Shown: piece by piece, positions 1 to 58,454 of the stretch
How the letters are laid out: each line of letters starts with the position of its first letter
How positions within the stretch are numbered: position 1 is the stretch's first letter
Assembly (NCBI GenBank): GCA_902569115.1
Contig: CACFTI010000011.1
Location: forward strand, 1 to 58,454
DNA length: 58,454 nt
Reading direction: 5' to 3'
From: an uncultured Verrucomicrobiota bacterium
Lineage (GTDB): Bacteria > Verrucomicrobiota > Verrucomicrobiia > Opitutales > Seribacteraceae
Notes under the pieces: model-generated
Told to the model about the DNA's origin: nothing
Database searches by the model: none
The model's input: only the letters and a program-made list of their open reading frames with translations
Made by a program: the position numbers and the translations under genes

Positions 1-1884
1 TACAATTCCCAATCCGAATATCTAAAGGGTAGTCGTGTTTATAAAGACGGATTTGTTTATGAGTCAACTAATGACCTTAACGCAGCCAATTGGACAGGAA
101 TGGAAAAATCTGCCGGTGAGTTAGCTGAATTGAATAACCAATTCTACAGGCTACTAATTGATTTAGAGGCAGCGAAAGTCGATGATTTCTCAACAGTCGA
201 CTCAGGTAATCACCTTGTTACTCAATCGACCAGCAGTGGAAACACCTCGTCTACTGACGCTTACAAGGCGGGTGATATCGTGAAGGGAACCGATGGCACT
301 TTCTTCAGATCCATTAAGGATAGATCCGTACCGGGAGCTGTAAACTGGTCAAATTACGACATCACCAACGGATTGACGTCTTCGATCGCTTCTAACGGAT
401 GGGCGGGTAACATTCCGGCAAATATTTTTGAGGGAGGTAGATTGTACGAGTTATCTGATGCTTATAGTGCGAACGAGCATGGTGGGAATGCTGATACGAC
501 ACTTTATTCTTCTGCAAACGGCTGGAGCGATCCCCTCACTTTGGTCGTGGGTCAATCTGGAACAGCTACTGCCGAAAATCATTATTTTCGACCTAAAACC
601 AGCGGCTGGGACCAAATCAATGATTTTTCATCCACTCTATCTTATAACAGTGGTGATGTTGTCCGCGATGGAGGAAGTTTTTGGCAGGCGAATGCAAATC
701 TTGCACCTGGTGCTTTCAACCCTGTAAATTGGACTAATGTAACCTCTGATGTTAATGATCTTGCAGGTGCTGCTAGCGGGACTAATGCAATTGCTCAGAA
801 CCTCTGGGAAAGTATAGATTTTTCTAGCAATAATTCAACCTACTGGAAAGAAATTGCACATGCCAATAATTCGAGTGATTTTGACTCAAATTACTGGCAG
901 GAAATTAAGCCAGAAATGAATCGCTTTGATAAGAGTGGAAGTGGTGTCGCTATCCAAAGTAAAGATTACTCCTTATGGGCTAAAGTAGGAAATGTTGCCT
1001 CAAATAGCGGTGATGCGGTGACGGGTAACAGGGATGCAAATGAAAACGCCATTCCTGACGATGGTAGCTTCTCCTACGACTCATGGACTGGTTCTGCTTC
1101 TATTGGTGATTATATTGAAAAGAATGGGATTATTTACTTAGCAACTGCCAATACAGCTTTAGATCCAGAATCCGTGGGCAGTGAAAATGACTGGAGTATT
1201 ATTGCCGATTCCTCGACCACTACTTTAAGTGTCAGCGAGCAGGCGAACAAATCTCGCTTCACTGATTCAGATTTCTGGACGCAGTTTACAATACCTGATC
1301 CAGATCTAAACTCCGGACACTGGAGGATCCTAAAAGAAAGGGTTATTGAAAGCAGCAAACCGCTGGGTACTGTTGATATGACGGCCAAATTGGTAGATGC
1401 AAACTTTGCGAATTCATTCACCGGGTTAGCCGCCGGATTAGGTAACTTTTTTGTTGGAGAAGGGGAGGGCGCCGTGCGGATTGATTATGATATCAACAAC
1501 GATACCCTGTCGGATGTGATCGACCGAGTAAATTCTTCAGAGGCCAATGTAGAAATGTTTTACGATCCAGTGAGCGGAAGTTTTTCCGTTAGAAATAAGG
1601 ATACTGGAGCCATTGGCATTACGATGCATGAAAGCTCGGATTGGGATACCCTCTCAAGCACAGGTGTCAATGTAGGCACTGGCAACTTTCTTCAACTTAT
1701 TGGACTTGCAGACCCCACAGTAATTGCAGACTCATATAACCAATCTAATCTTTCTTCGTATTCACAAGGTAATTATGTTTCAATCAGTAATGGTTCATTT
1801 ACAACTTACTGGCAGGCTTTAATTGATTCACCAACAGAAGCCCCCTCCTCCTCAAGTGAGCAATGGAGACAGGTCATCCCTGGA
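1..1884 (+). repeat. Degenerate protein-level repeats inside FliD (Y..GD.V ... W pattern)
   Basis: At least five copies are recognisable: about nt 1-93, 262-350, 640-741, 1099-1200 and 1759-1884. Each has an aromatic residue, a Gly-Asp/Asn/Ser turn, a short beta-strand such as DVVRDGGSFWQA, and a closing Trp some 20-30 residues later. The DNA copies have diverged, so this is an old protein repeat rather than a recent tandem duplication. Similar short all-beta modules occur in carbohydrate-binding CBM5/12 domains. Confidence 0.55.
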
Positions 1885-2922
1885 GTTGCTAGAAGTATGA
1901 CTGAAGAAGTTGGCACGAATTCCTCAGTGAGAATCAATGGTGGTGAATTAGTTTTTAGTACTGGCACCGAATTTAGTGGCCAGGACCATGGTTTCGACGG
2001 AATTTCTTTTAATGTGGCACAGGTCTCGATTGGTGGAAGTGCTACATTTTCTGTCGGCAAGGACATAAACCCTGCAAAAGCTGCCATTGATAACTTCATT
2101 AAAGAATTTAACGATACGCAGAAATATATAGAGGGGTTGACAAAGGTTAACCGAGACGGAGACGAAGTCAGTTCCTCAACTTTTACCGGAAACACAGAAA
2201 TTAGCAGCCTCCCGAGTAAACTAAGAAAATTATTTTTTGGGTCTACAATGGCACACTCTGAAAGTGCTCGTACAACAGATGGAAGTAATTTGATAATTAA
2301 TTCCAATGACTCGAGTAATACAGAACTTAACAATATCGCTACGCAACTAAATCTAAGTACAAGTGACGAAGGATACTTAATTAAAGTATTAGACCAAAAC
2401 GGTAGTGGTAATAAGGCATATTTCTCTTGGGACGGAAGCGATTGGCAAAGCACGAAAGCAGCATTCTCAAGTTTAAGGCTCCCTGATATCGGGATGGATT
2501 TCGGAATTGGTTCTGACGAAATCAAAATTGAAAACTCAGCCCTCCTTATCAGTATGCTCGAAGAGGACCCCAAACGGGTACAGGCACTTTTTGCAGAAGA
2601 ACCCCAAGAAGATATTTTTGATGAAAATACACAGTCTAACAGAGATTTCCAGGGATTGTCCTACGATATTAAAGATTTTATAGAAAATTTTCTCTCAGGA
2701 GAGGACGGTACTGGTAGAAAAGGTTCATACCAAACGCATATCGACAGCATTAATTCTCAAAATGACCGAATTGATGACAAAGTGGAGCAACTGACTCGGT
2801 ATCTTGCCTCCCGAGAAGAGCAATTAAGTAATAGCTTTATGAAAATGGAGGAAATGCAATCTAAGATGGACACTCAAATGCAGACACTGCAAAACTCCTT
2901 ACCCAAGAAATCATCCAAATGA
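1..2922 (+). CDS. fliD: FliD-like flagellar cap protein (hook-associated protein 2) with repeat insertions, 5'-partial
   Basis: The reading frame is open to the left edge, so the N-terminus is missing; the first in-window ATG at 100 is internal. The C-terminal third looks like FliD: a domain around nt 1470-1640 resembling the FliD N-terminal/hook_IN type, then a C-terminal part with a long helical, coiled-coil-prone tail (nt 2640-2922), as expected for the region that packs into the filament tip. FliD caps the flagellum and helps flagellin fold into the filament. Most FliD proteins have 450-660 residues; this one exceeds 970. The extra mass is several modules of the type Y-x-x-G-D-x-V ... W, resembling chitin-binding-like (CBM5/12-type) repeats. 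The neighbours fliS and a FlgN/FliT-like chaperone support the flagellar role. The family call is good; the function of the repeats is inference. Confidence 0.8.
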   Translation, partial: YNSQSEYLKGSRVYKDGFVYESTNDLNAANWTGMEKSAGELAELNNQFYRLLIDLEAAKVDDFSTVDSGNHLVTQSTSSGNTSSTDAYKAGDIVKGTDGTFFRSIKDRSVPGAVNWSNYDITNGLTSSIASNGWAGNIPANIFEGGRLYELSDAYSANEHGGNADTTLYSSANGWSDPLTLVVGQSGTATAENHYFRPKTSGWDQINDFSSTLSYNSGDVVRDGGSFWQANANLAPGAFNPVNWTNVTSDVNDLAGAASGTNAIAQNLWESIDFSSNNSTYWKEIAHANNSSDFDSNYWQEIKPEMNRFDKSGSGVAIQSKDYSLWAKVGNVASNSGDAVTGNRDANENAIPDDGSFSYDSWTGSASIGDYIEKNGIIYLATANTALDPESVGSENDWSIIADSSTTTLSVSEQANKSRFTDSDFWTQFTIPDPDLNSGHWRILKERVIESSKPLGTVDMTAKLVDANFANSFTGLAAGLGNFFVGEGEGAVRIDYDINNDTLSDVIDRVNSSEANVEMFYDPVSGSFSVRNKDTGAIGITMHESSDWDTLSSTGVNVGTGNFLQLIGLADPTVIADSYNQSNLSSYSQGNYVSISNGSFTTYWQALIDSPTEAPSSSSEQWRQVIPGVARSMTEEVGTNSSVRINGGELVFSTGTEFSGQDHGFDGISFNVAQVSIGGSATFSVGKDINPAKAAIDNFIKEFNDTQKYIEGLTKVNRDGDEVSSSTFTGNTEISSLPSKLRKLFFGSTMAHSESARTTDGSNLIINSNDSSNTELNNIATQLNLSTSDEGYLIKVLDQNGSGNKAYFSWDGSDWQSTKAAFSSLRLPDIGMDFGIGSDEIKIENSALLISMLEEDPKRVQALFAEEPQEDIFDENTQSNRDFQGLSYDIKDFIENFLSGEDGTGRKGSYQTHIDSINSQNDRIDDKVEQLTRYLASREEQLSNSFMKMEEMQSKMDTQMQTLQNSLPKKSSK

Positions 2923-3578
2923 AAACTTCTCGCGTCATCTTTTTCTGGTTCCTCTGTTCGTTTATTACCTTTTCTGGTTGCAGGAAATTTAAACAAGAAA
3001 AGATTGTGGCGAACGCTGAACCTTACCGAGTTACTAACTTATATCCTATTGAAAGACTGCCTTCATATTTCAATAGGGTGGTTGTTTTGCCGGTTTACAC
3101 CAGAGACGAAGACTCGCCACTGCTTGCTTTTGCAGATGATATTTTCAGGCAAGAAATCATACAACAAAAGATTTTTGAAACGATTCACTTATCTCCAAAC
3201 CAAATGCAGTCAATATTTGGCAAAACAAGAGTATCTTCCGTAGACCCCTTACCCAATAACTTTCTTAGTCGCCTGGAACTTGAATCACAGGCAAATGGTG
3301 TTCTCTTTATTGAAGTTCTTTCATACCGACCATATCGTCCGATTAGCTTGAGTGTACGTGCTAAATTAGTAGATATTAAGACTGGTGAATTGAATTGGGC
3401 AGTAGATGAAATGATCGATGCTGGACATGCTTCCGTTCAGGTTGCGGCTCAACAGTTCCAATCCAAATCACAAGTAAGAGCTTTATCAGATAAAACGCAA
3501 GGCAGCACAATCCAATCCCCGCGTGTTTTTACCAAATTTGCGGCATCAATGATATTCGAAACATTGCCAAATCGATAA
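2919..3578 (+). CDS. Putative lipoprotein in flagellar operon, unknown function
   Basis: The start overlaps the fliD stop (ATGA), so translation is probably coupled. The N-terminus is a typical lipoprotein signal: Lys-Thr-Ser-Arg, a hydrophobic stretch, and a lipobox-like FSGC with the Cys near residue 21. The rest (219 residues) reads like a periplasmic alpha/beta protein. Segments such as VVVLPVYTRDED and the later GVLFIEVLSYRPYRP recall the CsgG/GNA1162 group of outer-membrane lipoproteins, but the likeness is too weak for a family name. It could be a verrucomicrobial accessory of the flagellar envelope parts. A lipoprotein is likely; the function is unknown. Confidence 0.7.
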   Translation: MKTSRVIFFWFLCSFITFSGCRKFKQEKIVANAEPYRVTNLYPIERLPSYFNRVVVLPVYTRDEDSPLLAFADDIFRQEIIQQKIFETIHLSPNQMQSIFGKTRVSSVDPLPNNFLSRLELESQANGVLFIEVLSYRPYRPISLSVRAKLVDIKTGELNWAVDEMIDAGHASVQVAAQQFQSKSQVRALSDKTQGSTIQSPRVFTKFAASMIFETLPNR

Positions 3579-3618
3579 TTTGTTTGCATTTTAAATCTTA
3601 TACATCAATTATAATAAA

Positions 3619-3903
3619 ATGGAACCGATTAACCCAAATGCAACAAACCCTGTTGTCAGTTCTGGAATTGCTTCATCGCAGTCGGCACCCACTGGTGGTA
3701 AAGAAAGTCTTAAGCAAAACATTTCAAACCCGGATAAAACTCCTGAGTTTACAGACCTAAGTACTCGAGTTGCTAACTCAGTTAGTGATGTCAGACACGA
3801 TGTAGTTACCAATGCTAAAAAGCTGATTAACGACCCAGAATGGTTAAATGACGCTAATTTAGAAAAGTTGTCCGGTAGAATCCTTGATCTAGAAGACTTT
3901 TAA
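3619..3903 (+). CDS. Small FlgM-sized protein in flagellar operon, function unproven
   Basis: This 94-residue hydrophilic protein lies between the lipoprotein and fliS. The N-terminal half is rich in Ser, Asn, Pro and Gly and probably disordered. The C-terminal half (from about residue 50) is predicted helical, with the pattern VSDVRHDVVTNAKKLI followed by a short acidic helix. Anti-sigma-28 factor FlgM has about this size and layout (disordered N-terminus, helical C-terminus with a V-R-x-x-x-V-x-x-A-K core), and FlgM genes often lie in late flagellar operons. This is a structural analogy only; no convincing signature is present. Confidence 0.5.
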   Translation: MEPINPNATNPVVSSGIASSQSAPTGGKESLKQNISNPDKTPEFTDLSTRVANSVSDVRHDVVTNAKKLINDPEWLNDANLEKLSGRILDLEDF

Positions 3904-3913
3904 ACCAGTTTTT

Positions 3914-4366
3914 ATGCAATACGATAAAATTGCAAAATCCTACAAGGCTCAGTCTGTTCAAACAGCAAGCCCGGGAAAGCTCGTATTAATGCTCTTTGAC
4001 GGGTACTTAAGATTCACCGCTTCAGCCAAAAAGTCTTTTGAGATCGAAGATTTTACCAAGAAAAACGAGGGTATTAACAACAACCTTATCAGGGCTCAGA
4101 ATATTGTTACAGAACTGCAATCATCTCTGGATATGTCGGTTCCCGGTGATTTACCAGGTACACTCTATCGTCTCTATGACTATGTCTTGCATAACTTACA
4201 GCAGTCTAATCTCAAAAAAGATCCAAAGCCAATTGATGATGCAGATAAGGTAATCTCAGAATTAAGGGAAGCTTGGGCAGAGATGCTAACGCAAAACCCA
4301 GAAAACCCTCAGCAACAACTACCTTCAACCGGTTCCGAACCCGGTTCATTTTCTCTTCGTGCGTGA
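3914..4366 (+). CDS. fliS: Flagellar export chaperone FliS
   Basis: The 150-residue product matches FliS, the cytosolic chaperone that binds the C-terminal end of flagellin and keeps it unfolded for export. The start contains the family pattern Y-x-x-x-x-V-x-T-A-S-P-x-K-L-V-L-M-L-F-D-G (residues about 9-30), followed by the helical bundle with NLIRAQNIVTEL and a later LYRLYDYV segment. A Pro/Gln/Ser-rich tail of about 25 residues follows the conserved fold. The gene starts 10 bases after the small upstream ORF and is followed 12 bases later by another chaperone-like gene, so it is probably part of the fliD operon. Confidence 0.92.
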   Translation: MQYDKIAKSYKAQSVQTASPGKLVLMLFDGYLRFTASAKKSFEIEDFTKKNEGINNNLIRAQNIVTELQSSLDMSVPGDLPGTLYRLYDYVLHNLQQSNLKKDPKPIDDADKVISELREAWAEMLTQNPENPQQQLPSTGSEPGSFSLRA

Positions 4367-4378
4367 CACAGCTTCTCT

Positions 4379-4759
4379 ATGAGTGCTGAAATGTCTCGTT
4401 TTATCGAGGTCTTAGGATCCTATGAACATCTTCTTCATGCCGAAACACAGGCAATAGCCTCTAAGAATATTGATTTGGTCGAAGAAATATTGATCAAAAA
4501 AGATGAATGCATGGAAGATATGCTAAATTGTAAAAAACAACTTAAAACTGATCCACGGGAAATAAGCTCAATTGATGTTCTTATTGAAAAAGTAATTGAA
4601 CTACAGCAGCGAAACTTTTCCACTTTCAGCCTCCTTGTTAAAGATCAGAAAGTGAAAAGATCCGGTAAACCAAAAGAGGAAGCCTCCCAAAAGCTTAAGA
4701 TGATGCGTCTAACCTATTCCAGTTCTGATCAATCAAGAATTTCGAGCCTTTGGGATTAA
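4379..4759 (+). CDS. FlgN/FliT-like flagellar chaperone (putative)
   Basis: This 126-residue, all-helical protein directly follows fliS. It has the heptad-like charged and hydrophobic pattern of FlgN/FliT chaperones, including a middle segment KKDECMEDMLNCKKQL typical of the region where such proteins carry 'K-x-x-L/M' motifs. FlgN escorts the hook-filament junction proteins FlgK/FlgL and FliT escorts FliD. With FliD and FliS upstream, either role fits. The sequence is too divergent to choose. This is the last gene of the flagellar block, with 71 bases before leuC. Confidence 0.6.
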   Translation: MSAEMSRFIEVLGSYEHLLHAETQAIASKNIDLVEEILIKKDECMEDMLNCKKQLKTDPREISSIDVLIEKVIELQQRNFSTFSLLVKDQKVKRSGKPKEEASQKLKMMRLTYSSSDQSRISSLWD

Positions 4760-4830
4760 TTTATTTAATTTCAGTTAAATTATCGCCATTGCTCTTGCGA
4801 ACTAAGGGTTTATTTTGCTAAGGGTACTAG

Positions 4831-6240
4831 ATGTCGAAACATAATCTTTTTCAGAAGGTTTGGAAGTCTCATGAAGTTGGTACCCTAGAGAATGGACAGA
4901 CTCAGCTTTTGGTCGGAAGGCACCTAATTCATGAGGTTACCAGCCCTCAGGCTTTTGGAATGTTACGAGAGAAGAATCTGGCTGTGCGTTACCCGGAAAG
5001 AACTTTTGCTACAGTCGATCATATTGTTCCTACAGACGAAGCAAGTGAGCCTTACTCAGACCCGTTGGCTGATGCTATGATCAAGGAGTTGCGCAAGAAT
5101 TGCGATGAGACCGGGGTTACTTTCTTTGATGTAAGTTCAGGAAAACAGGGCATCGTACATGTTGTGGGCCCCGAGCAAGGCTTAACTCAACCAGGGATGA
5201 CGATTGCCTGTGGCGACTCCCATACCTCAACCCATGGCGCTTTTGGTGCGATTGCATTTGGGGTAGGGACAAGTCAAGTTCGTGACCTGCTTGCAACTCA
5301 AACTCTTGCACTCTCGCCCCTTAAAGTTAGGAGGATTGAAGTAAACGGAAAACTTTCCCCCGGGGTATATGCTAAAGATGTAATCCTACATATTATTCGA
5401 AAACTTGGAGTAAATGGAGGTACCGGTTTTGCTTATGAATATGCGGGCGAAGTATTTGATAATTTCTCCATGGAAGAACGGATGACAGCATGCAATATGT
5501 CGATCGAAGGCGGTGCAAGGGTAGGGTATGTCAATCCGGATCAAAAGACATTTGAGTATCTGAAAGGCAGACCATACTCACCCAATGAGAGTGAATGGGA
5601 TTCTGCTGTGGAAAACTGGAAATCAATGGCATCCGATCCGGGTTGTGTTTATGACGATGTTGTCTATTTCGAAGCCTCAGAAATTTCACCTACTGTGACC
5701 TGGGGAATAAACCCCGCTCAAGCTATTTCTGTGGAAGAAAACATTCCTGAACCAGAACATCTAACCGGATCCGAGGCAACTAGCACTATTGAAGCGTTGG
5801 AGTACATGAAGCTCGATGCAGGTGCACCAATCAAGGGCACTCCTGTAGATGTAGCTTTTATTGGTTCATGTACAAACGGAAGACTTTCCGATTTGGAAGA
5901 AGTAGCCACTAGACTTAATGGCAAAAAAGTTAAGGAAGGAGTAAAAGCTATCGTGGTTCCCGGTTCCCAGATTGTCAGCCAGATGGCTGAAGAAAAAGGC
6001 TTGGATCAAATTTTTAAAGATGCAGGTTTTGAATGGAGAAATGCTGGGTGCTCAATGTGCTTGGCAATGAATCCAGATAAATTAATTGGTGATCAACTTT
6101 GTGCCAGTTCAAGCAATCGTAACTTTAAAGGGCGACAAGGCAGCCCCACAGGTAGAACTATGCTTATGAGTCCTTTAATGGTAGCCGCTGCCGCTTTAAA
6201 AGGAGAAATAGCTGATAGTCGAGAAATCTTCCCCTCCTAA
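4831..6240 (+). CDS. leuC: 3-isopropylmalate dehydratase large subunit
   Basis: LeuC (469 residues) with LeuD isomerises 2-isopropylmalate to 3-isopropylmalate in leucine synthesis. It is an aconitase-type enzyme with a [4Fe-4S] cluster. The three cluster cysteines are visible at residues 347 (in GSCTNGR), 407 and 410 (in AGCSMC). The N-terminal VDHIVPT and the [13 protein letters not shown] segment are standard for the family. Length is normal. leuD follows after 10 bases, so the two subunits are co-expressed. No obvious T-box or leader peptide is seen in the 71 bases upstream. Confidence 0.98.
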
Positions 6241-6250
6241 TCTATACATT

Positions 6251-6847
6251 ATGGCTCTTGAGAAAATTACAAGTGTATCAGGTCAAGGCGTTTATGTCCC
6301 TGGCGATGATATCGATACCGACAGAATAATTCCTGCTCGCTTTATGAAATGCGTCACATTCGACGGATTAGGCAAGTATTTATTTTATGATGTGAGGTAT
6401 GACAGCGATAATAATCTCACTCAGCATGCTCTGAATGACCCACGATTCTCGAAGGCATCAATCATGCTTTCCGGAATGAATTTTGGATGTGGAAGTAGCA
6501 GGGAGCATGCACCCCAATCATTACACAGGGCGGGTTATCGTGCGGTAATCGCGGGTAACTTTGCAGAGATTTTCTTTGGTAATGCTATCAACCTTGGCAT
6601 ACCTTGCGTTGCCCTTCAGCAGTCAGAAAGAAATAGCCTGGCAGAAATCATCGAATCCACACCCGATACTGAGATAAAAATCGATCTCGTTCAGCGAGAA
6701 ATCATAGCAAATGATACACGATTTACTTTTGAAATCCGTGAAGGAGCTAGAGAATCGTTATTAAATGGTAAGTGGGACCCAATCGATGAATTATTGAGTA
6801 AAGCCGAGGATATCCAAAAAGTTGCTTCTTCACTTTCCTATAGTTAA
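6251..6847 (+). CDS. leuD: 3-isopropylmalate dehydratase small subunit
   Basis: LeuD (198 residues) supplies the swivelling domain that completes the isopropylmalate isomerase active site. The typical motifs are present: DDIDTDRIIPARFMK near residue 18 and the NFGCGSSREHAP loop near residue 77, followed by AGYRAVIAGNFAEIFF. Length matches bacterial LeuD. It is the second gene of a leuCD pair. Confidence 0.97.
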   Translation: MALEKITSVSGQGVYVPGDDIDTDRIIPARFMKCVTFDGLGKYLFYDVRYDSDNNLTQHALNDPRFSKASIMLSGMNFGCGSSREHAPQSLHRAGYRAVIAGNFAEIFFGNAINLGIPCVALQQSERNSLAEIIESTPDTEIKIDLVQREIIANDTRFTFEIREGARESLLNGKWDPIDELLSKAEDIQKVASSLSYS

Positions 6848-6867
6848 TTTTGTAATAGAGTTTGCTA

Positions 6868-7812
6868 GTGAAACTTAAACTCATCATTACTGCTTCTCTA
6901 CTTTCGTTATTATTGGGATGCTCAGATTTTTCGGAGCATGATAGCAAGTCACTTAAACCAAGTGAGTTCATTGACTCTATCAACCAAGCTGAATTGCCCT
7001 GTGAAATAGTTAAAAATGAGACTCATCCAAATTTACTAAAACCATTAGCAAGTAAATCGCCTGTAGCTGTTTATCTAGGAGAAAATTTCTCTTTTGCTTT
7101 GTATAATAGTAAAAATATAAACCTTGCTGAGCTAGATGACCAAAACCGCACTCTAGAATTTGCACAAAATCATAATCTTACTTTGTGCGGAACTGGTCCG
7201 AACGGGGAACCTTACATTAAGGCTCTAGAAAACCTGAAGCCCGCCATGAGCTTTGATCAACTGGGTTTGTTTATATACCCAATGGGGTTTTGTATGCTCA
7301 TCTCTATTTTTGTTTCTTGTGAACGATTATACTCATTACGCAGCGGTCTAACTTTTCCTCTAAAGGTAGCCAAGGCACTAAGGAGTGGCGAATTTCCAAA
7401 CAAAAAATGGAATCAAAGATCTGCGGCTGAAAGAATAGTCTGGGTCGCCACCCGTGAAAAGCCATCTATCGATACGCTACGCAGTTATTCAAGACTTGAA
7501 GTTGCTGCCATGGAAAGAGGTTTTTTTCTACTAGAAGTAGTAGTTTCTGCTGCGCCACTGCTTGGTTTACTGGGCACGGTGACCGGCTTAGTACAAGTTT
7601 TCTCACAGATCCCATCGGGTGGTGGAGCAGGGGACACTACAGTATTTTCAGAAGGAATTGCTTTGGCTCTTCTTACCACAATAGTTGGACTAGCAATCGC
7701 AATCCCAACACTAATTAGTCATTCATATTTAGTAAGGTTGGTAGAAAAAAGAGCTTCATCTATCGACTGGTTAACGGAAAGATTAGTGGATTCAATCTAT
7801 CCCAATAAGTAA
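6868..7812 (+). CDS. exbB: ExbB/TolQ/MotA-type proton channel with lipoprotein-like N-terminal domain
   Basis: The C-terminal half is a standard ExbB core: a first membrane helix near residues 130-152 (FIYPMGFCMLISIFV), then VVVSAAPLLGLLGTVTGLVQ and a third helix TTIVGLAIAIPTLI. ExbB and ExbD form the motor that uses proton motive force to energise TonB. Unusually, about 125 residues precede the first channel helix and begin with a lipoprotein-like signal (SLLLGC, Cys near residue 18), so the protein has an exported head. I chose the GTG at 6868 because it gives a clean signal peptide; a TTG at 6862 would add two residues. exbD follows 24 bases later. The leuD stop lies 20 bases upstream, so it may be co-transcribed with leuCD. 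Confidence 0.85.
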   Translation: MKLKLIITASLLSLLLGCSDFSEHDSKSLKPSEFIDSINQAELPCEIVKNETHPNLLKPLASKSPVAVYLGENFSFALYNSKNINLAELDDQNRTLEFAQNHNLTLCGTGPNGEPYIKALENLKPAMSFDQLGLFIYPMGFCMLISIFVSCERLYSLRSGLTFPLKVAKALRSGEFPNKKWNQRSAAERIVWVATREKPSIDTLRSYSRLEVAAMERGFFLLEVVVSAAPLLGLLGTVTGLVQVFSQIPSGGGAGDTTVFSEGIALALLTTIVGLAIAIPTLISHSYLVRLVEKRASSIDWLTERLVDSIYPNK

Positions 7813-7836
7813 GTTTTCGACGCAAAGAATTCCATC

Positions 7837-8235
7837 ATGAAAGAAACGATAAAAAAGTATCGTAGAAAGCCAAGAATTGATGTGGTTCCCTTAATAGATG
7901 TTCTGATGGTGCTCATTATCTTTTTTCTGGTAACGATGCAATTTCAGGACTTACGAGCCATAAATGTTAAACTTCCTAAAATCGAAAGTGCTGGTTCAAA
8001 TTTAGTTCGAAATGAATTAGTTATTTCAATTAAAGAAAAAGGAGAGACTTTTGTGAATGGTAATCAAACGGATCGAGACGATCTGGAGAAGTTACTCAAA
8101 ACCAGTTCGAGATTGAAAAAGAAACCTATGGTGCTGGTAGTGGCAGACGAAAATGTGCCACTAAAATTTGTTACTGAAGTCGTTGATCTTTGCAGACTTA
8201 ATGAACTAGTCGATTTTCGCCTGCAAGCGAGGTGA
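7837..8235 (+). CDS. exbD: ExbD/TolR-family biopolymer transport protein
   Basis: This 132-residue protein has the ExbD layout: a short basic N-terminus (KYRRKPRID), a single membrane helix at about residues 15-35 with the key Asp of the VVPLIDVLMVLIIFFLVT motif, and a periplasmic domain ending in PLKFVTEVVDLCR. The membrane Asp is the residue thought to carry protons in the ExbBD motor. It follows the unusual exbB. No tonB is adjacent; a probable TonB-dependent receptor lies far away at the right edge of the window. Confidence 0.93.
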   Translation: MKETIKKYRRKPRIDVVPLIDVLMVLIIFFLVTMQFQDLRAINVKLPKIESAGSNLVRNELVISIKEKGETFVNGNQTDRDDLEKLLKTSSRLKKKPMVLVVADENVPLKFVTEVVDLCRLNELVDFRLQAR

Positions 8236-8250
8236 AACACTTAAATCCAT

Positions 8251-8268
8251 CGGGTAAATTATTACCCG
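8251..8268. terminator. Short hairpin between convergent exbD and GT11 gene
   Basis: A perfect 7-bp inverted repeat, CGGGTAA and TTACCCG, surrounds a 4-base loop. It lies 16 bases after the exbD stop and overlaps the stop of the facing gene. A hairpin here could end transcription from either side, but there is no clear T-run, so the terminator role is tentative. Confidence 0.4.
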
Positions 8269-9191
8269 GGAATATTTGATATTCCGCTAACCTGGAACGA
8301 ATTTTGGTTAAACTCTTCTTCGGTGTTATAGATATGTAAAAGTGGTTTTTCCCCGTAGAACGAAGCCCATTGAGTAAATGTACTAGGTGGACCAAATATC
8401 AGATCGCACATTGATAATGCATATAAATCTTCAATGGGTGAATTATGGCTAATAGTAATATCGAATTTATTAAAAATCTCCTCATCTAAAGTTACATTAG
8501 AGCAAATTAAGAAAGAAAGTTTATTATCTGGAAATAAATCTAAGATCTTTTCCATTATGGTAATGTAATCACAAACTGGGTAGTCATACATACCTCCTTT
8601 CCAATTAGAATAATCGCCCTTTCTAATATGAACACCAACAACCAAAAACTTATCTTTTTCTCTCAGGGGAAAGGATTTCTCAACTTGGATCCTAACTTTT
8701 TCGATGGGCTTGAAGAAATCACGAATCTTGCTCCCATGCTTAACTGTAAGAATAGGTTCTCGAAATTTCCATCCACTCACAAAAAGAGTTTTTCTTGTGA
8801 ACCAATGATCGTCAGGAATTATTTCGGATAAAGATCTAGTTCCATCAAAATTACGATCTGACAATATCGGAAAAACACTAGCAAGAAGATTGTTTTTTAA
8901 TACAATCTTAGAGAACAGATTAATGCATTGATACTGGAATCTGATCGAGTTTAAGATTTTTATTATTGGCAGGGAAAATTTAATTAAGACTCCCAACTCA
9001 TGTGGAGGATATGCAGAGCCACAGGTTAATTTAGTGGACTCAAATAGGTTTGCGTAACTTTGAAATGTAAAATTTGTAATCTTCAGTTTTTTTTCTTCTG
9101 CCCAGGCAATAATATTGGCATAAAGAATTATTCGATTAGCAAGCCTGCCACAACGCTTTACAATATAGACTTTCCCAGTTGTGCCAGTCAT
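8262..9191 (-). CDS. GT11-like (alpha-1,2-fucosyltransferase superfamily) glycosyltransferase
   Basis: The 309-residue product starts with a strand and glycine loop, VYIVKRCGRLANRIILYANIIAWAE, which corresponds to the 'GRLGNQLFQYAAARALA' N-terminus of GT11 enzymes. The donor-binding motif HIRKGDY (H-x-R-x-G-D-Y) occurs in the middle. Late DLIFGPPSTFTQWASFYG matches the family pattern near the C-terminus. Such enzymes transfer fucose or similar 6-deoxyhexoses from GDP-sugars. The exact donor cannot be read from the sequence. It is the left boundary of the surface-glycan locus and ends convergent to exbD. Confidence 0.78.
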   Translation of the reverse strand: MTGTTGKVYIVKRCGRLANRIILYANIIAWAEEKKLKITNFTFQSYANLFESTKLTCGSAYPPHELGVLIKFSLPIIKILNSIRFQYQCINLFSKIVLKNNLLASVFPILSDRNFDGTRSLSEIIPDDHWFTRKTLFVSGWKFREPILTVKHGSKIRDFFKPIEKVRIQVEKSFPLREKDKFLVVGVHIRKGDYSNWKGGMYDYPVCDYITIMEKILDLFPDNKLSFLICSNVTLDEEIFNKFDITISHNSPIEDLYALSMCDLIFGPPSTFTQWASFYGEKPLLHIYNTEEEFNQNSFQVSGISNIPG

Positions 9192-9197
9192 GAAAAG

Positions 9198-10025
9198 TCA
9201 AAAGAAAGGGTTGTGCTTTTTCTCCCAAACAACCTTTGTTAACGGGCCATGACCAGGACAAAGAATTGTGCCTTCAGGAAGGGAAAGGATTTTTTCTCTA
9301 TTTGTATGTAGAGCATCCGTATATGATATCATCCCGCCACCCATTGATCCGGCAAAAACCGCATCACCAACAATCGCTAGGGGTTTCTCGAAACCTTTAA
9401 TCACATAGGTAATGCCGCCCAATGCGTGCCCATGTGTGTGTAGTGCACTCAACGAAAGTCCATCAACCCTATGCTCAAAACCTTCTCTAATGGAAGTACA
9501 TCCATCAATGGATTCCAATTCATGCACATACACCGAGGGATTCCCTGCCCCTTGTCTTAAATCATCAAGGCAAGCGATATGATCGCGATGGGTATGAGTA
9601 AGGAATATCGCGTCCACATGTAAACTTCTCTCTTCGATAAAATTCAAGATTGGTTCCGCTGAAGGACCCGAGTCAAATACCCATGCATTTTTCGACTCTC
9701 TATGCCAAGCCACATACACATTCACATGCATATCACCGAAGGGCAGATTAAACTGTTGCAAGCAATCAACATTTAATGGAGTAGGGTGCCATTCCCTATT
9801 AGCAGAAGCCAATAGATTGCTCCCATCCAGATTGAGTTCTTTAGCCATTGAAAATATCAAATCTTCATCAACTCCACCAGATAGGATGAATTCAATTTGT
9901 GCCTTTTCGCACTTAACCCGTTTAGCCATTTCATTTTTACCAATCCCAAGCCCTCGCATTGCTTTACCAAGAATATCTTGATGTAAGTCTTCGAGTTGAA
10001 TCTTTCCTATTTCACCAAACTGCAT
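9198..10025 (-). CDS. Metallo-beta-lactamase-fold hydrolase with N-terminal helical (HTH-like) extension
   Basis: The central HTHRDH motif, a later His (HTHGHALGG), an Asp in VGDAVFAG and a final CPGHGP form the metal-binding set of the glyoxalase-II-like metallo-beta-lactamase family. The first about 60 residues contain a segment (GKAMRGLGIGKNEMAKRVKCEK onward, ending in MAKELNL) that looks like an XRE-type helix-turn-helix, unusual for this enzyme class. I chose the ATG at 10025 over a TTG at 10040. The start is only 21 bases from the divergent GT4 gene. The substrate is unknown; a thioester or small-molecule hydrolase is likely. Confidence 0.8.
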   Translation of the reverse strand: MQFGEIGKIQLEDLHQDILGKAMRGLGIGKNEMAKRVKCEKAQIEFILSGGVDEDLIFSMAKELNLDGSNLLASANREWHPTPLNVDCLQQFNLPFGDMHVNVYVAWHRESKNAWVFDSGPSAEPILNFIEERSLHVDAIFLTHTHRDHIACLDDLRQGAGNPSVYVHELESIDGCTSIREGFEHRVDGLSLSALHTHGHALGGITYVIKGFEKPLAIVGDAVFAGSMGGGMISYTDALHTNREKILSLPEGTILCPGHGPLTKVVWEKKHNPFF

Positions 10026-10046
10026 TATTTCTAATTTCAAGGATTA

Positions 10047-11144
10047 ATGAATAATTCAAATAGAAAAAAACTTTTTATTGTTAGAAGAGAGTCTGGCGGA
10101 ATTGGGGGTGCGGAAAAAGTAGCCCATCGTTTTGTTAAGGCATTTTCCAAACATTTTGATACTGAATTAATCCATGCAGGGAAAAGTATCAATGGGATGC
10201 GAATCCAAGGCACTAAAGGACCCAGCTGGTTAAGATGCCTGCGATTTGCAAAGAGTACTCGTAAATTCTTAAAAAAGCAAGAAGGTGCACTCGTTCTTAG
10301 TATGGAAAGAGGGGTTCCGGGAACCATTTATAGGGCAGGGGATGGAGTCCATTTAGTCTGGCAAAAATATAAGTACTCCAATGGATTAAGAAAGACCCTT
10401 AACCCGATGAATATAATTCTGCCCTCTTTAGAAAAAATATCGGTAGAAAAATCTCAGTTTGTAGTAGCAAACTCGAAACTTATTCAAAATCAGCTTCACA
10501 TCCATTACCCCGAGATTCCCGAAGATAAATTTTCTGTAATTTATAATGGTTACGATACGACGATTTTCAGACAAGTAAAAGAACAGGAAAAATCAGAACT
10601 TCGCCAAAAGTGGAACATCTCAAATGATAACTTGAACCTTCTTTTTTCTGGAAGCGGTTGGGACAGGAAGGGTTTAAGCTTGGTTTTCGAAATTGCCAGT
10701 AAACTAAGTACAAGAGGTTTGGCTGTAAAAGTCTGGATAGGTGGCCGAGGCAACAAGGAAGAGTATAAATCTATCGCCCTGAAGCTTGGTATAACCACTA
10801 AAGTTGAGTTTCTTGGACCTTTAGAAAACATTCAAGAACTATATCAAACCTGCGATTACATGATATTACCGACTAAGTACGATGCGTTTTCTAACAGTTG
10901 CTTGGAAGCACTCTCATGTGGATGCCGTGTAATAACCACAAATCAAAACGGTGCCTCAGAATTGATTAATGAATCTAACGGACTAGCTATCGATTATCAC
11001 GAGTCTAATTACTGCGAAAAAGCCGCGGATCACTTGGCTTCATACTCAAAAAATAAATCAACATTTGACTCTCGTGATTATGAAAATTTTTACGGAGAAG
11101 ACCGTGAAATCAATCAGTATTTCAAGTTATTGAATCTAGCCTAA
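10047..11144 (+). CDS. GT4 family glycosyltransferase, WaaG-like
   Basis: This is a 365-residue GT-B fold enzyme. The N-terminal RRESGGIGGAEKVAHRF acceptor loop, the segment YRAGDGVH around residue 95, VVANSKLIQNQL and the VIYNGYD motif recall WaaG (LPS core glucosyltransferase I). The C-terminal GSGWDRKGLSLVFEIA and ALSCGCRVITTNQNGASELI motifs bind the nucleotide sugar. The most likely role is addition of a hexose to the heptose of the LPS inner core, together with the WaaC- and WaaF-like enzymes in this locus. The 3' end overlaps the convergent FkbM-type gene by 9 bases. Confidence 0.85.
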   Translation: MNNSNRKKLFIVRRESGGIGGAEKVAHRFVKAFSKHFDTELIHAGKSINGMRIQGTKGPSWLRCLRFAKSTRKFLKKQEGALVLSMERGVPGTIYRAGDGVHLVWQKYKYSNGLRKTLNPMNIILPSLEKISVEKSQFVVANSKLIQNQLHIHYPEIPEDKFSVIYNGYDTTIFRQVKEQEKSELRQKWNISNDNLNLLFSGSGWDRKGLSLVFEIASKLSTRGLAVKVWIGGRGNKEEYKSIALKLGITTKVEFLGPLENIQELYQTCDYMILPTKYDAFSNSCLEALSCGCRVITTNQNGASELINESNGLAIDYHESNYCEKAADHLASYSKNKSTFDSRDYENFYGEDREINQYFKLLNLA

Positions 11145-11936
11145 TTTCTTGATCCAAAAAACATCTACCTGCCTAGTTTCGCAAATCAATGAATCAAGGT
11201 CGATTTCTTCTAACTTCCCATGCATTAATAATTTTGGCACAAACTCAAGATTGGCCATGAAATGGACTAATTCAGTGGCATGAGATGGTTCGGGGTACAA
11301 GTGTGGGGAAAATTCCATCATGACCATAGGGCAGTATTTGAGAATATTCATAGCTCCCCGCAGTGCATAAAATTCATAACCTTCAATATCGATCTTAATA
11401 AATTTAACTCTCGAGTGAAGCTCGGCGTCTAGGAATTGATCCAAGCAAACAGCACTCACATCTATTTTTTTTGCATTTTTTTGTGGCAGTAGTGAATGCC
11501 TTCCACGATTTTTTTCGGGATACTTGTACAAGCTGAGAGTTTCGCTTTTATCAGAAGCCGCTTTATTGAAAGCTTTTACATTTGAACAATCGTTTTTCGT
11601 TACATTGAATTTTAATAGTTCAAAATTATTTGGATCTGGTTCAAAGGCGAATACGAGAGAACCGCTCTCGGAAACCCGATTAAGCAATACTGAGTACCAA
11701 CCAAGGTTGGCCCCTATATCTACAGCAATATCCTCATCGCCCAGTTTTATAGTCTCTTGAAGGAATTTACTGTTTTCGGGTTCATGCATGCCATATTTGT
11801 ATAAATGCCTCCCCAGAACATCCTTAGGGGAGGATTTTAAATAGGCATTAAGGAAATTGCACCTCGCAACAACAAATTTCTTACTGAGAAGAAATCTAAG
11901 GAGTATGAATGAAATGCTCCTAAGTGTACGGTTCAA
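11136..11936 (-). CDS. FkbM-family methyltransferase
   Basis: The 266-residue protein has the SAM-binding motif AVDIGANLGWYSVLL, followed by FAFEPDPNNFELLKFN, and the FkbM-typical FIKIDIEGYEFYALRGA segment. FkbM enzymes O-methylate sugars or natural products; in a glycan locus a sugar O-methyltransferase is the best guess. The start used is a TTG at 11936, because no nearer ATG leaves the fold intact, so the exact start is uncertain. The neighbours are glycosyltransferases. Confidence 0.85.
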   Translation of the reverse strand: MNRTLRSISFILLRFLLSKKFVVARCNFLNAYLKSSPKDVLGRHLYKYGMHEPENSKFLQETIKLGDEDIAVDIGANLGWYSVLLNRVSESGSLVFAFEPDPNNFELLKFNVTKNDCSNVKAFNKAASDKSETLSLYKYPEKNRGRHSLLPQKNAKKIDVSAVCLDQFLDAELHSRVKFIKIDIEGYEFYALRGAMNILKYCPMVMMEFSPHLYPEPSHATELVHFMANLEFVPKLLMHGKLEEIDLDSLICETRQVDVFWIKKLG

Positions 11937-12007
11937 ATAATTTAACTTTGAAAAATTTTCGTTTAACTCTTACTTAAGCAAACAAAAGATGATTGAATAA
12001 GTAAAGA

Positions 12008-13057
12008 TTGAAAAAGAAATACATTACACCTCGAACGCTTCATATAACTGACGGTGACCGAAAATTTATTCCTGAATTAATTGAATTTTTCAAAGAATTT
12101 TTCGATTACAGCAAACACGATTTCATTGTCTTATCCAGATTTCCCGAGAGAAAGATTGAGGATCTTAAGTACTTTTGTACAAAAAATAAAAATACACCTT
12201 CTGAATTAGATAAGATAATTGCAAACTACAATAAGATAGTAATACATGGTCTTTTAGATTTTTATCTCGTTCGTTGCCTCCTCAAGGTAAATCTAGATTT
12301 CAGTAGGACATATTGGTTATTATGGGGAGGAGATGTCTATTGCTATCGCAATGAAAAAGGAAGACTTAGGAGGATGTACAGGAATTTCGTTAGGAAAGCT
12401 CTAATCTCGAAATTACAGCACGCTGGGTCATTAATTAGAGGAGGTGTAGATCTTTCACGAGACTGGTATGGTTTCCGTGGTAGTTACCATGAATGTATGG
12501 GGTATGTTAGTAACACAATCAATCTCAATACAAAGTTACATAAAAGAATAGCTTTTTTTAAGAAACACACGGTAATTATTGGTAATTCTGGTTATGAATC
12601 TAATTTTCACAAAGAAATTTTTAACTTATTAAAAAAACAAAGTAATGAAATTAAAGTAATATGTCCATTGGCATACGGAAACCAAAATTATATTGATGAA
12701 ATAATTAGTTTAGGGACGAAACTTTTTAAAAAAAATTTTACCCCACTATTAAATTACTTACCTCTGAACGAATATTATTCTACTCTAAGTGGAGTAGATT
12801 CGGGTATATTTGCTCATGACAGAGAACAAGGTACAGGCAATGTAATTCCATTACTTGGAATGGGTAAAAAAGTTTATCTTCGGACCACAACCACTCAATG
12901 GAATACATATTTAAATCTTGGACTCAAAATTTTTGATTATAAAGATTTCGGACTTCATGAAATAAGTAAAAGCGATCAACAACAAAACATTGAAATCGTC
13001 AGTAAATATTTTTGCAAAGAAAACTTAGCTAAACAGTACGAATTAATGTTAACTTAA
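12008..13057 (+). CDS. WecF/RffT-like (GT56) 4-acetamido-4,6-dideoxygalactose transferase
   Basis: The 349-residue protein has features of TDP-Fuc4NAc:lipid-linked disaccharide transferase: THLH-like start HITDGDRKFIPELIEF, a central WLLWGGDVY, a glycine/asparagine motif IIGNSGYESNFHKE, a VICPLAYGN segment and a late FAHDREQGTGNVIPLL. In enterobacteria WecF adds Fuc4NAc when building enterobacterial common antigen. A WecE-like transaminase follows convergently, 23 bases away, which supports the substrate. The start codon is TTG at 12008. The gene is clearly AT-rich compared with the flanking housekeeping genes, hinting at transfer. Confidence 0.82.
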   Translation: MKKKYITPRTLHITDGDRKFIPELIEFFKEFFDYSKHDFIVLSRFPERKIEDLKYFCTKNKNTPSELDKIIANYNKIVIHGLLDFYLVRCLLKVNLDFSRTYWLLWGGDVYCYRNEKGRLRRMYRNFVRKALISKLQHAGSLIRGGVDLSRDWYGFRGSYHECMGYVSNTINLNTKLHKRIAFFKKHTVIIGNSGYESNFHKEIFNLLKKQSNEIKVICPLAYGNQNYIDEIISLGTKLFKKNFTPLLNYLPLNEYYSTLSGVDSGIFAHDREQGTGNVIPLLGMGKKVYLRTTTTQWNTYLNLGLKIFDYKDFGLHEISKSDQQQNIEIVSKYFCKENLAKQYELMLT

Positions 13058-13079
13058 TAGCCGAACTTTTTCTGCATCA

Positions 13080-14216
13080 TTATTGATTAATTATTTTTTT
13101 AATTTCACTGACAACACCATCAGCTTTTAGTCCCATTCCAACCCATATGGGAAGTCTAATTAGTTGTTTAGCGATGTATTCTGTAATAATTAGTTCTTCA
13201 GAAACTCTTCCGTATTTGAGACCGGCGGGTGAAGAATGAAGCGGGGTGTAGTGGAAAACGCAATTTATTGATGATTTTAACATATCTGCAATAAATCTTC
13301 TTCGATCAAATACATCTTTTAAAATAATATAAAACAAATGAGCATTGTGGGTACAGTTTTTCGGAATAATCGGCAACCTTAAGCTCCCACTCTTTTCAAG
13401 GTCAGAAAGTTGAGATTTATACTTATTCCATATTGCTAACCGAGAATCTGTTATTGATTTAGTTTTCTTGAGTTGAGGGTACAGGAAGGCTGCAATTATC
13501 TCCCCCGGTAAATATGAGGATCCTAGGTCAACCCATTCATATTTTTCGACCAGCCCAAGACTAAAACTCTCCCTATTTGTACCTTTTTCCCAAATAAGTT
13601 TAGCTCTATCAATAAAATTTTCATCATTAACAAGAAGTGCTCCGCCTTCACCCGAAATAACATTTTTGGTTTCATGAAAACTTAAACATCCTAAATGCCC
13701 CATTGAACCAAGATGCTTTTCTTTATAGTATGCAGAAACTCCTTGCGCAGCATCTTCGACAACATAAATATTAGATGTTTGCGCAATTGATAAAATTTTA
13801 TCCATTTCAGCAGCGACTCCAGCGTAATGAACCACTACAATAGCTACTGTATTTCCGGTTATAGCTGCCTCAATTTTTTCTTCATCAATATTTAAAGTAT
13901 CTTCTCTTATATCAACCCAAACAATAGTTGCCCCCCGTAAAGCAAACGCGTTTGCAGTAGAGACAAAAGTATAAGAGGGCATGATTACTTCATCACCTTG
14001 TTTTATGTCCAAAAGAAGAGCAGCCATCTCAAGGGCAGCAGTACAAGAATGGGTAAGAAAAGCTTTTTTGGATTTGGTGAAGGACTCTAAATGCTCATGG
14101 CAAAGCTTGGTGTAGTCACCATTACCAGCAAGCTGCCCTTTTTTGTGCGCATCTGAAATACTACCTAGTTCTTCACCTGTTAGGTACGGAAGATTGAATG
14201 GAATCTCTTCGGTCAA
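13080..14216 (-). CDS. wecE: dTDP-4-amino-4,6-dideoxygalactose transaminase (WecE/RffA-like)
   Basis: The 378-residue protein is a DegT/DnrJ/EryC1/StrS-family PLP aminotransferase. Its N-terminal IPFNLPYLTGEEL, the THSCTAALEMAALLLDI and MPSYTFVSTANAFALRGA segments, and SFHETKNVISGEGGA (Lys of the PLP Schiff base) are those of WecE. WecE converts dTDP-4-keto-6-deoxyglucose to dTDP-4-amino-4,6-dideoxygalactose. The start is a TTG at 14216. It leads or belongs to a minus-strand run (13080-19450) with WbqC-like, NeuD/PglD-like and methyltransferase genes. Confidence 0.92.
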   Translation of the reverse strand: MTEEIPFNLPYLTGEELGSISDAHKKGQLAGNGDYTKLCHEHLESFTKSKKAFLTHSCTAALEMAALLLDIKQGDEVIMPSYTFVSTANAFALRGATIVWVDIREDTLNIDEEKIEAAITGNTVAIVVVHYAGVAAEMDKILSIAQTSNIYVVEDAAQGVSAYYKEKHLGSMGHLGCLSFHETKNVISGEGGALLVNDENFIDRAKLIWEKGTNRESFSLGLVEKYEWVDLGSSYLPGEIIAAFLYPQLKKTKSITDSRLAIWNKYKSQLSDLEKSGSLRLPIIPKNCTHNAHLFYIILKDVFDRRRFIADMLKSSINCVFHYTPLHSSPAGLKYGRVSEELIITEYIAKQLIRLPIWVGMGLKADGVVSEIKKIINQ

Positions 14217-14221
14217 TTGAG

Positions 14222-14899
14222 TCAGAGTAAAAAATTTTTGTAGTCGTTATTTACACAGAAAAGTAAGTCTAAGATACTTACATTATGCTCAAACGGAGGA
14301 TAAATTTGGGGGTACTGTGAATAAAAACTATAGTCCATCCACTCGATTTCGATATTTTCCTCCTGGAACATTTTTATATCAATATAGTTCCTTGCACTGG
14401 GACCAGACAAGTAGGTCGTAGCATTCAATTGCTTACAAATTTGAACCAACCTACTAGTTTTACATCCCGAACTAGGAAACATAGTGCTATCCAAGATATT
14501 TGTATCAAACTTAAGAATATTTGATATAAGAGAAATTAAACTTCTATTAATTTCTGAAAGAAATGATTCACTACCTTTGAGGTAAAATTCCTCAAAAACC
14601 GAGCCAAACATTTCAAAACCAACTTGCCTTCCATAATTTTCTTTAATTGTTGACCAGTGCTTTTTCCTCCAAATCTGATTAGCTACTTCAGTTTCACTAA
14701 TTCTTTGAGAAGAGGATTTTACAGAAACAGGTATCGTTAACCACTTAACGCCTTGATTGGTTTTAATTTTGTTGCGGTTCCTCCAATCATTTTTTGTGTA
14801 CTGCACTTCGTCATAAATGACAAAACAATCTGACTTATTTATGATGTCAAAATAACCTTTCCAGGGAATGTAGTTTGATTGAAGGATCGATACTACCAT
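14222..14899 (-). CDS. WbqC-family protein
   Basis: The 225-residue protein opens with VSILQSNYIPWKGYFDIIN, the signature start of the WbqC family. It continues with FVIYDEVQYTKNDWRNRNKIK and LTIPV, then GPSARNYID, all conserved in this group. WbqC-like proteins occur in O-antigen and amino-sugar loci, and their biochemical role is not firmly known (an acyl- or sugar-modifying role has been proposed). The start codon overlaps the stop of the upstream NeuD/PglD-like gene by one base, so they are coupled. The WecE-like gene follows 5 bases later. Confidence 0.9.
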   Translation of the reverse strand: MVVSILQSNYIPWKGYFDIINKSDCFVIYDEVQYTKNDWRNRNKIKTNQGVKWLTIPVSVKSSSQRISETEVANQIWRKKHWSTIKENYGRQVGFEMFGSVFEEFYLKGSESFLSEINRSLISLISNILKFDTNILDSTMFPSSGCKTSRLVQICKQLNATTYLSGPSARNYIDIKMFQEENIEIEWMDYSFYSQYPQIYPPFEHNVSILDLLFCVNNDYKNFLL

Positions 14900-15531
14900 T
14901 AAATCACATTAAGTTTATCTACAAATTTAAAAGGGTTTCCTACTACCTTTTTATTAGAAGGAATATTTGATGAAATAAGCGATCCCGCACCGACGATAAC
15001 ATCATCCCCCAAGACTACATTGTTGGATATGATTGAACCAGCACCAATAAAACATCTTTCACCAATTTTCACATCACCGCAGATAGTAACATTTGGGCCG
15101 ATAAAAGAACAATTTCCGATTTCTGAATCATGGCATAAAATTGACCCTGTATTTAAAACGCAACAAATTCCAACCTGAGAATCATTGTCAACAGAAACTT
15201 TAGGATAAATAAAAGAACCTAGACCAACATTTGCGTTTTCATCGACAAACGAAGACTGGTGAACAAACCCTAAAAGACATTCTTTTGGCAAGTAGTTAAT
15301 TATTTCGCTTTTTAATCTGAGATGCTTGTAACCCAAGGAGATACATACACTGGAATTTTTAACTCCAGTGATGATTTTAGTGTAATTAATAAAAGGGTTT
15401 GCGTTTATCAAACCTTGATTGCATGCAATATCATCATAGTAAGAAAACTCTAAATGCGGATATTCGCTTCTTAAGTAAGATTCAAATTGTTTACCAAGTT
15501 TACCATAACCAATAAGAATACATTCCTTCAT
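14899..15531 (-). CDS. NeuD/PglD-type sugar O/N-acyltransferase
   Basis: The 210-residue protein has an N-terminal Rossmann-like domain (ECILIGYGKLGKQF) that would bind the sugar nucleotide. Its C-terminal part is a left-handed beta-helix of hexapeptide repeats (SFIGPNVTICGDVKIGERCF and onward). This is the layout of PglD and NeuD acetyltransferases. Next to WecE it could replace WecD and N-acetylate the 4-amino sugar to give dTDP-Fuc4NAc for the WecF-like transferase. The fold is well supported; the substrate is inferred. Confidence 0.88.
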   Translation of the reverse strand: MKECILIGYGKLGKQFESYLRSEYPHLEFSYYDDIACNQGLINANPFINYTKIITGVKNSSVCISLGYKHLRLKSEIINYLPKECLLGFVHQSSFVDENANVGLGSFIYPKVSVDNDSQVGICCVLNTGSILCHDSEIGNCSFIGPNVTICGDVKIGERCFIGAGSIISNNVVLGDDVIVGAGSLISSNIPSNKKVVGNPFKFVDKLNVI

Positions 15532-15540
15532 AAAACCAAA

Positions 15541-16386
15541 TTATTTTCTCGCCGTAAAGCCTACATATTTGAACAGACTTTTGCTAAGCGGCAATGCATT
15601 TAACAAGTATTCCTCCATCACCGAAGCATGCTTAAATCTAATATCCCCATCAAAGTCCTCATTGTTAATTAGATGTCCTTGCCCCACAAACCAATGATAG
15701 AAAAAATTGATATCCGAGAACCCTACTTTTTCTAAAATTTCAGTTATTACCTCTTCCTTAAAGCCACCAAGTCTGTTTTTACCATATTCTGCATCGTTAA
15801 AAGTTTCGCAAGGAACTCCAAACTTGTTCAAAATATCTTCATCTTTGTAAGTTACCATCTCAATTTCTCTTTTAACAATTGAATGATACGAACCATCTCT
15901 TTGTAACTGGTCAATTTGGTCCCAAAAATAAAAATTGGGGTCTAAGTCAGCATAAAAGACACCACCAGTTTTTAATGCCTTAAATGCTGTTTCTATTGTT
16001 GGTTTTACATCAAAAAGATGGTGTAGGAAAGAATATCCAGTAACGAGATCAAAGGAAGATCTGTGCAGGTCAAATTTGCCAGTATCTTGGTTGTGTAAAA
16101 TTATTTTGGATGCAGAATCTATTTTAACTTTATCGAGCATTTTTTGCGTAACATCAACACCATGGATTTCATCAAAAAGATCCCTACAAATATCTATCAT
16201 GAATCCAGTACCGCAACCAAGATCTAAGAGCTTTTTCTCAGAAGTAAAATTAATTAAACTTTCAATCTTGGATCTTACTTTCTTGATATTTTCTTTTCGA
16301 AAATGAGGTTCACAGCTATTGTAATCGTCACTTAATCTGGAATGTAATTTAATGTTAGCTTCTATTACTTGAGTTTCTCTATTCAT
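15541..16386 (-). CDS. Class I SAM-dependent methyltransferase
   Basis: The 281-residue protein has the motif I sequence KKLLDLGCGTGFMIDI and motif II region IHGVDVTQKMLDKV, followed by SFDLVTGYSFLHHLFD. These are typical of class I methyltransferases of the UbiE/Methyltransf_11 or 25 groups. No substrate signature is evident. The PhyH-type dioxygenase gene ends 1 base upstream, and the NeuD/PglD-like gene begins 9 bases downstream. It probably modifies a sugar or a small acyl group of the surface glycan. Confidence 0.85.
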   Translation of the reverse strand: MNRETQVIEANIKLHSRLSDDYNSCEPHFRKENIKKVRSKIESLINFTSEKKLLDLGCGTGFMIDICRDLFDEIHGVDVTQKMLDKVKIDSASKIILHNQDTGKFDLHRSSFDLVTGYSFLHHLFDVKPTIETAFKALKTGGVFYADLDPNFYFWDQIDQLQRDGSYHSIVKREIEMVTYKDEDILNKFGVPCETFNDAEYGKNRLGGFKEEVITEILEKVGFSDINFFYHWFVGQGHLINNEDFDGDIRFKHASVMEEYLLNALPLSKSLFKYVGFTARK

Positions 16387-16387
16387 T

Positions 16388-17158
16388 TCATTCAGCTTTT
16401 TGTTTATATTTTCTCATTTCGTATGGAACATAGTATTCTTCGTAATTTGCAGGAACTTGTGCAAAAAAGCCTAGCTTTTGTAGAACTCTTTCAGAGGCAT
16501 TACTCATGTCTAAGTGACTTAGAGCACGCGGGATATCAATTCTTTGCTTCATGTATGGTCTGCAAACATTCATGGTTAATGCATGCCTCCACGATGATGT
16601 ATGGTTTTCACCACCTCTGTGCCACAATCTTGCATTGAAAAACCACACCGACCCTGCCTTAGCAATAAGTCTAACAGACTTTTGGGTGAACTCTTCTTCA
16701 GGAGGAGGATCTTGACGATTGTGAGAAAATGGCAAGTAATATGTAGCACCATTCTCTTCCGTAAAATCGTCGAGCAATATAGTTGCACCAAGATTGGTAA
16801 TATAATTCGGAATTATTCTAGGACAATCTACATGAATACGCCTTGAAAAATTAGTCTTTCCTGGTGGCATTGATGAAGATGTGTATGCATAAAGTATACA
16901 GCCATCTCCTAATATTGTATTAAAACATTTAATCAATTTTTCGTTGTTTAAGATATCCAAGAAAAGGCCGCCATGAAGTGCACATAATAGTATCATTCCA
17001 TAATCTTTATAGTCAGTACCTTTATGATATTTTTTTTCTGTAATAATAGCATCTTCTAATTGAGATTTTATCTTTAAAATAAAGTTATCATCTAACACAT
17101 TTTCAACTATAGAAAAACCTTGATCGTTGATTTCTTGGTTAAAAATTTCGTAATCCAT
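16388..17158 (-). CDS. Phytanoyl-CoA dioxygenase (PhyH) family protein
   Basis: The 256-residue protein has the layout of a non-haem Fe(II)/2-oxoglutarate oxygenase. An H-x-D iron motif is seen in RIHVDCPR, and the distal His and 2-oxoglutarate Arg in HRGGENHTSSWRHALT. A GATYYLPFSHNRQDPPPEEE segment lies between, typical of PhyH proteins. The family hydroxylates fatty acids or small metabolites. Such genes occur in glycan and natural product clusters, where they may hydroxylate a sugar or acyl substituent. The actual substrate is unknown. Confidence 0.85.
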   Translation of the reverse strand: MDYEIFNQEINDQGFSIVENVLDDNFILKIKSQLEDAIITEKKYHKGTDYKDYGMILLCALHGGLFLDILNNEKLIKCFNTILGDGCILYAYTSSSMPPGKTNFSRRIHVDCPRIIPNYITNLGATILLDDFTEENGATYYLPFSHNRQDPPPEEEFTQKSVRLIAKAGSVWFFNARLWHRGGENHTSSWRHALTMNVCRPYMKQRIDIPRALSHLDMSNASERVLQKLGFFAQVPANYEEYYVPYEMRKYKQKAE

Positions 17159-17184
17159 ATGTGTTTTTTATAAAAGATATAATT

Positions 17185-17955
17185 TCATCCACAAGGATGA
17201 TTTGTTTTATACTTTAAGCCTAATCTCTTTTTTAAGGATCGAGTATATTTAGCAAACATCTTGAAATAAAAAATTCTATAAGAATCAAGAATGGAGAATT
17301 TCAAGTCTTTTGCCTGAAGAAATGAAAATGTGCCACTGTACACTTTCTGCATTGGATAATTATTAGCGTTTGACCAAAACTTAATTTCAGTATCACTTTT
17401 GCATCGATCTAAGTGGCAATAACGGGCGAGAAAATCTGACTTGTCGCTGTACAAAAGATTCTTCCTAAATCTGTCCAGCCACATTCTTAGTAAAGAACCA
17501 CGATGAGCATCATGTATAAAAGCACATGAAATTCTTGTCTTTTCGGAAATTTTTTTCAGCAACCATAAAGCGTCCATATCTTTAGGCCCATCGATGACAA
17601 CTACATCTCCTTCTAAAGCAATATTAGGTAATATCTTTTTAGAATCTCCAAATAAACAACATACATTATTGAGGCTGTTTAGTCTATCCAACGCAATTTT
17701 AGAATCAACATGGTCATAATCTCGTTCAAAACTGATTATTCTTAAATGAGGCAATGATTTAGCCAAAAGTAAAGTACTTTGCCCTTGCGCCCTTCCTGAC
17801 TCAATTAACTGCATCGGTTTGATGTCTCCTATCAATGCCCGAACAAAAAAGGCCTCTGACTTTAGAATTCCTCGAGGTACTCCGTCATCAATATCAGAAG
17901 TGAAACTAGTAAATTCATCGTAATATTTCTGAAAGTTCACAATTTGGGCGTCCAT
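17185..17955 (-). CDS. Class I methyltransferase-fold protein (CmcI/cephalosporin hydroxylase-like)
   Basis: The 256-residue protein has a Rossmann core with IESGRAQGQSTLLLAKSL, RIISFERDYDH, then VVVIDGPKDMDALWLL. This pattern recalls class I methyltransferase-like proteins of the Methyltransf_24 and rhamnosyl-O-methyltransferase/CmcI type. The glycine-rich loop has SGRAQG rather than the usual G-x-G-x-G, so SAM binding is not certain. It lies in a run of similar genes in the glycan locus. A sugar O-methyltransferase is plausible. Confidence 0.65.
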   Translation of the reverse strand: MDAQIVNFQKYYDEFTSFTSDIDDGVPRGILKSEAFFVRALIGDIKPMQLIESGRAQGQSTLLLAKSLPHLRIISFERDYDHVDSKIALDRLNSLNNVCCLFGDSKKILPNIALEGDVVVIDGPKDMDALWLLKKISEKTRISCAFIHDAHRGSLLRMWLDRFRKNLLYSDKSDFLARYCHLDRCKSDTEIKFWSNANNYPMQKVYSGTFSFLQAKDLKFSILDSYRIFYFKMFAKYTRSLKKRLGLKYKTNHPCG

Positions 17956-17971
17956 TAATTTAATTTATTCA

Positions 17972-18649
17972 TTAACTAGACAAAAAGTTGGAGAATATCC
18001 TCTTATGAATACTTTTGCTTATTTGTTGGTAAATATTCACTAATTTACTTGTAAGTAGATCCATTTTGGAAACTTCTCGAATATTTGTCTCTGTTTTTTT
18101 TCTTAAAACAATTAAAGAATCTACATGAGAAAGTACTTCATAATTTCTGTATTTATTTAGAAAATTATTAGTTGCAGAATGTATCCCTTTGAAACCATTG
18201 GAATAATCGTGAATCAATAGAAGGCCTCCCGCCTTTAGGTACCTTGAAAACCTTAAATCTCCAACGAAGTGATTAATTTTATGATTACCATCAATGAGAA
18301 TGAAGTCAATTTCACCAGCATGAGCACTTAAATTTCTAAACGCTACGCTACTTTTATTCTTTTCAAAAGTAATGTTATTCTGACTCAAACCATTATTTTT
18401 TAAATTAAGACAAATTTTCTCATACTGATCGTCAAAGTAGGTTAGGGGGTCAATGATTACAAATTGTGGAGGCACAACTTTTAATTCATTCTGGTAGCAT
18501 TTAAGGATTTCACACAAAGTACCTCCTGCGGCTGTACCAATTTCAATATGTAATCCAGTCAACTTAGAATCCTTGATGGCATTTTTGATCGAATAAACCT
18601 CAGCATCGGTCATCTCCGACTTTAGAGTTATTGCACTCTCGCGACTCAT
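17972..18649 (-). CDS. Class I methyltransferase (Methyltransf_24-like)
   Basis: The product has a LHIEIGTAAGGTLCEIL loop, then FVIIDPLTYF, then IDFILIDGNHKINHFVGDL, and LLIHDYSNGFKGI, a typical order for Methyltransf_24 proteins such as the TylF/MycF-related sugar O-methyltransferases. I chose ATG at 18649 over a GTG three codons earlier. The second of three adjacent AT-rich genes with methyltransferase or glycosyltransferase folds, it probably decorates the surface glycan. Confidence 0.75.
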   Translation of the reverse strand: MSRESAITLKSEMTDAEVYSIKNAIKDSKLTGLHIEIGTAAGGTLCEILKCYQNELKVVPPQFVIIDPLTYFDDQYEKICLNLKNNGLSQNNITFEKNKSSVAFRNLSAHAGEIDFILIDGNHKINHFVGDLRFSRYLKAGGLLLIHDYSNGFKGIHSATNNFLNKYRNYEVLSHVDSLIVLRKKTETNIREVSKMDLLTSKLVNIYQQISKSIHKRIFSNFLSS

Positions 18650-18676
18650 TGAAAACACTTGAGTCTTATTTTAAAC

Positions 18677-19450
18677 CTACTCTTCGCTAACTTGACTATC
18701 CCTGCATCTACCATGTTTTAGGAGTGTTTCCTGAGCGATGGAAAAGGCAATAATAAAACCTACGCTTCCATCCAAAAAGCCTAACCTCAATAAATAGCAT
18801 CTAAAAAACCGCCAAAAAGCACGAAGAATAGCGACCCTAGGAGAAAATATTTTGTCCGCATTATGATTAACAAAAATATCCGAATAACGGATGGATTTTT
18901 GGGTTAAATCCCTGATTCCAGCAAATGAATAATGCTCAAGATCACCATCGAGTTTAAAAACCCTTCGCTTGTCTTCAGCTATCAATTTATCGTGGGGGTT
19001 AATTCCTCCCCAGGTGGCTTTACTTTTCTTAACAAGTCTGACTTTCGTGTCTGGGTACCAATCACCATGTTTAATCCACTTTCCCAAGAAAAAAGAACAA
19101 CGGTTAAATTTAACTGCATGATATTTGCCACAAAGTTCGGCACTCCCAAGGAATAGTACTATTGAATCTCTTAATTTGTCAGATAAAGCTTCATCAGCAT
19201 CCAAACACAATATCCATTGATTAGAGCATATACTTAAAGCGATATTTTTTTGCTCAACATGCCCTTGCCAATTGTGCTCAAAGCATTTGGCACCGAATGA
19301 TTTAGCGACCTCAACGGTTGTGTCAGTACAATCGTTATGAACGACTATGATTTCACTTGCAATGCCGCCTAAACTACTGAGACATCTCCTTAGATTATTT
19401 GCTTCGTTTTTGGCAATTATAGATACGGATAGTGGCAATTGAGAATTCAC
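18677..19450 (-). CDS. GT2 glycosyltransferase, WaaE/KdtX-like
   Basis: The 257-residue protein starts with the GT-A fold SVSIIAKNEANNLRRCLSSL. It continues with IASEIIVVHNDCTDTTVEVAKSFGAKCFEHNWQGH and a LCLDADEALSDKL metal-binding motif. This matches the WaaE/KdtX group that adds glucose to the LPS inner core heptose. The usual motif VDSGSTDGT is VHNDCTDTT here, a small change. The start is GTG at 19450. With WaaC, WaaF and WaaG-like neighbours, an LPS-core role is very likely. Confidence 0.87.
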   Translation of the reverse strand: MNSQLPLSVSIIAKNEANNLRRCLSSLGGIASEIIVVHNDCTDTTVEVAKSFGAKCFEHNWQGHVEQKNIALSICSNQWILCLDADEALSDKLRDSIVLFLGSAELCGKYHAVKFNRCSFFLGKWIKHGDWYPDTKVRLVKKSKATWGGINPHDKLIAEDKRRVFKLDGDLEHYSFAGIRDLTQKSIRYSDIFVNHNADKIFSPRVAILRAFWRFFRCYLLRLGFLDGSVGFIIAFSIAQETLLKHGRCRDSQVSEE

Positions 19451-19482
19451 TTTAATAAGTATTTTTTAAAACCATCGAATTT

Positions 19483-20475
19483 CTAATTTGAACCCAGGAA
19501 ATCACTTTCGAGAAATCCAAATCCGAATCTCTCAAGGGATAATTGACCACTAAGGTAGAAATATTTCAGCACAACTAGCAACGAGACCAATACTTCACTG
19601 GAAGTGTCTTCAAATTGAGAATAAAATTTTTGAAGATTTGAAATTATTGCTTCTGCTTTATCAGGGTTATCCTGATAAAACTTAATTTTATCATTAATAT
19701 CATCGAGACTTTCATCAACCAAGACATAGTGAAAACCAGGTACTAGTGAATTTTCCATAAACCAAGATTCATGCCTTGGTTTTTTCATGAAGCATAAAGA
19801 GTTCGATTGAGCGATCCATTTTAAATTTGTAGCAACATCAGCACCCTCAATTGAAAAAATGAACTTATTTTTTAGCTGTTCATTGATCGATAGAAATCGT
19901 TTCTCAAATTGACTCCCGGCAATTCCAGCAGTACCGCTCAATGCCCCAACATCACACCGAGAATTATTGAAAAGTTTTTTAACAAATTCAGATCGCCAAG
20001 TCCTTTGATGAACGCTGCCTCGCCATACAAGTTTGTCTAATTTTTCCTCATATTTGTAGGCATCTTTTATTTTCCGGAAGTGGCGAACTTGGTTAAGTTT
20101 TAAAATGGCACTATACTCGTGATTTTCGGCAATCGGTCTGCACTTTACGAAGCAAGGTTGATCAGGAACAGTAATAACATCCCTTAACCAACAATTAAAT
20201 TTAAATTCATGGGGGAAATACCTGAGCACAGACCTAATGTCATAGTAATAGGCAGATTTATTAAAACAGGAAAGTGAACTTAAAGTATTTGAATTTTCAT
20301 CATTCAAATCAAAGAAATCCTCTCTCTTAAAATAATAGTTTACTCTCTTAAGTGCTTGCTTAATTTCATCATCATTAGTTTTCGAGAAAATAGTAGAAAG
20401 CCTTTTTCTGTAGCAAATATCAGGAATGAAAAAATGCTCAAATATCGACTTTGAATAAAACTTAAGCTTGTACAT
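19483..20475 (-). CDS. GT90-like (LpsA/CAP10 family) glycosyltransferase
   Basis: The 330-residue protein has features of the LpsA/CAP10 GT90 family: KLVWRGSVHQRTWR, an IEGADVATNLKWIAQSNSLCFM segment, then a PRHESWFMENSLVPGFHYVLV block and DINDKIKFYQDNPDKAEAI. These recall the C-terminal halves of LpsA and protein O-glucosyltransferases. LpsA-type enzymes add hexoses to lipooligosaccharide. The gene starts 8 bases after the stop of the LpxL-WaaF fusion gene, so the two are co-transcribed. Confidence 0.78.
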   Translation of the reverse strand: MYKLKFYSKSIFEHFFIPDICYRKRLSTIFSKTNDDEIKQALKRVNYYFKREDFFDLNDENSNTLSSLSCFNKSAYYYDIRSVLRYFPHEFKFNCWLRDVITVPDQPCFVKCRPIAENHEYSAILKLNQVRHFRKIKDAYKYEEKLDKLVWRGSVHQRTWRSEFVKKLFNNSRCDVGALSGTAGIAGSQFEKRFLSINEQLKNKFIFSIEGADVATNLKWIAQSNSLCFMKKPRHESWFMENSLVPGFHYVLVDESLDDINDKIKFYQDNPDKAEAIISNLQKFYSQFEDTSSEVLVSLLVVLKYFYLSGQLSLERFGFGFLESDFLGSN

Positions 20476-20483
20476 CTTTACAA

Positions 20484-22352
20484 CTAATCGCTCTCATTAA
20501 CAAACAACTTTAGTATTTCATTAATTGTGGTCTCGGAATTTTTCATGCCGACATCAAAATGAGCCCTTACAACATAAGAATTGTCGCCGTAAATTGGCTT
20601 GGTTGCTTTCGGGTTTGTGGGCCCAAATAAAACTATTGTTTGAAGGCCCAATAAATTGGCAAGATGCATGCCTCCAGAATCATTCCCAATCACAGAAGTG
20701 CAGGAAGCCAATTCCTTGCAAAGTGAACCGAGATTAGTTGTACCACAAAAGTTCATAACCTGCTTTTCATTGAAACCTTGCTGAATGGTTTCACCTATTT
20801 CTACCTCCTCAGTTGAGCCATATATTTTGAAACATAAATGATCATCTATTTTCAGGAATTTTTTTATCAACGCTCTCCAATTTTCAATTGGCCATCGCTT
20901 AGCCGGATTATTTGAAGAACCTGGTAATAAGCCAATGTCTTTTGTAATTAACTTTTTACATATTTCATAAGGTTTGAAATGAGGTATTTCTGAAAGACCA
21001 AAATACTTAAGCATTTCTGTCCACATTTGAGTTTGGTGTATCTTAGTCTCTTTTCCAACAAAATCCTTAGTGACTGAAAAAGTGTGTGTTAATAGGGGGC
21101 GTTTCCGTCCTGGAAGTTCAAGTCCATACCTTGCCGGTGCACCAAGCAAGCAACATTCAACATCCGAACGAAATGAATTTGCGAAATTAATAATCAGGGA
21201 AGGGTAGTGGTGCCTATTTCCCCAAAAGTCTTTATACGCCGCAACTGAGTTTCCATCTGGTAGAGAAATAAATTTATCGCCTATTCCAAGCTGAGAAAAA
21301 AGTTGTTGGTATTGAGGTTTTGCAATCAATGAGATTTCTACATCTGGACGTCCTTTACGAATTGCATCAATCAAACCAAATGCCATGACTACATCTCCCA
21401 GCCAATTAGGCATTCTAATCCAAAGTTTAGTAGTTCGTTCTGGTGAAGCTGAGATTCTTTCCCTCTTATGCCTGTGCCTGAGATGGAAACGGTAGTTTTG
21501 CTGAGTTTTCCACCGTTCATGAGCCCATAACCATTCAGGCAACCCATCCGAGTCACGAATTATATTTTCTAGTATCTCGTGAGCTTCAAATGGATAATCA
21601 GCAGCCTCACAAGAAAGTTCTTTAAGGTGTAATTTAGCTTGAAAGAAACCGACCCTTTTAGGGAAGCTAAACACGACTCTTGCACCGGAAGTTTTAGCTA
21701 ATAGCTCGGGCATGGTTGTGATAGAGGCAAAGCGATTTAGAAAATAAGAATGGCAACCTTGAATTCCGGAATGCTGATCAAATAATAATCCTAGCCAATT
21801 TCCTCTCTTCAAAAAATCTCGTGCAGCCCAAAGTGCAGAATCTCGTGCAAATACCTTAATTCCAGCTGCACTTCTTGATTTAATTATAAATTGATCAAGT
21901 TTAGGATTCCTGTTTGGTCTATATATAGCACCCAGTTTCTTTCCCCAAAATGGCCTAAAAAAAGGAGAAATCGCCAGGGTTTCGAACAGGCAAACATGAG
22001 GGATCAAAAAAATTACGGCCTTACCAGATTTTCTGAGTTCGGAAAGATAGTTCTCGGAACCCTGATCAATTAACAATGAACTTCTTTTCCTGAATTTAGA
22101 GAAGAATGAATATGATAACGACAAAAAACCCATTTCAATAAGCCTTGCTGCCGATTCTCTTCCCTTATGATAGATCTTATTTTTATCCCACTTAGGGAAT
22201 GCATATTTCAGGTTCGAAAAAATTATTCTTTTTCTCTTATTTGGGATGCTAACAAGCAATAACCCTAAAAAATTTGTTATCCCTTCAAGAAGCGAAACAG
22301 GCAAGACTGATATAAGAAAGCCAATTATTTTGATGAAAAATACCATTACCAC
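20484..22352 (-). CDS. Fusion of lipid A acyltransferase (LpxL/HtrB-like) and heptosyltransferase II (WaaF-like, GT9)
   Basis: Residues 1 to about 300 look like LpxL/HtrB: a membrane-anchoring N-terminal helix, the H-x4-E acyltransferase motif (HVCLFE, His119 and Glu124), FDQHSG and the WLWAHERWKT motif near residue 280. Residues about 307-622 look like GT9 heptosyltransferase: WIRMPNWLGDVVMAFGLIDAI, the PGSSNNPAKRWPIENW segment and SVIGNDSGGMHLANLLGLQTIVLFGPTNP. LpxL adds a secondary acyl chain to lipid A, and WaaF adds the second heptose to the inner core. One chain thus covers two sequential steps of LPS assembly. Frame is continuous and no frameshift was needed. An upstream WaaC-like gene points the other way. 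Confidence 0.9.
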   Translation of the reverse strand: MVMVFFIKIIGFLISVLPVSLLEGITNFLGLLLVSIPNKRKRIIFSNLKYAFPKWDKNKIYHKGRESAARLIEMGFLSLSYSFFSKFRKRSSLLIDQGSENYLSELRKSGKAVIFLIPHVCLFETLAISPFFRPFWGKKLGAIYRPNRNPKLDQFIIKSRSAAGIKVFARDSALWAARDFLKRGNWLGLLFDQHSGIQGCHSYFLNRFASITTMPELLAKTSGARVVFSFPKRVGFFQAKLHLKELSCEAADYPFEAHEILENIIRDSDGLPEWLWAHERWKTQQNYRFHLRHRHKRERISASPERTTKLWIRMPNWLGDVVMAFGLIDAIRKGRPDVEISLIAKPQYQQLFSQLGIGDKFISLPDGNSVAAYKDFWGNRHHYPSLIINFANSFRSDVECCLLGAPARYGLELPGRKRPLLTHTFSVTKDFVGKETKIHQTQMWTEMLKYFGLSEIPHFKPYEICKKLITKDIGLLPGSSNNPAKRWPIENWRALIKKFLKIDDHLCFKIYGSTEEVEIGETIQQGFNEKQVMNFCGTTNLGSLCKELASCTSVIGNDSGGMHLANLLGLQTIVLFGPTNPKATKPIYGDNSYVVRAHFDVGMKNSETTINEILKLFVNESD

Positions 22353-22407
22353 TTTAAAGAGGCTTATCTTTTACAATTGGATGGCTTTCTGATCAAATGC
22401 CATTTTT

Positions 22408-23352
22408 ATGCAAATTTTAATAATTAAGCCTTCCTCACTGGGAGATGTTATTCATGCACTCCGAATTGCGAAGCAAATAATAGATAACATTCCTGACGTA
22501 TTCATCGACTGGGTTATTAAATCTGAACTTAAACCAATTCTTGAGGTGAGTGGAATGGTTAGGAGAAGCTTTGTTTATCAACGGGCAGGAGGAATTCGTG
22601 CTTACTTATCCCTTTTAAAGCAAATTAGATTACAAAAATACGACCTAGTTCTTGACTTACAAGGCTTATTAAGAAGTGCTGTTTTATTAAGGTGTGCTCA
22701 TTCACAAAATAAAATCGGAGTTGCCGATGGCAGGGAGTTTTCAACTTTTCTCTACAAATCAATTGGCGAAAGTTCGAGGAAAACTGAAATTCATGCAATT
22801 GATCGCTTAGTTCCCTTTCTGAATCATCTTGGTGTAGATAATTGGAACAGGGAATTACCTTTAGATTTCCCCAATTCTCAAATTTCTCCATCTACCCATC
22901 AGCATGTTGGTGAAAAAGGTTTCATACTCTTATTTCCTGAAAGCCGAAGGCAGGAAAAAGTTTGGCCCCACTTTGCTAAAATAAGTAAATTACTTAATAA
23001 AAATTCTTCACATTGTATTGTTATTGCAGGAAATAATCGGGACGAATTATACCCAGGCACCATTGATCTAAGAGACCGCATTCATCTCGCTGAACTACCT
23101 GCACTTATCGACCGGGCAAAGGTGGTAGTTTCCAATGACAGTGCACCGTTACACATTGCGTCATCACTAAAAAAACCACTCGTTTCAATATTTGGCCCAA
23201 CTTCTGCCAAGAGATATGGTCCCTATCCACAGAACAGTGAACAGAATATAATTCTAACTGCTCAAGAAAAAAACTTAGAAACGATTACAGTTGAGCAAGT
23301 ATCATTCGCAATTGAAAATCTCTATGTGGATAATCCATATTACCCAGAGTAA
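22408..23352 (+). CDS. waaC: Heptosyltransferase I-like GT9 enzyme (WaaC-like)
   Basis: The 314-residue protein begins IIKPSSLGDVIHALRIAKQI, with KYDLVLDLQGLLRSAVL and VVVSNDSAPLHIASSLKKPLVSIFGPTSAKRYGPYP. These are the N- and C-terminal signatures of WaaC-type GT9 enzymes, which add the first L-glycero-D-manno-heptose to Kdo. It is transcribed divergently from the LpxL-WaaF fusion across a 55-base gap and ends in a 13-base overlap with the convergent methyltransferase gene. Heptose I rather than II is chosen because a WaaF-like domain already exists next door. Confidence 0.88.
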   Translation: MQILIIKPSSLGDVIHALRIAKQIIDNIPDVFIDWVIKSELKPILEVSGMVRRSFVYQRAGGIRAYLSLLKQIRLQKYDLVLDLQGLLRSAVLLRCAHSQNKIGVADGREFSTFLYKSIGESSRKTEIHAIDRLVPFLNHLGVDNWNRELPLDFPNSQISPSTHQHVGEKGFILLFPESRRQEKVWPHFAKISKLLNKNSSHCIVIAGNNRDELYPGTIDLRDRIHLAELPALIDRAKVVVSNDSAPLHIASSLKKPLVSIFGPTSAKRYGPYPQNSEQNIILTAQEKNLETITVEQVSFAIENLYVDNPYYPE

Positions 23353-24293
23353 AGTTCGTCTAAAATTTCTTTTCCCTTCATCGCGTTTGTAGCCTTTTTT
23401 TCGACTAACTGATTTAGCATTTTAGGAATAAACTTAAAATAATTTTGAAAATTGAGAAAATATTTTCGCCTTCCGTTCTCTAATTCATCAAAATTTTGCA
23501 AAGCAAGAAATGGCTGAACTATTGGCTCAACTGGCTCGGCTACCTCGAAAACACCCCATAAGTTGCCCCTATCCCCAGTAGGATGGCAGGATATGACCTT
23601 GAATCCTGATTTTTCGAGAAGCATGGATAATGTTTGATCCGTAAACGAAAAAAGATGACCGGGATGCCATTTGTGAGAAAATGACATATCCGGGTAGAGA
23701 ATATTTGGCACCTCTATAACGAGTTTACCATCAGGCTTTAAGAATCCCGCAAGAATGGAAAGATCACGAACCGGGTTTTCCAAATGCTCAAGAACATGAA
23801 ACAAGGTTATGAGATCAAATCTTTCGTCAGTCTTATATTCGGAGAAAGGGGATATACAAACAGATATTCCAAGCTCTTTTTGGCTATATTCCGCATAAGG
23901 AAGATTGGCTTCAACTCCATGTGCATCAAACCCCCTTTTGTGCAGTAAATAAACAAACTCTCCACTGCTTGACCCTGCATCCAGGCACCTTGCACCTTGA
24001 GAGAGAAGCTTACTTAATCGTGAGAATCGTTTCAGGGCAACATTACCAGCACGGTAAACATGCTTTGGCTTTGGTTGGTGTACACCTTTGTAGGATTTTC
24101 GATACTCCGTTTTGTAAAATTCTTCTGTATTCTCGAATGGTACCGGATCCACATAAATTAAACCGGAGTCTGCGGAGATGATATTCCTCAAAGGCTGTCC
24201 ATGCCGATCCCTTGAGCAAACCTCGAAGGCATCTGGAGTGCCTGAAATGGGACAGGGTCGTGAAGCTTTAATCATAGTAGCAGGAAGAGGCAT
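23340..24293 (-). CDS. SAM-dependent methyltransferase, SAM-binding Methyltransf_23 type
   Basis: The 317-residue protein has the order of the C-methyltransferase/Methyltransf_23 group: an N-terminal RPCPISGTPDAFEVCSRDRHGQ stretch, a linker EFYKTEYRKSYKG, then RCLDAGSSSGEFVYLL, AHGVEANLPYAEYSQ, ERFDLITLFHVLEHLENP and a LKPDGKLVIEVPN. The N-terminal Cys pattern is weaker than the usual CPVCG zinc motif. It is the right end of the glycan locus and overlaps waaC convergently. The likely substrate is a nucleotide sugar or a lipid-linked sugar. Confidence 0.82.
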   Translation of the reverse strand: MPLPATMIKASRPCPISGTPDAFEVCSRDRHGQPLRNIISADSGLIYVDPVPFENTEEFYKTEYRKSYKGVHQPKPKHVYRAGNVALKRFSRLSKLLSQGARCLDAGSSSGEFVYLLHKRGFDAHGVEANLPYAEYSQKELGISVCISPFSEYKTDERFDLITLFHVLEHLENPVRDLSILAGFLKPDGKLVIEVPNILYPDMSFSHKWHPGHLFSFTDQTLSMLLEKSGFKVISCHPTGDRGNLWGVFEVAEPVEPIVQPFLALQNFDELENGRRKYFLNFQNYFKFIPKMLNQLVEKKATNAMKGKEILDELYSG

Positions 24294-24436
24294 GTTCCCT
24301 ATATTTACGAAATCCCCGTCCCTAACAAGGATGATTTATTTTAGTCAATCATTCGAAGATCGATTTTGATGATTATGAATATCAGCCAATTTACTTTCCA
24401 AGACACCATCTAAATGATTTATTAAAACCAATCACC

Positions 24437-25714
24437 ATGATCGAAATTTCACATCTCAGGAATGACCTAGAAGGCTTACGCTCAGCAATTTCACGCAAAA
24501 AATTCGCATGCGATTTGGATGGACTGCTCGTCCTCGACCAAAAACGAAGAGAAGCGATATCCGGAGCAGAGCATGCCAGGGCAGGGCAGAAGGCAGCAAA
24601 CAATGAAATGTCCCAACTACCAAAGGGATCGCCTGAATTCCTTGCCAAGGTAGGAGAAATGAAAGCACTGGCCTCGAAAGTCAAAGATCTTGAGGGTATT
24701 GCTAAACAAGCGGACGATACTTTCAAGGAAGCATTCATGTCCGTACCCAATATTCCTCACGAATCGGTACCTGACGGAAAGGGCGAAGAGGATAATCAAA
24801 CTATATCCACTTGGGGGGATATCCAGAGTGAATTCCCAAACGCAATAGCTCATTATGATATTCCATGGTTTGATCAAATGATTGATTTTCCTCGTGGAGT
24901 TAAAGTGACGGGAGCAGGCTTTCCTTTTTATGTTGGTGAGATGTCCCAACTGGTTCGTGCATTGATTAATTTCTTTTTAGAGGAAGCTGGAACAAACGGA
25001 TACGAGGAAGTCCATTCCCCTATTGTTGTAAATGCTGCTAGTGCCACAGCTACCGGACAACTCCCCGATAAAGAAGGTCAAATGTATCTCGACCAAAACG
25101 AGGAGGTATATTTGATCCCAACCGCTGAAGTTCCTGTTACGAACTTCTTCCGAGATGAAATTCTTTCCGCCGATAAACTGCCGATCAAACGATGTGCATA
25201 CACTCCATGTTTCCGCCGGGAGGCAGGCAGTTGGGGCAAGGATGTACGCGGGCTCAACCGGTTGCATCAATTCGACAAAGTGGAATTGGTAAAATGGACT
25301 CACCCGGATGAAAGCTTCGATGAACTTGAGAAGCTTCGAAAAGATGCCGAAGGGCTTTTACAAAAACTAGGTCTTCCTTATCGTGTACTTTCGATATGCT
25401 CAGGCGATATTGGATTTCCTCACTCGAAACAATACGACTTGGAAGTTTGGGCAGCTGGACAGGAAAGATGGCTCGAAGTTTCAAGTTGCAGTAATTTTAC
25501 TGATTTCCAGGCAAGACGGGCCAATATTCGCTTTCGCAGTGAAGATGGTAAACCAAAACCTGTACATACCCTCAACGGTTCTGCACTTGCAATACCTCGT
25601 ATCCTTGCTGCAATCCTTGAAAATAACTTACAACAAGATGGAACGGTGAAAGTACCCGATTGCCTAAACAAATGGTTTCCGGGTAAATTCATTGGTAATA
25701 AGACAGAATCCTGA
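24437..25714 (+). CDS. serS: Seryl-tRNA synthetase
   Basis: SerRS (425 residues) charges tRNA-Ser and tRNA-Sec. The N-terminal LEGLRSAISRKKF and coiled-coil arm (about residues 30-100) are followed by the class II core: motif 2 with YTPCFRREAGSWGKDVRGLNRLHQFDKVELV, the SICSGDIGFPHSKQYDLEVW region and motif 3 TLNGSALAIPRILAAILENN. All are normal. The stop and the tilS start overlap by one base (TGATG), so tilS is translationally coupled. Confidence 0.98.
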   Translation: MIEISHLRNDLEGLRSAISRKKFACDLDGLLVLDQKRREAISGAEHARAGQKAANNEMSQLPKGSPEFLAKVGEMKALASKVKDLEGIAKQADDTFKEAFMSVPNIPHESVPDGKGEEDNQTISTWGDIQSEFPNAIAHYDIPWFDQMIDFPRGVKVTGAGFPFYVGEMSQLVRALINFFLEEAGTNGYEEVHSPIVVNAASATATGQLPDKEGQMYLDQNEEVYLIPTAEVPVTNFFRDEILSADKLPIKRCAYTPCFRREAGSWGKDVRGLNRLHQFDKVELVKWTHPDESFDELEKLRKDAEGLLQKLGLPYRVLSICSGDIGFPHSKQYDLEVWAAGQERWLEVSSCSNFTDFQARRANIRFRSEDGKPKPVHTLNGSALAIPRILAAILENNLQQDGTVKVPDCLNKWFPGKFIGNKTES

Positions 25715-27144
25715 TGTCCTTGCCTTGGGCATTTCCTGAAATATCAGATCTGGAGCAATTATTCGCTCAGATTCAGGTAAAAGACAGAATTCCTTCCGGA
25801 ATTTTAAAATTCCTGGATAATTGTACGCAGCATCAAAAATTTGCGATTGGCTGCTCCGGAGGTGCAGATTCGACATTTCTGACATTTTTACTTTTTTATA
25901 AATTTCCTTCCTTGCAAGATCGACTGGTTCTTTGCCATTTTAATCACCGACTTCGAGGAGAGGATTCAGGACTGGATGAAGAATTCGTCCAAGAGATGGC
26001 ACTTTATTTGGGAATCCCTATCAAATCAGACAGACAGGATTCTTGCAATAAGGGAGACGAAGCCTCGTTGAGAAATCAAAGGATAGACTTCTTCAAGAGA
26101 ATGCAGATAAATGAGGGAATTTCCAACTACTTTTTGGGACATCATACCGATGATATTGCTGAAACATTTATATGGAGACTCCCTCGATCGAGTACTGTTT
26201 CCGGTCTTCATTCTCCAAAACCAATCTCCGCATACGATCAACTGATTTTCCTTAGACCGTTACTCAACTTTTCGCGACTGGAAATAAGGGAATTTCTTTT
26301 AAAATTCAAGATTCCATGGCGTGAAGATCAGAGTAATAATGAAGCCAAGTACCTAAGGAATCGCATCCGTAAGTATGTCATTCCGGCTTGGAAAGAATCA
26401 TTCGAATGTGATTTACTGAAAGGAATCGCCAAAACGAGAGAGCTACTTGAACAGGACGCACAGGCTTTAGACTATTATTCCGACAAGACTTATCAAAAAT
26501 GCAAAATCAATAAGTTCATTAAAATCAACCATTTTAACTCTCATCCAGTTGCAATAAGGCGAAGGATTCTCAGGCGGTGGTTTACGGAAATACTCTTCAC
26601 TGGGTTTTCTTTTGATGGAAATGAAAGTGAGCTTCTAAAACAAATTGAAAATGGTAATATTAAGGCTACTGACCTCCCGAACAATATTAGGGTTACGATT
26701 AAGAATGGATTACTTACGGCTGAAAGTACGATTCTTATTGAACCAAACATACCTCTGACTTCTTTGCCCTTGGGAAATGATCTATTTCTTTCAAATGGTA
26801 AAAGAATAAAAGCGATCCCACTAAATAAAAATAATCCCGCAATTCAAAAGGCCTTATCAAAATCTGTGGATGAATCAAAAGAAGCTTTTGTTACAGCAGT
26901 TAATAGTAATCTTTTTTTAAGATCTAGAAAAGATGGTGATAGATTCGAATCACTTGGATCAAATGGGAGCAAAAAAGTCAGCAAATTGATGATCGATAAG
27001 AAATGGAGTCATCATAGGAAAAAAGAAACTCCGTTGATCCTTGATGCAACCGGAAACATAATCTGGGTTCCAGGGTTTCCACCTAATGAAAACTGGAAGA
27101 TAACCGCATTCACAGAGAAGGTAATCCATTTGACTTATGATTGA
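25714..27144 (+). CDS. tilS: tRNA(Ile)-lysidine synthase
   Basis: TilS (476 residues) modifies C34 of tRNA-Ile(CAU) to lysidine with ATP and lysine. The P-loop-type motif GCSGGADSTFL begins near residue 47, and CHFNHRLRGEDSGLDEEFV and RIDFFKRMQ follow. The LGHHTDDIAETFIWRL motif and a later LRPLLNFSRLEIREF are typical. The C-terminal domain ends with LFLRSRKDGDRFESLGSNGSKKVSKLMIDKKW. It overlaps the serS stop and its own stop overlaps the ftsH upstream region. Confidence 0.95.
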   Translation: MSLPWAFPEISDLEQLFAQIQVKDRIPSGILKFLDNCTQHQKFAIGCSGGADSTFLTFLLFYKFPSLQDRLVLCHFNHRLRGEDSGLDEEFVQEMALYLGIPIKSDRQDSCNKGDEASLRNQRIDFFKRMQINEGISNYFLGHHTDDIAETFIWRLPRSSTVSGLHSPKPISAYDQLIFLRPLLNFSRLEIREFLLKFKIPWREDQSNNEAKYLRNRIRKYVIPAWKESFECDLLKGIAKTRELLEQDAQALDYYSDKTYQKCKINKFIKINHFNSHPVAIRRRILRRWFTEILFTGFSFDGNESELLKQIENGNIKATDLPNNIRVTIKNGLLTAESTILIEPNIPLTSLPLGNDLFLSNGKRIKAIPLNKNNPAIQKALSKSVDESKEAFVTAVNSNLFLRSRKDGDRFESLGSNGSKKVSKLMIDKKWSHHRKKETPLILDATGNIIWVPGFPPNENWKITAFTEKVIHLTYD

Positions 27145-27155
27145 GCCCAAACAGA

Positions 27156-29198
27156 ATGTCTATTGTGAGTAACGACGAAAACAAAGATCAACAAAACCCA
27201 CCAAAAAGCTTTAATCCAAAAGTCTTACTAATATGGCTTGCTATTTTGGCGGCAATCATCGGATTGGTCATGGCACAATCCGGAGAAATTGCGCCCAGTC
27301 AGCGTGCACTCAGTTCTGTTGATGACCTGATATCTGCCGCGCAGGAAGATCGTATTGAAAAAGCTGTTATACAAAGCGATCCCAAAGGCGGGGAAGAATG
27401 GTATGTAGTTAATGGAAAAGTACTTAACCCAGCGTTCGAGGTTGATGAGAATCAATATAAAACACTCCCATTTGTGGTTAAGGGAAGGATCACTGAATCT
27501 GAATACAAGGATCTGCGGGCACTGCTAGGCGGAAGGCTAGTTGAGGAACCATCGAGCACAATTTGGACAGATCTTCTATTTAGTCTACTACCGTTTCTGC
27601 TCATCATTGGACTGCTGTACTTTCTTTTTGTCAGGCAACTACGAATGGCAGGAAAAGGGGCCCTTAATTTTGGAAAAAGCAAAGCAAAAATGCTCACTCG
27701 TGAGAACGAACAGATTCTTTTCAAAGATGTTGCTGGCTGTGATGAGGCTAAGGAAGAAGTGTCTGAGATCGTTGACTTTTTAAAAGACCCGAAAAGATTT
27801 CGAAAAATCGGGGGAACAATCCCAAAAGGCGTATTAATGGTAGGACCTCCTGGCACTGGAAAGACCCTTCTCGCCAAAGCAGTTGCTGGTGAGGCTGAAG
27901 TGCCTTTCTTTAGTATAAGTGGATCAGACTTTGTCGAAATGTTTGTAGGCGTGGGCGCAGCTCGTGTTCGTGACATGTTTGAACAGGGACGAAAAAGTGC
28001 ACCTTGCCTAATCTTTATTGACGAGATTGATGCAGTAGGCCGTCAGCGTGGAGCCGGATTAGGCGGAGGAAATGACGAGCGCGAACAGACTTTAAACTCA
28101 CTCCTTGTAGAGATGGACGATTTTGATGGCCATGAAGGCGTAATCATCATCGCAGCTACCAATCGTCCTGATGTTTTGGATAATGCATTACTCCGTCCCG
28201 GTAGGTTTGATCGTCAAGTAGTGATCGATTTGCCAGACCTTGAAGGTCGCGATGCTATCTTAAAGGTTCATGCCAAAAAGATAAAACTCTGCGAAGATGT
28301 GGAGCTTAAATCTCTCGCTAGGGCAACTGCAGGTTTTTCTGGTGCAGACCTTGCCAATCTTTTAAACGAAGGTGCCCTTATTGCCGCTCGCAGAAGAAAG
28401 AAAGTTGTCGAGCGTATTGACTTAGATGATGCCAGAGAGAAAATCTCGTTCGGTAGGGAAAGACGGAGAGTCATGGATGATGAAGATCGTAAAATAATTG
28501 CTTACCATGAGGCTGGACACGCAATTGTTCAGGCAAAAATTGACGATGGTCTTCTGCCTATCCATAAAGTGACAATCATTCCTCGCGGGCAAAGTTTAGG
28601 TAGTACTATGTTTACCCCGAAGAAAGATATTCTCAATCACAGTAAGCGAAGGGTCTTGAACCAAGTTTGCTGTGCTATGGGGGGTAGGGCGGCTGAAGAA
28701 ATTGAAATTGGAGATATCACAAGCGGAGCAGCTGGTGACATTCGAATGGCCACAAATATTGCTAGAAGTATGGTCTGTGACTGGGGCATGAGTGAGCTTG
28801 GGATGATTTCTTTTGGAGATAAGCAAGATCAGGTCTTTTTAGGCAAAGAACTAAGTCGTGCCCAAAATTACAGCGAGGAGACTGCTCAAAAAATAGATAT
28901 TGCTATCAAAACGATTATTGACGAGCAATACAATCGAGCAAGGAAAATCCTCGAAGACCACATTGACGCACTGCACACATCTGCAGAAGCTCTTCTTGAG
29001 CATGAAACCATCGAGGGTAAGCATATTCACGAAATTTTGGAACAGGGTAAGATAATCTCCCCGATTATTAATTCGCCGATTAGCTCTACGGAAGAAGATG
29101 ATACAGCCGCCGAAGAAGCAGATCAGGAATCTAAATCGGAAGATTCAAAAGAAGATGATCTCGACCCTGGCGTCCAACCAGCTGGAGCTCCTGCCTGA
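27156..29198 (+). CDS. ftsH: ATP-dependent zinc metalloprotease FtsH
   Basis: FtsH is the essential membrane-anchored protease that degrades misfolded membrane and regulatory proteins. Two N-terminal membrane helices (near residues 20-40 and about 140-160) flank a periplasmic domain. The AAA module shows Walker A GPPGTGKT, Walker [12 protein letters not shown] and the second region of homology with ATNRPDVLD and RPGRFDRQ. The zinc site HEAGH is near residue 451. The last 40 residues are acidic and low-complexity. ATG at 27156 is chosen over the TTG at 27141, which overlaps the tilS stop. Only 6 bases separate the stop from a strong inverted repeat. Confidence 0.97.
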
Positions 29199-29203
29199 AT
29201 CTG

Positions 29204-29222
29204 TTGACAAAATTCTTGTCAA
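29204..29222. promoter_or_regulatory. Perfect inverted repeat after ftsH (terminator stem or operator)
   Basis: TTGACAA and TTGTCAA form a 7-bp inverted repeat around a 5-base spacer (AATTC), beginning 6 bases after the ftsH stop. The right arm is followed by TTTGTTTT, as in a weak intrinsic terminator. The same arm also supplies the -35-like TTGTCA of the next gene, so the element may instead be an operator. The two readings are not exclusive. Confidence 0.5.
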
Positions 29223-29244
29223 TTTGTTTTCGAACCATTATAAC
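29216..29244 (+). promoter_or_regulatory. Putative sigma-70-type promoter of the small basic protein gene
   Basis: TTGTCA at 29216-29221 and TATAAC at 29239-29244 are separated by 17 bases, a close fit to the bacterial housekeeping consensus. They lie immediately upstream of the ATG at 29255, which leaves only a short leader. The -35 lies in the inverted repeat at 29204-29222. Confidence 0.5.
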
Positions 29245-29254
29245 ATACTACCTT

Positions 29255-29410
29255 ATGAGCAGGCACCCAAGTTTTAAACCCCCTGGTGGGCTTTCAAAGA
29301 ATAGAAATGTTCTTAAAAGGTTTGAACGCGTTGAGCTACTTCGCAAACGAGGTCAGTGGAAGGAAGGAGACCGGGTAGTTTCATTGGTTAAAACAAAACC
29401 TGAGGATTAA
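29255..29410 (+). CDS. Small basic protein of the Verrucomicrobia/Chlamydiae type
   Basis: The 51-residue protein begins MSRHPSFKPPGGLSKNRNVL and continues KRFERVELLRKRGQWKEGD, ending in a KTKPED tail. This is the pattern of the small basic protein family described from Verrucomicrobia, Chlamydiae and other PVC bacteria, whose role is unknown (a ribosome or nucleic-acid link is often supposed because it is basic). A longer reading from 29204 would begin inside the palindrome and adds residues that are not part of the family, so I chose the ATG at 29255. It ends convergent to cutA with a 4-base overlap. Confidence 0.9.
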   Translation: MSRHPSFKPPGGLSKNRNVLKRFERVELLRKRGQWKEGDRVVSLVKTKPED

Positions 29411-29721
29411 TTCCCTGAATTAACCCAACTGCCATATGCTGGGCTGGCAGATACTTCCCAAGTCACCCATTGCGGCAATTCATATTCGTGTAGCTGCATT
29501 ACAGCATTTTCCACTTCACCAATTTTTTCAATAGATGCTTTCATCTCAACTTTCCATTCCATCTCTTCGCAAATTTCTCCATCCCAAAGGAAACTCGAAG
29601 TTATGGGACCTGTTACTTGAGTACAGGCAACCAACTGTTTTCTTATTAAGTTCCGGCAACACTCCAAGGCTTTCTCTTTACTAGAAAATGTTGTACATGC
29701 CATCATAATTTCATTTTTCAT
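29407..29721 (-). CDS. cutA: CutA1-type divalent ion tolerance protein
   Basis: The 104-residue protein matches CutA1: an early strand with MACTTFSSKEKALECCRNLI, then KQLVACTQVTGPITSSFLWDGEICEEMEWKVEMK, and a late ELPQWVTWEVS segment. CutA1 forms a tight ferredoxin-like trimer and is linked to copper tolerance, but its exact function is unclear. The length is normal. It is convergent with the small basic protein gene and divergent from rpoZ. Confidence 0.93.
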   Translation of the reverse strand: MKNEIMMACTTFSSKEKALECCRNLIRKQLVACTQVTGPITSSFLWDGEICEEMEWKVEMKASIEKIGEVENAVMQLHEYELPQWVTWEVSASPAYGSWVNSGN

Positions 29722-29741
29722 TATCCATAATATTTTTCGAC

Positions 29742-29759
29742 AAGATCCTTTTTGATCTT
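29742..29759 (+). promoter_or_regulatory. Inverted repeat upstream of rpoZ
   Basis: AAGATC and GATCTT are separated by 6 bases (CTTTTT), about 30 bases upstream of the rpoZ GTG and 20 bases from the divergent cutA start. It is short and may be chance; it could be an operator or a transcript-start hairpin shared by the two divergent genes. Confidence 0.25.
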
Positions 29760-29791
29760 AACCTGAACTAAACCCATTCATTCCTACTGCC

Positions 29792-30010
29792 GTGAGAGAC
29801 GAATATCTGAAAGAAGCCCAACAAATTGTTAATGACCCCAATACTTTGATTAATATGGTCTCGAGGAGGTCCAAGCAACTCAAACATGGGAGTAAAGCAC
29901 TTGTTGAGTCCCTCGAGAAACTGGAGCCCGAAGATATAGCCCTTAAAGAAATCATTGAAGGGAAAATTTCCTACCAAGAATGGAAGGAAGAAGACGAAAT
30001 TTCTAATTAG
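29792..30010 (+). CDS. rpoZ: RNA polymerase omega subunit-like protein
   Basis: The 72-residue protein begins MRDEYLKEAQQIVNDPNTLINMVSRRSKQLKHGSKALVES and continues with DIALKEIIEGKIS. The 'VSRRxxQL.xG....LV' pattern and the 'DIALxEIxEGKI' end are those of omega subunits, which stabilise the beta-prime subunit. The start is GTG at 29792, fitting the family N-terminus. The gene leads into smpB, 29 bases away. Confidence 0.82.
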   Translation: MRDEYLKEAQQIVNDPNTLINMVSRRSKQLKHGSKALVESLEKLEPEDIALKEIIEGKISYQEWKEEDEISN

Positions 30011-30039
30011 TTCATATCCCCTCTTGATAGGAGGCTGAA

Positions 30040-30519
30040 ATGTCAGCCAAAAAAAAACCAGGCAATCAACTGCCTCACATTACTAATTCAAAGGCGAGGC
30101 ATAAGTTCGCACTTGGAGACAAGTATGAGGCTGGAATTGAACTTAAAGGTACTGAAGTTAAGTCAATTCGTTCAGGTAATGCACAAATCTCTGAGTCTTA
30201 CGCTCGTATCGTAAAAGAAGAACTTTTTCTTTTTAATGCACATATTGCGGAATACGAATTCGGCGGAGACCAGAATCACGAAACTCAAAGGCCGAGGAAA
30301 CTCCTCCTTAAACGGAGGGAAATTGAGCGATTACGGATCGAGATTGAAGCAGCGGGGAAAGCAATCGTACCACTGCGTCTTTATTTTAAAGAAGCATTAG
30401 TTAAATGCGAACTGGCTGTTGGCACAGGGAAAAACCACAGGGATAAAAGGCAGGATTTAAAGAAAAGAGTGGCGAATCGAGAAGCCGAACAAGCACTTAA
30501 AAAATCCCTCCATAGATGA
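30040..30519 (+). CDS. smpB: tmRNA-binding protein SmpB
   Basis: SmpB (159 residues) binds tmRNA in trans-translation, which frees stalled ribosomes. The protein shows N-terminal SKARHKFALGDKYEAGIELKGTEVKSIRSG, FNAHIAEYEFGG, and the LLLKRREIERLR and KGKNHRDKRQDLKKR-type C-terminus that is basic and helical. A good ribosome-binding sequence (AGGAGG) precedes the start by about 8 bases. It overlaps trmL by 4 bases (ATGA). The tmRNA gene itself is not in the window. Confidence 0.97.
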   Translation: MSAKKKPGNQLPHITNSKARHKFALGDKYEAGIELKGTEVKSIRSGNAQISESYARIVKEELFLFNAHIAEYEFGGDQNHETQRPRKLLLKRREIERLRIEIEAAGKAIVPLRLYFKEALVKCELAVGTGKNHRDKRQDLKKRVANREAEQALKKSLHR

Positions 30520-30965
30520 TTGACATCATCCTCCATCAACCCGAGATACCTCAAAATACCGGAAATATTGGACGTTTATGTGCATTTAATGGATGCAGGC
30601 TCCATTTAATACATCCTCTGGGCTTTGAAATTAATGATCGAAATCTTAGACGGGCAGGCATGGATTACTGGTCAGATCTCGATGTAATCGAACATAAGAA
30701 TTGGGGGGCATTTCTTGAACATCCATCACGGCCTTCAAAAGTTCATCTTTTGACCACTCATGCAAAACAGACTATTTGGGATGTAAAATTTGAAAAAGGG
30801 GACGGTCTGTTATTTGGAAATGAAGGGCACGGAGCACCAGAATTCATTCATCAATGGGTTGATTCAAGGCTACAAATCCCAAAATATAATGACAGACTGA
30901 GGTCCCTAAATCTTGCCGTTGCTGTAGGTATCGCAAGTTATGAAGCTTTAAGGCAAATAAACTAA
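30516..30965 (+). CDS. trmL: tRNA (cytidine/uridine-2'-O-)-methyltransferase TrmL
   Basis: The 149-residue protein is a SpoU (SPOUT) methyltransferase. It begins IILHQPEIPQNTGNIGRLCAFNGCRLHLIHPLGF, which is the TrmL N-terminus, and continues LRRAGMDYW. The knot region is LLFGNEGHGAPEF and RSLNLAVAVGIASYEALRQ. It methylates the wobble base of certain tRNA-Leu species. It is coupled to smpB and ends the housekeeping run. Confidence 0.95.
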   Translation: MIDIILHQPEIPQNTGNIGRLCAFNGCRLHLIHPLGFEINDRNLRRAGMDYWSDLDVIEHKNWGAFLEHPSRPSKVHLLTTHAKQTIWDVKFEKGDGLLFGNEGHGAPEFIHQWVDSRLQIPKYNDRLRSLNLAVAVGIASYEALRQIN

Positions 30966-31125
30966 TGCTCGTAGGATGTTGTGACAAATTAGCCAAAAAT
31001 AAATTCGTAAATTCATGAAAAACAGAAACTTGGGGATTGAAAAAGGCTTCATCCTCCTTGGGTAAGATTACTAATTCATTTCTTTTCAGCTTGCTTGAAA
31101 AACCGTGTCACACCTTACTAAATGA

Positions 31126-32433
31126 ATGAAAACTTTTTGCCTTTTACTCATTTCGTTTGTTGCTGCATTATCAACTTCACTGGCAAAGCCTCCTTCCGGT
31201 TTTGTCTCCCTATTTAACGGAGAAAACCTCGATGGGTGGTGGGGGGCCAAAACCGAGGACCCTGATCAATGGATGAGTCTTTCTACTGATGAATTTCAAA
31301 AGAAATGGGAAGCCAGTCAAATCGATATCCATAAACATTGGTCCGTTGAGAATGGAGAACTAGTTAATGATGGAAAGGGTCTATTCTTAACCACAAATAA
31401 AAACTATGGAGATTTTGAACTCCTTCTTGAATATAAAACGGTGGCTGGTGCTGATAGTGGGATTTACCTTCGAGGCGTCCCTCAGATACAGATTTGGGAT
31501 AGTACGAAAGAAGGAGGTAAATGGAAACTCGGAGCTGATAAAGGATCAGGAGGATTATGGAACAATGGTCCAAAGGGTGCACCCGGAAGAGACCCTTTAG
31601 TCAAGGCAGACAAACCATTAGGAGAGTGGAATAAATTTCATATTACCATGAGAGGAAATCTAGTGACTGTTATATTAAACGAAAAGTTGGTAGTTGATGA
31701 AGCTCCATTAATAAATTACTGGGACCGAAAAACACCGATCGACAAAAGAAAGCCCCTCCGGGATAAAGGTCCCATTCAGTTACAAACTCATGGAGGTGAG
31801 ATTCGTTGGCGAAATATTTATGTCAAAGAATTGGCAGCAAGCTGTTGTGATCCAGGAGATGAAGTCGGGTATGTATCGATTTTTAATGGAAAGAATCTTG
31901 ATGGCTGGAAAGGACCCTTATCTAACTATGAAGTAAAAGATGGAGTGCTATCCTGCCTCAAAGGTAAAGGGGGAACCATCTACACCGAGAGAAAATTCAA
32001 AGACTTCTCTGTGAAACTCGAATTCAAGCTTCCTGCAGGAGGCAATAATGGTTTGGCTATCCGATACCCAGGAAAAGGAAATGCAGCTTATCATGGCATG
32101 TGCGAACTGCAGGTGCTGGACAATACCCACCCTCGATATGCTAAACTCGACCCGAGGCAGTTTCATGGATCCGCCTACGGAATTGTAGCTGCGAAGAAAG
32201 GATTTCTTAAAAAAGTTGGAGAGTGGAATGAACAGGAAGTAATCGTTCGAGGGTCCACTATAACTGTTTTTCTTAATGATGAGATAATACTGGATGCAGA
32301 CCTGTCTAAGGTGAAGACTTTCATGGCCGACAAACAACATCCTGGTCTTTCCTTAAAAGAAGGACATTTTGGTTTCGCTGGTCATAATGATCCGGTTGCT
32401 TTTCGAAATATCCGCATCAAGGAATTGCACTAA
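31126..32433 (+). CDS. Secreted two-domain DUF1080 (3-keto-disaccharide hydrolase) protein
   Basis: After a signal peptide (about residues 1-20) there are two DUF1080 jelly-roll domains. The first starts with FVSLFNGENLDGWWGA and the second, after a CCDPGDE linker, with GYVSIFNGKNLDGWKGPL, giving an internal duplication. Each domain carries the LEYKTVAGADSGIYLRG or VKLEFKLPAGGNNGLAIRYPG core. DUF1080 domains resemble concanavalin-type glycosidases, and some members hydrolyse 3-keto-disaccharides. Active residues are not certain here. A 160-base intergenic stretch without an obvious gene precedes it. Confidence 0.88.
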   Translation: MKTFCLLLISFVAALSTSLAKPPSGFVSLFNGENLDGWWGAKTEDPDQWMSLSTDEFQKKWEASQIDIHKHWSVENGELVNDGKGLFLTTNKNYGDFELLLEYKTVAGADSGIYLRGVPQIQIWDSTKEGGKWKLGADKGSGGLWNNGPKGAPGRDPLVKADKPLGEWNKFHITMRGNLVTVILNEKLVVDEAPLINYWDRKTPIDKRKPLRDKGPIQLQTHGGEIRWRNIYVKELAASCCDPGDEVGYVSIFNGKNLDGWKGPLSNYEVKDGVLSCLKGKGGTIYTERKFKDFSVKLEFKLPAGGNNGLAIRYPGKGNAAYHGMCELQVLDNTHPRYAKLDPRQFHGSAYGIVAAKKGFLKKVGEWNEQEVIVRGSTITVFLNDEIILDADLSKVKTFMADKQHPGLSLKEGHFGFAGHNDPVAFRNIRIKELH

Positions 32434-32460
32434 TCAATACATACAATTTGCTAGTCATGG

Positions 32461-32478
32461 AAGAATATCCTTATTCTT
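32461..32478 (+). terminator. AT-rich hairpin after the DUF1080 gene
   Basis: AAGAATA and TATTCTT form a 7-bp stem around a 4-base loop, followed by TGTTTTC on the plus strand. It lies 27 bases after the DUF1080 stop and overlaps the end of the facing small gene. A weak intrinsic terminator is possible, but the stem has little G+C. Confidence 0.35.
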
Positions 32479-32707
32479 TGTTTTCATGCAGTAACATGCG
32501 AATCAGCATCACTTCGCTGGCAAAAAAAACAATGGTCACGAAACAGGAAACCCAAAAGATCTTTCTGTATAACTGATAATTCCGACCGAAAAATATCATA
32601 GGCAGTAAACCTAAGCGAAGTAAGCATAGGCTATTTAATGCAACTAGTATCCATCCAATGTAATATTGCCATGTGGGCATATATCTTTTTTCTGACTCAT
32701 CGGTCAT
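32471..32707 (-). CDS. Small two-helix membrane protein, unknown function
   Basis: The 78-residue protein has two hydrophobic stretches, about residues 13-38 (YYIGWILVALNSLCLLRLGLL) and 48-70 (IFWVSCFVTIVFFASEVMLI), separated by an RNYQLYRK loop. It resembles no family I recognise. It lies between convergent and divergent neighbours, so it is a single gene. Confidence 0.55.
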   Translation of the reverse strand: MTDESEKRYMPTWQYYIGWILVALNSLCLLRLGLLPMIFFGRNYQLYRKIFWVSCFVTIVFFASEVMLIRMLLHENKE

Positions 32708-32792
32708 TTGGCAATTAAAATGAAATTAAGGCAGTTCAAGACCTCAATTTCTTTGTCATGGAGTTGGAAAAAGTACATACCATTCCGTACTT

Positions 32793-33734
32793 GTGAAAAT
32801 CTTTCATGACATACAAAAATCTTGCGACCAAAGGCTTAAGGAAATGGGCTTCCGAGCAGAAAGCTATCTCCTCCCTGGAGGTATCGGGATTAAATTCAAA
32901 AGCCACCCGAATCATAATCTTCATGAATTACAAACTCTTCCCATAATTGAATGCGACCTATCTGAACTGGAAAACTTTGATCTCAATTACCTAAATCAAG
33001 AGAGAATTTCATCTCTCATTCTACCGCACAAAACCAAAATACCTTTCTCTGAGTTAAACTCGTTCAATCTGAGGAGGTTAAGAGCAGCGAAAGCGATATC
33101 TTCTGACTTTGAATCCTTATCCAAGCATCCATTAGAAATTCTTGAACTCCCAAATACCTCTGCCGAAAACTTAAGGTTTTGCGAAAACATGCCTTTACGA
33201 AAACTAGACCTTTCAGGAGTGCAGATAAGCCATATCCCATTATTAAGAAAAGCCCAAATTACTAATTTAAATCTCTTTAAGACTAACATTGAAGAGATTA
33301 GTGACTTTGATTGCAATGCACTGGAAGGAATCGTTCTCTCCGGTTCTCCCATCAAAAGCATTACATTTCTTTCGGACGCGAAAAAATTACTCAAAGTAGA
33401 AATCAGGGCAACGCCTGTAAGTGATCTATCTCCCTTAGCCAACGCTCCTATCAAGGAGCTTCATCTACCTGGTTCGCAGGTTAAATCTATTGATTGTCTC
33501 GCTTACTTACCCATAGAAACCCTAAATATCATTGGTCTTGAGTTGGAGGATATTAATTGCCTATCAACCTTACCACTTAAGTATCTTTCTTTATCACCTG
33601 AGCTTTTCAAAAGAGACGATTATGAATTCATTGCTAATCTCAAAGTTCCTTTTCTTCGAGGCCCTGCCGATTCCCCTGAACAGACCGCAGAGGAATTCTT
33701 TCAAAAACACATCAATTCAGTAACCATGGAATAA
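32793..33734 (+). CDS. Leucine-rich-repeat protein, unknown function
   Basis: The 313-residue protein has irregular leucine-rich repeats of about 20-23 residues from residue 100 to 270 (LEILELPNTSAENLRF, LRKLDLSGVQISHIP, LNLFKTNIEEISDF, IVLSGSPIKSITFL, EIRATPVSDLSPL, ELHLPGSQVKSID, LNIIGLELEDINCL). No signal peptide or membrane helix is visible. Similar PVC proteins often carry a kinase domain, absent here. The start is GTG at 32793. It may be a scaffold for protein binding. Confidence 0.7.
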   Translation: MKIFHDIQKSCDQRLKEMGFRAESYLLPGGIGIKFKSHPNHNLHELQTLPIIECDLSELENFDLNYLNQERISSLILPHKTKIPFSELNSFNLRRLRAAKAISSDFESLSKHPLEILELPNTSAENLRFCENMPLRKLDLSGVQISHIPLLRKAQITNLNLFKTNIEEISDFDCNALEGIVLSGSPIKSITFLSDAKKLLKVEIRATPVSDLSPLANAPIKELHLPGSQVKSIDCLAYLPIETLNIIGLELEDINCLSTLPLKYLSLSPELFKRDDYEFIANLKVPFLRGPADSPEQTAEEFFQKHINSVTME

Positions 33735-33787
33735 TCAAATTTTATTCCAATCTTGTCCAAGTGCCTCAGTGAATATAGAAAGATTTT

Positions 33788-35218
33788 GTGGCGAGAGATA
33801 CACTGGCAAACTTGAGGGACTATTACGATGTTGTGGTAATAGGCAGCGGCTTAGGCGGACTAACGGGAGCGAATTACCTCGCAAAACAAGGGCATTCGGT
33901 TCTTTTGCTTGAGCATCATTATCAGTTCGGGGGATTGGCTACCTGGTTCAAGAGAGCTGGGGGTCATATTTTCGACATTTCCTTGCACGGATTTCCTGTG
34001 GGAATGATTAAATCCTGTAAGCGATATTGGACGAAAGAAATCGCTGACTCCATAGTCCAACTCAAAAACATTCGCTTCATAAACCCGCAATATGATCTAA
34101 AAACTACCTTTGATCGGTCGGATTTCACCAGGATTTTACAGACTACCTTCAATATAGCTAAAAATAAAGTTGAAGAATTTTACGATCACATGGCCAACAT
34201 GGATTATTTTGCGAATGACAAACGCTCAATTGGCGATCTTCTTGAAGAATTCTTCCCGGGGCGCAATGAAATCAAAAGGCTTCTGCTTGAACCAATTTCG
34301 TACGCGAACGGTTCATCCCTTGTGGATCCTGCAATCGCTTACGGTATTGTCTTTTCCAACTTCATGAAAAAAGGGATTTACACCTTTAAGGATGGAACGG
34401 ACTCATTGATTAAGAAAATGGTGAAGGAACTCAGAAACAACGGAGCTGACCTACGCAGACAATGCTTGGTCGAAGAAGTTGTTACAAAAAAAGTCGATGA
34501 AAAGCACAAAGTGGAAGGGGTTGTTGTTAACGGGAAAAAAATTCGGTGCGGAGCTGTGCTTTCTAACGCAAATCTCAAAAACACCATAGAAAAGCTATTC
34601 GGGTTATCCAAGTTACCTAAAGAATTTGCTGATCAGGCAAAATCAGTAAGGCTAAATTCCACATCCTGTCAGGTCTACATTGGTCTAAAGAAAGGCGTAA
34701 GTATCCCTGATGTGGGGGATCTTATATTCACTTCTGAATCTCCCTCATTTTCAACTGAAGAACTCACCGATTTTCATACCACAAGCAGGACATTCTCTGT
34801 TTATTACCCTGACACCAGACCGGAACGCAAAGAACCTCGCTACAGCATCGTTGCGTCGATCAACGCAAAATGGCAGGATTGGCAGAAACTTTCAGATGAA
34901 GACTATACTCAGGCAAAAAATAGACTTTGTGAAGAGTCTGTAGTAGCTCTGGAAAAGATTATTCCAGATATTCGGGGTAAAATTGATCACTTGGAAGCAG
35001 CGACACCCCGTACCATTCAGCATTACACGCATCACGCATCTGGTGCCTCCTTTGGCACCAAGTTTGAAGGATTGGATGTTTCATCTGAATTACCAGAATA
35101 TGCTCCCGGTCTCTACCACGCCGGATCCGTAGGAATTATAATGTCAGGATGGTTAGGCACCATCAACTACGGAGTGATTACAGCAAACAAGATAGATCGA
35201 TTTCTTCGAGGAAAATAA
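33788..35218 (+). CDS. CrtI/retinol-saturase-like FAD-dependent oxidoreductase
   Basis: The 476-residue protein starts with an FAD-binding Rossmann motif, [28 protein letters not shown], followed by [22 protein letters not shown]. It is a member of the phytoene desaturase, carotenoid isomerase and retinol saturase superfamily. The C-terminal [22 protein letters not shown] corresponds to the second FAD motif. The start is GTG at 33788. It begins a gene run ending with OleA and OleB. Saturation or desaturation of an isoprenoid or polyene chain is the family function; the substrate here is unknown. Confidence 0.82.
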
Positions 35219-35303
35219 CCTTGTCCTGTTATTATAAACTCTTTCTTTAATTGTTTCCTCACATTCGCCTTTTTATTCCCCAATCATTTAAGAACTAATT
35301 TAC

Positions 35304-35738
35304 ATGGAAGAAATCCACCGAAGAATTCCGCACCGTCCCCCTTTTCTTTTTGTAGACCGAATTATTGAAATCAACGAGGAAGATGCCACCTGTGAGCTTA
35401 AAGTTCGTGAAGATTTAGACATTTTCAAAGGACATTATCCCAATAACCCAATATTCCCCGGTGTACTTTCTTGTGAATCTGTTTTTCAAACGGGTGCGAT
35501 TTTTTTATCTGAAAAAATAGGTAAAGAAGCACTAAATAATAAATCCGCGACCCCAGTTCTCTCGCGAATTCGGGACGCCCGCTTCAAAAGAATGATCAAA
35601 CCCGGAGACCTGATCGAAATAAAAGTCTATCTGCAGGAGCAAATTGGTAAATTTTATAACCTTCGAGGAGAAATTCGATTGTCAGGCAAAGTGGTAACAA
35701 CCGTGTCTTTTGCTTTGGCGTTGGTGGAGGAAGCCTAA
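35304..35738 (+). CDS. FabZ-like 3-hydroxyacyl-ACP dehydratase (hot-dog fold)
   Basis: The 144-residue protein has the FabZ/FabA features: an early RIPHRPPFLFVDRI, then FKGHYPNNPIFPGVLSCESVFQTGAIF. The His of GHYP and the Glu in SCESVFQ correspond to the catalytic His/Glu (or Asp) pair. Length fits FabZ. A general fabZ is usually elsewhere with lpxA, so this could be a dedicated copy for the local lipid pathway. It is separated from the FabI-like gene by 8 bases. Confidence 0.82.
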   Translation: MEEIHRRIPHRPPFLFVDRIIEINEEDATCELKVREDLDIFKGHYPNNPIFPGVLSCESVFQTGAIFLSEKIGKEALNNKSATPVLSRIRDARFKRMIKPGDLIEIKVYLQEQIGKFYNLRGEIRLSGKVVTTVSFALALVEEA

Positions 35739-35746
35739 AATCCAGA

Positions 35747-36556
35747 ATGTCTAATTTTCTAGGAATTGCTAACAAAACCTTTTTGGTTACAGGATTCGCG
35801 AACCGAAAGAGTGTGGCATGGCATGTTGCTGAAAGCCTTGAAAAAGAAGGATCAAAGATCATTTACACCGTTCGAAGTCAAAAAAGACATACAGAACTTC
35901 TTGCACTTAAACCCAATGCTGAAGTGATCATATGTGATTTTGAAAAAGAACAGGACATCAATTCCTTACGTTCTTACTTAGAAAGTATGGAAAGCAACTC
36001 CATTCATGGCGTACTCCACTCGGTTGCCTATGCTAATTACTCAGAAGGCTTGAAACCTTTTCATGAGACTAATGTAAAAGACTACCTTCAAGCCACACAG
36101 ATTTCGTCCTTCTCATTAGTTGAATTAGCTAATGCTTGTAAACCTGCTTTACAAAAAGACGCCTCGGTCGTCACTATTGGAATATCGTCCATTGATGTTA
36201 CCGCTGAAAACTACGGATACATGGCACCAATCAAGGCATCCCTTGAGGCAAATGTTCGTTATTTAGCAAAATCATTTTCTTCTTTTAGTTCGGTCCGTTT
36301 TAATTCGGTCAATGCCGGACCGCTCAAAACATCTGCCTCTGCGGGTATTCCTGGATATTTAAAAAATTATCTATTTGCTGAAAAACTAACCTTCCGAAAA
36401 AAGGCACTTATGACGATTGAAGTTGCTAACACTGCAGTGTTCCTGCTTAGTAACGCGTCTTCTGGAATTAACGGTCAGGGAATCGTCGTGGACGCAGGCA
36501 TGGGATTCAACTATTTCGAGAAAGAAGTGGTGGATTCCACAATGGATATTAAGTAA
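35747..36556 (+). CDS. FabI-like enoyl-ACP reductase (SDR)
   Basis: The 269-residue SDR starts with NKTFLVTGFANRKSVAWHVAESL, the FabI-like cofactor loop. Later features are VLHSVAYANYSEG, an active-site Y-x6-K motif (Tyr and Lys in NYGYMAPIKASLEANVRYLA), and NAGPLKTSASAGI. These are all FabI-type. The reductase uses NAD(P)H to reduce the enoyl chain. A specific SDR of another reaction cannot be excluded. The stop and the OleA start overlap by one base (TAATG). Confidence 0.85.
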   Translation: MSNFLGIANKTFLVTGFANRKSVAWHVAESLEKEGSKIIYTVRSQKRHTELLALKPNAEVIICDFEKEQDINSLRSYLESMESNSIHGVLHSVAYANYSEGLKPFHETNVKDYLQATQISSFSLVELANACKPALQKDASVVTIGISSIDVTAENYGYMAPIKASLEANVRYLAKSFSSFSSVRFNSVNAGPLKTSASAGIPGYLKNYLFAEKLTFRKKALMTIEVANTAVFLLSNASSGINGQGIVVDAGMGFNYFEKEVVDSTMDIK

Positions 36557-37587
36557 TGAGTTTCAATAAAGTCATAATTGAAAAAATGGCTTACACGCTA
36601 CCTCCTCATATCGTTTCTTCTCAGGAACTCGAGGAAAACCTAGCACCTATTTATGAGCGGTTAAACCTGCAAGTGGGCCGCCTCGAATTAATGACAGGAA
36701 TCAAGGAAAGAAGATTCTGGGATAGCACTCAACAGGCTTCCCAATCCTCAGCCGAAGCCGGTATTAAATTACTTAATGAAGGAAATATCGATCCCAATAA
36801 AGTTGATCTGCTTATCCATTCTGCAGTTTGCCGTGACCGACTCGAACCTGCAACGGCCTCTTATGTCCATAACTTAATGAGCTTAGGACCAGATACGCAG
36901 ATTCTGGATGTTTCGAATGCATGCCTTGGTTTCCTCAATGCATTAATTTTAGCAGGAAGCATGATAGAGCAGGGGACGATTAATCGAGCTATCATTGTGG
37001 CTGGTGAAAACGGCAAGCCCCTTGTTGATGAGACTGTTCGATTGCTAAACGATAGTAATTTCGACCGAAAATCGATTAAACCATACTTTGCAAACCTTAC
37101 TATTGGTGGCGGTGCCGTTGCATGGTCGCTTTGCAGAGAAGCACCTAAACACTCCTCATGCCCAAGGTTATCGCAATTTGCCAGTTCCACCGATACGAGT
37201 CACAATCGACTTTGCGAGGGAGATCAATCGATTGGTGGTATGCTTATGCAAACCGATTCTGAAGAGCTTCTCCATGCTGGCATTAAAGTTGCCACTCTAG
37301 CTTGGGAGAAATTCTTACAAGTCAGCAAATGGGACCCACAATCACCTGAATTAGTGGTCACTCATCAAGTTGGAAAAGCCCACCAACTTGAAATTGAGAA
37401 AGCCTTAGGCTACGACACCGCAAAAAGTTTCACATCCTATGAATCACTGGGGAATTGTGGTTCTGTCTCCCTCCCCATTACTTACACATTGGCATGTGAG
37501 CAGAACCAGGACTACTTGAGAAAGAAATCAGCATTACTCGGAATAGGAAGCGGTCTTTCCAGCCTTATGCTTGCCCTAAACAATTAA
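36556..37587 (+). CDS. oleA: OleA-like acyl-CoA condensing enzyme (thiolase superfamily)
   Basis: The 343-residue thiolase-fold protein matches OleA, which joins two fatty acyl-CoAs by a non-decarboxylative Claisen condensation in long-chain olefin synthesis. The catalytic Cys is residue 123 (SNACLGF), His 270 (VTHQVG) and Asn 300 (LGNCGS). The OleA-type Glu at residue 97 (RDRLEPATAS) lies 26 residues before the Cys, as Glu117 and Cys143 do in the Xanthomonas enzyme. FabH proteins lack this spacing and surrounding sequence. It overlaps the FabI-like gene by one base and its stop overlaps the oleB start. No OleC or OleD is present in the window. Confidence 0.88.
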   Translation: MSFNKVIIEKMAYTLPPHIVSSQELEENLAPIYERLNLQVGRLELMTGIKERRFWDSTQQASQSSAEAGIKLLNEGNIDPNKVDLLIHSAVCRDRLEPATASYVHNLMSLGPDTQILDVSNACLGFLNALILAGSMIEQGTINRAIIVAGENGKPLVDETVRLLNDSNFDRKSIKPYFANLTIGGGAVAWSLCREAPKHSSCPRLSQFASSTDTSHNRLCEGDQSIGGMLMQTDSEELLHAGIKVATLAWEKFLQVSKWDPQSPELVVTHQVGKAHQLEIEKALGYDTAKSFTSYESLGNCGSVSLPITYTLACEQNQDYLRKKSALLGIGSGLSSLMLALNN

Positions 37588-38465
37588 TGTCTCTACCAGA
37601 TTTAATTCGAAAAGAGTATCCATTTAAGGGCCACCATTTCACTCTTAAAAATGGCTTTAAAATTCATTACCTGGATGAAGGAAGTCCCGAAAACCTACCT
37701 ATTCTTTTTTTGCACGGGAACCCTACCTGGTCGTTCTTTTATCGAAACCTTGTCTCTTCTTTCAAAAACCAGTTCAGATGCATAGCCCCTGACCACTTAG
37801 GATGCGGTCTTTCGGAAAAGCCATCCTCCAAGGAATTTGCTTACAACCTGGAAGGCCATAGCAGTAATTTACTCGAACTGCTTGATACATTAGAAATTAA
37901 AAAATTTAATTTAATCGTACATGACTGGGGTGGGGCGATAGGGCTTTCAGCCTTAAGAGGTAATTTTTCAAGAATCAATAAACTTGTGCTTTTGAATACA
38001 GCATCTTTCTTATCAAATGATGTTCCGAAACGAATCCAACTATGCCGTATTCCTCTAATTGGAGAATTCTTCGTCCGTATGCTCAATGGCTTCGCTGGTC
38101 CTGCCTCTTGGATGGCAACCACAAAAGGACTAGCTACTTCGGTTAAAAAAGGATTTCTATACCCATACAATGACTGGGCCAACAGAGTAGCCATCTGGAA
38201 TTTTGTAAAAGACATACCTCTCGAAAATAATCATCCCACCAAACAATTTCTTCAGGAAACTGAAACTGCTCTAACAAACCTTTCTGATACTCCGATATTG
38301 GCATGCTGGGGCATGCAGGATTTTTGCTTTCATTCGGGTTTTTTGGAGCAATGGCAGAAAAAGTTGCCCCATTTAGAAACTCTTACTTGCGAGAATGCTG
38401 GACACTACTTACTGGAGGATTCTTTTGATCTGTTTCAAGAAGGAATCAAATCCTTCCTTAGCTAA
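37587..38465 (+). CDS. oleB: OleB-like alpha/beta-hydrolase (beta-lactone decarboxylase)
   Basis: The 292-residue alpha/beta-hydrolase is like OleB and haloalkane dehalogenases. The start has YPFKGHHFTLKNGFKIHYLDEG and LFLHGNPTWSFFYRNLVSSF. The nucleophile is Asp113 in VHDWGGAIG, the late His is residue 273 (AGHYLLED), and a third acidic candidate occurs in WGMQDF. OleB decarboxylates beta-lactones to cis-olefins. It is coupled to oleA by a one-base overlap. The usual OleC partner that makes the beta-lactone is missing locally. Confidence 0.87.
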   Translation: MSLPDLIRKEYPFKGHHFTLKNGFKIHYLDEGSPENLPILFLHGNPTWSFFYRNLVSSFKNQFRCIAPDHLGCGLSEKPSSKEFAYNLEGHSSNLLELLDTLEIKKFNLIVHDWGGAIGLSALRGNFSRINKLVLLNTASFLSNDVPKRIQLCRIPLIGEFFVRMLNGFAGPASWMATTKGLATSVKKGFLYPYNDWANRVAIWNFVKDIPLENNHPTKQFLQETETALTNLSDTPILACWGMQDFCFHSGFLEQWQKKLPHLETLTCENAGHYLLEDSFDLFQEGIKSFLS

Positions 38466-38518
38466 TTGACTTCTCATGTGCACTTGCAATTTTTTTCATT
38501 CAGTGCTGCTTTAACAAG

Positions 38519-38743
38519 GTGGAACCCAAAAAAAGCAATCTTCGCAGTCGTGCAGAGCGAGGAGGTAATGTTGTACCCATTGATCCCTATGATAGCACCT
38601 CGCGGGCATATAAAAAGGAAACTCCAAAACGGGCGGAAACTGGTTTTAGCCTTTATCTTACCTTAGCTGTTTGGGTGTTCATGCTTATATTCTTGTTTTT
38701 TATTTATGAAATGGCAGTGGAGACATGGGAGAGGCTGAAGTAA
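38519..38743 (+). CDS. Small single-helix membrane protein
   Basis: The 74-residue protein has a charged N-terminal part (KKSNLRSRAERGGNVVPIDP) and a membrane helix at residues 44-67 (SLYLTLAVWVFMLIFLFFIYEM). It begins with a GTG at 38519, after an AAGG-type ribosome-binding region, and its stop overlaps the start of xerC/D by 19 bases. I know of no family. It could be a membrane partner of the OleA/OleB enzymes, but this is guesswork. Confidence 0.5.
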   Translation: MEPKKSNLRSRAERGGNVVPIDPYDSTSRAYKKETPKRAETGFSLYLTLAVWVFMLIFLFFIYEMAVETWERLK

Positions 38744-39681
38744 AAGACACTTCAACAAAAAACAAAGTTGCGAGCTTTCTCCTGCCGAAAGTCGCTGATC
38801 AATATTTAGAATATATTGCCAAAGAAAGAAGACTTTCAACCTACACCTACCGGAATTACCAACACTCTATTATTTCATTCTTCAAGTGGTTATCGAACTC
38901 TAACCAACAAATGGAGATTCAAAATGTGGGCAGGATGGAAGCTCGTTCTTATTTAGTAGAAGCCCAGAACTCACTTGCTAAAAGTACCCTACGCAATCAT
39001 TTCTCTGCCCTTAAAGGGCTTTTCAGGTACGCACAACAAAGAGGTGTTTGTAACTCGAATCCCTTTGCTAACCTAACATTACCAAAGTTAGAGAAAAACC
39101 TTCCCAAATTCCTTTCTGAAAAACAGGCTAAATCTTTGTTACAAGGCACAAATTCATCAAAAACTGAAAATCCGAAAACCGAATTCATTAAATTTCGGGA
39201 TCTTTTAATACTTAAGATTTTATATGCAGGTGGCTTACGGGTAAGCGAACTGGTTTCACTAAATTATTCTGATATCGACTTTACAAAAGCCACCTTACTG
39301 GTTTCCGGCAAAGGGGGCAAAGAAAGAATTTCTCCTATAGGTAGCAATGTATTGCAGGACATTGTTTTCTTTCGCAATACTTACAGTAAAACTACTTCTA
39401 CTGACTCACCGGTTATAATTAATCAATCGGGCAAGAGGCTTAGTGTAAGATCTGTACAGTTAATTCTTAAAAAAAAGTTAAGAGAAGCCAACTTGCCTGA
39501 TGATATTTCACCCCATAAGTTAAGGCATTCCTACGCTACCCATTTGTTAGACAGGGGAGCAGACTTACGGGCAGTACAGGATCTACTGGGACACGCCAGT
39601 TTATCCACTACCCAAATCTATACTCATCTTTCAGTCGCTAAACTTAAAGAGACTCACAAAACTGCTCATCCGAGATCATAA
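38725..39681 (+). CDS. Tyrosine recombinase XerC/XerD
   Basis: The 318-residue protein has the N-terminal SAM-like core (YLEYIAKERRLSTYTYRNYQHSI) and the C-terminal catalytic domain. Active residues are the Arg of LYAGGLRVSELVSL, the Lys of SGKGGKERISP, HKLRHSYATHLLDRGADLR, LLGHASLSTTQIYTH and the nucleophile Tyr in the last of these. The HPRS tail is typical of Xer proteins, which resolve chromosome dimers at dif. C or D cannot be decided. No recombination site is evident near it. Confidence 0.9.
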   Translation: MGEAEVKDTSTKNKVASFLLPKVADQYLEYIAKERRLSTYTYRNYQHSIISFFKWLSNSNQQMEIQNVGRMEARSYLVEAQNSLAKSTLRNHFSALKGLFRYAQQRGVCNSNPFANLTLPKLEKNLPKFLSEKQAKSLLQGTNSSKTENPKTEFIKFRDLLILKILYAGGLRVSELVSLNYSDIDFTKATLLVSGKGGKERISPIGSNVLQDIVFFRNTYSKTTSTDSPVIINQSGKRLSVRSVQLILKKKLREANLPDDISPHKLRHSYATHLLDRGADLRAVQDLLGHASLSTTQIYTHLSVAKLKETHKTAHPRS

Positions 39682-39774
39682 TTGCGTCCATTGCTTTTGC
39701 CAAAAAAGTTTTTCTTAATATAAAATCTTTTTGCTTGCGGATTCAGTTCCTGATTCTTCTATTTTTATACATTT

Positions 39775-40380
39775 ATGAAATCTATACTTTTATCATTTTC
39801 GATGCTATTCGGTCTCTCCTCATCTCATGCGGATACGATTCATTTTGATTTCAAGGATCCAAAGAATGTAAATAACATTATCTTCCAAATGGATGCCCCT
39901 CTTGAATCGATCAATGGATCAGGAGATGGAATCAGTGGAAGTGTTAGGTTTGATCCAGAAAAACCTGAACTTACGAAAGGAGAAATTACTCTGAGTGCAA
40001 AAAGCCTTCATGTTGGTAATCCTGTCCTAAAAGAACACATGCACGGTAAAGATTGGTTGAATGTGGAAAAATTCCCTTCTATCCGATTTTCGCTCAACCA
40101 ATTAAATGATATAAAAAAAGAGGGCATCCATTTCCTTGCCAACGCACATGGTAAAATGACCATCAGAAACATTACTTTGGATATGAAGGTGCCCGTGAAG
40201 TTAACTTACCTGAAGGGTATGCTGGAGAAGCGTAACCGAGTAAAGGGAGATCTCCTCGTTATCCGTTCTAAGTTTTCTGTAAAAAGAGATGACTTTAATA
40301 TCCAGGCTGGCCAAAAGTTAGAGAAAGTAGCCAACGAAATTGAATTATCTTTAAATGTTGCAGGCGCCGCTCCTTTTTAA
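39775..40380 (+). CDS. YceI-family secreted protein
   Basis: The 201-residue protein begins with a signal peptide of about 20 residues (ILLSFSMLFGLSSSHA). It has the YceI lipocalin-like fold: SGDGISGSVRFDPEKPELTKGEITLSAKSL, then HMHGKDWLNVEKFPSIRFSL, and IRNITLDMKVPVKLTYL. YceI proteins bind isoprenoids such as polyprenyl chains. It has its own intergenic space (93 bases) and is followed by a strong terminator. Confidence 0.92.
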   Translation: MKSILLSFSMLFGLSSSHADTIHFDFKDPKNVNNIIFQMDAPLESINGSGDGISGSVRFDPEKPELTKGEITLSAKSLHVGNPVLKEHMHGKDWLNVEKFPSIRFSLNQLNDIKKEGIHFLANAHGKMTIRNITLDMKVPVKLTYLKGMLEKRNRVKGDLLVIRSKFSVKRDDFNIQAGQKLEKVANEIELSLNVAGAAPF

Positions 40381-40401
40381 TAAGTTAATATCTTACCCCA
40401 A

Positions 40402-40421
40402 GGGAGAACCCCCATTCTCCC
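40402..40421 (+). repeat. Short inverted repeat after the YceI gene
   Basis: GGGAGAA and TTCTCCC flank CCCCCA, giving a 7-bp hairpin 21 bases after the YceI stop and just upstream of the strong terminator. It may stabilise the 3' end of the transcript. Confidence 0.5.
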
Positions 40422-40430
40422 ACCCCATGA

Positions 40431-40460
40431 AGCGGGAACGTTAGCGCGTTCTCGCTTTTT
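40431..40460 (+). terminator. Strong Rho-independent terminator
   Basis: AGCGGGAACG and CGTTCTCGCT form a 10-bp stem (one G-T pair) around TTAGCG, with TTTTT directly after. It separates the YceI gene from cysC. It is the clearest intrinsic terminator in the window. Confidence 0.85.
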
Positions 40461-40490
40461 GGTTTAAGAGCCAATTTCCTTTCCTCATTC

Positions 40491-41087
40491 ATGTCATCAA
40501 ATAACATCCATCCCATTGAAGATCGCTTACTAGCCAGGCATCTAAGAGAGTCCTCAAACAAGCATAAGGGCGGGGTTTTTTGGTTATGCGGATTATCAGG
40601 TTCAGGTAAAAGCACTCTAGCTTTGCTCTTGGAGAAATATCTTTTTGAAAAAAAAATACAAAATCTAGTCATCGATGGAGATGATGTCAGAACCGGGTTG
40701 TGCCAAGACTTAGGATTCAGTATCGATGATCGTAAGGAAAATGTCCGCCGAGTAAGCGAAATGGCAAAATTGATGGCTAGAAACGGATTTGTAGTCATTG
40801 TTTCCCTGATATCCCCAACTAGAGAAATCCGGGAATATGCAAAAAAAATTATTGGGGAAGATGACTTCTTTGAAATTTTCGTGAAATCTTCTTTTGAGAA
40901 ATGTAAACAAAGAGATGTGAAAGGACTTTACGCAAAACTAGACAAAGGAAAAATTAGTTCTTTTACTGGAAAAGACTCTGCCTTTGAAGATCCTACTACA
41001 CCTTGGCTCTTACTGGATACAGAAAACACCCCCCTTGAATCTTCTATGACAAAGCTTTCAAGTGCGATAATTAATGAAGTCGTGTAA
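40491..41087 (+). CDS. cysC: Adenylylsulfate kinase
   Basis: CysC (198 residues) phosphorylates adenosine 5'-phosphosulfate to PAPS. It has the P-loop GLSGSGKSTLA, IDGDDVRTGLCQDLGFSIDDRKENVRRV and SLISPTREIRE, all diagnostic. cysD follows 11 bases later, so it opens a sulfate-activation operon. No PAPS or APS reductase gene is seen nearby, so the PAPS may also serve sulfation. Confidence 0.95.
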   Translation: MSSNNIHPIEDRLLARHLRESSNKHKGGVFWLCGLSGSGKSTLALLLEKYLFEKKIQNLVIDGDDVRTGLCQDLGFSIDDRKENVRRVSEMAKLMARNGFVVIVSLISPTREIREYAKKIIGEDDFFEIFVKSSFEKCKQRDVKGLYAKLDKGKISSFTGKDSAFEDPTTPWLLLDTENTPLESSMTKLSSAIINEVV

Positions 41088-41098
41088 ACTTTTTAATC

Positions 41099-42004
41099 AT
41101 GCGGAACTACAACTTAAACCACTTAGAGCAACTTGAAGCAGAAGCTATTTTCGTGCTTCGAGAGACGGCTGCTCAGTTTGAACACCCTGGACTACTTTTT
41201 TCTGGCGGGAAAGACTCCATAATAATGGCTTATTTGGCAGCCAAAGCATTCGCTCCAGCCAAGATCCCGTTTCCATTCGTTCATGTTGATACCGGGCACA
41301 ATTTCCACGAAACCATTGCATTCAGGGACAAATTTGTAGAAGAGTATGGAGTTAACTTGGTGGTCGGCTTAGTTCAAGACTCCATTGATCGGGGTACGGC
41401 AACCGAAGAAACGGGCCCCAATGCTAGCAGAAACGCCCTCCAATCTGTGACCTTACTCGAAACCATCGATCGCGAAAATTTTGACGCCTGCCTAGGAGGA
41501 GGCCGTAGGGATGAGGAGAAGGCACGGGCCAAAGAGCGGTTTTTTTCCCATCGTGATTCGTTCGGGCAATGGGATCCCAAGAATCAAAGACCCGAGCTAT
41601 GGAATCTTTTTAATGGCGGTAAGGGACAGGGTGAAAACTTCCGGATTTTCCCCCTAAGTAATTGGACTGAAATGGATGTTTGGCAATATGCCAAAATCGA
41701 AGAAATCGAACTACCAAGCCTTTATTTTGCACATGAAAGAGATGTCCTTGAGAGGAACGGTTCACTCCTAGCCATCACTGACTTTGTCTCTGCAAACGAA
41801 AATGAAGAGGTAAGGAAGGAGACTGTCCGGTTTCGCACGATCGGAGACGCCACCTGTACTGGTGCGGTGATTTCAAATGCAAGCAACCTGGATGAGGTAA
41901 TTGCAGAAGTTTCTGCATCCAGGATCACGGAGCGGGGTTCTAGGGCGGACGACAAAAGATCTGAAGCAGCCATGGAAGATCGTAAAAAACAAGGTTATTT
42001 CTAA
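41099..42004 (+). CDS. cysD: Sulfate adenylyltransferase subunit 2
   Basis: CysD (301 residues) is the ATP pyrophosphatase-type subunit that makes APS from ATP and sulfate. It has the PP-loop LLFSGGKDSIIMAYLA, FVHVDTGHNFHE, GGRRDEEKARAKERFFSHRDSFGQWDPKNQRPELWN and IFPLSNWTEMDVWQY. cysN follows after 5 bases. Confidence 0.97.
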   Translation: MRNYNLNHLEQLEAEAIFVLRETAAQFEHPGLLFSGGKDSIIMAYLAAKAFAPAKIPFPFVHVDTGHNFHETIAFRDKFVEEYGVNLVVGLVQDSIDRGTATEETGPNASRNALQSVTLLETIDRENFDACLGGGRRDEEKARAKERFFSHRDSFGQWDPKNQRPELWNLFNGGKGQGENFRIFPLSNWTEMDVWQYAKIEEIELPSLYFAHERDVLERNGSLLAITDFVSANENEEVRKETVRFRTIGDATCTGAVISNASNLDEVIAEVSASRITERGSRADDKRSEAAMEDRKKQGYF

Positions 42005-42009
42005 ATTCA

Positions 42010-43284
42010 ATGAGTACTGAAAAAGATTACATTAATATGGACATGCTGCGTTTCACCACCGCAGGAAGTGTAGACGATGGCAAAAGCACGCTCATAGGAA
42101 GATTATTCCATGATACAAAATCCATTTTCGAGGACCAATTAGAAGCAATAGAGCAAAGCAGTAAAAAGAGGGGAGACGAAAATATTAACCTGGCTCTATT
42201 AACTGATGGCCTTCGGGCAGAAAGGGAGCAGGGAATAACAATTGATGTTGCATATCGTTATTTTGCCACCCCCAAGCGTAAATTTATCATAGCAGACACT
42301 CCTGGTCATATTCAGTACACACGCAACATGGTAACCGGGGCTTCCACTGCTAACCTCGCACTCATTCTTGTCGACGCCCGTAATGGAGTGGTTGAACAGA
42401 CGAGAAGGCATAGCTTTATTGCTGATTTACTCGGAATTAAACATATTGCCGTGTGTATCAATAAAATGGACTTGGTTAATTATGAGGAAGACGCATACGA
42501 AAAAGTACTTCGTCAATTTAGTGAATTTGCAAGTCGTCTAGAAAATGTATCAGAACTTACATTCATTCCCCTGAGTGCACTGAAGGGTGATAATGTGGTG
42601 GAAAGGTCAGATAACATGCCATGGTATAAAGGTGCCCCCTTACTTTATCACTTGGAAAATGTTTATGTGGGCTCAGATGCAAATCATGTGGATGCACGCT
42701 TTCCTGTCCAGTGGGTGATACGGCCTCATTCAGATAGACATCATGATTTTCGAGGATTTGCTGGTAGAGTCGCTGGTGGAGTATTCAAATTAGGTGATGA
42801 AATTACCGCACTTCCTTCAGGTTTCACTACGAAAATTTCAAAAATTATGCTTGGAGAAAAAGAAATTGAAGAAGCTTTTTTTCCACAATCGGTAACTATA
42901 CAACTTGAAGATGAAATTGATATCAGTCGAGGCGACATGCTTGTTAAGCCAAACAACCAGCCTAATTCATCTCAGGACCTGGATGCTAGAATTTGCTGGT
43001 TCTCCGGCTCAAAAAAGCTAACCCAGGGAGGGAAATATCTCATCAAGCATACTACTAAGACCGCACAGGCTATGATTTCGGAAATCACCTACAAAGTCGA
43101 TGTAAATAGCCTGCGTAAAAATGAAGAAGACAAAGAATTTAACATGAATGATATTGGTAGAATCAAATTCCGAACTTCCGAGCCAGTCTTTTACGATACC
43201 TACCGGCGTAACCGCAACACAGGCAGTTTTATCTTAATCGACCCGTTCACTCATCAAACTTTAGCTGCTGGAATGCTCCGGTAA
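42010..43284 (+). CDS. cysN: Sulfate adenylyltransferase subunit 1 (GTPase)
   Basis: CysN (424 residues) is an EF-Tu-like GTPase that stimulates CysD. The G1 loop GSVDDGKSTLIGRLF, G2 EREQGITIDVAYRYF, G3 DTPGHIQYTRNMVTGAS and G4 NKMD are intact. No C-terminal APS kinase is fused; cysC is separate. The stop overlaps the next gene start by one base (TAATG). Confidence 0.97.
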   Translation: MSTEKDYINMDMLRFTTAGSVDDGKSTLIGRLFHDTKSIFEDQLEAIEQSSKKRGDENINLALLTDGLRAEREQGITIDVAYRYFATPKRKFIIADTPGHIQYTRNMVTGASTANLALILVDARNGVVEQTRRHSFIADLLGIKHIAVCINKMDLVNYEEDAYEKVLRQFSEFASRLENVSELTFIPLSALKGDNVVERSDNMPWYKGAPLLYHLENVYVGSDANHVDARFPVQWVIRPHSDRHHDFRGFAGRVAGGVFKLGDEITALPSGFTTKISKIMLGEKEIEEAFFPQSVTIQLEDEIDISRGDMLVKPNNQPNSSQDLDARICWFSGSKKLTQGGKYLIKHTTKTAQAMISEITYKVDVNSLRKNEEDKEFNMNDIGRIKFRTSEPVFYDTYRRNRNTGSFILIDPFTHQTLAAGMLR

Positions 43285-44405
43285 TGAAATTAGAAGAAAA
43301 CCTAAAGCAGAAACTTCTTGAACTTGGAAGAAGACTGCTTGATCAACATGCTGCCAGAACTCTAATTGCACCATTGGGTAACTCTTTTGGGTTTTGGTTT
43401 GGAGGTGGAAATATCTGCCTTGAAGATAATGGAAACATTCTGATTACTGGGAGATTTCGTAATGAAGGAGATGCCAGGACGGGAACGGGGGCAGGAGCGA
43501 GAGGCCTTGAATGTGCTGTGTTTTCAGCAGAGTCTCCATCCGATGATTTTCAAAAAGTATTATCCTTTTCAAAAGAGGACCTCTCTCACACTGAGGAAGT
43601 GGTTTCGATTGAAGGGGTATCCCTGATTCCTGATAGCAATAGTGATACGGGGTTTGAATTTATAATTTCCACAGAGAAAAAATCAGCGTACCCGAAAAAC
43701 CTGATTAATTTTCAAAAACCAGGGACTGGAGTATGGTCTATTGATCTCTTGCATTCTAATAATGGTTTAGATTCCTTTAAGCTAGATGAAATGACCACCA
43801 TCGCCCGATCAGAAAAAGGATCTACGCTTCATTACAAAGACCCCGTTGCCTTTACTTCAAATGATGGAAACACCCACATCATCTTCTGCCACCACCCATT
43901 TTCCTGGTCTAGTTCAAATAGTGGGTTGCTCACAAGAAAGAAAAACCAAGCCTCTTTTGATCTCATTTCCGAAAATATCCTCGAGCGCGGAAACAGTTGG
44001 GATGTAGCTTGTTCACGAGTCACCGAAAAATTATCTGTTCCGAAAATAGGTCCATTTGCTGACCTGCCGGATTTATCTATCTATTTCTATGATGGAGCAG
44101 AGTGCCTTCGCCCGCTTGATCAAAACGCCAAAGCAGCCAAAAGGCCGCGAGGCTATTCATGTGAAGAACTCGGAGGGCTTGCATGGGGTTGGGATACTGA
44201 ATTCCCCAAGCTAAATAAACTCAACATCGATTTCCCTCTATTTATTTCACCACACGGAACCGGTTGCAGTCGCTACGCTTCAGCAGTTTCACTTGCAGAC
44301 GGCTCAATCTTTGTGGCATGGCAACAATCTCAGAAAGACGAATCCCAGCCTTTGGTCGGAAATCATCTATCTTCTGAGGAAGTGGAAAGAATATTGAATG
44401 CCTGA
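43284..44405 (+). CDS. Conserved protein of unknown function, possible beta-propeller/glycosidase-like
   Basis: The 373-residue protein is translationally coupled to cysN. It has no signal peptide. Segments GNSFGFWFGGGNICLEDNGNILITGRFRNEGDARTG, HYKDPVAFTSNDGNTHIIFCHH and FISPHGTGCSRYASAVSLADGSIFVAWQQSQ alternate with strands, like five-bladed propeller enzymes of the GH32/GH43/GH130 or sialidase kind. No catalytic signature is recognisable. Its place behind cysCDN suggests a link with sulfated sugars or their sulfation, but this is speculation. Confidence 0.5.
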   Translation: MKLEENLKQKLLELGRRLLDQHAARTLIAPLGNSFGFWFGGGNICLEDNGNILITGRFRNEGDARTGTGAGARGLECAVFSAESPSDDFQKVLSFSKEDLSHTEEVVSIEGVSLIPDSNSDTGFEFIISTEKKSAYPKNLINFQKPGTGVWSIDLLHSNNGLDSFKLDEMTTIARSEKGSTLHYKDPVAFTSNDGNTHIIFCHHPFSWSSSNSGLLTRKKNQASFDLISENILERGNSWDVACSRVTEKLSVPKIGPFADLPDLSIYFYDGAECLRPLDQNAKAAKRPRGYSCEELGGLAWGWDTEFPKLNKLNIDFPLFISPHGTGCSRYASAVSLADGSIFVAWQQSQKDESQPLVGNHLSSEEVERILNA

Positions 44406-44457
44406 AGTTTCGTCCTGAATAGTTTATTTGACCACTCCTCCTTTATCACAAAAACTT

Positions 44458-46182
44458 ATGACTAAACTCCCAATTCTAATTAGTTCGATTCTTCTCGGAT
44501 TATTCGTAAACGCATCTGCCCAAAAGTCCTACATATGGACAACCGACCACATGCATATCGGTGTAAGATGGCAGCCATTTGGTCTCAAGAATTGTGAAAT
44601 CTATGATGCCAATCGCCCGCTAATTAAGGAACATAGCAGCTATGCACAATTTTGGGTAAGCTGGAATGCAGCCGAACCCAATCCTCAAAACACGGATTAT
44701 AAAAAACACATCTCAGGATATCTCCAGGCAATCGACCACGCAGTCAATCTATGCGTCGAACGTGGCGTGCACGCAGAGCTTGTGATGTGGCACTGTCCGG
44801 CATGGGCATCCGAAAATGGAAAAGGTGGTGCCTGGAAACCAAGAGTAGGGGAGTACCCAAAATTCGTTTCCCGGATGGCAGAACACTTTAAAGGACGAGT
44901 CGGTGCTTATCAATTGTATCACGAGGTTAATCTTCAGGGTATGATGAATGAAGCCGATATGAACTTCATTAAAGAAGAAATTTTCACTAATGGAGCAAAG
45001 GCAATCCGCTCAGTTTATGATAAAGAGCCACAAGCTCATGTTATTATATCCACTTCCGGCACATCACCGTGTCAACCATGCGGAGCAAGAGAAGGACTAA
45101 AAGGGGTGGGTGCAGTCGCCGTGGATGATTACTACGATCAATTGGTTGCCGATAAAGAATTAATGGCTCAAGTGGATGCCCTTAATCTTAATATCTCAGA
45201 CCATTTTAATGGATATGGTATGATGGATGGAGCCTTGATCCCAAATTGCTGGACACAGTATGACCTAGCTCGAGGGAAATTGGATGCAGCCAACTATCGT
45301 TCCAAAAAAATCCTATCTTCGGAATCTTGGATTTGCTGGGATGCTTCAGGTAACAATCACGATGTGAATGCGGACGGAAAAAAAGACGAGAGGGATGCAT
45401 TTGAAAAAACCATAACCATCTTTGGTAAAGTTCTTGAACGTGGATTAAACACAGTAAATATGCCTTGGTGCGACAACTCCAGTCGTTGGTCTATGGGTTT
45501 AACCAAGAGGGTTGATTACAGTGGTCAAATAAAGAAACTCAAACCTGAATGGGTTATACCTTCAAATAACGGTGGGCCAGATGTGGTGGTCCGTAAACTA
45601 GGCATCCATGGTCCAGAGGAGAAACTCAAACCCTACGAAGTTCCTGAAAGCGGACTTCGGTTTACCGAAAAAGATTACATCAATCCGGGTGATCCAAATC
45701 ATTTACACTATTATATTTGGAGATGGTATTCCCAAATTGCCGGTGGTTCTGATGAGGTTATAAGACATGCAATCGCCGGAGAACGGGGAAATGATATCAC
45801 CACGAATGGGAATGGTTTTACTGGGAACGAACAATACAAGCTATCCTCATACAATCGGACTAAAAAGTCATTCACAGTCCTCGTTTACTCCAATGGGGCA
45901 GCAGGAACAGGCTCGCTTGAGGTTTCCATCCCTTCCACGATCCAAAGGGGTGAATATTATAACAATGAATTCTCCAAAATTGATTTCAGGGGGGAGGGAT
46001 TTAGGAATGGGTCAAAATACAATGTCAGCACTATTACCAAGGATATCAACAACACGACTGGTAAGGACGAGAATGTGTCCAGCGGAGGCAGTCGAAATCA
46101 AGTGGTAAGAGACGATGTATTGAAAGTTAGAATTGGAAAGCTTCGTAAATTTACAAAAATCGTATTTTCAAAAGTTAGATAG
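44458..46182 (+). CDS. Secreted glycosidase-like (beta/alpha)8 protein
   Basis: The protein starts at ATG 44458 with a clear signal peptide (KLPILISSILLGLFVNASA). The body resembles GH39/GH5-type barrels: FWVSWNAAEPNP, ELVMWHCPAWASENGK, VGAYQLYHEVNLQG (candidate acid/base Glu), and SSESWICWDASGNN (candidate nucleophile Glu). Between them lies DVNADGKKDERDAF, an EF-hand-like calcium loop of the type found in dockerins. The C-terminal part has beta-rich repeats. The substrate is unknown. Confidence 0.68.
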   Translation: MTKLPILISSILLGLFVNASAQKSYIWTTDHMHIGVRWQPFGLKNCEIYDANRPLIKEHSSYAQFWVSWNAAEPNPQNTDYKKHISGYLQAIDHAVNLCVERGVHAELVMWHCPAWASENGKGGAWKPRVGEYPKFVSRMAEHFKGRVGAYQLYHEVNLQGMMNEADMNFIKEEIFTNGAKAIRSVYDKEPQAHVIISTSGTSPCQPCGAREGLKGVGAVAVDDYYDQLVADKELMAQVDALNLNISDHFNGYGMMDGALIPNCWTQYDLARGKLDAANYRSKKILSSESWICWDASGNNHDVNADGKKDERDAFEKTITIFGKVLERGLNTVNMPWCDNSSRWSMGLTKRVDYSGQIKKLKPEWVIPSNNGGPDVVVRKLGIHGPEEKLKPYEVPESGLRFTEKDYINPGDPNHLHYYIWRWYSQIAGGSDEVIRHAIAGERGNDITTNGNGFTGNEQYKLSSYNRTKKSFTVLVYSNGAAGTGSLEVSIPSTIQRGEYYNNEFSKIDFRGEGFRNGSKYNVSTITKDINNTTGKDENVSSGGSRNQVVRDDVLKVRIGKLRKFTKIVFSKVR

Positions 46183-46225
46183 GACTCAATTAAATAAACA
46201 AAGGTTTTGTGTGTTGGTGGCGGGA

Positions 46226-46861
46226 TTACAGACGCTTGATCATCAAATTCCTAAACCAGACTGGATCCATATGATCTTGTAGAAGAATGGGTCCTTCCCA
46301 GCTACCGAAACCTTCATTTTTACGATACTTGCTCTTTTGGAACTTTTGTTTCCAATCATCCGTCCCCCAGGTAATCTCGACCACCTTCTCACCATTCAAC
46401 CAATGCTCGATCTGGTTATCCTTGGCGATAATTTTCCCTTTATTCCACATACCCACTGGCTTCAGGGGTTTTGTGTCGGGTGCGGCCACGAGTTCATAAA
46501 GGGACGCAGCCCGATGGGTAGGATTTTTGTTATCCCTGTGCTTCAGATCATCCAAGACCTGATACTCAAGACCGAGACTTCCCCGTGTACGGTATTTGAT
46601 ACCACTGTTTCCAGCTTCAGATATCTTCCATTCAAAGATTAATTCAAAATCTTTAAATTTTTCTTTTGTAATGATATCGCCACTAAGACTTTTGCGGTGA
46701 ACAACTCCATTTTTTATCATCCAACCAGAGCCAACTGGCTTTCCGTTAACTTTAGTCCATTGTGAGAAATCATCGGATGAAAACAAATTGGAATCATTTT
46801 TGGATTTTCCATGAACTGAAACCAGCAGTGTAAGGGTGATTAAGAAGATTTGATATTTCAT
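46226..46861 (-). CDS. Secreted DUF1080 protein (3-keto-disaccharide hydrolase family)
   Basis: The 211-residue protein has a short signal peptide (MKYQIFLITLTLLVSVHG) and one DUF1080 domain: VVHRKSLSGDIITKEKFKDFELIFEWKISEAGNSGIKYRTRGSLGLEYQVLDD. Late features are ASLYELVAAPDTK and WNKGKIIAKDNQIEHWLNGEKVVE. The domain resembles those of glycan-degrading PVC bacteria. It faces the glycosidase-like gene, ending 43 bases from it. Confidence 0.87.
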   Translation of the reverse strand: MKYQIFLITLTLLVSVHGKSKNDSNLFSSDDFSQWTKVNGKPVGSGWMIKNGVVHRKSLSGDIITKEKFKDFELIFEWKISEAGNSGIKYRTRGSLGLEYQVLDDLKHRDNKNPTHRAASLYELVAAPDTKPLKPVGMWNKGKIIAKDNQIEHWLNGEKVVEITWGTDDWKQKFQKSKYRKNEGFGSWEGPILLQDHMDPVWFRNLMIKRL

Positions 46862-46887
46862 ATACGGTAAAAGGTTAGACTCATAGA

Positions 46888-46907
46888 TTTGTCTTTAAAT
46901 CGACAAA
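46888..46907. repeat. Short inverted repeat in the 46862-47090 intergenic region
   Basis: TTTGTC and GACAAA are separated by 8 bases, near the start of the divergent DUF1080 gene (46861) and 180 bases before the isomerase-like gene at 47091. It may be a weak operator or a chance event. No other gene or RNA was seen in these 229 bases. Confidence 0.25.
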
Positions 46908-47090
46908 CAAACAACCTCAATTGCCCCAAAAAACTATTTTAATAAATAGATTCTCACTCCCATAATTGCATTTAGTCTACAGTATCTGCTACATCCTGTG
47001 CCGTAAGTGCAAGCTTCTCAGCCGAAAGCATTGATCATTTTAGTATTAGTTATCGACATTTTTTCCTTAGATCAATGGAATTAACTACCA

Positions 47091-47927
47091 ATGAATAGAA
47101 GAACTTTTTTATCCACAACTGCTGGTTCAATCAGCTTTCTAGAAGCCCAGGCAAATGAGACAAAATCATTTAAGGGAATTATCAATAAAGCAGTTAAGTT
47201 TGGAACCAAGCCCAATGAAACCCAGATGAGGAAACTGAAGGAACTGGGATTCGATGGAATCGAGGGTTCTGCACCTGGCTTGCAAGTGGGTGAGATGAAA
47301 AAAGCCTGCAAAAAAATCGGCCTTCCTATGCATGGAGTGGTTTACAACAAGCACTGGAAAGTCAGGCTTTCAGACCCCGATCCGAAAGTCCGTGAAGAGA
47401 GCCGTAAAGGACTTGCTCAGGCAATGAAAGATTCAAAAGGGGTGGGAGGGAGCTCCGTCCTTCTAGTCCCTGGACGGGTAAAAGGGGAACAGGAAACTCA
47501 TAAACAAGTCTGGAACCGGTCCATCGAACAAATCCGAAAGCTAATCCCCCTGGCCGAAGAACTACAGATTCATATTCTGATCGAAACCGTGTGGAACGGA
47601 TTTTGTTACAAACCAGAGCAATTTCGTGATTATATTGATGAAATCGACAGTCCTTGGGTACAGGCATACTATGACATTGGAAACATGCAAAAGTTTGCAC
47701 CCAGCCATGAATGGATCAGGATATTGGGAAAAAGGACCCTTAAGCTGGATGTGAAGGATTGGGGTTCAAAAAATGGATTCTGCCCATTAGGGCAGGGAGA
47801 TGTGAACTGGAAAGAAGTCCGCAATCAACTGGAGAAAACAGAATTTAGCGGTTGGGCAACCCGGGAGGGCAATGACGGTGGAGTTGAAAAAACAGCTAAG
47901 CTAATGAATGAGTTACTTGCTCTTTGA
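47091..47927 (+). CDS. Sugar-phosphate isomerase/epimerase-like TIM barrel with Tat-type signal
   Basis: The 278-residue protein has an N-terminus MNRRTFLSTTAGSISF with the Tat-like RRTFL motif, followed by a TIM barrel like xylose-isomerase-type AP-endonuclease family 2 proteins. Features include LKELGFDGIEGSAPGLQ, SSVLLVPGR, IHILIETVWNGFCY, ayydignmQKFAPSHE and KLDVKDWGSKN. The final GWATREGND pattern fits. These proteins usually epimerise or dehydrate sugars in PVC catabolic loci. The convergent ferredoxin gene ends 3 bases away. Confidence 0.85.
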   Translation: MNRRTFLSTTAGSISFLEAQANETKSFKGIINKAVKFGTKPNETQMRKLKELGFDGIEGSAPGLQVGEMKKACKKIGLPMHGVVYNKHWKVRLSDPDPKVREESRKGLAQAMKDSKGVGGSSVLLVPGRVKGEQETHKQVWNRSIEQIRKLIPLAEELQIHILIETVWNGFCYKPEQFRDYIDEIDSPWVQAYYDIGNMQKFAPSHEWIRILGKRTLKLDVKDWGSKNGFCPLGQGDVNWKEVRNQLEKTEFSGWATREGNDGGVEKTAKLMNELLAL

Positions 47928-47929
47928 AT

Positions 47930-48241
47930 TTAAAAAGGAGCGACCTCTACAACCAAGCCATCCAATTCATCTGTCATCTCGATCTGGCAACTCAGACGGC
48001 TACGCTCATCTGTATCGCTCTCGAGATCAATCAGGTCCTGTTCCGCTTCAGTTGCTCTACCGGTTTTGTCCAACCATTCCGGTTTAACCCGCACATGACA
48101 GGTTGCACAGGAGCAGCATCCGCTGCATGCACCTTCAATACCCTCGACATCGTATTCCCGCGCAATCTCCATAAGATTACCAATTGCATCTTCGACGACG
48201 ACTTCGTTTCCGCTTGGAGTGATGTAAGTTACTTTGGCCAT
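47930..48241 (-). CDS. Adrenodoxin-type [2Fe-2S] ferredoxin
   Basis: The 103-residue protein has four cluster cysteines at 39, 45, 48 and 85 in the C-x5-C-x2-C ... C arrangement (GACSGCCSCATCHV, LSCQI). Cys42 and Cys43 are extra cysteines within the loop, where most relatives have other residues. Such ferredoxins pass electrons to cytochrome P450s or Fe-S assembly. It is flanked by two isomerase-like genes; its link with them is unclear. Confidence 0.92.
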   Translation of the reverse strand: MAKVTYITPSGNEVVVEDAIGNLMEIAREYDVEGIEGACSGCCSCATCHVRVKPEWLDKTGRATEAEQDLIDLESDTDERSRLSCQIEMTDELDGLVVEVAPF

Positions 48242-48281
48242 AGAATTCGGTCTAATCGTAAAATGAAAGAAGTCGAACCAA

Positions 48282-49172
48282 TTAAGAAGAATAAGGAGTG
48301 TATTGAAAGTCGATTGAATCTAAAATACTCATTAACTCTCTGCCATATCGGATATAAATATCCTTAGGGTCCTCATCCGTTTGATTATTGGAATCTGCAT
48401 CATGGAATACCGCGGCAAGGTGAGGTTCAATCGAGATCCCTCCTGCGTATCCAGTATCCTTTAAATCCTGTAAGATTTCTTTTACACAGCCATGTCCTTC
48501 GCCCGGATAGGTATAGACCTCCTTATTGTCATTCTCGGGAGAGGGACTCAGGCAGTCCTTAATATGAACATAGGCAATATGCTCTTTCACATTTTGGTAA
48601 AACTCTAACGGACTCTGCCATGGCTCGCCTGGCTTCGAGCGGTCACGGTTAAAGGCAGGATTCGCAGTATCGAAAACTAGTTTCATGCCCGGTACAGCGT
48701 CCACCAACTCGATTGTATGCTTCCAACTCATCCCCCCGTAATTCATGCAATTTTCATGAACCGCAGTTATCCCTTCCTTGGAAAAAGCCTCAACGATCAG
48801 TCTGAGCCTACGAATCCGTTCATCAACCAGTTGATCCTCCTGGTCCAAAACCTTATAACTCATAATGCGCACAAACTTAGCACCCAGCTTTTTCATTCGG
48901 GGGATAGCCCGGCTAATTTCGGCTTCAGTAATCGAAAAGTCATCCCTAACATCCTTGCCCCAGTTTCCGATCGCAGAGCCGAAGGCATTGATGTAAACCC
49001 CTGAGCCATCCAACGCATTGAACACCTGTTCAAATTCTTCTTCGCTGATATCATGAATATTTTTGCCATTTATAAAACGGGATTCGATCGCATTCCAACC
49101 AAGCTCTTTGGTGGCCGAAATTTGTTCGTTTATATTCTGTGAGGCTTCGTCTGCTATTCCAGTCAGGTACAT
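48282..49172 (-). CDS. Sugar-phosphate isomerase/epimerase-like TIM barrel
   Basis: The 296-residue protein is an AP-endonuclease-2-type barrel: LGWNAIESRFINGKNIHDISEEEFEQVF, INAFGSAIGNWGK, GAKFVRIMSYKVL, ITAVHENCMNYGGMSWKHTIELVD, LVFDTANPAFNRDRS, HIAYVHIKDC and YTYPGEGHGCVKEIL. Metal ligands typical of the fold (His and Glu of VHEN, Asp of FDTANP, His of VHIKDC) are in place. It follows the Gfo/Idh/MocA gene at 11 bases, so the two are probably one operon. Confidence 0.88.
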   Translation of the reverse strand: MYLTGIADEASQNINEQISATKELGWNAIESRFINGKNIHDISEEEFEQVFNALDGSGVYINAFGSAIGNWGKDVRDDFSITEAEISRAIPRMKKLGAKFVRIMSYKVLDQEDQLVDERIRRLRLIVEAFSKEGITAVHENCMNYGGMSWKHTIELVDAVPGMKLVFDTANPAFNRDRSKPGEPWQSPLEFYQNVKEHIAYVHIKDCLSPSPENDNKEVYTYPGEGHGCVKEILQDLKDTGYAGGISIEPHLAAVFHDADSNNQTDEDPKDIYIRYGRELMSILDSIDFQYTPYSS

Positions 49173-49183
49173 GTTTTTATCTT

Positions 49184-50248
49184 TTACTGTAAAGTTATCT
49201 TGATTCCGTTATTTTTAATAGATTCGTAAATCGCACAGATAAGCTCGACCGCCCTTCGTCCTTCTTTACCGTCCACGGCAGGAGTTTCATTCTTATCGAG
49301 CGCGTCTAATGCATTTTCAAAATTTCGTTGATGCCACTGGAAATCAATCGCCTTGGGATCAGCAGCACCGGCACCTGACTGGGAAGATTGTAACCCGTGT
49401 TGTTGCAAGATCCCATCATCCTCCTGATTTGAGTGCATGAGATCCCAAATACTGAATTTATCGTCCACCATCATGATCGAGCCCTGATCGCCACAGATAT
49501 GAATGGAAGCAGGCAGTCCGGTATTTGAATAACAGGCGGTCGATGCCTGAATCACACCCCTTGCTCCAGACTGAAATTCGACCATGGCCACGGACACATC
49601 TTCCACCTCGATCCCATGATGTGCTTCCAAACCACCGGATGCAGAAACTGATTTAACATCGCCCATCAAATAAAGCATCAAATCAATCGTATGAATTGAC
49701 TGATTCATCAGGGCACCTCCACCGTCTAAATCCCAGGTTCCACGCCACGCTCCGCTATCGTAGTATTCCTGGGTCCTCCACCACTTAATGGCAGTATCAC
49801 AAAGCACAACTTTCCCAAGCCTTCCGGCATCCAATACCTCCTTAAAAATATGTGTTGAATCATTAAACCTGCGCGGAAAAATTCCCGATAGCATCACGCC
49901 AGCTTCATCACAAACTTTAATCATTTCATCGACCCGAGCGGGAGTGACCTCAAGTGGTTTCTCACAGATTATGTGCTTACCCGCTTTAGCGGCTACGGAA
50001 ACATGATCGAGATGGACACCACTCACCGAGCCGATCGTAACCACATCCATGCCTGAATGCTGAATAAATTGCTCCAGGTCCGAGTAAGCGGCACACACGT
50101 ATTTCTGTGCAAACAAATCGGCTTTCTGCTGATTGCGGGCATAAGCGGCCACAAGTTCTGTATTCGGCATTGCTTGAAGTGCTTGTGCATGAAAATCAGC
50201 AATCATGCCTGCCCCGATAATCCCAACTTTATACTTATTATCCGTCAT
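49184..50248 (-). CDS. Gfo/Idh/MocA family oxidoreductase
   Basis: The 354-residue protein starts YKVGIIGAGMIADFHAQALQAMPNTELVAAYARN, the NAD(P)-binding half. EKPLEVTPARVDEMIKVC includes the catalytic EKP Lys motif. GGGALMNQSIHTIDLMLYLMGDVKSVSA is the C-terminal dehydrogenase domain. Members oxidise sugars, inositols or glucosides. It is divergent from the hydroxyacid dehydrogenase gene at 50322. Confidence 0.92.
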   Translation of the reverse strand: MTDNKYKVGIIGAGMIADFHAQALQAMPNTELVAAYARNQQKADLFAQKYVCAAYSDLEQFIQHSGMDVVTIGSVSGVHLDHVSVAAKAGKHIICEKPLEVTPARVDEMIKVCDEAGVMLSGIFPRRFNDSTHIFKEVLDAGRLGKVVLCDTAIKWWRTQEYYDSGAWRGTWDLDGGGALMNQSIHTIDLMLYLMGDVKSVSASGGLEAHHGIEVEDVSVAMVEFQSGARGVIQASTACYSNTGLPASIHICGDQGSIMMVDDKFSIWDLMHSNQEDDGILQQHGLQSSQSGAGAADPKAIDFQWHQRNFENALDALDKNETPAVDGKEGRRAVELICAIYESIKNNGIKITLQ

Positions 50249-50266
50249 ATTCGTGAACCATAGTGG

Positions 50267-50306
50267 ATGTAAATTGACGTTGAGCTTAACTCATGTAAAG
50301 CATATT
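50267..50306. promoter_or_regulatory. Possible shared promoter/operator between divergent sugar-acid operons
   Basis: The 73-base gap between two divergent starts holds TTGACG at 50274-50279 as a -35 candidate and weak -10 candidates (TAAAGC at 50296 or CATATT at 50301). ATGTAAA occurs twice (50267 and 50293), 26 bases apart. A LacI-like regulator gene is at the end of the plus-strand operon. The spacings are imperfect, so this is tentative. Confidence 0.3.
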
Positions 50307-50321
50307 GCCCATTTGCTAACC

Positions 50322-51296
50322 ATGAAAGTTCTTCTTACCACCACATCATTTCAGGACACCCCCGGCCCCCATCACGAGCTATTAAAGAATGCAGGCTTTG
50401 ATCTCATTTGCGAACGAGGTCCACTCACGGAATCAAAAATGCTCGAGCTTGTGGGCGACATTGATGCTTTTCTTTGCGGTGATGATGATATTACCCAGGC
50501 AGTCATCGATAAATCTCTTCCGAAATTAAAAGTAATTTCAAAATACGGAATAGGTCTCGATAAAATCGATACCGATTATGTCGCCCAAAAGGAAATCCCC
50601 CTCACTTTTTGCCCGGGAGTTAACCACACCACAGTGGCCGAGCATACCTTTGCCCTGATGCTTGCTCTTTTCAGAAAACTCGTCAAGGAAGCCAATCATG
50701 TCGCCAACGGTGAATGGGTACGGGTGACAGGCAATGAAATCATGGGGAAAACGATCGCTATTATTGGACTTGGAAGAATTGGGAAAGAAGTGGCCATCCG
50801 AGCCCATGCATTTGGAATGAAAATTGTGGGATTTGACCTTTATTGGGATGAAGGTTTTGCCCAAAAGTATGGAGTCGAGAGATGTGAGTCAGCCGAGGCA
50901 GCCATGAATCAGGCAGACATTATCAGCCTGCATACCAACCTCTCGGATGAAACCCGAGGCATAATCAATCAGGCAAGCATTGCGAAAATGAAAGAAGGTG
51001 TGGTTGTTCTGAACTGTGCCAGGGGAGAGATCGTAAATACCGACGACATGGTGAGTGCACTTCATTCAGGATCGGTGGGTGGATACGGCACCGATGTTCT
51101 CGATGTGGAACCACCACCGGCTGATCATCCTTTACTCAAAGCACCCAATACGGTGATAACCCCTCACATTGGTTCGAGGACTTATGAATCTGTGGAGAGG
51201 CAGGCCACGATGGCTGCCAGAAATCTGATTCTAGCACTGGAAGGGAAGAAACCGCTGGCTCAGGCCAATGAGGCTCCACTAACATCTCATCTCTAG
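50322..51296 (+). CDS. D-2-hydroxyacid dehydrogenase (phosphoglycerate dehydrogenase-like)
   Basis: The protein starts at the ATG at 50322, giving MKVLLTTTSFQDTPGP, rather than further upstream inside the divergent gene. It is a D-isomer-specific 2-hydroxyacid dehydrogenase: KVISKYGIGLDKIDTDYVAQ, FCPGVNHTTVAEHTFALMLAL, AIIGLGRIGKEVAIRAHAFGMKIVGFD, NCARGEIVNTDDMVSAL and VITPHIGSRTYESV with the catalytic His. The substrate may be a 3-deoxy or keto sugar acid rather than phosphoglycerate. Confidence 0.9.
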   Translation: MKVLLTTTSFQDTPGPHHELLKNAGFDLICERGPLTESKMLELVGDIDAFLCGDDDITQAVIDKSLPKLKVISKYGIGLDKIDTDYVAQKEIPLTFCPGVNHTTVAEHTFALMLALFRKLVKEANHVANGEWVRVTGNEIMGKTIAIIGLGRIGKEVAIRAHAFGMKIVGFDLYWDEGFAQKYGVERCESAEAAMNQADIISLHTNLSDETRGIINQASIAKMKEGVVVLNCARGEIVNTDDMVSALHSGSVGGYGTDVLDVEPPPADHPLLKAPNTVITPHIGSRTYESVERQATMAARNLILALEGKKPLAQANEAPLTSHL

Positions 51297-51307
51297 AAAA
51301 CAAAAAC

Positions 51308-52414
51308 ATGTCACAGGAAGATCAATTTTATATCGTACCCACCGAGACCCATAACGACTTGGTTCAAAAGGCTTACGAGCATCGTGGTTTCGATGACTCT
51401 GAATGTCAGGCAGCAGCGAAATTCTCAGCTTATGCCACCACTCATGGAATCCGCACACACAATGCCTTAAAAGCCCTGCACCTGGACGACTTATTTGGCT
51501 CCAAAGCTGGCGGTTGCAAACCTTCTGCTCAAATCATTAAAAAGGAAAATCGTTTTGCATCATCCGAAGTATGGGACTGTCAGTATAAATTGGGACAGGC
51601 CACTGCATTTGAAGCAATGGACCGCTGCATTGAATTGGCCGATCAGTACGGAATTGGACAGGTATCAGTCGATCATGCTTTTCACTACCTCTGGGGTGGT
51701 GGGTATGTGATGGATGCCGCTAAACGTGGATACATTGCCTACACCAACTGCACGGCTTCAATTACTGAGGTCGTCCCCTTCATGGGAAGCGAGCCCACTC
51801 TTGGCACCAATCCACACTCCTGGGGCTTCCCAACCACGGAAGCCATTGGGTTTCCGGTTGTAATTGATTGGGCTACCTCTGTAATCGCTATGGGACGGGT
51901 ACAGCAATTAAAACGGGAAGGGAAATCCCTTCCTCCAGGTGCAGCCGTCGATAAAGATGGACAGGAAACCCTGGATCCGCATCAAGTCTCCGCCCTTAAA
52001 CCATTTGGAGCCCATAAAGGTTATGGGCTGTCCCTCATCAATGAGATTGTGGCCGGCTTCATCGGTGCATCCAAGCCCACCTTGCGAAGCAACCATTTAG
52101 ATGACGGGGATAAGCATACACCCAACTTTTACTTCCAGGTTATCCATCCGGACGCCATCAGTTCCGAAAATTTTGCCTTCGGGAGGACACAGCAGGAAAA
52201 TATCAAAGTCATTCTGGATGATATCCTCGCCGGTGGAAACAGTGACTGCATTATTCCCGGGCAGTTCGAAGCTGAATTCGCTGAGCGGACAAAGAAAGCC
52301 GGAGGACTTCTGTTCTCCGAAAATGAAATCTTGGGATTTAATAAAATCGCCAATGAATGCGGGCGCCCAATCTGGAATCTTGAACAATTTAATAAAGAAA
52401 CCAAAGAAAGCTAA
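51308..52414 (+). CDS. Ldh-family malate/L-lactate dehydrogenase-like oxidoreductase
   Basis: The 368-residue protein belongs to the NAD(P)-dependent Ldh_2 family (malate, ureidoglycolate, L-sulfolactate, 2,3-diketogulonate reductases). Recognisable features are ATTHGIRTHNALKALHLDDLF, the DHAFHYLWGGGYVMDAAKRGYI region, GTNPHSWGFPTTEAIGFPVVIDWATSVIA and KPFGAHKGYGLSLINEIVAGF. The substrate is unknown. It lies between two sugar-acid genes of the same operon (11 bases downstream of the hydroxyacid dehydrogenase). Confidence 0.85.
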   Translation: MSQEDQFYIVPTETHNDLVQKAYEHRGFDDSECQAAAKFSAYATTHGIRTHNALKALHLDDLFGSKAGGCKPSAQIIKKENRFASSEVWDCQYKLGQATAFEAMDRCIELADQYGIGQVSVDHAFHYLWGGGYVMDAAKRGYIAYTNCTASITEVVPFMGSEPTLGTNPHSWGFPTTEAIGFPVVIDWATSVIAMGRVQQLKREGKSLPPGAAVDKDGQETLDPHQVSALKPFGAHKGYGLSLINEIVAGFIGASKPTLRSNHLDDGDKHTPNFYFQVIHPDAISSENFAFGRTQQENIKVILDDILAGGNSDCIIPGQFEAEFAERTKKAGGLLFSENEILGFNKIANECGRPIWNLEQFNKETKES

Positions 52415-52417
52415 ATT

Positions 52418-53515
52418 ATGAGCCTTACCCTTCGCCCTCAATCTGAATGTAAATATGACCTGATCTCTCTTGGAGAAATTATGCTGCGTCTTGATCCTGG
52501 AGAAGGCCGGATCCGTACGGCCAGAGAATTCAAAGCCTGGGAAGGGGGAGGGGAATACAATGTGGCCCGTGGGCTACGAAGATGTTTTGGTCTGACAACC
52601 GCCGTCGCTACTGCCTTTGCTGACAATGAGATCGGACGGTTAATTGAAGATTTCATAATGCAAGGAGGGGTTGATACCTCACTGATCAAATGGTCGCCAT
52701 ACGATGGACTCGGAAGAGAAGTAAGGAACGGACTCAATTTCACGGAACGTGGTTTTGGGATTCGCGGGGCCGTCGGAGTGCCTGATCGCGGACTCACTGC
52801 ATCAAGCCAGCTAAAACCAGGCGATTTTGATTGGGACGATATTTTCGGCAAAAAAGGGGTTCGCTGGTTTCATACAGGAGGAATCTTTGCGGCACTCTCT
52901 GAATCCACCGCAGAAATTACGGCTGAAGCCGTCCAGTCGGCTCAAAAATATGGGACGGTGGTCTCCTATGATTTAAATTATCGCCCATCCCTATGGAAAT
53001 CAATCGGCGGAATTCAAAAGGCCCAGGAGGTCAATCGGGCAATCGCACGAAATGTGGATGTCATGATTGGTAACGAGGAAGATTTTACCGCATGCCTGGG
53101 CTTCGAAGTCGAAGGTGTGGACGAAAACATTTCCAATATCGAAGTCGATAAGTTCAAGAATATGATTAACCAAGTCGTGGCCGAGTTCACCAACTTCAAG
53201 GCAACCGCTACAACCCTGAGAAGCGTGAAAACCGCCACCATTAATGATTGGGGAGCCATCTGCTGGGAAAACGGTACTTTTTATGAAGCGACACATCGTC
53301 CAGAACTGGAAATCATGGACCGGGTAGGCGGGGGCGACAGCTTTGCCTCTGGCTTAATCTATGGTTTCCTCCAGGGGCACGATGGGGACAAGGCTGTCAA
53401 TTATGGAGCAGCACATGGTGCGTTGGCCATGACCACCCCTGGAGACACATCTATGGCAACCCTCAGTGATGTGGAAAAAATTATGAGCGGCGGAGGAGCC
53501 CGAGTCGTAAGGTAA
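52418..53515 (+). CDS. PfkB-family sugar kinase (2-keto-3-deoxygluconate kinase-like)
   Basis: The 365-residue protein has the PfkB start DLISLGEIMLRLDPGEGRIRTAREFKAWEGGGEYNVARGL and the C-terminal signature DRVGGGDSFASGLIYGF. The opening resembles bacterial 2-keto-3-deoxygluconate kinases (KdgK). It starts 3 bases after the Ldh gene. Such a kinase would phosphorylate KDG as part of the uronate pathway. The anion-hole GGGDS is complete. Confidence 0.88.
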   Translation: MSLTLRPQSECKYDLISLGEIMLRLDPGEGRIRTAREFKAWEGGGEYNVARGLRRCFGLTTAVATAFADNEIGRLIEDFIMQGGVDTSLIKWSPYDGLGREVRNGLNFTERGFGIRGAVGVPDRGLTASSQLKPGDFDWDDIFGKKGVRWFHTGGIFAALSESTAEITAEAVQSAQKYGTVVSYDLNYRPSLWKSIGGIQKAQEVNRAIARNVDVMIGNEEDFTACLGFEVEGVDENISNIEVDKFKNMINQVVAEFTNFKATATTLRSVKTATINDWGAICWENGTFYEATHRPELEIMDRVGGGDSFASGLIYGFLQGHDGDKAVNYGAAHGALAMTTPGDTSMATLSDVEKIMSGGGARVVR

Positions 53516-53537
53516 ATTTAATAACTAATATACTAGT

Positions 53538-54353
53538 ATGAACGAATTATTTGATGTTAGCGGAAAAGTAATTGTAGTGACCGGAGCCACCGGAATCTTA
53601 GCTGGCGGTGCTGCTCAATATCTCCAGAAAAACGGTGCTAAAGTAGTGTATCTTGGCAGAAATCAGGAAAGAGTGGATAATGCCATCACTAATGCAGAAG
53701 CCATTTCCCCGGATTGCATGGGGGTTACCTGTGATGTCCTGGATGAGCAGGGACTGGAAGCCGGATATTCCAAGGTGGTGGATAAATTTGGAAGAGTGGA
53801 TGCATTGATAAACGGAGCTGGAGGAAATATGTCTGGAGCCACCATCGGACCTGATAAAGAAATCTTCGACCTTGATCTTAAGGATTACAGTAAAGTCATG
53901 GATCTTAATCTTAAAGGTACCGTCGTCCCAACCCTAGTTTTCGGTAAAGCCTTCAAAGAGCAGGGCACCGGTTGCGTAATCAATTTCTCCTCCATGTCTT
54001 CAACGCAAGCCCTCACCCGGGTTCTTGGCTATTCAAATGCAAAAGCTGCGATCGATAACTTCACCCGCTGGATGGCCACCGAAATGGCACTCAAATACGG
54101 GGACAAGGTCAGGGTTAATGCCGTGGCACCTGGTTTCTTTATTTCCAAACAAAATAAAGCCTTATTGACGAACGAAGATGGTACTTTTACGGAACGTGGC
54201 CAGCAGGTAATCAACAAAACACCATTCAAGCGTTTCGGAGAACAGGAAGAAGTTTATGGGGCAATTCACTACCTGCTATCGGATGCATCTTCATTCGTAA
54301 CGGGCACGGTTATGGCAGTGGATGGAGGCTTTTCCTGCTTTTGCGGGGTCTAA
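53538..54353 (+). CDS. SDR oxidoreductase, D-mannonate/fructuronate-type
   Basis: The 271-residue SDR has TGATGILAGGAAQYLQKNGAKVVYLGRN, NGAGGNMSGAT, DLDLKDYSKVMDLNLKGTVVPTLVFGKAF, SSMSSTQALTRVLGYSNAKAAIDNF (Tyr/Lys of the active site) and VNAVAPGFFISKQNKALL. The DLD..DYSKVMDLNLKGTV...VFG segment recalls the SDR-type D-mannonate oxidoreductases. With the KDG-like kinase it supports a uronate route, although the exact substrate is unproven. The regulator gene follows. Confidence 0.87.
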   Translation: MNELFDVSGKVIVVTGATGILAGGAAQYLQKNGAKVVYLGRNQERVDNAITNAEAISPDCMGVTCDVLDEQGLEAGYSKVVDKFGRVDALINGAGGNMSGATIGPDKEIFDLDLKDYSKVMDLNLKGTVVPTLVFGKAFKEQGTGCVINFSSMSSTQALTRVLGYSNAKAAIDNFTRWMATEMALKYGDKVRVNAVAPGFFISKQNKALLTNEDGTFTERGQQVINKTPFKRFGEQEEVYGAIHYLLSDASSFVTGTVMAVDGGFSCFCGV

Positions 54354-54379
54354 CAGTTTCTGGGCAAAAAGATCGGTCA

Positions 54380-55432
54380 ATGCCAATGAAAGCCAAATAT
54401 TATTCCACTTCGGATTTGGCCAAAAAAACGGGCACATCCCGACAGGTGATTTCGGCGATTATTAATGAGAATTGGAAAGAAAAAAGAATTTCTCAGGCCA
54501 CATATGACCGCATAACCAAACAGATGCATGAAATAGGCTTTGTTCCTAATCGGACGGCCATCTCCCTCAAAAAAAATAAAAAGGACCGAATTGGGATTCT
54601 CTGTCACGGCCCACTCTACTCGCACACTTCCATAGCACTGGAAAAATTAAATCATTACTTTCTCAGTTCCCAGAAGTCGGTTGAGATACATATGAGTAAT
54701 GAAGGGGAGCTATGTAATGCAGTGAAAGAAATGATGGGGCACCGCGTAAACAGGATAATCATTGTCCTAAGTCCCATGCTTCCGAATTTTGGTGAAGAAG
54801 ATTTGAGGGAAAAATCATTAACTCCATTCCTTAGTGCTGTCCCACACTTTTTTTACAATTTCCCCTTTGATGTGCATACGCCAGATGTGGCTCAAAGTCT
54901 ATTAAAGTGCGGTGGTCATTTAATAGGGTTCTCCAGACCCGACGCTTATGTCCCGTTTATTAAACGCCTACTTACAAAAAGAAAGGGCTGGGTATTGATG
55001 GATGAAAAAATCCATTCTTTTATTAAGAAAAGTTCGAAGACCCAAAAGTTGCTTTCAAAACTTAAGAAAGTGGTGACTTACCCAAACCCACAAGGAGGCA
55101 AATTAAGAGAGAATCCATTTTTATTAGGTCGGAAACTAGCTCAGAATCTTTTGCCACAAATTAAAGATTCGAACTTTGATTATTTGGTTACTTTTTCCGA
55201 TGGAATCGCACAAGGCGTTGCTCAATATTTAGATCAGCAGGGCATTTCGATCCCCGATGACCTGCAGATTCTTGGTTTTGACAAGATTGATTCGATTGAA
55301 TTCCTCAAGTTTCCCACATCAACTATCGAGGTGCCGGTAAACGAGATGATTGATAAACTGATAAGTTTAATGGAAACACCATCAAATGATAAATTTGATC
55401 ATCTCTGCATGACAAAACTACACTTTCTGTAA
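54380..55432 (+). CDS. LacI-like transcriptional regulator (atypical)
   Basis: The N-terminal part YSTSDLAKKTGTSRQVISAIINENWKEKRISQATYDRITKQMHEIGFVPNRTAISL is a LacI-type helix-turn-helix. The rest recalls a periplasmic-binding-like domain with DYLVTFSDGIAQGVAQYLDQQGISIPDDLQILGFD near the end. The start at 54380 (MPMKAK) is chosen; an upstream TTG lies inside the previous gene. It is shorter in the effector domain than usual LacI proteins, and some ligand-pocket segments are poorly conserved. It probably controls the sugar-acid operon. Confidence 0.82.
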   Translation: MPMKAKYYSTSDLAKKTGTSRQVISAIINENWKEKRISQATYDRITKQMHEIGFVPNRTAISLKKNKKDRIGILCHGPLYSHTSIALEKLNHYFLSSQKSVEIHMSNEGELCNAVKEMMGHRVNRIIIVLSPMLPNFGEEDLREKSLTPFLSAVPHFFYNFPFDVHTPDVAQSLLKCGGHLIGFSRPDAYVPFIKRLLTKRKGWVLMDEKIHSFIKKSSKTQKLLSKLKKVVTYPNPQGGKLRENPFLLGRKLAQNLLPQIKDSNFDYLVTFSDGIAQGVAQYLDQQGISIPDDLQILGFDKIDSIEFLKFPTSTIEVPVNEMIDKLISLMETPSNDKFDHLCMTKLHFL

Positions 55433-55806
55433 AAGGCTTGCATAGAAATTTATAAAAGAATTGTCCCCACTTAACCGATTTTGACCAATAAGAATTGTAA
55501 TGAATAAATATTTTTCAGAAAAAGTTGGGTTGAAATGTCAGTCTATTTTGAAAGAAAGTACTACTTCTATCAATTGCACAGTAGAATTGTTGAATCCCAT
55601 CAAGAATAAGTCACAAAACGCTGGCATTTAGTATTTTCTAAAAAAAAAGTCTCGATTTTGGACTGCCGATTCATTATCTGATATCGCACTTTCATTTGGA
55701 TGGACATTACTTATTACTATTTTAATACGCTTTCGTTAAACGCAACTTATTTGCCAATAGGCAAATTCGAAAACTTTCAGGAAAAGTTTGTCGTTTCAGA
55801 AAAGTA
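55433..55806. other. 374-base intergenic region with inverted repeat; no supported gene
   Basis: This AT-rich stretch separates the LacI-like gene from the deiminase-like gene. It holds a 43-codon ORF (55500-55631) with no clear match, continuing in the same frame after one TAG to 55739, where the translated LSDIALSFGW vaguely recalls an AraC-type helix. An inverted repeat (ATTTGCC, AATA, GGCAAAT) is at 55749-55766, about 40 bases before the next start. No RNA structure or tRNA is evident. Confidence 0.5.
55749..55766 (+). promoter_or_regulatory. Inverted repeat upstream of deiminase-like gene
   Basis: ATTTGCC and GGCAAAT form a perfect 7-bp inverted repeat around a 4-base loop, 40 bases before the ATG at 55807. 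It could be an operator or a 5' leader hairpin. There is no direct evidence for a protein. Confidence 0.4.
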
Positions 55807-57171
55807 ATGAAAAAGAATTCCTTTTCCCGAAAAAAATCTCAACATAGCGAAAATTCGTCAACAACTCATGACAATATTCAGATAGAGCCAGATTCGCACT
55901 CTCAGGCAAGTGAGCCAAAAGCGATTGCGAATAGAAGTTTTGGCCTCGAAAAGTTGGTTTATTCATTTGCCGCAGTCTTGATATTTATATCAGGCATTTA
56001 TTTTGGTACCAAATATCTCCCCGCTGATGTTGAAAATAACTACAAATTTTCAACAAAGCCGACTCCATCCATAAAAAAAGAGAATAACCTCTTTAAAAGA
56101 AGCACCACTTCATCCTACTCTGAACCTGAGGATTTCTTCCCCGCCGCTGAATTCCGTAAACAAGCGGCCATACTTCTAGGTTGTCAAAACAACCTCAACA
56201 AGATGTCTAAACTTTATGTCGATATCGCGAAAGCCATCGGCGGAAGAGTGCCTCTAATTGGAGTAGTTCCCACTGAAGCACAAGCCCTTGAGGGGGCAAA
56301 CATTATGAAGCAGCATGGACTGCCTCCAGAAGCAATGAGGTTTGTAGCTATGCCATCGAATTCAATTTGGATCCGGGACTACGCACCCTTTGTTCTCCGC
56401 TACGACCAAGATCGTGCTCTCCTTATTGATGCCAAGTATCAGACCCGTACCGAGCGGGAAAGAAGAAAACAGGACGACTACTTCAGTATGGAACTGGCCC
56501 ATATGCTTGATCTTCCTGTACGATCAATTCCTCTGATGCTTGAAGGGGGCAATCTGCTGAGCAATGGAGATGGCATGATCCTCACTAGCGGAAAGACCAT
56601 TGCGGTTAATGAACAGCAAGGAAATTTCCAACCAGACCAATTAATGGGCATGTTTAACGACTACATGGGAGCTCATAGCGTTTATTCATTTGCCCCGTTA
56701 ATGGATGAACCTAATGGACACATTGATATGTTCGTTACCCTGCTGGCAAAAAATATAGCGGTTGTCGGGCAAGTTTCACCTGGGATTGACCCTGATAGCA
56801 GCAGGAACCTCGATGAAACAGCAAACATGCTCGCATCCCTCAATACGACTGTCGGTCCAATGAGGGTAAAAAGGATTCCCATGCCTCCCAAGTGGGGCAC
56901 AGATTGGAGATCCTATACCAATGTGATTATTGCCAATAAACTACTCCTGATGCCTTCTTTCAGTGATGTAGATCCGGTTATTGAAAACAAAGCTGAAGCC
57001 ATTTACCGTTCGGTTCTTCCTTCAGACTGGAATGTAATTCGTATCAATTGCGACAAACTGGTGCTTCTTCACGGCCAACTTCACTGCATCAGCTACAATA
57101 TTCCCAATTTTGTTGATGTGGATAATCTTCTAAGCCAAGCCATACCCCAGCTTAATCAATCTACGGACTGA
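55807..57171 (+). CDS. Membrane-anchored agmatine/peptidylarginine-deiminase-like protein
   Basis: The 454-residue protein has a charged cytosolic-like N-terminus of about 45 residues, one membrane helix near residues 50-68 (YSFAAVLIFISGIYFGTKYL), then a deiminase domain. The catalytic set of the family is present: Asp191 in WIRDYAPF, His305 and Asp307 in NGHIDMF, LEGGN, and the nucleophile Cys427 in QLHCISYN. Agmatine deiminase (AguA) and the Porphyromonas-type peptidylarginine deiminase share it. The membrane anchor suggests that the enzyme acts outside the cytosol. Overlaps the EamA gene by 16 bases at the 3' end. Confidence 0.82.
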   Translation: MKKNSFSRKKSQHSENSSTTHDNIQIEPDSHSQASEPKAIANRSFGLEKLVYSFAAVLIFISGIYFGTKYLPADVENNYKFSTKPTPSIKKENNLFKRSTTSSYSEPEDFFPAAEFRKQAAILLGCQNNLNKMSKLYVDIAKAIGGRVPLIGVVPTEAQALEGANIMKQHGLPPEAMRFVAMPSNSIWIRDYAPFVLRYDQDRALLIDAKYQTRTERERRKQDDYFSMELAHMLDLPVRSIPLMLEGGNLLSNGDGMILTSGKTIAVNEQQGNFQPDQLMGMFNDYMGAHSVYSFAPLMDEPNGHIDMFVTLLAKNIAVVGQVSPGIDPDSSRNLDETANMLASLNTTVGPMRVKRIPMPPKWGTDWRSYTNVIIANKLLLMPSFSDVDPVIENKAEAIYRSVLPSDWNVIRINCDKLVLLHGQLHCISYNIPNFVDVDNLLSQAIPQLNQSTD

Positions 57172-58025
57172 GTCATAGGTTTAGACATCACTACGGCACC
57201 CAAAATTAAGCTGCCGCCCAGAATCAATCTCAATAAGTCCCCAGTACCCAAGGATTCAATCTCTCCAAAAACAAATAAGGAACATAGAATCGCCAGGGGC
57301 ACGACTGCATTATTAAAAGCAGCCAAGGTGCCCGGGTTTACTTTTGTCGCTCCTTTATTCCAGAGAAAAAAGCCCAGACCGGATGCCACGATGCCCAGGT
57401 AAACCACCGATTGCCATTGCTCAAGGCTGATATTGAGATTTGAGAAATCAGTAAGTAAAAAACTAAAACAACCAACACTCGCAAATCCTCCCAAGGAGAG
57501 AAGGGCAAAAACCGAATGATCCACGACCTCCGGATTCTCTTTTTTCCAGTCACGATATGCCACTTGACCAAAGGCAAAAGACACCCCGGCTCCCTGCATA
57601 AGAGAAAAACCCATCCAAATATCTCCCGAAGGAACGCTTTGTGCCTTGATGATCCCAGCGCCGACAACCGAGAGTAGAGCCACCAATATAAGTTTTTTCG
57701 AAAAGCTTTTCTGTCTGAAATTGTGTATCAGGACTACATAAATGGGCGTTGTAATAGAAAAAATAGCCACGATATGGGAGGGTATATACTGAAAAGCTTT
57801 CATATAGCACCCGTACATAACTCCAAACTGAATAGCCCCGATCAGCACCAATCTAATTCGATCTATCGCACCGATTGTTCTTATTTTGAGAAATAAAAGA
57901 AAAATAAGGGATGCTACCCCCAACCGCAAGGTTGCCACCAAAAAGGAATCTAACCCTGCCAAGGAACTTCCAATCAGACCAAAGGAAAAAGCCCAGATGA
58001 TTGAAACAACCGCAAGATAGATCAT
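57156..58025 (-). CDS. EamA/DMT-superfamily transporter
   Basis: The 289-residue protein has about ten hydrophobic segments in two EamA repeats, for example IYLAVVSIIWAFSFGLIGS at the start and a LLSVVGAGIIKAQ plus LILGGSLILGAVVMS at the end. DMT permeases export or import small metabolites such as amino acids or nucleotide sugars. The cargo is not known. It is convergent with the deiminase gene and 23 bases from the receptor-like ORF on its upstream side. Confidence 0.85.
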   Translation of the reverse strand: MIYLAVVSIIWAFSFGLIGSSLAGLDSFLVATLRLGVASLIFLLFLKIRTIGAIDRIRLVLIGAIQFGVMYGCYMKAFQYIPSHIVAIFSITTPIYVVLIHNFRQKSFSKKLILVALLSVVGAGIIKAQSVPSGDIWMGFSLMQGAGVSFAFGQVAYRDWKKENPEVVDHSVFALLSLGGFASVGCFSFLLTDFSNLNISLEQWQSVVYLGIVASGLGFFLWNKGATKVNPGTLAAFNNAVVPLAILCSLFVFGEIESLGTGDLLRLILGGSLILGAVVMSKPMTQSVD

Positions 58026-58047
58026 CTATCTCTCCGGATTAGCACGA

Positions 58048-58454
58048 TTACCAACTGTAAGTCGCCCCAAAGGAAAACTGATCTCCGCGCCCGGGTGTAC
58101 CCGGAATATCCTGAAAATTCTCATCCCATGGCTTATCGTAGGCCAGGAAAAGCTCGAGGTCATTAAACTTGGCGGGATAGTAACTGGCCGCTAAATGACT
58201 GTAGAAAGATTCATCAGGGCCCTTTCTTAAGGTGTTTTCGTGCTGATCACGCCATTCATTATCGACTCTAACTTGTAGCGAATCCAAAGCATCCCAGATC
58301 AATCCAAGTGTAAATCTATGTTTAGGAAAATTTAGGGCATAAAAGCTACCGTCGATCATGAGATTGCCATAATCCTCTTTTTTGGTAAGGAAGCCGTAAC
58401 TGATAATAGATTGGAATCTCTCCCAGTTTCGTGATGCCAAAAGCTCAACTCCGG
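58048..58454 (-). CDS. C-terminal end of a TonB-dependent outer-membrane receptor (partial)
   Basis: This frame is open to the right edge of the window, so the gene begins outside. The visible residues start GVELLASRNWERFQ and end with FSFGATYSW. Amphipathic strands alternate with loops, and the final aromatic residue (Trp) is the classic C-terminus of outer-membrane beta-barrels. 'GVEL' plus the following strand pattern is typical for the TonB-dependent receptor barrel. Substrate is unknown. Confidence 0.7.
   Translation of the reverse strand, partial: GVELLASRNWERFQSIISYGFLTKKEDYGNLMIDGSFYALNFPKHRFTLGLIWDALDSLQVRVDNEWRDQHENTLRKGPDESFYSHLAASYYPAKFNDLELFLAYDKPWDENFQDIPGTPGRGDQFSFGATYSW

Follow-up and report, generated by a model that had tools for sequence, protein, structure and literature searches.

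What does an operon make that joins oleA and oleB to genes resembling fabZ, fabI and crtI? The window, a 58,454-nucleotide stretch from an uncultured marine Verrucomicrobiota bacterium of the order Opitutales, holds such a set as five same-strand entries in its ORF list (33788–38465, plus strand; Table 1), the FabI-like and OleA frames having one base in common (36556) and the OleA and OleB frames another (37587). The original prediction had drawn a five-gene OleA/OleB operon with a one-base OleA/OleB overlap over positions 33788 to 38743. The genes are real, OleA and OleB were correctly named, and the overlap and start were correctly placed; the end was not, as the operon stops at 38465 and position 38743 falls inside a XerC-like ORF (38725–39681, named from reading the sequence). 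We put at roughly 0.58 the probability that a head-to-head hydrocarbon pathway is split here, with this operon as its oleAB part, and that in the Opitutales the pathway is joined to a dedicated ACP-based module for chain building and desaturation.

Table 1. Genes of the five-gene operon, in window coordinates
Feature	Position	Strand	Remarks
CrtI/CrtISO-like FAD oxidoreductase, CrtI1	33788..35218	+	476 aa, GTG start
FabZ-like 3-hydroxyacyl dehydratase	35304..35738	+	144 aa, His44/Glu58
FabI-like enoyl reductase	35747..36556	+	269 aa, Tyr156-x6-Lys163
OleA, head-to-head acyl-condensing thiolase	36556..37587	+	Glu97/Cys123/His270/Asn300
OleB-like alpha/beta hydrolase (beta-lactone decarboxylase)	37587..38465	+	Asp113/His273

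OleA scored 374 bits against NCBIfam NF006720 (cut-off 285) and only 73 to 91 bits against general FabH models. Its top PDB matches, at 183 bits, form a group annotated as 3-oxoacyl-[ACP] synthase III (3row, 4kti and 5vxd), which we take to be Xanthomonas campestris OleA; the next group reached 51 bits. The published OleA signature EPxx[AS]x(14,18)DxxNACL (PMC7158056; this and the other papers given by PMC number are cited from excerpts) occurs in the window protein and in 48/48 fetched relatives. Signature and model score together place the protein in OleA (PRK09258), and with the PDB matches they settle the earlier doubt between OleA and FabH in favor of OleA. The four OleA residues listed in Table 1, previously described as intact, are near-invariant (at least 97%) across 49 aligned OleAs, as are the two OleB residues, likewise described, in 45 aligned rows.

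OleB is identified by its nucleophile Asp, its general-base His and its adjacency to OleA, which holds in the window and in most relatives. Its scores against haloalkane-dehalogenase models (142, 138 and 124 bits) are all below the cut-offs, and the OleB of a canonical oleABCD operon, to which it is 38% identical, gave just 163, 139 and 141 bits on the same three models. The cut-off of NF002873 (466 bits) is therefore non-discriminating for OleB, since the window protein (138 bits) and the canonical one (139 bits) both fail it.

The locus had been described as lacking OleC and OleD, their place being taken by the FabZ-, FabI- and CrtI-like enzymes. For the window the absence is correct: OleC had no match on its contig, and no OleD was seen on reading the window's ORF list. 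For the genome it is false. OleC is matched twice there, once on contig C4 and once on C1, and at C4:78152–79768 oleC is followed directly by oleD. With oleAB on contig C11 and oleCD on C4 there is no single oleABCD cluster, and the Ole pathway, judged from sequence, looks complete in this genome but split over two loci. No second oleA was found in this genome (70% complete), where the OleA query has one further hit, 23% identical, nor a second oleB at E ≤ 1e-30. The search for OleC and OleD elsewhere in the genome thus recovered both genes and no second standard ole set, and the genes look like one split pathway.

The window genome's OleC scored 472 bits against NF006754, just below the cut-off of 478, and 375 of 900 bits against the specific model NF045786; OleC of a canonical operon (L145) reached 733 and 679 bits on the OleC models (PRK09274/olefin beta-lactone synthetase). 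The best family for OleD was NF042422 (2-alkyl-3-oxoalkanoate reductase) at 326 bits, below a cut-off of 580 that the OleD of the same canonical operon, at 430 bits, also misses. OleC and OleD are adjacent in 26 of the 30 OleC loci returned. The proposal that FabZ, FabI and CrtI replace OleC and OleD and make an olefin or ketone by a route that bypasses the beta-lactone accords with the content of the window and its contig, but its strong form is refuted by the adjacent oleC and oleD of the same genome, and OleC is present in all 29 OleA-bearing genomes in our search of 38. We give it next to no credence; because oleC and oleD sit elsewhere in the genome, the three enzymes are not replacements but additions.

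In all but a few cases the CrtI1, FabZ and FabI genes are inherited together with OleA. Among the 38 genomes searched for relatives, with OleA counted at E < 1e-80, the same 29 have OleA, the FabI-like protein, CrtI1 and OleB (at least 43% identity), and OleA, OleC, the FabI-like protein and CrtI1 are jointly missing from G027, G029 and G030. In a class sample of 335 genomes (63 Opitutales and 272 outside, assigned to order by record titles), CrtI1 was found at E ≤ 1e-70 in 61/63 Opitutales and 0/272 others, and OleA in 64 genomes (61/63 and 3/272). Exceptions to co-occurrence include G138, with CrtI1 and no OleA, and G367, with OleA and no CrtI1. One genome that is 92% complete (G016) has kept oleC-oleD, but OleA, OleB, the FabI-like protein and CrtI1 were not found in it. 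A comparison of OleA neighborhoods, as the original prediction had proposed, returned the five genes in the same order at 21 of the 28 OleA loci from relatives, and 49 of the 80 named CrtI loci, some being cut off by contig ends, show this order too; the five-gene set is for these reasons far above chance. Linkage is not obligatory, because in G028, G031 and G034 OleA is located away from the rest of the set.

Might these nevertheless be ordinary lipid genes that are merely adjacent, FabZ and FabI being housekeeping enzymes and CrtI1 a carotenoid enzyme? The families are common. FabZ, FabI, OleB, OleC and OleD all score below curated equivalog cut-offs, the FabZ-like protein with 103.9 bits to NF000582 (cut-off 113; PF07977 above cut-off) and the FabI-like protein with 172 bits to NF006369 (cut-off 370; PF13561 above cut-off). 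FabZ dehydratases use a catalytic His and Glu, and FabI enzymes a Tyr-x6-Lys motif; the corresponding residues are near-invariant, in 39 aligned rows for FabZ (H44 and E58) and 41 for FabI (Y156 and K163). Against a housekeeping role, the operon's pair is extra to a FabV-type enoyl reductase and other FabZ-type genes (contigs C9 and C28) elsewhere in the window's genome. FabV occurs in 31/38 genomes, including the ole-less G027, G029 and G030. FabZ matches in G031 are limited to one of housekeeping size.

For CrtI1 the nearest models are carotenoid enzymes, and it shares the fold and FAD-binding motif of the CrtI/CrtD/CrtISO family: its AF2 model (pLDDT 80) best matches the gamma-carotenoid desaturase 4rep (TM 0.74), and it scores 55.5 bits to PF01593 (Amino_oxidase). 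Unlike that family, however, it falls far below every listed carotenoid cut-off (carot_isom 108.5 against 586.9; crtI_fam 72.8 bits). Phytoene/squalene synthase (PF00494) is found in 15/38 genomes and absent from the CrtI1 carriers G036 (100% complete), G026 (97%), G009, G031 and G032 (95%). By its scores and these near-complete carriers CrtI1 does not belong with the carotenoid desaturases and isomerases. The window's genome itself has one PF00494 protein, in a 771-aa frame, so that a terpenoid substrate for CrtI1 is conceivable in this organism. Set against the conserved gene order and the joint absences, mere adjacency seems to us highly improbable.

Of 125 loci with CrtI1, 28 carry a second CrtI gene (CrtI2) upstream of it on the same strand; CrtI2 was not seen, within limited flanks, in the other 97, nor in 11 extra regions near CrtI1 from other genomes of the order (L235–L245). 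All eight genes (KS, ACP, CrtI2 and the five window genes) are present in 20 of the 28 loci, with a CrtI2–CrtI1 gap below 300 bp in nine; one locus (L175) has an opposite-strand gene between the two. In some other Opitutales KS-ACP-CrtI2 precedes CrtI1 on the same strand, either directly or at a distance of 0.5–5.4 kb; three genomes of the window's genus have it as a separate locus on another contig. Among 26 KS loci above 350 bits, CrtI2 lies within 2 kb in all 26 and ACP in 25. The ACP serine motif LDSMD is intact in 27/27 and the KS cysteine motif in 26/26; the module showed no KR.

In the reading that we prefer, a FabF-type KS, a housekeeping FabG, FabZ and FabI would assemble an acyl chain on the dedicated ACP and reduce it in part, and one or both CrtI-type flavoenzymes would desaturate or isomerize either this chain or the finished hydrocarbon. 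OleA would condense two chains, OleD reduce the product, OleC close the beta-lactone and OleB release CO2. The result would be a long-chain hydrocarbon that is (poly)unsaturated and probably destined for the membrane. In Shewanella a multidomain PUFA synthase feeds OleA; the module would take that role as a type II system of discrete proteins. The earlier suggestion that FabZ and FabI prepare dedicated acyl chains and that CrtI changes the unsaturation is favored indirectly, by co-inheritance with OleA, by the additional FabV and FabZ genes, and by the KS, ACP and CrtI2 genes upstream in part of the order. A more specific version is tentative, and we hold it somewhat below even odds: that polyunsaturated hydrocarbons are made in the Opitutales by a discrete type II route independent of PUFA synthase, in which a dedicated set of ACP, KS, FabZ and FabI works with two CrtI-type flavoenzymes that introduce double bonds into the ACP-bound chain or shift them, the genes being co-inherited and often co-located with oleAB.

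The CrtI-type enzymes could instead act after OleB on the released hydrocarbon, stepwise like CrtI on phytoene, FabZ and FabI only tailoring the chains. Carotenoid desaturases, whose fold CrtI1 has, act on free hydrocarbons, and CrtI1 is the best-conserved gene of the set (61–67% identity to aligned orthologues from other families). CrtI2 keeps company with KS in all 26 KS loci and with ACP in 25, which for this second CrtI at any rate speaks rather for a substrate bound to ACP, and we regard action after OleB as rather unlikely. That the Ole enzymes were recruited for something else, the end product being an oxygenated lipid (a beta-lactone, long-chain ketone or polyene acid), is improbable: Actinobacteria with oleACD and no oleB do make beta-lactones (PMC7064751), and we found no Opitutales product in the literature consulted, but here OleB is present and coupled to OleA, and olefin production or ole genes in Verrucomicrobia are cited from Sukovich 2010 (PMC5673642, PMC7158056).

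The OleABCD pathway is described from Xanthomonas, Shewanella and Micrococcus and reported for Opitutae MAGs (PMC5673642). The window's genome resembles it in having all four homologues, the OleA signature and adjacent oleAB and oleCD pairs, and differs from the canonical operon (L145, G361) in its two loci and in the CrtI-, FabZ- and FabI-like neighbors of oleAB, which are also unmentioned among the ole gene contexts in the excerpts of PMC7064751. As with the Pfa-fed OleA of marine gammaproteobacteria, a dedicated synthase would supply chains for ole hydrocarbons such as C31:9 (PMC6463001, PMC3098273). Unlike the multidomain Pfa enzyme, the Opitutales parts are discrete proteins, and no PfaD match exceeded the cut-off in the 38 genomes (two weak matches, 17–20 of 449 bits).

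In gene content there is also a likeness to the ladderane/PUHC-type FASII clusters of Kuenenia and Desulfotalea, with ACP, FabF-type KS, FabZ and two or three phytoene-dehydrogenase-like flavoenzymes, respectively, and no PUFA synthase (PMC2649909, PMC4790861). Twenty loci fetched from other Opitutales combine ACP, FabF, FabZ and phytoene-dehydrogenase-like genes, the window having CrtI1-FabZ-FabI only. Unlike in those clusters, oleA-oleB and a FabI-like gene accompany the Opitutales genes; no radical-SAM family was recognized among their 14 commonest neighbor families. Desulfotalea makes C31:8 and C31:9 hydrocarbons (PMC2649909, PMC4790861), and the Kuenenia enzymes formed no lycopene in a heterologous test (PMC4790861). 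Rattray et al. (2009) proposed FASII extension with phytoene-dehydrogenase-like enzymes for C31:9-type hydrocarbons without a PUFA synthase (PMC2649909); if the more specific version above is true, the Opitutales module would be the genetic basis put forward there for organisms that make C31:8/C31:9 hydrocarbons with no Pfa genes. The gene set would also be a compact group of discrete enzymes with which unsaturated hydrocarbons could be produced. The travel of ole genes with fatty-acid-type and carotenoid-desaturase-like enzymes across the order hints at an unrecognized route to highly unsaturated hydrocarbons and ties together two literatures, on ole hydrocarbons and on ladderane/PUHC-type clusters. 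A set joining FASII/CrtI-type enzymes to oleA-oleB, carried by nearly all of an order with cultured members, gives a testable gene-to-product hypothesis. "Ladderane" clusters have been called in Verrucomicrobiota and other non-anammox groups, possibly with unknown functions (PMC9902471), and the more specific version, if true, would suggest that some of the Verrucomicrobiota calls are olefin-precursor clusters.

The protein encoded by the fourth gene of the operon is assigned to OleA by its model score (374 bits against a cut-off of 285), its PDB neighbors and the published OleA signature, which it shares with 48/48 fetched relatives. This agrees with the original prediction, and the same three lines of evidence rule out a FabH identity. 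One-base overlaps join the FabI-like and OleA frames and the OleA and OleB frames. OleB of the window falls below its family cut-off, as does OleB of the canonical oleABCD operon used as a yardstick (locus L145 of genome G361); the two OleB proteins share 38% identity.

Coordinates of the operon and of related features in the window, in its genome (G000; C, contigs) and in fetched loci of other genomes (L)
Feature	Location	Strand	Remarks
Leucine-rich-repeat-like protein	window 32793-33734		precedes CrtI1
CrtI1, FabZ-like dehydratase, FabI-like reductase, OleA, OleB	window 33788-38465	all one strand	five-gene set
XerC-like gene	window 38725-39681		follows OleB; named from sequence reading
oleC	G000 C4:78152-79768		oleD directly behind
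Phytoene/squalene-synthase domain	G000 C29:20394-21122		within 771-aa open frame
FabZ-like gene of G027, beside XerC-like gene	L120:7785-9336		FabZ-like gene 50% identical
Sigma-54 regulator	L232:7744-9306	same as KS-ACP-CrtI2	NtrC-type family call
Sigma-54 regulator	L233:5355-6917	same as KS-ACP-CrtI2	
Sigma-54 regulator	L234:3838-5433	same as KS-ACP-CrtI2	
Second KS, ACP and FabG-like gene of G011	L234:10937-13276		
4-alpha-glucanotransferase-like gene	L136:4731-6275	opposite to OleB	example

OleC and OleD, originally predicted to be missing, are encoded in the same genome (G000; 2.38 Mb in 97 contigs, 70% complete) on another contig, C4. No second OleA was found in G000, the other match being 23% identical, nor a second OleB at E ≤ 1e-30. 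Together with oleCD on C4, this points to a complete ole pathway divided between two loci, oleAB and oleCD. The headline claim is thus refuted, and the FabZ-, FabI- and CrtI-like genes are ruled out as substitutes for OleC and OleD; the oddity underlying that claim is real and larger than first reported. OleC and OleD, the latter read from fetched loci, are adjacent in 26 of the 30 OleC loci returned; of the other four, L087 and L088 have no OleD within the 1.5 kb flank and the remaining two are cut off by a contig edge. The oleABCD genes have been reported in Opitutae MAGs and interpreted as carbon storage (PMC5673642), and oleC also in Opitutaceae MAGs (PMC10176705). A bacterial survey discarded OleA matches that had no oleBCD homologues less than 5 kb away and nonetheless reported Verrucomicrobia (PMC7158056); such a distance criterion could miss split ole loci.

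Among 38 genomes (G000 and 37 relatives, those of the window's genus being 57–95% complete), OleA was found at E < 1e-80 in 29 and the FabI-like gene in exactly the same 29. CrtI1, the CrtI-like FAD enzyme of the operon, and OleB also occur in these 29, with a contig-end fragment of CrtI1 in G006 and a 35%-identical OleB match in G029 in addition. The FabZ-like gene accompanies OleA in 28 of the 29 (absent from G031) and occurs without the other operon genes in G027, and OleC is present in 34 of the 38. Genome searches found OleA, OleC, the FabI-like gene and CrtI1 jointly absent from three members of the order, G027, G029 and G030. Counting against co-inheritance, G016 (92% complete) has oleCD and is missing OleA, OleB, the FabI-like gene and CrtI1, a combination also seen in G005, G007 and G024 (62–69% complete); in G006 OleC is accompanied by the CrtI1 fragment, and G013 has none of these genes. 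The genomes are related, so the co-occurrence counts are not independent events, and joint absences are few (G027, G029, G030 and G316). By co-inheritance, the FabZ-, FabI- and CrtI-type enzymes nevertheless appear to belong with the ole pathway. The FabZ-like gene of G027 stands beside a XerC-like gene (named from sequence reading), and this pair is possibly a relic of the operon.

When 335 genomes were sampled evenly from the class (thresholds E ≤ 1e-50 for OleA and E ≤ 1e-70 for CrtI1), OleA was detected in 61/63 genomes within the order and 3/272 outside it, and CrtI1 in 61/63 and 0/272, where the in-order total of 63, on which both searches agree, assumes that genomes lacking a match are listed by kinship. 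Within the order, G138 departs from this by carrying CrtI1 without OleA, G367 by carrying OleA without CrtI1, and G316 by having neither. Alignment of CrtI1 to named loci returned at least 573 confirmed relatives among at least 588 matched stretches, of which the best 80 were used, and on this alignment CrtI1 may also occur outside the order. Titles among these 80 name Cerasicoccus, Coraliomargarita, Pelagicoccus, Opitutaceae and Puniceicoccaceae, or in other cases just Verrucomicrobia or “bacterium”; from these titles the order carrying the gene set is taken as Opitutales (Verrucomicrobiota). The arrangement CrtI-FabZ-FabI-OleA-OleB is found in 49 of the best 80 loci and partially in 12, with CrtI alone in 19, some at contig ends. 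Of the relatives' OleA loci (n = 28), 21 keep all five genes in this order and 25 keep FabZ-FabI-OleA; OleA is separated from the other genes in 3.

Neighbor clustering and follow-up showed that in part of the order CrtI1 is preceded, on its own strand in every case, by genes for a KS, an ACP and CrtI2, another CrtI-like protein with 25% identity to CrtI1. Against the FabF model TIGR03150 (cut-off 494), the L232 KS reaches 317 bits. CrtI1 is contained in 125 of the 163 loci examined, some of which are overlapping records of one genome, and CrtI2 is upstream in just 28 of the 125, where the spacing ranges from an overlap to 5.4 kb and is <300 bp in just 10, which slightly lowers our confidence in a joint module. 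All eight genes occur in 20 loci, nine of them with a gap <300 bp (L134, L176, L181, L182, L195, L218, L221, L229 and L231). An opposite-strand gene separates CrtI2 from CrtI1 in L175, so the genes may not share one transcript at every locus. No CrtI2, KS or ACP was seen in 11 additional regions near CrtI1 from other in-order genomes (L235–L245). In G009, G011 and G012, the genomes of the window's genus with a fetched CrtI2 locus, KS-ACP-CrtI2 lies on a contig other than the oleAB contig. Among the 26 KS loci above 350 bits (20 of them among the best 80 named loci), CrtI2 is within 2 kb of KS in all 26 and ACP in 25, the 26th (L223) having an ACP match in an overlapping frame; the weaker KS matches of L058 and L234 (31–33% identity) fall below 350 bits, outside this set. 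Active-site motifs are kept throughout (KS Cys 26/26, ACP Ser 27/27). A sigma-54-type response regulator, present ≤1.5 kb upstream of KS in 12/26 KS loci, may control the KS-ACP-CrtI2 module; such a regulator stands directly upstream in L232, L233 and L234, each from a different genome of the window's genus, with the family call made for the L232 protein only. A sigma-54 promoter near the operon itself was rejected, since the window holds 5 matches against 5.42 expected. In G011, KS-ACP-CrtI2 is ~2.4 kb from a second KS, ACP and FabG-like gene, which look like housekeeping FASII genes.

The operon could instead comprise ordinary housekeeping lipid genes that merely sit together, with CrtI1 a carotenoid enzyme. 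A phytoene/squalene synthase (PF00494) is indeed present in 15/38 genomes, G000 among them. However, CrtI1 carriers without PF00494 include G036 (100% complete), G026 (97%) and G009, G031 and G032 (95%), while G027 and G030 have PF00494 and no CrtI1, and on this distribution the carotenoid role is rejected, subject to the PF00494 protein of G000. The FabI-like protein as sole enoyl reductase of the cell is ruled out by a FabV-type reductase (PF12241) found elsewhere in 31/38 genomes; G000 is one of these, as are G027, G029 and G030, which lack the ole genes. Most genomes have other FabZ-type matches besides the operon FabZ, though G017 (57% complete) does not, and many of these matches lie in frames of 427–482 aa, a size suggesting LpxC-FabZ fusions. 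Judged from these gene distributions, FabZ, FabI and CrtI1 of the operon appear to be dedicated enzymes, and we consider the housekeeping explanation very improbable. A PUFA synthase as source of the chains was likewise rejected, PfaD exceeding the cut-off in 0/38 genomes (weak matches in G007 and G026). The long PF00494 frame of G000 is an apparent fusion, and similar frames occur in several genomes of the genus.

The best explanation, to which we assign a probability of roughly 0.58, is an ole pathway joined to ACP-based chain building and a CrtI-type double-bond module. The observations on the pathway are gene content, gene order, co-inheritance and intact catalytic residues. KS, FabG, FabZ and FabI would build the chain on a dedicated ACP, CrtI1 and CrtI2 would do double-bond work on acyl-ACP or on the hydrocarbon, OleA would couple chains head-to-head, and OleD, OleC and OleB would complete the olefin. 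An AlphaFold2 model of CrtI1 built from 17 orthologues (pLDDT 80.3, pTM 0.79) best matches the gamma-carotenoid desaturase 4rep (TM 0.74, E 6.8e-23), followed by other amine-oxidase-fold enzymes, which supports a flavin enzyme that acts as desaturase, isomerase or saturase, the fold not discriminating among the three. Rattray et al. (2009) reported that Desulfotalea, described as having no known PUFA pathway, contains C31:8 and C31:9 hydrocarbons and has genes resembling phytoene dehydrogenase in its FASII clusters; the authors suggested a new, anaerobic way of making PUFAs (PMC2649909). That Opitutales possess a discrete, PUFA-synthase-independent route to polyunsaturated hydrocarbons is a tentative proposal, which we hold somewhat less probable than not. 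A “ladderane-type” 3-oxoacyl-ACP synthase on an Opitutales contig (PMC8692599) and “aryl polyene” cluster calls in other Opitutales (PMC8277422, PMC10927696) have been reported and might correspond to the present cluster. A full-text literature search, judged mostly from listings, returned no description that we recognized of CrtI-, FabZ- or FabI-like genes with oleA. Overall, Opitutales appear to inherit the ole pathway together with enzymes of the FabZ, FabI and CrtI types, and in part of the order also with KS-ACP-CrtI2.

The leucine-rich-repeat-like protein of the window has weak internalin-model matches and no Pfam match, and by neighbor clustering a homologous family adjoins CrtI1 and shares its strand in 12 loci. 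The family of the 4-alpha-glucanotransferase-like gene, named from sequence reading, is present in 23 loci, and in 18 of them it neighbors OleB on the opposite strand.
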